Part shown: one piece after another, positions 1 through 32,084 of the stretch
Layout of the letters: each line of letters begins with the position of its first letter
Numbering within the stretch: the stretch's first letter is position 1
NCBI GenBank assembly: GCA_030705675.1
Contig: JAUZPZ010000007.1
Coordinates: 1 to 32,084, forward strand
Length of the DNA: 32,084 bases
Source: Bacillota bacterium
GTDB taxonomy: Bacteria > Bacillota > Clostridia > RUG12999
Direction: 5' to 3'
Translations under genes and position numbers: made by a program
Notes under the pieces: model-generated
The model's input: only the letters and a program-made list of their open reading frames with translations
Told to the model about the DNA's origin: nothing
Databases searched by the model: none

Positions 1-152
1 ACTCCCTTATAAAACAACAGTATTTATTATACCAATAATTTCCTTGTATTGCAAGTTTTTTTTGACAATTCATCAAAAAGCACAAAATATTATGAATAAT
101 CAAAGGTAAATAATGCAAAACGGCGATTTTACTATTGCGAAAATCTTCGGCT

Positions 153-345
153 TATGGTATAATAAACACATAAATGTGCTTATTATATTTTTTTAAAGCC
201 CGCGCGATTTTTTTCGTCTTGCGGCTTTTTCGCCTTGCGGCTGAGCCGCATGTTGCCGAAACGCACATGGGCAATTATACCAAAATTTTTACGAATTTAT
301 GGTATAATAAACACATAAATGTGCTTGTTATATTTTTTTAAATCC
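153..345. repeat. Left array of a structured intergenic repeat (core TATGGTATAATAAACACATAAATGTGCTT at 153 and again at 298, period 145 bp)
   Basis: Near-identical 28-nt core repeated at 153-180 and 298-325. The intervening block contains GCGGCTGAGCCGC and an ATTATACCA...TGGTATAAT inverted repeat. Related to the array at 29375-29646. Confidence 0.85.
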
Positions 346-427
346 TGTGCGAACTTTTCAGCATGAGTAGCCGCTAACTAAAACAAATTTCTTGTTTTCA
401 TGCCGAATAATCAGAGGGGGAAGAGTG

Positions 428-1855
428 ATGGATAATATTATTTACAAAAAAGTAAAAAAGTATTTTGAAGATAATAAAAAGACAATAATAGACGAGCTGG
501 AAGAGCTTATAAAGATACCGAGTGTAAATAACCATGATAGCGAATATATATTTGGGACAGAGGTAAACAGAGCCCTTGAGGCGGGCGCTGCGCTTGCGGC
601 AAAATATGGGTTTGAGGCGAAGGTAAAAGGAAGCTATGCGATTGCACATTTTGGAAAGGGTAGTAAGAGCATAGGCTTGTTTGGACATTTGGATGTAGTA
701 CCCGCAAATGAAAAAGATTGGGTTTATACAAAGCCGTTTTTACCTTTTATAAATGACGGGTTTATTATAGGACGAGGGTCGGAAGATGACAAAGCCGCGA
801 TTGTCATTGGCTGTCATGTTGCCGCCGCCATTAGGGAGATCGGTATCTCGCTCGGCTCCGAGATTACTTTGTTTATGGGAGGAAACGAGGAGTGCGGAAT
901 GAGGGATATTGCCGATTTTGTGCAAAATGAAAAGATGCCGGATATTTCGATAATACCGGATAACGAATTTCCTGTATGTATAGGAGAGAAAGGAATATGC
1001 TGTATTACCGCAAAATGTCGTATGCCTTTTGAAAGTATACGCAGGATATACGGAGGAATGGCACATAATGTTGTATTGGGCGAGGTTGCGGCAGAACTGG
1101 ATTATGATGATATTACCGCTGCCGATTTGCTTGATGCTATAAATAAAACTAAAGACATAAAAGCGGAAGTAAACAAAGAAGGCATAAATGTAAAAGCGTT
1201 TGGGGTGTCTGCTCATGCGGCGTATCCGGAAAATTCTTTTAATGCAGGAATAAATCTTGCGGATTTGCTGTGCGGATTTAACCGTATAAGTGAGAACGAT
1301 AAAAAAATTCTCCGATTTATGCGCAGTGTTCAGGAAAGACCATACGGAGAGCCTTTTGGAATTGAATCCGAAGATGAGCATTTCGGAAAACTTACTGCGG
1401 TAAACGGTATTGTCCGTACGGAAAACGGACAGCTTGTCCTTTTGTTTGACATACGTTACGGAACGAGCGTGGAAAACGAAAAGATGCTGAAAAAAATAAT
1501 AAAAGTATTCGACGAAAATGGTTGGGATGTAAGAATTGACGAGGATGAAGAAGGATTTGAGCTTCCTTGTGACAGCGAAACGGTAAAGGCCTTTGAAAAT
1601 ATTTATAATGCTGTGTCGGGCGAGAAATTTGCCCGTGCGGACTATTCGGGCGGTGGAACATATGCCAGAAAACTGAAAAATGCGTACAGTGTCGGAACGA
1701 GCATTTATAACGGTGAGGGCGGAAATATGCCTGTAGGACACGGTGGGGCACATCAGTCGGATGAATGTATTTCCGTGGAAGGTATGCTTTTGGCGGCACA
1801 GGCTATAACCCTTATGGTGATTGAAGCGGACGAACAGTTAAATAAAGAGATATAA
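428..1855 (+). CDS. M20 family metallopeptidase / PepV-like (Sapep) dipeptidase
   Basis: ORF 392..1855 with the likely start at ATG 428, preceded by AGAGGGGGAAGAG. Motifs GLFGHLDVVPA, GRGSEDDKAA, GGNEECG and the C-terminal GGGTYARK...GHGGAHQSDE are typical of the M20 PepV/Sapep family. Confidence 0.9.
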   Translation: MDNIIYKKVKKYFEDNKKTIIDELEELIKIPSVNNHDSEYIFGTEVNRALEAGAALAAKYGFEAKVKGSYAIAHFGKGSKSIGLFGHLDVVPANEKDWVYTKPFLPFINDGFIIGRGSEDDKAAIVIGCHVAAAIREIGISLGSEITLFMGGNEECGMRDIADFVQNEKMPDISIIPDNEFPVCIGEKGICCITAKCRMPFESIRRIYGGMAHNVVLGEVAAELDYDDITAADLLDAINKTKDIKAEVNKEGINVKAFGVSAHAAYPENSFNAGINLADLLCGFNRISENDKKILRFMRSVQERPYGEPFGIESEDEHFGKLTAVNGIVRTENGQLVLLFDIRYGTSVENEKMLKKIIKVFDENGWDVRIDEDEEGFELPCDSETVKAFENIYNAVSGEKFARADYSGGGTYARKLKNAYSVGTSIYNGEGGNMPVGHGGAHQSDECISVEGMLLAAQAITLMVIEADEQLNKEI

Positions 1856-1941
1856 ACAGTGTGTAACAATGCATAAAAGAGATATAAACAATATGTAGTA
1901 ATACACAAGAGAGATATAAACAATATGTAATAATACACAAA
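1846..1941. repeat. Three tandem copies of a 32-bp repeat (AGAGATATAAACARTRTGTARYAATRCAYAAR)
   Basis: Copies begin at 1846, 1878 and 1910. The first includes the peptidase stop codon. Confidence 0.85.
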
Positions 1942-1982
1942 AAAGCCATTGCAATTTTAGTAAAAAGGCAGGGGCTTTTTGG
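1941..1982 (+). terminator. Probable Rho-independent terminator
   Basis: AAAAAGCC ... GGGGCTTTTTTGG hairpin downstream of the peptidase gene. Confidence 0.5.
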
Positions 1983-1983
1983 C

Positions 1984-2012
1984 TTGACTTTGTATTAAAA
2001 CGCTGATATAAT
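1984..2012 (+). promoter_or_regulatory. Sigma-A-type promoter
   Basis: TTGACT (1984-1989), 17-nt spacer, TATAAT (2007-2012). Confidence 0.75.
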
Positions 2013-2051
2013 TAATTGTGTATATGAAAAATTCATTAGGGGGAATTTTGT

Positions 2052-5000
2052 ATGATTAAAAAGATAACAGCCTTGTTTCTTATGGTTGCTGTGATGTTAA
2101 GTTTTCCGCTTACGTCGTCGGCTTTCGTTAGAAATTCTTTGGGGCAGGGATCATCGGCGCTTAGACATAAGATGGGTACAGGAAGCCATGTTCCTTTTCA
2201 AATTGCCAACGACATGGTGGTGGGGGTAAAATATAGTATAAAAGTTGGTGAAAAGCTTACGTCGGCAGAGGTTTCATGCCCAAGTTTTTCTAACAATATA
2301 GGATCCATGACAATGAGAATATACAATTGGACAGATGATTATAAAACAACTATATCCAAAAAACCAGTTGTAGAGAAAAGGTTTGAGGATTATAATGATA
2401 ATTCCATACTTACAATTTCGTTGCCGGACGAAGTGGAACTGACGGGAGATATCCTTCTTACATTCAGTGATACAACTGAAAACGTAGGAATATGGAAGTA
2501 CCCTGTGGGTATTCCGGAAACCGCTATGTATATAAACGGGCAAATCAGTGATGGTGCCCCAGAGGGAACTTTTTGTTGTGTTCCGTTAAACCTTACAGGA
2601 ACTGCTGACCAACCGACAAAAAACCCTTACGAATCAATCGAGATGAAAAATTATGACATCCAGGCTAATCTTTCGCCTTCCTCGATGACAGTTAGTGATG
2701 CAAATGGCACAAAATACAACTCATTAAATATAACATCAGGCGCATACGCCGGATATTATAATATGGATTTCGGAAACGAGTCTCCGAAGGGCATTGAAAT
2801 GGTTGTAATAAATAATGGCGTTATGGGAGATTCCGGACAGATACAGGTTGTGTTGGATGATCTTCTTAAAGGGGATGTAATTGCAGAGCTTAATGTAGAA
2901 TATGATAGTACAGACAATTATTGGGAGACTTTATCGGGAAAAATCACTCAAAATATAACGGGAGTACATAACGTATTTGTTACATTTACATACACGGGAT
3001 ATTCACCGGTAACAATGAAATTTGTAAAAGATGAGCCTGGCGACTCAAAGCAGGAAATAAGGCTTAAAGAGTTCAATGATACCAAAAATTTTGAGCTTAA
3101 AGATACTTATGCAGACACTTGGGTAGCAACGGATATGCTGGGCAGAAAACTGCCTGATTATGAAACGGTGGGAAAATACAACCCCGACAAACAAGTGGGT
3201 ATGTTTTACTGGACGTGGCATGCGCAGCAGCCGATGCTTAATTTAACTAGCATGAGCAATAACCAGGAAGTGCTGGATACTTATCCTGGAGATGTTTCGG
3301 AAATTTACAATAATTTTGATTATCCTAAATGGGGTACGTCGGGTTATTGGAATGAATCAATTTACGGGTATTATCATGGGCTTGACACCTGGGTTATGAG
3401 AAAGCAGTTGGAAATGCTTTCAGCAGCGGGTGTGGACAGTTTGTTTTTTGACGCCACAAACGGGTCGCAAACATGGACCGGAGGATACATGACCCTTGGC
3501 AAAGTTATGCATCAAATGCATAATGAAGGGATAAAAACTCCGGGTATGGTGTTTATGATGCCATTTGCGGAGGGATCGGACACCGTACTCAGCCTTGAAC
3601 GCATTTATGAAAATATGTATTCGACAGGACTGTACAGTGACTGCTGGTATTACTGGAAGGGCAAACCTTTGGTTATGGCATATTATGATATGCTTAAGAA
3701 TGATACAGGATATAAGGATTTGAATGAGGAACACCAGGAAATTCTTAATTTCTTTACTTTCCGTCCCGGTCAGCCGTTATATACGGCCGGTCCGAAAAGC
3801 GATGATCAGTGGCCTTGGCTGGAAATATATCCTCAGTTTCCTTATGGTAAATCGGATAAATACGGCTGCGAATGTGTTAGCGTGGGAGTTGCGCAGAATT
3901 ATCACGATGGCGGTAAAACGGCAATGAATAACGGGGCGGATGTTTACGGCAGAAGCTATACATATAAAGACAGGTTTTCAAACTTGTCCGCAACTTCAAA
4001 ATATTACGGATATAACTTTGCGGAACAATGGGAAAGGGCATATCAACTTAACCCTGAATTCGTGTTTATAGACGGTTGGAACGAGTGGGCATCAAGTCAT
4101 TCCACAGTATGGGGCGGAACAAAGGGAGGATATTCGGACACATTCAGTGATGAGTACAGCCGTGATATTGAACCGACAAAAGGGGATCTCAAGGATTGTT
4201 ACTATTATCAGCTGGTATCCAGTATCAGAAAGTTTAAGGGTGTAAGACAAACTCCCGAGGCCTCGAAGGAAAAAACAATTGATCTTAACGGAGATTTTTC
4301 ACAGTGGGATGATGTCGGACCGGAATTTGTGGGATATAAAGGCGGAACTGAACCGAGAAACGCACGGGGTGTTTCTGTGGTCAATAAAAAAGTTGTTTAT
4401 ACTAACGATACGGGAAGAAACGATATAGTTCTCTCTAAGGTGGCAAGAGACAGCGACAATTTGTATTTCTATGTTGAAACGGCCGCAAATTTAACTCCCT
4501 ATACAGATCCGTCATGGATGCGTCTGTTTATCAACACAGACCGCGGTTATAGCACCGGCTGGGAAGGCTACGATTATGTAATAAATAGGGTAAGCCCGAC
4601 GGCAGAAAAGGCAGTGCTTGAAAGAAGTAAAACCGGATGGAATTGGGAAAAGGTTGCGGATGTGGATTATAAGGTAGACGGAAACAAGATGATGATTACG
4701 GTGCCGAGAAATCTTATAGGCGTGAATGGCAATGTTGATATTGAATTCAAATGGAATGACAACATGCAGGCGCAGGGCGATATTATGGATTTCTATACAA
4801 ACGGTGATACCGCACCTATAGGAAGATTTGCTTACCATTATGTGGAAAACATCAGCAAAATGGCAAAAATAAAGGATGAACCCGTACAGCCTAAGAGAAG
4901 TGCGTCGGATAAACTCAAATATTATACGGTAATGTTTTTGGATAAATCAAAAGCTTTTGTGAAAAATACTGCTACTAAAATTGATCCTGACAACGATGCT

Positions 5001-5360
5001 GTAACACCTAAAATCATAGATGATAAAACACTTGTTCCGCTGCGTTTTCTTACGGAGAGTTTGGGAGCCACGGTTACATGGAAAGATGAAACACAGACCG
5101 CAAGGATTATATTCAGCAATAAGAGAATATTCGTAACGGTAGGATCCAGCACATTGAAAGTGGAGAAAGAAAAGTATCAGCTTGAAACGCCGGCAGTTGA
5201 AATGGACGGTAGAATTTATGTGCCTCTTCGTGATATAGTTGAAGCTGCGGGAATTGATTGTGTATGGATTGACCCCGGAATAATCATTGTGGGAGATAAC
5301 GCAAACCAGATTGTCGGAGACCAGGATGTGGAAACGTACCTGCAAACACAAGATGAATAA
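2052..5360 (+). CDS. Large secreted multidomain glycoside hydrolase-like protein (CBM6, GH99/71-like catalytic region, CBM9-like, C-terminal copper amine oxidase N-terminal domain)
   Basis: Signal peptide MIKKITALFLMVAVMLSFPLTSSAF. CBM6-like segment (DSGQIQVVLDD...GVHNVFVTFTYTG). FYWTWHAQQ...AAGVDSLFFDATNG...FIDGWNEWASS resembles GH71/GH99-like enzymes. NGDFSQWDDV... is CBM9-like. KTLVPLRFLTESLGATVTWKDETQTARI...VPLRDIVEAAG is the CuAO_N1 signature. Confidence 0.75.
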   Translation: MIKKITALFLMVAVMLSFPLTSSAFVRNSLGQGSSALRHKMGTGSHVPFQIANDMVVGVKYSIKVGEKLTSAEVSCPSFSNNIGSMTMRIYNWTDDYKTTISKKPVVEKRFEDYNDNSILTISLPDEVELTGDILLTFSDTTENVGIWKYPVGIPETAMYINGQISDGAPEGTFCCVPLNLTGTADQPTKNPYESIEMKNYDIQANLSPSSMTVSDANGTKYNSLNITSGAYAGYYNMDFGNESPKGIEMVVINNGVMGDSGQIQVVLDDLLKGDVIAELNVEYDSTDNYWETLSGKITQNITGVHNVFVTFTYTGYSPVTMKFVKDEPGDSKQEIRLKEFNDTKNFELKDTYADTWVATDMLGRKLPDYETVGKYNPDKQVGMFYWTWHAQQPMLNLTSMSNNQEVLDTYPGDVSEIYNNFDYPKWGTSGYWNESIYGYYHGLDTWVMRKQLEMLSAAGVDSLFFDATNGSQTWTGGYMTLGKVMHQMHNEGIKTPGMVFMMPFAEGSDTVLSLERIYENMYSTGLYSDCWYYWKGKPLVMAYYDMLKNDTGYKDLNEEHQEILNFFTFRPGQPLYTAGPKSDDQWPWLEIYPQFPYGKSDKYGCECVSVGVAQNYHDGGKTAMNNGADVYGRSYTYKDRFSNLSATSKYYGYNFAEQWERAYQLNPEFVFIDGWNEWASSHSTVWGGTKGGYSDTFSDEYSRDIEPTKGDLKDCYYYQLVSSIRKFKGVRQTPEASKEKTIDLNGDFSQWDDVGPEFVGYKGGTEPRNARGVSVVNKKVVYTNDTGRNDIVLSKVARDSDNLYFYVETAANLTPYTDPSWMRLFINTDRGYSTGWEGYDYVINRVSPTAEKAVLERSKTGWNWEKVADVDYKVDGNKMMITVPRNLIGVNGNVDIEFKWNDNMQAQGDIMDFYTNGDTAPIGRFAYHYVENISKMAKIKDEPVQPKRSASDKLKYYTVMFLDKSKAFVKNTATKIDPDNDAVTPKIIDDKTLVPLRFLTESLGATVTWKDETQTARIIFSNKRIFVTVGSSTLKVEKEKYQLETPAVEMDGRIYVPLRDIVEAAGIDCVWIDPGIIIVGDNANQIVGDQDVETYLQTQDE

Positions 5361-5528
5361 AATATTTAAGAAGATGGCGCTATGACGGCTTATAAAAAAG
5401 TCAAATGAAACCTACTGCGCCACGCGGGTGCGGAAACCTAAGAGAATTTTTTTGTTGATGGAATTTCTTATACAATAAAAAAATCAAGTAAAAAAGCAAA
5501 ATAGCTCAAGTGGGCGGACTGCACTAAA

Positions 5529-5577
5529 GCCCCGGTTTGAATGATTTAAAAGGTCATCCAAACCGGGGCTTTTTTAA
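5529..5577 (+). terminator. Strong Rho-independent terminator
   Basis: GCCCCGGTTTGAATGA-loop-TCATCCAAACCGGGGC followed by TTTTTT. The 16-bp stem has one wobble pair. Confidence 0.85.
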
Positions 5578-5583
5578 AATAAT

Positions 5584-5661
5584 GTTTGTGTCACGGACTA
5601 ATTTTGCACAAACACGGTTGTATTTATTAGACCTCTCGTGGTTAATTTTGCAAGAGGTCTA
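5584..5661. other. Two adjacent hairpins with related loop sequence
   Basis: GTTTGTG(5584-5590)/CACAAAC(5607-5613) and TAGACCTCT(5628-5636)/AGAGGTCTA(5653-5661). Each has a 16-nt loop, and both contain TAATTTTGCA (partly in the stem of the first). Confidence 0.6.
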
Positions 5662-6027
5662 TTGAATAAAGCCGTCCTCATTCAGGGAATCACGTGTAAT
5701 TATACCTACGAATTTTCCCCGATCCATTACAGGAAGGGAATAAAGGTGCTCTTCCTCCATGAGACGTATTATAAAGCTAAGATCGGAGCGGGCAATTACA
5801 GACATACGGCATGGTTCCATAATATTGCCTACAGTTTCTGTGTCTGATTCGCTCGGAATGCCAGACCGGCGGACAAAGCCGCATATTCTGTTGTTATCAC
5901 ATATGCACAGGCAATATATGTTATCCTTCTTCATAAGATTTTTTGCATGAGCTACAGTTCTTTCGGGGTCAATTATTACCGGCGGACGCATAACGTCTTT
6001 TGCGGTAATGTTATGAAGTTCTTTCAT
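5659..6027 (-). CDS. CBS-domain-pair protein
   Basis: ORF 5659..6072(-). The start at 6027 is preceded by AAAGGAGTTGTCAGT. Contains the motifs ITAKDVMRPPVIIDPERTVAHAKNLM and YSLPVMDRGKFVGIITRDSL, characteristic of CBS domains. Confidence 0.9.
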   Translation of the reverse strand: MKELHNITAKDVMRPPVIIDPERTVAHAKNLMKKDNIYCLCICDNNRICGFVRRSGIPSESDTETVGNIMEPCRMSVIARSDLSFIIRLMEEEHLYSLPVMDRGKFVGIITRDSLNEDGFIQ

Positions 6028-6087
6028 ACTGACAACTCCTTTTAAATTAGTATGCCCAAAGAATAAATGCAATAAACCTATAAACTC

Positions 6088-6116
6088 TTTACAGAAAAGA
6101 AATTATATTATATAAT
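6088..6116 (+). promoter_or_regulatory. Sigma-A-type promoter for addBA
   Basis: TTTACA (6088-6093), 17-nt spacer, TATAAT (6111-6116), located 32 nt before the likely addB start. Confidence 0.7.
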
Positions 6117-6147
6117 AAATATGAATATGAAAAGCGGAGGGAAAGTA

Positions 6148-9100
6148 ATGTCATTGCAGATAATTTACGGCAGGGCGGGCAGCGGAAAGAGTTTTGAGTG
6201 CCTGAAAATTGCTTCGGAAACATGGCACAAAACAGATAAAAAGGTTTTTTTCATTGTGCCTGAGCAATACTCTTATGAAACAGAAAAATCGCTTGTGGAA
6301 GAGCTTGGAATAATTAGTCCTAAAACTGTTGAAGTACTTTCTTTTAAGCGTTTGTTTTATTACGTATGTAATAATGTCGGCGGAATTCTTGCTCCACGCC
6401 TTACGGACACGGGGAAAGCCATTCTTTTGCGCAAGGCGGCAATCAAATGCGCGGACGGCCTGAAAACATTGGGTAAAACCACAAAATACAGCGGGTTTAC
6501 TGAAGTTATGGCAACTCTTTTTTCTGAATTTAAAAGATATAACAATACTCCTGACAGCATAGATAAAGTAACGGAAAAACTGCAAGATAACAGTTATTTT
6601 AAGCTTAAAATGCAGGATATAAGTATGCTGTACAGAGCGTATGAGGAAGAGATAGCCGGTATATTCACTGATCCTGACGATGAGCTTACGTGGCTTTCGA
6701 CGCTGCTTAGGGAAAATAGCAGCTTTTTTGCCGATAGCATTTTTCTTATAGATGAATTTACAGGGTTTACTCCACAGGAAATGGGCGTGATTGCCGAAAT
6801 TGCAAAGCAGGCGCCGGAAATAAAAATTACGCTGTGCACCGACACACTCCTACAGACAGACAGCGGTTATGAAGTTTTTGATATGCAAATAAAAACTGCC
6901 ACCAAGCTTGACATGCTCGCACAGGAATATGGAATAAAGGGGGATAAACCGCTTTATATGGGGCGGTTATATAAAACGGAAAACCATCCCGAATTTGCGC
7001 ATTTGGAAAAAAATCTTACAAAAAATGTGTATACGAAATATGAAGATAAAACTGAAATGATAAAAATTACGGCGGCAATGAATTACAGCGGAGAGCTTGA
7101 AGACGCCGCCGAGGAGATAATACGTCTTACAAGAGATGAAAACTACCGGTATAGGGATTTTATGGTTGTAGCAAGAAATATTGATAATTACAAAACCCTT
7201 GTATCAAGTGTGTTTTCAAGATATGGATTGCCTGTGTATGTAAGCGATAAAACCTCAGCGGCGGAGGAAACACCGGCTTACGCGCTTTTATGCGGGATGA
7301 ATATTATTGTTAAGAACTGGAGCTACGAGGCTGTATTTTCTTTTTTAAAAACAGGATACGCAAACCTTACAGATGAAGAAACTGACTTGATTGAAAATTA
7401 CATAATCAGAACGGGAATAAGGGGTACAAGCTGGACAAACGGTAAACCGTGGAAATATATGCCGGAGGGCGTGGATGGTGAAACCCTTGCCGAAATTGAA
7501 AAAATAAGGGCAAAAGTGATAGCTCCTGTAATGAGTCTTAATGAGAGGTTTTTGACGGCAAAAACCGCAAAAGAATATATGGTGGCGCTTGTAGAATTTA
7601 TGACGGAAGAAAAATTTGCGGAAAAAGTGTCCGCCGCCGCTGAAAATTTTAAAGGCATAAGTCCCGATATTTCCGCACGATATGAACAGATTTACGCAAT
7701 AATAATTTCCACTATGGATGAAATAGAACAGGTTACAGGTGACAGTGAGGAATTTACTCCGGAGGAGTTTACGCAAATATTTACGGCGGCACTTCAAACG
7801 CATCAGGTGGGCATTATTCCCACATCTGCTGATAGCATTACAGTTACCGATGCCGAACGCTGCGGGGCGCAAAAGTGCAAAGTTATGTTTTTGATTGGCG
7901 TAAACGACGGAGTATTTCCGAAGATTTTCAGCAACGAGGGAATAATAAAAGATGAGGAGAGGGAAATGCTCGCGCAGGCAGGCTTGCAATTGTCTCCGGA
8001 TACGGTAAAACGAACATTTGACGAAAGCTTTATTGTATATTCAACCCTTCTCGCCCCATCTGAAAGGCTATATATTTCATATTCCCTTGCCGATAACAAA
8101 GGCGCCGCCCTCGCACCTTCGGGATTTATAAAAAAGCTTAAAATTATGTTTCCGAACATATCAGAGCGCAATCTTGTCATAGCGGAAAAAAGTCCGACCG
8201 AGAGGCTTGTGAATCCAGGTTCGGCTTTGGACAGGCTTGCTGAGGCGAAAAGCCGTGAACGTGAAGGTGAACAAATTGAAAAAATATGGGCGGATGTGGA
8301 AAAATGGTACAGTGAGCATGAGCAGTATCCGGAAAAATACGAGATGATAAAAAGGGGATATTGCTATAGAAATGCGGCATACCCAATATCAAAGGAAACT
8401 CTTGATGGTATTTACAAAGATGTTGTGTATACATCAGTTTCAAGGCTTGAAACATACAAAAAATGTCCGTTTATGTATTATGCCCAGTATTTGCTAAAGG
8501 CAAATGAAAGGGAAACAACCGAGATACGCAGTGTAAATATCGGAAACATTATGCATACGGTAACGGAGAAAATATCTTTGAAAGTACATGATGAAATCGG
8601 AAACTGGAATGATGTCCGCGATGATTGGATAGAAAAAAATGTGGAACTGATTGCGGAAGAAGAAATCAAAAAGCTTTCCGAATATTTTGACAAGCTTGAG
8701 CCGCGGCAGCTGTGGACGATGGCAAGGTTGAGGCGCGCCATAATAAATTCAGCTAAGATAATTGCCTATCAGTTGCAGTCAGGCGATTTTATGCCGATGG
8801 GTTATGAGATTGAATTTGACGACGGCGGCAAATATAAATGTATAGAGATTGATGTTGGAGACAAAAAAATAAAGCTGCGCGGGAAAATTGACCGCGGTGA
8901 TATTTTTATTGATGATAGCGGACGGAAGTTTATAAGAATTGTAGATTATAAGTCGGGAAATAAAGAGTTTGACATATCGGATTTATATTACGGGATGAAT
9001 TTGCAGATGGCGGTATATCTGGACAGCCTTACCGTGCAGGAAAATGCCGTCCCGGCGGGAATGCTTTATTTCAGACTGTATGACCCCATTGTCGAGACCG

Positions 9101-9525
9101 AGGGTGATGTGCCTGCCGATAGCGTGGAGGACAAATTCAGAGAAAAATACAGAACCAAAGGGCTTCTTCTTGCGGACAGCGGAATTTTGGAAAAAATGGA
9201 CAGAAATATCCATGAGAATAAAAGCTATCTTCCCGTAGGTTTTAACAAGGACGGAAATTTTAAGGCAAGCTCTAAGGTGGCAACTTATGAGGAATTTACG
9301 GCAATGAACAGATATTTGCGGCAAATGATAAAAAAAATGACCTCACAAATGCTTACAGGGGACGCGGATATATATCCCGTAAAGATAGGGAAAACGGTTC
9401 CATGCCAGTATTGCGCATATAAGCAGGCTTGCCATTTTGACACCGCCGGTGGGAACAGATACAATAACCTTACCCAAATAGAAACAGATGAGGTATGGAA
9501 AAAAAATCATGGAAGAGAGCGGTGA
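6148..9525 (+). CDS. addB: ATP-dependent helicase/nuclease subunit AddB (RexB)
   Basis: LQIIYGRAGSGKSFECLKIA Walker A, RGKIDRGDIF...VDYKSGNKEFD nuclease motif, and Fe-S cysteines (KKCPFMYYAQYLL; CQYCAYKQACHFD). RBS GCGGAGGGAAAGTA lies before ATG 6148. Confidence 0.95.
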   Translation: MSLQIIYGRAGSGKSFECLKIASETWHKTDKKVFFIVPEQYSYETEKSLVEELGIISPKTVEVLSFKRLFYYVCNNVGGILAPRLTDTGKAILLRKAAIKCADGLKTLGKTTKYSGFTEVMATLFSEFKRYNNTPDSIDKVTEKLQDNSYFKLKMQDISMLYRAYEEEIAGIFTDPDDELTWLSTLLRENSSFFADSIFLIDEFTGFTPQEMGVIAEIAKQAPEIKITLCTDTLLQTDSGYEVFDMQIKTATKLDMLAQEYGIKGDKPLYMGRLYKTENHPEFAHLEKNLTKNVYTKYEDKTEMIKITAAMNYSGELEDAAEEIIRLTRDENYRYRDFMVVARNIDNYKTLVSSVFSRYGLPVYVSDKTSAAEETPAYALLCGMNIIVKNWSYEAVFSFLKTGYANLTDEETDLIENYIIRTGIRGTSWTNGKPWKYMPEGVDGETLAEIEKIRAKVIAPVMSLNERFLTAKTAKEYMVALVEFMTEEKFAEKVSAAAENFKGISPDISARYEQIYAIIISTMDEIEQVTGDSEEFTPEEFTQIFTAALQTHQVGIIPTSADSITVTDAERCGAQKCKVMFLIGVNDGVFPKIFSNEGIIKDEEREMLAQAGLQLSPDTVKRTFDESFIVYSTLLAPSERLYISYSLADNKGAALAPSGFIKKLKIMFPNISERNLVIAEKSPTERLVNPGSALDRLAEAKSREREGEQIEKIWADVEKWYSEHEQYPEKYEMIKRGYCYRNAAYPISKETLDGIYKDVVYTSVSRLETYKKCPFMYYAQYLLKANERETTEIRSVNIGNIMHTVTEKISLKVHDEIGNWNDVRDDWIEKNVELIAEEEIKKLSEYFDKLEPRQLWTMARLRRAIINSAKIIAYQLQSGDFMPMGYEIEFDDGGKYKCIEIDVGDKKIKLRGKIDRGDIFIDDSGRKFIRIVDYKSGNKEFDISDLYYGMNLQMAVYLDSLTVQENAVPAGMLYFRLYDPIVETEGDVPADSVEDKFREKYRTKGLLLADSGILEKMDRNIHENKSYLPVGFNKDGNFKASSKVATYEEFTAMNRYLRQMIKKMTSQMLTGDADIYPVKIGKTVPCQYCAYKQACHFDTAGGNRYNNLTQIETDEVWKKNHGRER

Positions 9526-9530
9526 AGGAA

Positions 9531-12500
9531 ATGCCTAAATGGACAGATGAACAGAAAACGGCGATAAATGAAAGGGGCTGTGATTTGCTTGTGTCCGCCG
9601 CGGCGGGTTCGGGTAAAACAGCGGTGCTTTCAGAGCGCGTATTGAGAAGGATATCAGACCCTGAAAGACCCGTGTCGGTAGACCGACTTCTTATAGTAAC
9701 TTTCACAAATGCCGCCGCGGCTGAAATGCGACAGAGGATAATAGATAAACTGCGGGAAGAACTCGAAAAATATCCCGAAAACATTATATTGTCAAAACAG
9801 CTTACTCTTGCGCCCAGAGCAAATATTACGACAATTCACAGCTTTTGTCTTAACGTAATAAAAAGTAATTTTCACCTTCTTGACATTGACCCTTCCTTCG
9901 GGATACTGGACGAAGGGGAAAAAGAAATTATATGCCTTCAGCTTGCGCAGGAAGTAATAAACGAAATGTATGATAAGCACGGAGAAAAGTATTCACATAT
10001 GGCTTTATGGCTGGCAGACGGTAAAGATGAGCAGCTTGCCGAAGAAATAATTGAACTGTATAAATACATACAAAGTTTTGGGGATCCTCTTGCATGGCTA
10101 CATGAGCAGGTGGAAAAATATAATATAACCGACTTTGATATGGATAGCTTAGAATGGACAGACATACTCAAGGAAAAATACAAGAATGAAACCGCCATGT
10201 GTCTTGATATGCTGAAAGAGGCGGAGAAGCTTTCTGTGGACGGCGAAGCAGATGGATACATTGAAACCATTGCGGAGGATTTTAAGATAGTGGAGGCTAT
10301 GGTGGCGGCACTTGCGGGAACATGGCAGGAAGTATATAAAGCCGCTAAGGAGTGTAACTTTAATCCCATTAAAAGAAATAAAAACAAAGACTGTCTGTTT
10401 AAAGAAGAAATAATGGCTTTAAGAGAAAAAATAAAGAAAAAATGCAAGGCGACCGCAGGAGAAATTATCAAGATAGAAGAAGGGGAGGCCGCGGCTTCGC
10501 TTTTAAAGGCATATCCTTTGTTCTTGCTCCTTGAAGAAAGCATACAGCTTTTTACGGATAAATATATGAGCGCAAAAAAGGAAAAAAATGTGCTGGATTT
10601 TAACGATTTTGAGCATGTTGCGCTTTCCTTGCTAAATGATGAAAATCTGCCGGTTTCGCAGGAGCTTAGAAATAAATTTGATGAAATTTATGTTGACGAA
10701 TATCAGGACTGCAATGACGTTCAGGAATGTATATTCTCAGCTATAGCGCGCCGCAGTGGTGGTAAAAGCTGCAATATGTTCATGGTGGGAGATGTAAAGC
10801 AGAGCATATATAAATTCAGGCAGGCGGATCCGGGCATATTTATAGGCAAGCTTGAAAGATACGGAAGCGACGGAATACAAAAGAAAATAATGCTTAACAA
10901 AAATTTTCGCAGCAGACCGCAGATAGTGGACTGTATAAATAATTTGTTCCGTAAAATAATGAGCCGTGAGATAGGAAATATTGAATATGGTGCGGAGGAG
11001 GAACTGAACGCGGGATTTGATTATCCCGAATATACAGAGCATGAAAACGGAGGAAGCCCAGAGCTGCTCGGAGTAATGTGGGATGAAGATATTGAAAATG
11101 AAATAGAGTATGAGGAGGAAGTCAGCGAGGAGGATATACCGGAGACTAAGGAAGAACTGGAAGCAAGGCTGGTTGCGTGCAAAATACGCGGCATGATAGG
11201 AAATTTTTATGTGTATGACCGTACCATTGAAGGCTATAGACCGTCAACATATAAAGATTTTGCAATACTTATACGCAGTTCCGGCAGGCAAAATGGACGT
11301 ATTGAGGCGATAGAGGCAGAGCTTAAAGCACTTGATATACCTTATTTTTCAGACAAAGGCGGTGGTTTGTTTGACGCGCTTGAAACCGAACTCCTTATGT
11401 CCGCCCTTAATGTTACGGACAATCCGCTTCAGGATATACCTTTAATAGGGTTGATGCGCAGTGCCCTTATTGGGTTTGATGAGGATGAACTGCTTAGAAT
11501 AAGAAAATATAAATCAAATTGCAATTTTTACGGGGCAGTTGCGCTATGTTCAAAAGATGACAGCGAGCTGGGCGGAAAATGCATGAAATTCCTTAGCATG
11601 TTAAAGGAGTGGAGAAATTTTGCAAAGGCGGCAAAAATAACTGAACTTATAGGTAAAATCATAGAGGACACATCGTTTTATGCTTATATACAAACTCTTT
11701 CGGGGGGCAGAAACAGGCGCGCGAATATCGAATTGTTTATTGAATACGGAAGACAGTTTGAAAATGCGGATCTACACGGAGTGTTTGCTTTTGTGAAATA
11801 CATTGAGAAAATGAAGGGTACAAGAAATACCGAAACCGCAAAAATTCTTTCCGAGGCGTGCGATGTTGTACGCATAATGACTATTCATAAATCAAAGGGA
11901 TTGGAGTTTCCTGTGGTATTTCTGATGTTTGCGGGCGGAGGGATAAGCAATAAGGATTGGGCAAAGAAAAAACTGCTTATTCATAAGAGGTATGGCATAG
12001 GGTGTAATTTTGTAGATGCTGAAAAACATATTAAATATCCGCTTATCACAAAAATGGCGGTAAGCCGTAAAATCAAAACAGAAGGGTTATCGGAAGAAAT
12101 GCGTGTTCTTTATGTCGCTCTTACCCGCGCGAGGGAAAAGCTGTTTGTCACCGTTTCGGGTAAAAAAGCGGGAGAAAAGATAGAAAATGCAAAATCACGC
12201 GCTGAATCCGGGCACGCAAAGCTGTATGAGGTTGAAAATGCGAAATCGTATCTTGACTGGCTGCTGCTTGCAATGAATGGGGCGGGGGAAGGTTCGGATT
12301 GGAAAACCGAGATAATTTCGGCGGCGCAGCTTGCGCTTAGATATAAAAATGCACTTGAGAGCTTGAAAGTAAAAGAAAAGGAGAATGAAGCCGGGGGTGA
12401 GTACGCGGAAGTTGTAAATAGGCAGTTGTCTTATGAATATCCTCATAGAGCCGCTTTATCGCTGTCTGCAAAGTATTCCGTTACTGAAATAAAGCATAGG

Positions 12501-13091
12501 TTTAATGCAAAAGAAGACGGTGGGGAAAAAGTGGTATCCAAAAAGGAGGAACTGTTGCCGGGGTTTATGCGGGGCGAAAAGTTTACACCAAGCTTTGTGG
12601 GCACGGTGTATCATCTCATACTTCGGTTTGCGGATTTTTCGCTTACTCCCGATGAGGCGGTAAAGGAGTGTCGGGCAATGCTTGTCGATAAAGGATTTTT
12701 GAGCGAAAGTGAACTTGAACCTATTGATAACGCTATACTTATTAATTTTATGAACTCTGAAATATATGACAAAATGAAGGGAAGCAATGTGATTTACAGG
12801 GAAATACCGTTTAACATAAGCGTAAGCGGAGATACCCTTACGGGAGATGACAGATTGAAAGATGAGAAGGCACTGCTTCAAGGCATAATTGACTGTTTAT
12901 TTGTAATCGGTGATAAGTGTTATGTTGTGGATTACAAGATGGAAGGATCCCGATATACTGACGATGAGCTTGTTGAAATGTACAGAAAGCAGATTGAGCT
13001 TTATACCGTTGCCGCGGAAAAAATAACAGGAAAACCGATAGGAGGAAGATATTTGTATTTTTTGGGAAGAGGACGGCTGTGTGAACTGTAA
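9531..13091 (+). CDS. addA: ATP-dependent helicase/nuclease subunit AddA
   Basis: MPKWTDEQKTAINERGCDLLVSAAAGSGKTAVLSERV (UvrD/AddA N-terminus), VDEYQDCN, VGDVKQSIYKFRQADP, RIMTIHKSKGLEFPVVF, LYVALTRAREKL, and a C-terminal QGIIDCLFVIGDKCYVVDYKM nuclease motif. Immediately follows addB. Confidence 0.96.
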   Translation: MPKWTDEQKTAINERGCDLLVSAAAGSGKTAVLSERVLRRISDPERPVSVDRLLIVTFTNAAAAEMRQRIIDKLREELEKYPENIILSKQLTLAPRANITTIHSFCLNVIKSNFHLLDIDPSFGILDEGEKEIICLQLAQEVINEMYDKHGEKYSHMALWLADGKDEQLAEEIIELYKYIQSFGDPLAWLHEQVEKYNITDFDMDSLEWTDILKEKYKNETAMCLDMLKEAEKLSVDGEADGYIETIAEDFKIVEAMVAALAGTWQEVYKAAKECNFNPIKRNKNKDCLFKEEIMALREKIKKKCKATAGEIIKIEEGEAAASLLKAYPLFLLLEESIQLFTDKYMSAKKEKNVLDFNDFEHVALSLLNDENLPVSQELRNKFDEIYVDEYQDCNDVQECIFSAIARRSGGKSCNMFMVGDVKQSIYKFRQADPGIFIGKLERYGSDGIQKKIMLNKNFRSRPQIVDCINNLFRKIMSREIGNIEYGAEEELNAGFDYPEYTEHENGGSPELLGVMWDEDIENEIEYEEEVSEEDIPETKEELEARLVACKIRGMIGNFYVYDRTIEGYRPSTYKDFAILIRSSGRQNGRIEAIEAELKALDIPYFSDKGGGLFDALETELLMSALNVTDNPLQDIPLIGLMRSALIGFDEDELLRIRKYKSNCNFYGAVALCSKDDSELGGKCMKFLSMLKEWRNFAKAAKITELIGKIIEDTSFYAYIQTLSGGRNRRANIELFIEYGRQFENADLHGVFAFVKYIEKMKGTRNTETAKILSEACDVVRIMTIHKSKGLEFPVVFLMFAGGGISNKDWAKKKLLIHKRYGIGCNFVDAEKHIKYPLITKMAVSRKIKTEGLSEEMRVLYVALTRAREKLFVTVSGKKAGEKIENAKSRAESGHAKLYEVENAKSYLDWLLLAMNGAGEGSDWKTEIISAAQLALRYKNALESLKVKEKENEAGGEYAEVVNRQLSYEYPHRAALSLSAKYSVTEIKHRFNAKEDGGEKVVSKKEELLPGFMRGEKFTPSFVGTVYHLILRFADFSLTPDEAVKECRAMLVDKGFLSESELEPIDNAILINFMNSEIYDKMKGSNVIYREIPFNISVSGDTLTGDDRLKDEKALLQGIIDCLFVIGDKCYVVDYKMEGSRYTDDELVEMYRKQIELYTVAAEKITGKPIGGRYLYFLGRGRLCEL

Positions 13092-13098
13092 AATCGTG

Positions 13099-13127
13099 TT
13101 GACATCTTAAAGGCAATGTGGTAAAAT
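13099..13127 (+). promoter_or_regulatory. Sigma-A-type promoter
   Basis: TTGACA (13099-13104), 17-nt spacer, TAAAAT (13122-13127). Confidence 0.8.
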
Positions 13128-13159
13128 TATTGTATAATTTTGCTGGAGGCTGAAGGAAA

Positions 13160-14407
13160 ATGTCAAAAAATATTATAGTGGGTCAGTCGGGCGGACCGAC
13201 AGCGGTTATAAATGCCAGCCTTGCCGGAATTTTTGCCGAGGCAAGAGATATGGAAGCGGATAAAATTTATGGCATGGTAAATGGTGTAGAAGGGCTCCTG
13301 AAAGGAACGATAGCAGATCTTTCAGAATATATAAAAACGACCGAGGATATAAAAATTCTTTGTCAAACCCCTTCGTCATTTCTCGGCTCGTGCAGATTCA
13401 AGCTTCCTAATATTGAAAAGGGCAATGAAATATTCGAGAAAATTTTTGAAAAATTAAACGAGCTTGAAATTGAGGCGTTTTTCTATATTGGCGGGAATGA
13501 TTCAATGGACACAATAAAAAAACTTGCCAATTACGCGAAAATAATTGGTAGTAGCATAAAGTTTATAGGCGCGCCTAAAACAATTGACAACGACCTTGCG
13601 GTGACTGATCATACTCCGGGTTTCGGAAGCGCCGCGAAATACATAGCGACCATGACAAAGGAAATTATATGTGATAGCGCGGCTTACGATTTAAAAAGTG
13701 TTACCATTCTTGAAATAATGGGCAGAAATGCGGGATGGCTCACCGGAGCTTCGGCACTTGCACGCGGTGAGGATTGTGAAGGACCTGACCTTATATATCT
13801 CCCTGAAATTCCTTTTGATATGGACAGTTTCACAGAAAAAGTAAAAAACCTTTTTGAGGTTAAAAACACCCTTGTTATCGCCATATCCGAAGGCATAGCC
13901 TTTAAGGATGGCACAAATGTTTGTGAAATGTGTTTTAAAAATGAAAATCTGGACGCTTTCGGGCATAAATCGCTTACTGGTGCGGCACAGTATTTGGCAG
14001 CGGAGCTTTCTTCAAATCTGGGCTGTAAAGCAAGAAGTATAGAATTCAGCACATTGCAAAGGGCGGCGGCGCATATAGCCTCGGATACCGATATAAATGA
14101 AGCGTTTATGTCAGGTGCACATGCTGTTCGGGCCGCATTTGACGGAGAAACCGGGAAAATGGTTATACTTGAAAGAGCGGCGGGCAAGGAATATAAGTGT
14201 GTTACAAAGACTTATGATATTGATAAGATTGCAAATGAAGTAAAAACAGTGCCGCTATCCTGGATAAACGATGAAGGCACAAACGTGACGGAGGAATTTA
14301 TAAATTACGCGCGTCCGCTTATATGCGGAGAAAATGATATAATTTATAAAAACGGACTTCCAGTGCATTTAAAACTTAAAAACAAAGTTGTACAGCCGCG
14401 TGATTGA
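13160..14407 (+). CDS. pfp: 6-phosphofructokinase, probably diphosphate-dependent
   Basis: NIIVGQSGGPTAVINASLAG, FFYIGGNDSMDT (Asp at the GGDG position, PPi-type), GAPKTIDNDLAVTDHTPGFGSAAKY, EIMGRNAGWLTGASALAR. Confidence 0.88.
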   Translation: MSKNIIVGQSGGPTAVINASLAGIFAEARDMEADKIYGMVNGVEGLLKGTIADLSEYIKTTEDIKILCQTPSSFLGSCRFKLPNIEKGNEIFEKIFEKLNELEIEAFFYIGGNDSMDTIKKLANYAKIIGSSIKFIGAPKTIDNDLAVTDHTPGFGSAAKYIATMTKEIICDSAAYDLKSVTILEIMGRNAGWLTGASALARGEDCEGPDLIYLPEIPFDMDSFTEKVKNLFEVKNTLVIAISEGIAFKDGTNVCEMCFKNENLDAFGHKSLTGAAQYLAAELSSNLGCKARSIEFSTLQRAAAHIASDTDINEAFMSGAHAVRAAFDGETGKMVILERAAGKEYKCVTKTYDIDKIANEVKTVPLSWINDEGTNVTEEFINYARPLICGENDIIYKNGLPVHLKLKNKVVQPRD

Positions 14408-14430
14408 AAATCCGCGGCTTAATTTTTTTA
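14394..14430 (+). terminator. Rho-independent terminator of the PFK gene
   Basis: AGCCGCG (14394-14400) / CGCGGCT (14413-14419) followed by TAATTTTTTT. The stem overlaps the stop codon. Confidence 0.8.
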
Positions 14431-14522
14431 CTATGGATAAAAATGAAAATATTTTTAAAATAAAAATATGCTGAAAATTTCTTTTATCATTTAATACAAA
14501 AAAACAATTTCTTTATAAAAAT

Positions 14523-14583
14523 AACCGCCGACAAATAAAGCCGGCGGTTCGTACCGCGGAATTTTATTTCCGCGGTTTTTTTA
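14523..14583. terminator. Double GC-rich hairpin ending in a T-tract
   Basis: AACCGCCG (14523-14530)/CGGCGGTT (14542-14549), then ACCGCGGAA (14553-14561)/TTCCGCGGT (14568-14576) followed by TTTTTT. Confidence 0.75.
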
Positions 14584-14658
14584 TAGGAAGGTGTAGACTG
14601 TTTTAATACAGCTTTTAATATAACTTCCGGAAATCCGGAATCACGAGGCCGTCAATTA

Positions 14659-15093
14659 TTATTCTGCTTGGCAGCATTCTGTAATCGAGGAGAGTATACA
14701 GCAGATTAATTTGATAAATGATACGAAAAGAAATACAAGAGCAGCTACCAGCAAACCGAAAATAACTGCCGATGCAATATCTGCGGCTACTATAGGAATA
14801 AGTGTTGCTATGATACCGAGCACCATTGTTCCAATAAGACCTATAATTAACGAAAGTCTGTTTTCGCATAGGCACAAGGCAACAGCACTTGCACTGTCAG
14901 TTCCTAAGGAAGCTGCAATAATCAGCAGTGCGAGTATTATTGCTACGATTACGGCAAAAATAAGGGCGGCGTAAATCAGGGGAGCAGTAATTGCAATAAC
15001 AGCACTATATAACAAAGCGCCGAGAATTGCACCGACTACAAGTGCGATAAACACAGCAGCAGAGCTTATGCAACAGGGTGAGCATCTATTCAT
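14659..15093 (-). CDS. Small, very hydrophobic multi-pass membrane protein with Cys-rich termini, unknown function
   Basis: 144 aa MNRCSPCCISSAAVFIALVV...LICCILSSITECCQAE. The start at 15093 is preceded by AAAGGAGCTCATTTT. Confidence 0.75.
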   Translation of the reverse strand: MNRCSPCCISSAAVFIALVVGAILGALLYSAVIAITAPLIYAALIFAVIVAIILALLIIAASLGTDSASAVALCLCENRLSLIIGLIGTMVLGIIATLIPIVAADIASAVIFGLLVAALVFLFVSFIKLICCILSSITECCQAE

Positions 15094-15177
15094 AAAATGA
15101 GCTCCTTTCAAAATATATATGGCGATTGCCACAATAATATTTTATGAAATAAAAAGCTTTTAAGTGAAAAAAAAAGT

Positions 15178-15217
15178 AAAAGCCTTGCAAATAATAAGAA
15201 ATCTGCAAGGCTTTTTT
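15178..15217 (-). terminator. Terminator of the DUF378 gene
   Basis: AAAAGCCTTGCA (15178-15189)/TGCAAGGCTTTT (15204-15215), with A-tracts on the left giving a U-tract on the - strand. A second partial GCAAGGCTTTTTTT copy follows. Confidence 0.65.
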
Positions 15218-15237
15218 GATTCGCAAGGCTTTTTTTG

Positions 15238-15447
15238 TTATCTTGCGCGTGTAGGAACGTCTTCTCGATCTCGGAAAAGAAGGGTTATACACCATATTCC
15301 CGCTACCGCAACTATTGTGTAAACAATTCTGCTCAACATAGAGAGCTGACCGCCAAGCAGTGTGCCTATAGCATCTACTCCGAAAATACCTATTGAGCCC
15401 CAATTGAGCGCACCTATAATAACAAGAACCAATGCTGTTGTGTCCAT
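15238..15447 (-). CDS. DUF378 family small membrane protein (YuzA-like)
   Basis: 69 aa MDTTALVLVIIGALNWGSIGIFGVDAIGTLLG...LSRIVYTIVAVAGIWCI matches the DUF378 signature. RBS AGGAGGCATAATTTT. Confidence 0.9.
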   Translation of the reverse strand: MDTTALVLVIIGALNWGSIGIFGVDAIGTLLGGQLSMLSRIVYTIVAVAGIWCITLLFRDREDVPTRAR

Positions 15448-15626
15448 AAAATTATGCCTCCTAAAAAAAATTTGAACTGTGTTTATTTTGAACCGTGTTT
15501 ATTATAAACGGAAAAAAAGAAAAATATACACAGCGATGTAATAGTGAATAAAATCTATCCAACATGTAATAATATCAATATTAAACATTATACAGTGCAG
15601 CAATAATTTATGAAGAAGGTGAGAGA

Positions 15627-17135
15627 ATGAGCGATATCGTTCTGGAGCTTAAAAATATAACTAAAATATTTCCCGGCGTAAAAGCTCTCAATAATGTAAA
15701 TTTTTCTCTTGAAAGAGGAAAAATTCATGCAATTATGGGAGAAAATGGAGCAGGGAAATCTACATTTATAAAAGTCATTACAGGCGTGCACAGACCGGAC
15801 GGAGGAGAAATTTATATAAACGGTGAAAAAGTTGAATTTTCAGGTCCGAAGGACGCGCTGGAAAAGAGCATAGCGGCAATATATCAGCACAGCACAAATT
15901 ATCCTTATTTAAGTGTTACAGAAAACATATTTGTCGGGCACGAAATAACAATTGGAAAAAGCGGAAGGCTCGACTGGAAGAAAATGAGAGCGGAAGCGGG
16001 GAGATTGCTTAGTGAGCTTAGCAGCGATATAAGTCCGAGAAGCCAAATGGGAAATCTTACGATAGCGCAGCAGCAAATGGTCGAAATAGCAAAAGCAATT
16101 TCAACAAACGCAAAAATTCTTATTATGGATGAACCTACCGCATCTCTTTCAAAAAGGGAATGTGAACAGCTTTATACAATAACTGAAAAATTAAGGGATA
16201 GTGGAGTATCAATAATTTTTATTTCACACCGTTTTGAGGATATGTATCGTTTGGCAAGTAAGGTAACCGTGCTGAGAGATTCTAATTATATCGGAACCTG
16301 GGATGTGGAAGGAATTTCAAATGAAAAGCTCATATCGGCGATGGTGGGCAGGGAAATAAGCGATATTTATCCGAAAACAAATATACCTGAGGGTAAAGAA
16401 ATTTTTCGCGTCGACGGACTTACAAGGACAGGCTATTTCAGCAATATAAGCTTTAATCTTCATAAAGGTGAAATTCTCGCGCTCACCGGTCTTGTAGGAT
16501 CGGGCAGAACCGAGGTGTGCCAATGTATTTTTGGAATTGAAAAACTTACTAGCGGAAGAATTTATTTGGATGGAAATCATATAAACATTGAAAATCCCAG
16601 AAAAGCACTTAAATTAGGAATAGGCTATTTGCCTGAAGACAGGCAGAAGCAGGGTCTTATTCTTGAATGGGAATTGTATAAAAACGAAACACTTGCCACG
16701 CTGGAAAAGTTTACACAATTTATTAAAATAAACGAAAAAAGTGAACGCCAAAAGGCAAAAGAGTTATCTGAGGAAGTAGATGTAAAAGCCGTAAGTGTCT
16801 ACGATACCGCGGAATCTCTGTCGGGAGGAAATCAGCAAAAAGTAGTTGTGGCAAAATTATTGAATTCAGATTTACGTATAATAATCCTTGACGAGCCGAC
16901 AAAAGGAGTCGATGTAGGTGCTAAAGCCCAAATATATGCTATAATGTCGAATTTGGCAAAACAGGGGTATGGCATAATTATGGTATCGTCGGAAATGCCG
17001 GAAGTTTTAGGAATGGCGGACAGAATCGTAGTAATGCATGCCGGGCAGGTTTCGGCGATATTTAACGTAAAAGACGCCACTCAGGAAAAAATACTTGAAG
17101 CTGCAATGAAAGTACACAAGGATGGGGGAGATTAA
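15627..17135 (+). CDS. Sugar ABC transporter ATP-binding protein (RbsA/MglA/RhaT-like, two ABC domains)
   Basis: Walker A GENGAGKSTFIKVITGVH, LTIAQQQMVEIAKAI, second-domain LSGGNQQKVVVAKLL and IILDEPTKGVDVGAKAQIY. Confidence 0.95.
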   Translation: MSDIVLELKNITKIFPGVKALNNVNFSLERGKIHAIMGENGAGKSTFIKVITGVHRPDGGEIYINGEKVEFSGPKDALEKSIAAIYQHSTNYPYLSVTENIFVGHEITIGKSGRLDWKKMRAEAGRLLSELSSDISPRSQMGNLTIAQQQMVEIAKAISTNAKILIMDEPTASLSKRECEQLYTITEKLRDSGVSIIFISHRFEDMYRLASKVTVLRDSNYIGTWDVEGISNEKLISAMVGREISDIYPKTNIPEGKEIFRVDGLTRTGYFSNISFNLHKGEILALTGLVGSGRTEVCQCIFGIEKLTSGRIYLDGNHINIENPRKALKLGIGYLPEDRQKQGLILEWELYKNETLATLEKFTQFIKINEKSERQKAKELSEEVDVKAVSVYDTAESLSGGNQQKVVVAKLLNSDLRIIILDEPTKGVDVGAKAQIYAIMSNLAKQGYGIIMVSSEMPEVLGMADRIVVMHAGQVSAIFNVKDATQEKILEAAMKVHKDGGD

Positions 17136-17136
17136 T

Positions 17137-18135
17137 ATGAAAGGCACAAAGTCATTTATAAACAATAATATAAGAGAAATTGTGCTTGCAATTGTTATAA
17201 TAGTGCTTGCCGTATTTGTAAACATTCGCAGTTCGGGCGCGTTTCTGACAGGGGAAAATATAATGGATACCCTTTCAGAAACGGCTGTTATGGCAATAAT
17301 TTCTGTTGGCATGATGATAGTCCTCCTGACGGGAGGTATTGACCTTTCGGCGGGTGCGGTTATGGGACTTGCGGGCATGACTGCTACAACAATTCTTAAA
17401 AACAATCATAATTTAAATCCTTTTACCGTAATTCTCATAGCTGTTATTGTCGGCGTTTTGTGTGGTCTCGTAAATGGATTTCTTGTTGCGAAATTAAACA
17501 TTTTCCCTATTATAGCAACTTTGGGAACCATGTATATATTCAGAGGTCTTGTATATGTTGTAAGTCCTATCGGACGTGTAAATCCGCAGGAAATGACAAC
17601 ACCTTTTTTAAATATCGCTACAAAACCGTGGTTCTTTAAAATTAATAACCTGGTATTAATTACAATTATAATTTATCTTATTGCTTGGTATCTGCTTGAA
17701 TATTTTCGGGCGGGACGCCGTATTTACGTTGTGGGAAACAGCATTTCTTCGGCACGGATAAGCGGTATAAAGGCATCAAAAGTACTTTTGTGGGTATATA
17801 CCATCGCCGGTGCTCTTGCCGGGCTGGGCGGCATACTGTATGTTGGTAAATACAGTTTTGCGACGGGAGATACCGGAAGCGGGTTTGAAATGAATCTTAT
17901 TGCGGTGTGCGTACTTGGCGGAGTCAGCGTCACCGGAGGAACGGGTAAGATTTCCGGAGTGATTTTGGGCGCGATATTATTTGGAGAATTGACAAGGGCA
18001 ATGCCCATGATCAATATATCAGAGTTTTGGCAGGAAGCGGTCAGAGGTCTTATTATAATCCTGTCTGTAATTGTAAATGCGCTTATTCAGAGAAATGTAG
18101 TACGTAAATCTCTTGAAAGGAGGGATGAACTGTGA
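17137..18135 (+). CDS. Sugar ABC transporter permease (RbsC-like)
   Basis: GMMIVLLTGGIDLSAGAVMGLAGM, GTMYIFRGLVY, VCVLGGVSVTGGTGKISGVILGA. RBS GGGGGAG before ATG 17137. Confidence 0.93.
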   Translation: MKGTKSFINNNIREIVLAIVIIVLAVFVNIRSSGAFLTGENIMDTLSETAVMAIISVGMMIVLLTGGIDLSAGAVMGLAGMTATTILKNNHNLNPFTVILIAVIVGVLCGLVNGFLVAKLNIFPIIATLGTMYIFRGLVYVVSPIGRVNPQEMTTPFLNIATKPWFFKINNLVLITIIIYLIAWYLLEYFRAGRRIYVVGNSISSARISGIKASKVLLWVYTIAGALAGLGGILYVGKYSFATGDTGSGFEMNLIAVCVLGGVSVTGGTGKISGVILGAILFGELTRAMPMINISEFWQEAVRGLIIILSVIVNALIQRNVVRKSLERRDEL

Positions 18136-19169
18136 GTGATAAAAATTATGGAAGAACAATTATTGCGGAACGGGCGTTCAATACAAAAAGATTTTTTTTA
18201 CGCTGGGAATGGATGCTTGTTGTTTTGCTGGTTATAATAAATATATATAACAGCATAAACGCCCCCGGATATTGGGGCACGGGACTGCTTACCTACGGAG
18301 TACGGGATTTTATGGACAAGGCAATTATGGTATTCCCAATGATGCTGGTTTTGCTGTTAGGAGAAATCGACGTTTCCGTAGCCTCCACCATGGCGCTATC
18401 CTGTGTTATAATGGGAATGGTTTACGGGGAAGGAAGTACGGGCGTACCCATGTGGGCGGCAATTTTGGCTGGCCTTTTTATAGGCGCTGTGTGCGGTTTC
18501 ATAAACGGACTGATTTTGGTCGCTTTTAAAGAGTTATCTTCGGTTATAGTGACTATTTCCACAATGATAATTTTCAGAGGAATTGCACAAATATTGCTGG
18601 AAACACGATCATCCGGAAAATTCGCTTCATGGTTCCAGTATTTAAATTACGGACAAGTGGGAATAATTCCATTTGATATAATATTTTTTGCGATCGAGAC
18701 AATAATTTTTGCCTATGTTATTCATAAAACTCCGTTTGGCAGAAGGGTTTACGCAATGGGCTCAAACATTACAACCGCTCGCTATTCGGGGATAAATACG
18801 GGAGGAATAAAGCTGCTGATTTTTACATTAAACGGTTTATTTGCAGCTGTGGCGGGTATGTTTGCGGCATCAAAGATGAGCAGCGTACTTCCCTCAATGG
18901 CAAAAAATTATGAACTTGATGTCATATCCATGGTAGTACTCGGAGGCGTAAGTACGTTGGGAGGCAAGGGAAATGTCCTAGGCGTAGTGCTTGCCACTTT
19001 TGCGGTGGGAATGATAAGATATGGTCTTGGACTTGCGGGAGTAAATTCACAGACAATACTTGTAATTGTAGGACTTATGCTTATAATAGCGGTATCAGTG
19101 CCGAACTTCAAAAAAACTTTTGGGGAATCGGCATTAATAAAAAAATTTTCAAAAAGTAAATTAGCATAA
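18132..19169 (+). CDS. Sugar ABC transporter permease (second RbsC-like subunit)
   Basis: MLVLLLGEIDVSVASTMALS, STMIIFRGIAQ, MVVLGGVSTLGGKGNVLGVVLA. Overlaps the upstream gene by 4 nt. Confidence 0.93.
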   Translation: MSDKNYGRTIIAERAFNTKRFFLRWEWMLVVLLVIINIYNSINAPGYWGTGLLTYGVRDFMDKAIMVFPMMLVLLLGEIDVSVASTMALSCVIMGMVYGEGSTGVPMWAAILAGLFIGAVCGFINGLILVAFKELSSVIVTISTMIIFRGIAQILLETRSSGKFASWFQYLNYGQVGIIPFDIIFFAIETIIFAYVIHKTPFGRRVYAMGSNITTARYSGINTGGIKLLIFTLNGLFAAVAGMFAASKMSSVLPSMAKNYELDVISMVVLGGVSTLGGKGNVLGVVLATFAVGMIRYGLGLAGVNSQTILVIVGLMLIIAVSVPNFKKTFGESALIKKFSKSKLA

Positions 19170-19185
19170 AAAGGAAGGAAAAAAA

Positions 19186-20250
19186 ATGAAAAAGAATTTA
19201 TTGAAACTCATTTCACTAATTACAACAGTAGCAATTTTGTCTACTGTTGCAGGGTGTGGAAGAAAAACTATTACAAAATGGCAAAGCAATGCAGGCAATG
19301 CAGTAAAAGGGACCATAAGCGGAAAAACATTTGCGCTTGTGGGCAAAGATGTAAGTAACCCATACATGCAGAAAATGTATGAGGGCTTTGAAAATGCATG
19401 TAAAAAAATAGGGGTAAAAGCGGTTTACCGCGGACCAGACCTTGCAACGCCGGAAAAGCAGATTGAAATTATCAATCAGCTTGCGGCGCAGGACATAGCG
19501 TTGATTGCGGTTGCAGCAAATGATGCGAATGCTTTGCAGCCCGCTCTTAAAAACGCAATGAATAAGGGAATAAAAGTAATATCTCTGGATTCCGCCGTAA
19601 ATAAAGAAAGCCGTATGCTACACATTCAGCAGGCCGATCCGGAGAAAATAGGAAGAGGTCTTATACAGGCGGCATACGACATGGTGAATGGTAATGGCGG
19701 AATAGCGGTGCTTTCAGCTACCGCACAGGCTACAAATCAAAATTTATGGATTTCATGGATGAAAAAGGAAATTGATGAAAATAAAGACAAATATAAAAAC
19801 ACTCCCCTTGTAAAGATTGTTTATGGGGATGACGAGCCCACAAAATCAACATCCGAAACGAATGCTCTTCTCACAAATCCTCAAATAAAAGTAATAATTG
19901 CACCTACGACAGTAGGAATGCTGGCGGCCGGAAAAGTATTGCAGGATAAAAAATCCAGTGTAAAGCTTACAGGTTTGGGACTTCCGTCCGAGATGGCACA
20001 ATATATAGAAAGCGGAGTGTGCCCATGGATGTATTTATGGAACCCTATAGATATAGGGTACTTGGCGGCGTATACAGGAAAAGCACTTGTTGAAGGAAAA
20101 ATAAAGGGAAATGTGGGAAATACTTTTAACGCCGGCGATCTTGGAGAAAAGAAAGTGACAAAGGCAGCAGACGGCGGTACGGAAGTAATGCTTGGAGAAC
20201 CGTTTAAATTTGACAAAAGCAATATAGCCAAATGGAAAACGGTATATTAA
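19186..20250 (+). CDS. Sugar ABC transporter substrate-binding lipoprotein (RhaS/LsrB-type, periplasmic-binding-protein-like)
   Basis: Lipobox TVAGCGRK. FALVGKDVSNPYMQKMYEGFENACKKIGVKAVYRGPDLATPEKQIEIINQLAAQDI...TNQNLWISWMKKEI resembles the RhaS/LsrB family. Confidence 0.88.
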   Translation: MKKNLLKLISLITTVAILSTVAGCGRKTITKWQSNAGNAVKGTISGKTFALVGKDVSNPYMQKMYEGFENACKKIGVKAVYRGPDLATPEKQIEIINQLAAQDIALIAVAANDANALQPALKNAMNKGIKVISLDSAVNKESRMLHIQQADPEKIGRGLIQAAYDMVNGNGGIAVLSATAQATNQNLWISWMKKEIDENKDKYKNTPLVKIVYGDDEPTKSTSETNALLTNPQIKVIIAPTTVGMLAAGKVLQDKKSSVKLTGLGLPSEMAQYIESGVCPWMYLWNPIDIGYLAAYTGKALVEGKIKGNVGNTFNAGDLGEKKVTKAADGGTEVMLGEPFKFDKSNIAKWKTVY

Positions 20251-20256
20251 GCCGAA

Positions 20257-20279
20257 ATGGTGCGTTATAGGCGCACCAT
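20257..20279 (+). terminator. Hairpin after the transporter operon (weak U-tract)
   Basis: ATGGTGCG (20257-20264)/CGCACCAT (20272-20279). Confidence 0.45.
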
Positions 20280-20338
20280 ATACATAAAAAGGTTGCATAT
20301 AAAGCTAAAAAAATGCCTAACAACAGCTTAAAAAAATA

Positions 20339-20367
20339 TTGACAAACAATAAATAAAATGATATAAT
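20339..20367 (+). promoter_or_regulatory. Consensus sigma-A promoter
   Basis: TTGACA (20339-20344), 17-nt spacer, TATAAT (20362-20367): perfect hexamers. Confidence 0.9.
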
Positions 20368-20421
20368 GAAACCATATATAACTTGTTTTAGAAAAAAGTA
20401 TTGCAAAAAGGAGAGGCTATT

Positions 20422-22557
20422 ATGAAAAAGGCGTTACTTTCTTTTGCCCTTACTATTGTTATGATTATGACAATGGCTGCGGGAGTATCGGCGGAATCTT
20501 TGACTAACGTACTTAAGGGGTTGGACTTGTCTAATATAGGAAATGATGTTAATGTTCCGGTAGATATTAAAATTTCACCTGCTCAAGAAACAAATTATGA
20601 AAACTCTATGTCTGAGCATACGGTTAATGACTTTGAGAAGTTTTCATTTAAAGCCGCTCTTGATATGGGAAAAGTAAGGAAAAAATTCGAGTCTTACAAA
20701 AGCTATTTACAAATTTTAGCAGGAACGGATACAGAGTTGGTAAACGATATAAACAATATTAATGTATCTGGAAGATTCACAATAAAAATTTGCTGGCCAG
20801 ACACGCGTTCAGAGCTTGCTGAGTCAATGCGCTATTCGGGTTCCGATACGTCTTATGATATGCATGGATTTTCATTTGATCCTAGCGATACAGATATTAA
20901 CCCTTTAGCTAACATTAAAGATATATACACCGAGGTAAATCCGGAAACTGGCAATATTGAAAGAACATATGCAGCTTGGGGAGGCTGTCATATTCTTACA
21001 ATCAATATTTATTTAAAACATCTTACTTATGGAGATTTATCAGGCACAGTAAAGCCGGGAATAGATTATAAAACATATCTTGGAAATATATTGCTTGAAA
21101 CAAACGCAACTGAAGTGTTTTCTGCAGATGTAAATAATATTTATACAGTATATAGCGATGTTGGCGGTAATACAAACTATACTTATACTGATGCTATTGC
21201 CGGAACCACTACAACTATTAGTCACACGGATTATACAGCGGTTCAGAAAGCAGGAGGAGCGGATAGCTTAGCTCTTAATGATGTTGCTGATACGAGTGAC
21301 GAAGTCAAATCAAAAGGAATAAGTGCAACAATAGAACTTGTAAAAACAGGATATATAAAACTTGACTTTAAAGTAGACGGCAAATATCTTCGTAATGGCA
21401 CGAGCGGTACTTACTATACCGGGGGACATGCTCCTGTTTATGCTGATGTCATTTCATTCGATCCGTCTAATTACAGCACCGTAAATGATATTAAAAGCTC
21501 ATATAAGTTTATAGGATGGTCTACCAGTGTTGACGGGACGGTAATAAAAGATGTTACAACATTTAATACAGATACGACACTTTATGCCGTGTTTGAAAGG
21601 ATAAGCACGGGCGGCGGAGGCGGAGGCGTCTCAGATTTAGTGAATGTTAAATTTGACATTGATGGAGATACAAGTTTGGTTAAACTTGTTTCGGGTAGTG
21701 ATCCTTTTAGTGTAGACCTTAATAAAATTACGGTTCCGGATAAGGTTGGATATAAATTTAAAGGCTGGTATAAAGATAAGGCTATGACACAGCTTGCGCC
21801 GGTTGATTTCCAGACATCTGTAACAACGACCCTTTACGGAACATATGTTAAGACAGAAGTCCCTCCACAGCTTGAGTCGGTTATTCACTTTGCTTACGTG
21901 ATCGGATATCCGGATGGCAGCGTAAAACCGGAAAATAATATTTCAAGGGAAGAAATAGCTACAATTTTCTATAGATTGCTTACTGATGCAACAAAAGATA
22001 AAATTGTTACAGGAACTAATAATTTCAGCGATATGGAATTGAGCAGATGGTCTAATAAGGCTGTTTTAACAATGGCTGCCGGTGGATATATAAAGGGTTA
22101 TGAGGATGGTTCGTTTAAACCCGAAGATTATATTACAAGAGCTGAGTTTGCAACAATCGCATCCAGGTTCCTTGAGGAAAACGATAGCGTCAATAATACA
22201 AAACTTACCGATATAAATGGGCATTGGGCAGAAAAATATATAAAACAGGTTGCTGATAGCGGATGGATTACCGGATATGAAGACGGTACATTCAGACCTG
22301 ACGCTTATATAACAAGAGCCGAAGCGATGACAATAATTAATAGAATTCTTAATCGTCACATTAACGAGGAAGGGTTATCGAAGGATGCAAAACAATGGTC
22401 GGATAACCTGCCGAGTGCTTGGTATTATTATGATGTGCTTGAAGCTACTAATGCCCATGATTATAAGAGAGAAGAAAACGAAACCTACGAGACATGGACA
22501 TCTATTAATGAGAATAATGTATGGCAGGATAAAGCCCAATATGAAGATGTAAAATAG
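20422..22557 (+). CDS. Secreted S-layer homology (SLH) domain protein with InlB/Listeria-Bacteroides-type repeats
   Basis: Signal peptide MKKALLSFALTIVMIMTMAAGVSAE. B-repeat-like YKFIGWSTSVDGT..DTTLYAVF and YKFKGWYKDKAMTQ...TTLYGTYVK. Poly-Gly linker GGGGGG. Three SLH-like repeats (YVIGYPDGSVKPENNISREEIATIFYRLL; YIKGYEDGSFKPEDYITRAEFATIASRF; WITGYEDGTFRPDAYITRAEAMTIINRIL). Confidence 0.92.
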   Translation: MKKALLSFALTIVMIMTMAAGVSAESLTNVLKGLDLSNIGNDVNVPVDIKISPAQETNYENSMSEHTVNDFEKFSFKAALDMGKVRKKFESYKSYLQILAGTDTELVNDINNINVSGRFTIKICWPDTRSELAESMRYSGSDTSYDMHGFSFDPSDTDINPLANIKDIYTEVNPETGNIERTYAAWGGCHILTINIYLKHLTYGDLSGTVKPGIDYKTYLGNILLETNATEVFSADVNNIYTVYSDVGGNTNYTYTDAIAGTTTTISHTDYTAVQKAGGADSLALNDVADTSDEVKSKGISATIELVKTGYIKLDFKVDGKYLRNGTSGTYYTGGHAPVYADVISFDPSNYSTVNDIKSSYKFIGWSTSVDGTVIKDVTTFNTDTTLYAVFERISTGGGGGGVSDLVNVKFDIDGDTSLVKLVSGSDPFSVDLNKITVPDKVGYKFKGWYKDKAMTQLAPVDFQTSVTTTLYGTYVKTEVPPQLESVIHFAYVIGYPDGSVKPENNISREEIATIFYRLLTDATKDKIVTGTNNFSDMELSRWSNKAVLTMAAGGYIKGYEDGSFKPEDYITRAEFATIASRFLEENDSVNNTKLTDINGHWAEKYIKQVADSGWITGYEDGTFRPDAYITRAEAMTIINRILNRHINEEGLSKDAKQWSDNLPSAWYYYDVLEATNAHDYKREENETYETWTSINENNVWQDKAQYEDVK

Positions 22558-22859
22558 GGAGAAAAACAAAACATCTTAAAATTGGCAAAGTGATATTTCT
22601 ATAAATTTAGGTTTTCTATTATAAAATTTTTGGTTTATGGGCAGGAACAGCCGTATTTTGGCTTTCCTGCCTTACCTATATATAAAAGCTAATTTTATAT
22701 GGTATTGTCATATTCGGCACCCCGTGGCGGTATCGTAAGGGACGCCGCCTAATTTACTATTTTATATGGCGGAAAATTTATTTCATATTGAGCCGTTAAT
22801 GTCAAAATATAAGCACTCTATGGGCACGCCCGCATAAGCCGCCTAAAAAGATATTGGAA

Positions 22860-22888
22860 TTAACATATCAAAACAATTGTCATATAAT
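22860..22888 (+). promoter_or_regulatory. Probable sigma-A promoter
   Basis: TTAACA (22860-22865), 17-nt spacer, TATAAT (22883-22888). Confidence 0.6.
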
Positions 22889-22924
22889 GTAATACAAACA
22901 GCATTATAGTTAAGGAGAATGTTA

Positions 22925-23473
22925 ATGTATAATAATCAATTACCTCCGACAAATTGTCCAAAAGCAATAGAGCAAATTCCAATTTCATTATCTGAATCCC
23001 TTCAGGGCAAGTATTTTGTAGGAATAAGCCGCGAAGAATTTGGCGCAGGCAAATATGCGTGGGCCGGTCTTTTTAATCCCGAAGGTTCAGGCGTATTACT
23101 TTTTGCAAATGTTTTTACGGTAAGTAATGTCACCGAAATTCCTTTTTCTTTTCAGGTTTGGCTGAATGCGACAACTTTAGGGACAGCGAAACCAACTGAT
23201 ATGCAAAGTTCCGCAAACACGGCAATACAACCCATTCCAAAGCCGAAAGTTCAGTTTTTATATGCGGAAAATGTTGACGCACAACCTACGGAAGGAACGT
23301 TAATATTCGGGCGGCGCTGTCCTGCTGAAACAACAATTGTTTCTGAAGAAGACGGAAAATTCATTTGTCCGCCGGGAGGAAATTTCCTGATAAATTGTCT
23401 TCCCCCGGAAACAAGCGATGAAAAAATATTAGGCCGCATTGCATTTGGCTGGTGGGAAGAGCCTTGTAGATAG
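22925..23473 (+). CDS. DUF6143-like protein, unknown function
   Basis: 182 aa. AAGGAG RBS 7 nt before ATG 22925. Composition AWAGLFNPEGSGVLLFANVFTVSN...FSFQVWLN...TIVSEEDGKFICPPGGNFLI...ARIAFGWWEE-like resembles what I recall as DUF6143; the family name needs an HMM check. Confidence 0.65.
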   Translation: MYNNQLPPTNCPKAIEQIPISLSESLQGKYFVGISREEFGAGKYAWAGLFNPEGSGVLLFANVFTVSNVTEIPFSFQVWLNATTLGTAKPTDMQSSANTAIQPIPKPKVQFLYAENVDAQPTEGTLIFGRRCPAETTIVSEEDGKFICPPGGNFLINCLPPETSDEKILGRIAFGWWEEPCR

Positions 23474-23568
23474 TGTCTATTGAATGAGATATCCCAAAAC
23501 AGAAATTTCAAAATCACTGACGGCGACCCCTGCAATAGTGGCTTATCGTTTTATATTTTGCATAAAAG

Positions 23569-23600
23569 TTGGTCTGATAAAAAAATCAGACCAATTTTTG
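23569..23600 (+). terminator. Rho-independent terminator
   Basis: TTGGTCTGAT (23569-23578)/ATCAGACCAA (23585-23594) followed by TTTTTG. Confidence 0.8.
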
Positions 23601-23610
23601 TTTTATCATA

Positions 23611-23659
23611 TTGTAATCGGTATTACTTTATGATATAATCTATTGTAACCGATGTTACA
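23611..23659 (+). promoter_or_regulatory. Promoter with two operator-like dyads
   Basis: -35 TTGTAA (23611-23616), 17-nt spacer, TATAAT (23634-23639). Dyads TGTAA-TCGGTA-TTAC (23612-23626) and TGTAA-CCGATG-TTACA (23644-23659), starts 32 bp apart. Confidence 0.7.
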
Positions 23660-23679
23660 TTTATGCTGGGGGTGCTTTT

Positions 23680-24216
23680 ATGGAACAAAACGAGTGGATT
23701 GCAATTAATTATACATTGCCAAGTGAGCCGTCAAGGGTACGAGTATCCATTTGGAGAAAGCTGAAAAGAATCGGAGCAGTTAGTATACAACAATCTATGT
23801 GGATATTGCCTTTAAGCAATGAAAATAATGATTTGTTGAATGAAATTAAAAATGAAGTCTTAAGGAGCAGTGGCGAGGCACTTGTTATATCGTTCTCTAT
23901 CGAAGAAGATGGTAAAAAACTTATTATAGAAAATTTCAATGCGGCGAGGGACGAGGAATATGGGGAGCTTCTTGAACAATGCGAAGAATTTTTCAAAGAG
24001 ATTGATAAAGAAATAGCACGAAAAAATTTTATATTTGCTGAAATTGAGGAAAATGAAGAAGAACTAGGCAAGCTTAAACAATGGTATGAAAAAATAGCGG
24101 CACGGGATTTCTTTGGTGCGCCACTTCAAGAAAAGGCAAAGTTGATTTTATCTGAATGTGTGAAGGTGTTGGATAACTTCTGTGAAAAAGTATATGAATT
24201 TAATGACAAAGCGTAA
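23680..24216 (+). CDS. Chromate resistance protein ChrB N-terminal-like protein
   Basis: LPSEPSRVRVSIWRKLKRIGAVSIQQSMWILPLSNENNDLLNEIKNEV...GEALVISFSI resembles the ChrB N-terminal domain. The C-terminal catalytic-like ChrB half is absent. Confidence 0.72.
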   Translation: MEQNEWIAINYTLPSEPSRVRVSIWRKLKRIGAVSIQQSMWILPLSNENNDLLNEIKNEVLRSSGEALVISFSIEEDGKKLIIENFNAARDEEYGELLEQCEEFFKEIDKEIARKNFIFAEIEENEEELGKLKQWYEKIAARDFFGAPLQEKAKLILSECVKVLDNFCEKVYEFNDKA

Positions 24217-24226
24217 GGTGAATAAA

Positions 24227-25429
24227 ATGAAAAAGAAAATTGTTTTATCTAATATTGTAATGCTTGGACTTGTCAGCATGTTTGTTGATTTGAGTACCGA
24301 AATGGTTTATCCTTTGGTTCCGCTCTTTTTAACAGCTACGCTTGGGGCATCACCAGCCATCGTGGGGATTATTGAAGGAATTGCCGAGAGTATTGCATCA
24401 CTTCTTAAGGTTTTTAGCGGCTATATTGGAGATGTATACCATAATAAAAAACGTCTCGCTTTCGCCGGATATTCGGCGTCTGTTATTTATAAGATATTTC
24501 TCATTCTGGCCGCGTCATGGCCGGGTGTTTTAGTGGCAAGAGTGATCGACCGTACCGGAAAAGGTATTCGCACCGCTCCGCGCGATGCGCTTGTAGCGCA
24601 GTCAAGTAACGGCAAAAAACTGGGTGGGTCATTTGGACTACATAAGATGCTGGATATGGCCGGGTCATCTCTCGGCGCATTGTTCGCTTACCTCTTTATT
24701 GTTACTAACTTCGGATTTCACAAAGCGTTTCTGTTTTCCATTATTCCTGCGGTCATTGGTATTCTGATCATTTTTGCCGTTAAGGAAGACAAGAGCTGTG
24801 AAGTTCCCTGCGAAAAGCTTACGCTTAAGGGGATTAAGCTTGATGGAAAACTAAAAATGTATCTTGCAGTAATGTTTATATTCTGCCTTGGAAATTCATC
24901 AAATACATTTTTACTTTTAAAAGCTCAGGAAAGAGGTTTTTCGTCATCACAGGTCATTTTGTTGTATCTGATTTTTAATGTGGCAACATCCGTTCTTGCT
25001 ATTCCGTCGGGTAAGCTGTCCGATAAATTTGGGAGAAGCAAGATACTTGTACCGGGATACTTGATATACGGCTTTGTCTATCTCGGATTTGCGCTTATGT
25101 CATCGAAGCCTGCCATTCTGTTTCTGTTTATTGCATACGGTGCATACACAGCCTTTGTCAGCGGCGCAGAACGAGCCTTCATTGTGGAAAACTCTCCATC
25201 CGGTCTTAAAGGAACCATACTCGGACTCTATGGAATGCTGCAGGGCATTGGCTTGCTTCTGTCTTCTATTATTGCTGGCTTACTATGGGATTATATTAAT
25301 TCTGGCGCGTCGTTTATATTTGGAGGTGTAATCGGCATTATTTCAGCCCTTACAATTTTGGTTATATTAGAGAAAAATAATTTGATGAAGCTTTTCCAAC
25401 GGGCAACGAAAGATGCTGATAAGGTATAA
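24227..25429 (+). CDS. Major facilitator superfamily transporter
   Basis: Multi-pass. SMFVDLSTEMVYPLVPLFL, RVIDRTGKGIRTAPRDALVAQSS, GKLSDKFGRSKIL motifs. Start at ATG 24227 inside ORF 24182, close to the ChrB-like stop. Confidence 0.9.
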   Translation: MKKKIVLSNIVMLGLVSMFVDLSTEMVYPLVPLFLTATLGASPAIVGIIEGIAESIASLLKVFSGYIGDVYHNKKRLAFAGYSASVIYKIFLILAASWPGVLVARVIDRTGKGIRTAPRDALVAQSSNGKKLGGSFGLHKMLDMAGSSLGALFAYLFIVTNFGFHKAFLFSIIPAVIGILIIFAVKEDKSCEVPCEKLTLKGIKLDGKLKMYLAVMFIFCLGNSSNTFLLLKAQERGFSSSQVILLYLIFNVATSVLAIPSGKLSDKFGRSKILVPGYLIYGFVYLGFALMSSKPAILFLFIAYGAYTAFVSGAERAFIVENSPSGLKGTILGLYGMLQGIGLLLSSIIAGLLWDYINSGASFIFGGVIGIISALTILVILEKNNLMKLFQRATKDADKV

Positions 25430-25485
25430 AGCTTTGATATAAAAGTAACGATCAAGCATAATGTTCATACGATAGGAGATTACTA

Positions 25486-25983
25486 ATGAAAGATAGTATT
25501 TACAAACAAAAAAACTTAGTTCATATAGGTTTTGAAATTGGGCTGATTTTAAAGGGCATTCACGGCTTTATTGAGATTATTGGCGGGGTATTTCTGTTAT
25601 TCTTAAGCCCGAGCAGGCTGGATTGGCTGACACGTTTTTTAACTCAGCATGAATTATCGGAAGATCCCAAGGATAAAGTGGTGAATTTACTGTTAACCTT
25701 AAGCAGCAGTTTTTCAATTAGAGCCCAACATTTTGCTGTATTTTATTTGATGTCGCATGGGATTATAAAATGTATCCTGATTCTTTTACTGTGGCGAAGG
25801 AAGCTGTGGGCATATCCGCTTACCATCATCTCTTTAATTCTGTTTATCGCGTATCAGATATACCGTTATACGCTGACTCAATCTATATTTCTCGTGTGGC
25901 TTACTATTTTCGACGTTGTTATGATTATATTGACCTACCTGGAATATAAAAGAGTTAAATTAGCACTTACAAAAACAAAATAA
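25486..25983 (+). CDS. DUF2127-like membrane protein
   Basis: FEIGLILKGIHGFIEIIGGVFLLF...FAVFYLMSHGIIKCILILLLWRRKLWAYPLTII...YQIYRY matches the DUF2127 pattern. Confidence 0.8.
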   Translation: MKDSIYKQKNLVHIGFEIGLILKGIHGFIEIIGGVFLLFLSPSRLDWLTRFLTQHELSEDPKDKVVNLLLTLSSSFSIRAQHFAVFYLMSHGIIKCILILLLWRRKLWAYPLTIISLILFIAYQIYRYTLTQSIFLVWLTIFDVVMIILTYLEYKRVKLALTKTK

Positions 25984-25995
25984 TCTTAATTCTAG

Positions 25996-26023
25996 TGCAA
26001 CCTTTTTCGGTTAGCTACGTGTA
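25996..26023 (+). promoter_or_regulatory. ECF-sigma-type promoter, probably autoregulatory
   Basis: TGCAAC (25996-26001), CTTTTTCGGTTAGCTA (16 nt), CGTGTA (26018-26023). Compare the classic ECF consensus TGAAAC-N16-CGTA. Confidence 0.65.
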
Positions 26024-26054
26024 ATAAAATGAAAGCCATAAAGGTGGTGAGGTT

Positions 26055-26597
26055 TTGGATGAGATTTCTTTGGTAATATCTGCACAGAAGGGTGAAAAAG
26101 AGGCGTTTCAAAGCCTTGTTGCCTATTACTATCCGTATGTTTCAAAATTTCTTTTGAAGATGTGTGAAGATGTGACTATAAGTGAGGATTTGACACAGGA
26201 TACATTTTTGAAACTAATACGGGGAATTGATAGATTTGATATTTATGGAAAAGCTTCCTTTACAACTTGGGTAATGACGATTGCAAAAAACTGTTATATT
26301 GATTATTTAAGACGAAACAAGCAGGAGATATTAAGTCTTGAGGAGCATGAGGCAGCATCTCAATCTAATGTTCAAGATATGGTGCTGGGCCGTATACAGG
26401 CAGAAGAAATGCTAAAAGTTCTGGAAACCCTGCCGACCGAACAGGCTGTTGCCATCAAGTTGAAATATATGGAACAGCAATCTCTTCAGGAAATTGCCTA
26501 CCAGCTTTCATGCGAAACAAAGACAGTAAAAAGCCGTATACATAATGGCATGGTCAAAATTAGAAAAATGATGAAAGGAGATTTTTATCATGAATGA
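26055..26597 (+). CDS. RNA polymerase sigma-70 family factor, ECF type (SigY-like)
   Basis: Region 2: LTQDTFLKLIRGIDRFD...FTTWVMTIAKNCYIDYLRRNK. Region 4: LPTEQAVAIKLKYMEQQSLQEIAYQLSCETKTVKSRIHNGMVKIRK. TTG start after AAGGTGGTGAGG. Confidence 0.92.
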   Translation: MDEISLVISAQKGEKEAFQSLVAYYYPYVSKFLLKMCEDVTISEDLTQDTFLKLIRGIDRFDIYGKASFTTWVMTIAKNCYIDYLRRNKQEILSLEEHEAASQSNVQDMVLGRIQAEEMLKVLETLPTEQAVAIKLKYMEQQSLQEIAYQLSCETKTVKSRIHNGMVKIRKMMKGDFYHE

Positions 26598-26859
26598 AAA
26601 TATAGACGAGCTGCTTTGCAAGTTAGACGATGAAATTGACAGAAAATGCTTAGAAATCAAACAAAGGAATAGAAACAAAATACTGCAAACAGTATTTATC
26701 ACCACCTGTGTTTTATTCATCATTTTACCTATAGTACTTATTTTTGCGGGAGTTAGCCTTTGGACATTCTGCATTCCGGCAATTATTTTTTTCACAATCA
26801 GCTTTAGCTTATTATCTCCACTTGCACTTAATAACAAATCGGGAGGGTTAGAAATATGA
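26590..26859 (+). CDS. Small two-TM protein in the YxlC (anti-sigma-Y) position
   Basis: 89 aa with a charged N-terminus and two TM segments. Overlaps the sigma gene by 8 nt. Placement resembles sigY-yxlC. Confidence 0.6.
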   Translation: MNENIDELLCKLDDEIDRKCLEIKQRNRNKILQTVFITTCVLFIILPIVLIFAGVSLWTFCIPAIIFFTISFSLLSPLALNNKSGGLEI

Positions 26860-27809
26860 ATCGATTTAATAGTTTTGTGAGAAAGCTCAATTTTAAGAAG
26901 GTAATTATTGTCTATCTGATTGTTTCGGTTCTCGCCGGAATCCTATCAGTTGGATTTTTAGCTTATACATTCCGCGATAAACTCACATTTGCCTATGCGT
27001 ATCACCAAATCAGTGAAAAGGTAAGTCACAATAAATACGGTATTGAAAATCTTAAAACCGAATTAAGTAATTTATCTAATAAGTCATCTGATATGGTTGA
27101 TATTTTGATTCTGGATAGTAAAAACAAAATTATGTTCAGCGCCAAAAACTCTGATTTGTCTAAAAGAGGGACAATCGAGCTTCTCCCAAATGTTGATGGA
27201 GGAAATCGTTTTCTTATGGATAAGGAAAATCCGGATGCGTATTTTAAGCTGATAAAGGGTGACAAACATACTTTGTCCATGACTATGCTTGGCGTTGAAA
27301 ATAAAGTGGAACAAGACTATAAAGACCGCTATTTCTATGAAAAAAGTTTTGATGCCAAGAAAGTATATTTACTTTCTTATATTATGGATAAATCAAACGG
27401 ATATAAAACTTATTTTATCAGCGATGTTCATCCCGTCGCGGGTGGTGTACTCTATATCAAAGCCGTAGCTGCTCTTGCCACGTTGCTTTTTATGCTTTAT
27501 TGGGTTTTGCTGGCACTTTGGGTTTATGCACAGGCACTCAAATCAAGACAAAATGCAGCTGTGTGGGGATTGATTACGCTGTTTACGAATCTGGCTGGAT
27601 TGTTTGTTTTCCTCATATACAAGCAAGGTCATCAAGCCTGTTATAAATGTGGGGCTCTGCAAAACAGATCAAACATTTATTGTACCTTCTGCGGTACGAA
27701 GATTGGCTTTGTCTGTAAAAAGTGCAATATGCCTGTAAGTGAAAATGACAGCTACTGCAAAAATTGCGGCAATGCGCTGTGTAGTGAACAGGAAGGAAAA
27801 CAGAAATAG
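26856..27809 (+). CDS. Membrane protein with predicted extracytoplasmic sensor-like region and C-terminal double zinc ribbon
   Basis: N-terminal TM (VIIVYLIVSVLAGILSVGFLAYTF), ~150-aa soluble segment with VDILILDSKNKIMFSAKN, two further TMs, then CYKCGALQNRSNIYCTFCG / CKKCNMPVSENDSYCKNCG. 4-nt ATGA overlap with the previous gene. Confidence 0.75.
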   Translation: MNRFNSFVRKLNFKKVIIVYLIVSVLAGILSVGFLAYTFRDKLTFAYAYHQISEKVSHNKYGIENLKTELSNLSNKSSDMVDILILDSKNKIMFSAKNSDLSKRGTIELLPNVDGGNRFLMDKENPDAYFKLIKGDKHTLSMTMLGVENKVEQDYKDRYFYEKSFDAKKVYLLSYIMDKSNGYKTYFISDVHPVAGGVLYIKAVAALATLLFMLYWVLLALWVYAQALKSRQNAAVWGLITLFTNLAGLFVFLIYKQGHQACYKCGALQNRSNIYCTFCGTKIGFVCKKCNMPVSENDSYCKNCGNALCSEQEGKQK

Positions 27810-27810
27810 T

Positions 27811-28455
27811 ATGAATAAACGAAAAAAATGGCTTGTTATTGTACCGATTATATTGTTTGCCATGTTAGCTGTATGCATTCAGGCAAAACGGTCTGCTCCG
27901 TTCGATGAATGGGCCTACAGTAAAGCCGCTGAAGGTATATCACCTAATTTAACTATGATGATGAAACGCATTACGCACATTGGGGATTCCACCGTTATTA
28001 TTATATTTTGCTTGGCACTGTTTATCGTACCAAAATTAAGAAGAACAATTGCGCTGCCAGTTTCAATAACTATGATATCTTCTGCCATATTCAATATTGT
28101 GTTAAAACGTATCTTCGCAAGAAGCCGTCCGAATATTTTGCAGCTTATAAGCGAAACGGGCTATAGCTTCCCCAGCGGCCATGCAATGAACAACGCTGCC
28201 CTTTATACCATGCTGATATTGCTTATTTGGAGATATTTCAAGAATACTTCTTTGAAGATAACCCTTTCTTTGGTTTGTGCTGTAATGACAGTTTTGATAG
28301 GATATAGCCGAGTTTATTTAGGTGTCCACTATGCGGACGATGTTTTAGGCGGCTGGTTGTTCGGATTTGCAATATCAATACTTGTCTATTTATTATGGGA
28401 TAACAAACTTTCAAACAAGAACACAAAACTCAAGGTACCTCAAGAAAGGAATTAA
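27811..28455 (+). CDS. PAP2 family phosphatase (BcrC/PgpB-like, putative undecaprenyl-pyrophosphate phosphatase)
   Basis: KRIFARSRP (KX6RP), YSFPSGHAM (PSGH), YSRVYLGVHYADD (SRX5HX3D). Start at ATG 27811. Confidence 0.9.
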   Translation: MNKRKKWLVIVPIILFAMLAVCIQAKRSAPFDEWAYSKAAEGISPNLTMMMKRITHIGDSTVIIIFCLALFIVPKLRRTIALPVSITMISSAIFNIVLKRIFARSRPNILQLISETGYSFPSGHAMNNAALYTMLILLIWRYFKNTSLKITLSLVCAVMTVLIGYSRVYLGVHYADDVLGGWLFGFAISILVYLLWDNKLSNKNTKLKVPQERN

Positions 28456-28458
28456 AAA

Positions 28459-29067
28459 ATGCAAGAATGGATCATCAGTATCATGAATCAGTTCGGATAC
28501 TTTGGTATTGCACTACTCATTGCCATTGAAAACGTATTTCCTCCAATTCCCTCTGAACTGATTTTGACCTTCGGCGGCTTTATGACTACATATACCAGCA
28601 TGAATATCTGGCTGGTGGCTTTGTGTGCCACCGTAGGTTCTGTTACCGGTGCAATTATTCTTTATAGCATTGGGCGGCTTTTGCCAATCAAAAAAATGGA
28701 ATGGATCATTGGTAAATGGGGACGTGTACTCGGCTTAAAAAAGGAAGATGTAAAACGGGCAGAAAATTGGTTTATCCGCCGCGGTACTTCCACTATCTTT
28801 TTTTGCAGATTTATTCCCCTTGTACGAAGCCTTATTTCCATACCGGCTGGTATAGCGCATATGCGCAGGGGTAAATTTCTTTTGTATACAACCCTCGGCA
28901 CAGCTATTTGGAATGTGGTCTTAGTGTGCCTTGGTGCCTTTGCCGGAGCCGAATGGAAATGTATTGTTAAATATACGGATACATATTCGTATATCGCTCT
29001 TGTTATTATGGCTGTAATAGGGATTGGGCTTACTATCTGGTTTATAAAAAAAAGAAAGCCACATTAA
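28459..29067 (+). CDS. DedA family membrane protein
   Basis: ENVFPPIPSELILTFGGF and FFCRFIPLVRSLISIPAGIAHM re-entrant motifs. Starts 3 nt after the PAP2 gene. Confidence 0.93.
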   Translation: MQEWIISIMNQFGYFGIALLIAIENVFPPIPSELILTFGGFMTTYTSMNIWLVALCATVGSVTGAIILYSIGRLLPIKKMEWIIGKWGRVLGLKKEDVKRAENWFIRRGTSTIFFCRFIPLVRSLISIPAGIAHMRRGKFLLYTTLGTAIWNVVLVCLGAFAGAEWKCIVKYTDTYSYIALVIMAVIGIGLTIWFIKKRKPH

Positions 29068-29091
29068 TGGTCGAAACAAAAAAAGGCTTGA

Positions 29092-29217
29092 GCCAAACAA
29101 TTGTCAGAACAAGGCATTGAATATGCAACTGATGCATTAAATTCGATTACAGATAATTTTGAGGGTGCAAATGTGAAAACTATAAAGCCTTCAAACATCA
29201 ATAATATAGCCGTTTAA
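29092..29217 (+). pseudogene. 3' remnant of an unidentified coding gene
   Basis: Open frame AKQLSEQGIEYATDALNSITDNFEGANVKTIKPSNINNIAV* with a stop immediately upstream. A degenerate, frame-broken relative of its end occurs at 31578-31625. Confidence 0.4.
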
Positions 29218-29309
29218 ATAAGAAAAAGCCTTGAAACTACGCAGTTTTAAGGCTTTTGTGCATAAAAAAATAGCAAGCCAATGATACATTTGCTTGCTAT
29301 AATTATGGT
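29161..29309. repeat. Direct repeat copy A of the tRNA-Arg 3' flank
   Basis: gagggtgcaaat...agccttgaaactacgcag...ggcttttgtgcataaaaaaatagcaagccaatgatac...gcttgctataattatggt. Alignable by eye to 31578-31717. Confidence 0.85.
29224..29258 (+). terminator. Hairpin terminator after the DedA operon (repeat copy A)
   Basis: AAAAGCCTT (29224-29232)/AAGGCTTTT (29249-29257). Confidence 0.65.
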
Positions 29310-29374
29310 TTGACTAGGTGTAGCAAGCTGTTGATACAAAATCACTAAAAATCCTTATAAAATCAGTGTTTACA

Positions 29375-29646
29375 TGATATAATAAACACGTAAACGTGTT
29401 TATTATATAGCTAAACGCATAGCGCCCGCGATTTTTTCGCCCTGCGGCTGAGCCGCTTGTGGTCGAAACGCAGATGCGCATAATTATATCATAACTTTGC
29501 AGTTATGATATAATAAACACATAAACGTGTTTATTATATAGCTAAACGCCATAGCGCCCGCAATTTTTTCGCCCTACGGCTGAGCCGCTTGTGGTCGAAA
29601 CGAAGATGCGCATAATTATATCATAACTTTGCAGTTATGATATAAT
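29375..29646. repeat. Right array of the structured intergenic repeat (131-bp period)
   Basis: 32-bp perfect palindrome ATATAATAAACACGT-AA-ACGTGTTTATTATAT (29377-29408), near-identical palindrome at 29508-29539, and two identical ATTATATCATAACT-TTGC-AGTTATGATATAAT inverted repeats (29483-29514, 29615-29646). Confidence 0.92.
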
Positions 29647-29749
29647 AAATGTATGTAATATGAGAATTTGTTATATAAAAAGTAGGCTAAAAAGTGAGTA
29701 GTTCTTCAATTATTATTCTTTTCTATTAAAAATGAAAGGGAGGAATCTT

Positions 29750-30472
29750 ATGAATTTTGTGGTAAAGGTCGAAAATATCAGTAAAAGTTACAGCAAAAGG
29801 GTTGTTTTAAATTCTGTAAATCTAAGCATTGAAAAAGGGCAAATATACGGTTTGATTGGTCCTTCTGGTGCTGGAAAAACAACTCTGGTTAAAATAATGG
29901 TTGGTATGGAAAAGGCTGATACGGGCATGATCTACGTATTAGATAAAAAAATGCCCAACCTGGAAATTTTACAAGACATAGGCTATATGGCCCAATCAGA
30001 TGCCCTGTATGATGAGTTGACAGGTGAAGAGAATCTCAAGTTCTTTGCTTCGTTGTTTAAATTAAATAAGACAGATCAAAAGACAAGAATTGCTTACGTA
30101 GCCGAACTGGTTAATTTAACCGGGGAACTTAAAAAGAAGGTATCAGCATATTCGGGTGGAATGAAACGCCGTTTATCACTTGCTGTAGCATTGATTCAAA
30201 ATCCAAGCGTGCTTATACTTGACGAACCGACTGTAGGAATTGACCCTGAATTAAGATTTAATATTTGGAATGAACTACATCGCTTAAGAGATAAAGAGAA
30301 AAAGACAATAATCGTTACAACACATGTTATGGATGAAGCAGCAAAATGTGATGTACTTGCAATGGTGAGAGATGGACATATCATAGCCAGCGGCACGCCT
30401 AAAACCCTGATAGAAACATATAATGTATCCAATTTAGAGGACGTATTTTTAAAGGCAGGGGGTAAACATTAA
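29750..30472 (+). CDS. ABC transporter ATP-binding protein
   Basis: IGPSGAGKTTLVKIMVGMEKAD, YSGGMKRRLSLAVALIQNPSVLILDEPTVGIDPELR. RBS AGGGAGGAATCTT before ATG 29750. Confidence 0.95.
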   Translation: MNFVVKVENISKSYSKRVVLNSVNLSIEKGQIYGLIGPSGAGKTTLVKIMVGMEKADTGMIYVLDKKMPNLEILQDIGYMAQSDALYDELTGEENLKFFASLFKLNKTDQKTRIAYVAELVNLTGELKKKVSAYSGGMKRRLSLAVALIQNPSVLILDEPTVGIDPELRFNIWNELHRLRDKEKKTIIVTTHVMDEAAKCDVLAMVRDGHIIASGTPKTLIETYNVSNLEDVFLKAGGKH

Positions 30473-31521
30473 TGAGAACAAAAGCATTGGTGAAAAGAAT
30501 AATTCAGCAGATGCTACGTGATAAGAGAACTCTGGGGCTTTTATTTGTTGCACCATTAATGATACTAACCCTTATGTATTTTTTATTTAACAGCAACACG
30601 GCTACAAACCTTAAAGTAGGTGTTATAAACGTTGATAAAACTATTGTTTCAGAACTGGAGAAAAACAGCATAACAGTAAAAGCATATAGTAACGCTTCAA
30701 ACGATACCATAGTCAATGATAAACTTGATGGACTGCTTCAAATGGAGAAGAATAAACTAATTTTAACCCTTCAAAATAATGACCCAACAGTATCCCAAAT
30801 GCTAAAGCTGAAGATAAATCAAACAATAGCATCCGTACTAACTCTAAAGTCCGGTGTTGCACCTCATGGACTTAAACCGCCGTCAATTGAAGTTAATTAC
30901 GTGTACGGTAACAGTGAAACTACATTTTTTGATATTTTCAGTACCATTTTAGTGGGCTTTTTTGTATTTTTCTTTGTTTTCCTTATTTCAGGAATCGGTC
31001 TGCTGCGTGAGAGGACAACCGGCACTCTGGAGCGTTTGATGTCAACCCCTATTAAAAGATGGGAAGTTATAACCGGTTATCTGATCGGATATGGTATATT
31101 TGCTGTTCTTCAAACACTTATAATAGTCACATATGCAATAAAAATCCTCAACCTTACACTTGTAGGTTCCATTTGGTACGTTTTACTTATTAATCTTATA
31201 GTGGCCTTTGTGGCATTATCGTTGGGAATTCTGCTATCTACTTTTGCAGCCTCTGAGTTTCAGATGATGCAATTTATACCTATTATAATAATTCCTCAGA
31301 TATTTTTTGCAGGAATATTCCCTGTTGAAAATATGGCAAAATGGTTGCAGGTTATTGCAAAAATCATGCCCATATATTATTGTGCAGATGCGTTAAAGAG
31401 TGTCATGTATAAGGGATTGGGCTTTAATGCAATTAAATGGGATATTCTCGTACTTGCGGTTTTTGCTGCAGTTTTTGTAATCTTAAATATTTTTGCCCTT
31501 AAAAAGTACCGGAAGTTATAG
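30472..31521 (+). CDS. ABC-2 type permease (multidrug exporter-like)
   Basis: N-terminal TM, large soluble loop, then GIGLLRERTTGTLERLMSTPIKRWEVITGYLIGYG and five further hydrophobic segments. Start overlaps the ATPase stop (TAATG). Confidence 0.93.
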   Translation: MRTKALVKRIIQQMLRDKRTLGLLFVAPLMILTLMYFLFNSNTATNLKVGVINVDKTIVSELEKNSITVKAYSNASNDTIVNDKLDGLLQMEKNKLILTLQNNDPTVSQMLKLKINQTIASVLTLKSGVAPHGLKPPSIEVNYVYGNSETTFFDIFSTILVGFFVFFFVFLISGIGLLRERTTGTLERLMSTPIKRWEVITGYLIGYGIFAVLQTLIIVTYAIKILNLTLVGSIWYVLLINLIVAFVALSLGILLSTFAASEFQMMQFIPIIIIPQIFFAGIFPVENMAKWLQVIAKIMPIYYCADALKSVMYKGLGFNAIKWDILVLAVFAAVFVILNIFALKKYRKL

Positions 31522-31628
31522 ATTTTACACTATACAGTTTCATTGTAGGAAGGATTTGATTTTTTTAATACCTGCTAGAGGGTGCAAATTAGAGCCTTCA
31601 AGCATTAATAATATAACCGTTAAATAAA

Positions 31629-31665
31629 AAAAGCTTTGAAACCACGCAGTTTCAAGGCTTTTGTG
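31629..31665 (+). terminator. Terminator after the ABC exporter (possibly bidirectional)
   Basis: AAAAGCTTTGAAAC-CACGCA-GTTTCAAGGCTTTT. Confidence 0.7.
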
Positions 31666-31671
31666 CATAAT

Positions 31672-31708
31672 AAAAAAATAGCAAGCCAATAATACAATGG
31701 CTTGCTAT
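31672..31708 (-). terminator. Terminator of tRNA-Arg
   Basis: ATAGCAAGCCA (31678-31688)/TGGCTTGCTAT (31698-31708) with an A7 tract giving a U-tract on the - strand. Confidence 0.75.
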
Positions 31709-31713
31709 AATTA

Positions 31714-31790
31714 TGGTGCGCCAGAAGGGATTCGAACCCCCGGCCTTTTGGTTCGTAGCCAAACACTCTATCCAGCTGAGCTACTGGCGC
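31714..31790 (-). tRNA. tRNA-Arg (anticodon ACG), CCA encoded
   Basis: Reverse complement GCGCCAGTAGCTCAGCTGGATAGAGTGTTTGGCTACGAACCAAAAGGCCGGGGGTTCGAATCCCTTCTGGCGCACCA folds as a canonical cloverleaf. Confidence 0.97.
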
Positions 31791-31808
31791 ACATTAACAA
31801 CAAAAAAT

Positions 31809-31837
31809 ATTATACCATAAATCTTAACAAAAAGCAA
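31809..31837 (-). promoter_or_regulatory. tRNA-Arg promoter
   Basis: - strand TTGCTT (31837-31832), 17-nt spacer, TATAAT (31814-31809). Confidence 0.65.
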
Positions 31838-31912
31838 GTGCTTTTTAAAAAAAATAAAGAAATCTTTTGTTCAATTGTTAAACGGGTGAAACTTTCCAGA
31901 AAAAATAGCATA

Positions 31913-31941
31913 AAAAAAGCCGCTTAAATAGCGACTTTTAA
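31913..31941 (-). terminator. Terminator of tRNA-Ser
   Basis: AAAAAAGCCGCTTAAATAGCGACTTTTAA: stem with a U-tract on the - strand. Confidence 0.65.
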
Positions 31942-31946
31942 TATTT

Positions 31947-32038
31947 TGGCGGAGAGAGAGAGATTCGAACTCTCGGATAGCTATTAACCATCACACGATT
32001 TCCAATCGTGCGCCTTAAGCCAGCTCAGCCATCTCTCC
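31947..32038 (-). tRNA. tRNA-Ser (anticodon GGA), CCA encoded
   Basis: Reverse complement GGAGAGATGGCTGAGCTGGCTTAAGGCGCACGATTGGAAATCGTGTGATGGTTAATAGCTATCCGAGAGTTCGAATCTCTCTCTCTCCGCCA. Class II with a long variable arm. Confidence 0.96.
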
Positions 32039-32084
32039 ATAGCGTTACTGCCTAACGCATAATATTATACCATATAATAATTGA

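Follow-up and report, generated by a model that had tools for sequence, protein, structure and literature searches.

We have identified in the 32,084-nucleotide stretch of DNA analysed here (the window) a five-gene operon that we read, with a probability of roughly 0.6, as a self-amplifying ECF sigma operon that would replenish the carrier lipid undecaprenyl phosphate. Comparison with relatives shows that the unit is properly defined as a clostridial sigma trio (an ECF sigma factor, a small two-TM protein and a zinc-ribbon membrane protein) with interchangeable targets, and that outside a branch associated with P-type ATPases these targets belong mostly to carrier-lipid recycling.

A five-gene operon behind an ECF-type promoter

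The first-pass annotation had described five co-directional genes in the order sigma, two-TM, zinc-ribbon, PAP2 and DedA; all are present, with coordinates exact to the base, and they are packed as claimed, with overlaps of 8 nt (sigma/two-TM) and 4 nt (two-TM/zinc-ribbon) and gaps of 1 nt before the PAP2 gene and 3 nt before the DedA gene (Table 1). The PAP2 ATG at 27811 is nested within a longer GTG open reading frame. The start given at first pass, 25996, is base 1 of an ECF-type promoter at 25996-26023, whose extended form is TGCAACCTTTTT...CGTGTAATA. The pattern TGCAAC-N16-CGTGTA occurs only here in the window, where shuffled sequences predict 0.01 matches, and once across the whole 1.92-Mb assembly; it is the probable autoregulatory promoter of the five-gene operon. 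At the other end, the hairpin at 29224-29257, which a simple terminator scan had missed, closes the unit ahead of an ABC transporter at 29732; the transporter was considered as an operon member and rejected, since the hairpin and 132-bp repeats intervene. We also considered that the contig might be a contaminant of the bin (5.99% contamination), and judged this unlikely: the tetranucleotide profile of the window correlates at r 0.82-0.96 with those of nine further contigs from the same assembly, and the contig is thus likely native.

Table 1. Features of the sigma operon and its boundaries (positions in the window)
Feature	Position	Strand	Remarks
ECF-type promoter TGCAAC-N16-CGTGTA	25996..26023	+	single exact match in window and assembly
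ECF sigma factor, 180 aa, TTG start	26055..26597	+	PF04542/PF08281
Two-TM protein, 89 aa, candidate anti-sigma factor	26590..26859	+	kept between sigma and double-zinc-ribbon (DZR) genes
Zinc-ribbon membrane protein, 317 aa, candidate sensor/co-regulator	26856..27809	+	PF12773, 29-member alignment
PAP2 phosphatase, 214 aa	27811..28455	+	PF01569, catalytic motifs intact
DedA/VTT protein, 202 aa, nearest UptA	28459..29067	+	PF09335
Terminator-like hairpin, 15 bp, 3' arm ending TTTT	29224..29257	+	-18.3 kcal/mol, z -4.1

The sigma factor and its candidate regulators

The sigma factor matches PF04542 (E 4e-18), PF08281 (over cut-off) and TIGR02937 (99 bits, cut-off 42.9) and consists of sigma regions 2 and 4 only, as expected for the ECF group. 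It is 37-66% identical to 24 sigma factors from the same trio in other loci. Its initial description as SigY-like holds insofar as the SigY model NF007216 is its best NCBIfam match, but the score (137.7 bits) is under the cut-off of 194; the same model is matched by all 25 trio sigma factors. With the SigM model TIGR02950, the window protein reaches 83.4 bits, under the cut-off of 147.95.

The 89-aa protein encoded next has no match to any Pfam or NCBIfam family, so that its comparison with YxlC is borne out by the two-TM architecture and not by sequence. Across 26 loci that were aligned, its gene is nonetheless kept between the sigma gene and the DZR gene, and L12, I16, K19 and C20, and then F36, are near-invariant there; most of these residues lie in an N-terminal helix bearing the motif L-x3-I-x2-K-C, which in a low-confidence AlphaFold2 model runs on into the TM hairpin. 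From gene order and by analogy with SigM-YhdL-YhdK, this candidate anti-sigma factor may sequester the sigma factor.

The double zinc ribbon proposed for the third protein is confirmed, PF12773 scoring 27.5 bits, marginally above its cut-off of 27.3, and the eight ribbon cysteines are invariant across a 29-member alignment, as are W216, W237-G238 and T244-N245. The protein is built from TM1, a middle domain (residues ~40-195), TM2, a kinked or re-entrant TM3 and the C-terminal double zinc ribbon (AlphaFold2 model, pLDDT 78). By charge bias, the middle domain lies outside, and is thus probably extracytoplasmic, with the N-terminus and the loop between TM2 and TM3 on the inner side. The same topology would leave the ribbon outside unless TM3 is re-entrant, and the low hydropathy of TM3, its invariant Thr-Asn pair and the helix break in the model are consistent with re-entry, a fit rather than a proof. 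The order of elements in the middle domain resembles a Cache/PAS-type fold; a fold search returned no PDB match at E<=0.001 and several Cache-type sensor domains at E 0.05-0.9. A weak resemblance to PLDc_N was seen in the hairpin before the ribbon, in 7 of the 29 members (best E 0.0012). In two distant loci (L041, L043), a sigma gene is accompanied by genes for a protein bearing an H-x3-C-x2-C motif like that of zinc anti-sigma factors and for a short hairpin-ribbon protein. Hairpin-ribbon proteins may therefore be a more general companion of ECF/anti-sigma pairs.

The PAP2 phosphatase and the DedA protein

The window PAP2 protein (PF01569, 86.8 bits, cut-off 27.2, E 1e-24) retains the catalytic motifs K..RP, PSGH and SR-x5-H-x3-D. 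It is not of the BcrC type, to which the first-pass annotation had referred: the BcrC/YbjG model NF008813 gives 41.7 bits against a cut-off of 229, and the protein is instead YodM/PgpB-like, B. subtilis YodM/PgpB being its nearest solved relative (5jki, E 6e-24). Its score with the NCBIfam model SepP, 63.6 bits, is also under cut-off. The DedA protein (PF09335, 78.4 bits, cut-off 33.9, E 9e-22) is nearer to UptA than to the other DedA models (NF052605, 164.7 bits, under the cut-off of 300), and it carries the reentrant-loop arginines R117 and R123. The window PAP2 and the window DedA thus both score under every undecaprenyl-specific NCBIfam cut-off. No VTT-domain gene besides this DedA gene was found in the assembly, which has one further PAP2 gene, a single DUF368 gene and two matches to BacA, of which one is partial.

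Distribution of the sigma trio

None of the eight other genomes in the window's family encodes the zinc-ribbon protein, but distant families of the same class have homologs of full length. With one genome per species, searching with the single protein gave no match and the alignment-based scan gave 35 named clostridial loci; plasmid and phage collections gave none. The order sigma, two-TM, zinc-ribbon is kept in 28 of the 35 loci, some of the others being cut by contig ends, and this three-gene unit is thus the conserved core. The neighbourhood is accordingly conserved in relatives, a point on which the first-pass annotation had let its reading depend. The exact five-gene operon was found elsewhere in one locus alone, L046 (Oscillospiraceae), in which the sigma gene is cut by the contig start. 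Locus L047 runs from sigma through a partial PAP2 gene, and L048/L032 contains the zinc-ribbon, PAP2 and DedA genes, both stretches being limited by contig ends. In the tree of the zinc-ribbon protein, L032, L046 and the window form a supported clade (99/98).

Interchangeable targets beside the trio

In 16 genomes, 57 PAP2 and 59 VTT hits were obtained; 18 and 11 of them, respectively, fall within 5 kb of the sigma gene, where 0.16 would be expected in either case. This enrichment, ~110-fold for PAP2 and ~70-fold for DedA/VTT, describes trio carriers only, the genomes having been chosen among carriers with and without such cargo. In L062, the trio is directly followed by a BacA/UppP gene (PF02673, 256 bits). 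BacA/UppP is an undecaprenyl-pyrophosphate phosphatase of a family unrelated to PAP2, and such convergence of unrelated enzyme families on one pathway supports the inference of carrier recycling. DedA-PAP2 fusions adjoin the trio in L064, L067 and L073; the BcrC-like protein of L067 scores 106 bits with NF008813 (cut-off 229). The PAP2 proteins are of several subfamilies, BcrC-like ones included. The DedA proteins too belong to different subfamilies, UptA-like in the window and L076 and DedA/PRK10847, above cut-off, in L066, and the PAP2/DedA pairing must therefore have arisen or been exchanged more than once. Likewise, two or three changes are needed on the zinc-ribbon tree for the labels PAP2+DedA, PAP2 and DedA, indicating that targets were swapped in evolution while the theme was retained. 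A branch comprising 11 of the 29 tree loci has a P-type ATPase and no PAP2 or DedA gene nearby; the nearest models and solved relatives of this ATPase are H+, Ca2+ and Mg2+ pumps.

A shared promoter motif

In related clostridia, nearly every sigma-trio operon has the same motif upstream, with its 16-nt spacer. The pattern yielded 49 distinct sites, in which positions that it leaves unconstrained are informative as well, such as a T-rich run after CAAC and TA after CGTGTAA. The motif also precedes PAP2 or BcrC-like genes with transcription units of their own (L061, L064, L067, L073), a divergent PAP2 gene (L062), DedA-sigma operons (L071, L076), a VTT gene (L065) and P-type ATPase genes (L049, L050, L052-L055, L057, L060, L063, L074, L075). 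Separate promoters for the phosphatase gene, which had been named at the outset as a potential difficulty, are thus of the same sigma type where they are present in relatives and support the reading.

Most of the 29 genomes searched have one to three motif sites each, and the regulon therefore looks very small. The motif gave 58 matches in these genomes against 33 for the reversed control, so that about half of the raw matches may be due to chance and a lone distal site proves nothing. Twenty sites lie outside both the trio and its neighbouring gene, and 8 of the 20 lead to carrier-lipid or P-type ATPase genes: on other contigs, a PAP2 gene (L118), a BcrC-like gene (L115) and, in two related genomes, two operons with BacA/UppP as the last gene (L121, L122); 6 kb from the trio, a deacetylase-DedA-PAP2 operon (L116); two P-type ATPases (L119, L123); and, in one case, a BacA remnant. 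Because of the reversed control, the 16 pattern-free spacer letters were scored with a matrix built from trio sites only. The eight lipid or P-type ATPase sites, which had been set apart by the genes they lead to before any scoring, outscored the remaining twelve (p 2e-4). Motif-like second sites in the genome of the window (C46) and in genome G012 (C62) were dismissed, as they lie inside genes on the opposite strand.

The original proposal of a self-contained, sigma-controlled undecaprenyl-recycling response stands in part. PAP2, BcrC-like, BacA/UppP and DedA genes do recur beside the trio; however, self-contained is too strong a term, given the P-type ATPase in other branches and the distal targets in some genomes.

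Proposed mechanism and alternative explanations

At rest, the sigma factor would be held at the membrane by the two-TM and zinc-ribbon proteins, as gene order and the analogy with SigM-YhdL-YhdK suggest. Depletion or trapping of the carrier pool, our guess for the signal, might shift the state of the zinc-ribbon middle domain and free the sigma factor, the signal presumably being relayed through the hairpin of the zinc-ribbon protein. The sigma factor would then transcribe its own operon, and further operons in relatives, from the CAAC-N16-CGTGTA sites found ahead of them. From the families to which they belong, the PAP2 protein is expected to dephosphorylate undecaprenyl pyrophosphate at the outer face and the DedA protein to return undecaprenyl phosphate to the inner face, and the refilled carrier pool would switch the response off. 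A more far-reaching proposal, possible but in our view doubtful, is that the zinc-ribbon protein itself senses undecaprenyl phosphate or pyrophosphate directly and forms with the two-TM protein a new, Clostridia-wide class of anti-sigma complex for carrier-lipid homeostasis, in which the ribbon tail and the re-entrant helix relay the signal.

Some observations count against a role in carrier recycling, namely the size of the P-type ATPase branch, the proximity of the PAP2 protein to YodM/PgpB, for which phosphatidylglycerophosphate is a possible substrate, the scores below every undecaprenyl-specific cut-off and the fact that some DedA proteins move other lipids. The operon might accordingly serve phospholipid remodelling, with PAP2 acting as a phosphatidylglycerophosphate/phosphatidic acid phosphatase of the YodM/PgpB kind, DedA moving phospholipid and the sigma factor answering membrane damage rather than carrier shortage; the nearest solved relative of the phosphatase would fit, as would PetA, a DedA-family member proposed to be a phosphatidylethanolamine flippase (PMC11474028). 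We consider this rather improbable, as YodM itself shows undecaprenyl-pyrophosphate phosphatase activity once its expression is improved (PMC5723303), the window DedA is closer to UptA than to other DedA models, BcrC-like PAP2 proteins lie behind the same promoter, and in L062 the corresponding position is occupied by BacA/UppP, which is also the last gene of the motif-bearing operons of L121 and L122.

The P-type ATPases lend themselves to another explanation, in which these pumps, PAP2 and DedA are among several envelope genes of a general envelope or cation stress response that answers to membrane potential, divalent cations or pH and not to the carrier pool. In a large branch, and at the distal sites of L119 and L123, the same motif precedes the ATPases, whose closest relatives pump H+, Ca2+ and Mg2+; a connection of DedA proteins with divalent cation homeostasis has also been reported (PMC10846249). 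Yet carrier-lipid genes, those of unrelated families included, are the majority target outside the ATPase branch, and the few motif sites per genome are unlike a general stress response, so that we judge this explanation unlikely. Finally, PAP2 and DedA could have entered the operon by chance while the sigma factor controls something else, as the patchiness of an operon whose zinc-ribbon gene is missing from eight family relatives might suggest; the order conserved in distant families, the spacing of 1-3 nt and the enrichment of PAP2 and VTT genes near the sigma gene make such a coincidence very hard to credit.

Relation to known systems

In the open-access papers searched, we found no account of the trio or of the operon; a prior description of the group is possible. 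In logic, the closest known system to the proposed carrier-replenishing operon is B. subtilis SigM with YhdL-YhdK. SigM responds to undecaprenyl phosphate levels, and its regulon includes bcrC (undecaprenyl-pyrophosphate phosphatase) and uptA (undecaprenyl-phosphate flippase); the study that showed this also predicted that other bacteria have analogous pathways (PMC11081497). Both systems place an ECF sigma gene and two adjacent membrane-protein genes, here the putative regulators, in one operon. The recycling genes, however, are located elsewhere in B. subtilis and can be inside the sigma operon here; in the present system one to a few operons carry the motif, whereas the SigM regulon comprises ~60 genes (PMC5723303); and the candidate regulators, a two-TM and a zinc-ribbon protein, are likened to YhdL-YhdK by operon logic. 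DedA-PAP2 fusions that couple the phosphatase and flippase steps have been described by Sit et al. (PMC9876793); in contrast, the window PAP2 and DedA are separate proteins under a sigma factor. R117 and R123 of the window DedA are spaced as are R112 and R118 of UptA (PMC11474028). The window proteins thus share domain families and intact motifs with UptA and YodM/BcrC, but differ from them in falling under the undecaprenyl-specific cut-offs.

The SigY operon provides a second comparison. In B. subtilis, its layout is sigY-yxlC-yxlD-yxlE-yxlF-yxlG. The present operon resembles it in that SigY is the nearest model for its sigma factor, in that the next gene encodes a small TM protein and, weakly, in a PLDc_N-like hairpin; it differs in that the sigma factor remains under the SigY cut-off and that the cargo is PAP2/DedA instead of an ABC transporter.

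Undecaprenyl phosphate is scarce, and antibiotics such as bacitracin and amphomycin bind it or its pyrophosphate. How its level is sensed is only beginning to be understood, from B. subtilis SigM. The trio is a compact candidate for a carrier-sensing system outside Bacilli, with a different pair of regulators and a seemingly tiny regulon, and its carriers include cultured bacteria (Clostridium magnum, Fonticella tunisiensis, Desulfosporosinus); the sensing question is thus testable with a reporter in a laboratory host.

Neighbourhood of the sigma-factor operon

The operon that encodes the ECF sigma factor, the two-TM protein, the zinc-ribbon membrane protein, PAP2 and DedA is immediately preceded, on the same strand, by genes for a ChrB-N-domain protein, an MFS transporter and a DUF2127 membrane protein, the MFS ORF and the ChrB-like gene overlapping. 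It is followed by a tandem repeat containing palindrome-like segments, which lies before an ABC transporter at 29732. The binding protein of a separate sugar ABC transporter operon is RhaS-like, with a score (332.8 bits) slightly under the cut-off of 342.25 bits.

Coordinates of the features described
Feature	Location	Details
Sugar ABC transporter operon	window 15627-20250	
ChrB-N-domain protein, MFS transporter, DUF2127 membrane protein	window 23680-25983	operon's strand
Tandem repeat	window 29374-29649	unit 132 bp, 2.1 copies, 96% match
Split P-type ATPase gene	L049:8045	extra base at CTT-CGG
Split P-type ATPase gene	L050:8805	extra base at CTT-CGG
Split P-type ATPase gene	L053:9686	extra base at CTT-CGG
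Split P-type ATPase gene	L054:8806	extra base at CTT-CGG
Split P-type ATPase gene	L055:9686	extra base at CTT-CGG

Target genes in other clostridia

A gene with a GHGHKS motif, which by eye seems glycosyltransferase-like, recurs close to the BcrC-like and PAP2 targets (L115, L116, L129; C. magnum, Clostridium sp. MAG_CA253). In Fonticella tunisiensis (L114:239-911), the sigma promoter occurs a second time, ahead of a short ORF in which the beginning of a sigma gene is fused with a fragment of the zinc-ribbon gene, and a truncated BacA gene follows; this segment is a decayed operon of the sigma, two-TM and zinc-ribbon genes with BacA.

In five gut clostridial genomes, a single additional base, located at an identical codon in each, splits the target gene that encodes the P-type ATPase, and a sixth locus (L052) has a similar split. 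Downstream of this site the sequences, read in the +1 frame, differ mostly synonymously, and CGG is otherwise nearly missing from the loci with the split gene. The split has the appearance of programmed +1 frameshifting, or of a CGG codon that is starved or unassigned.
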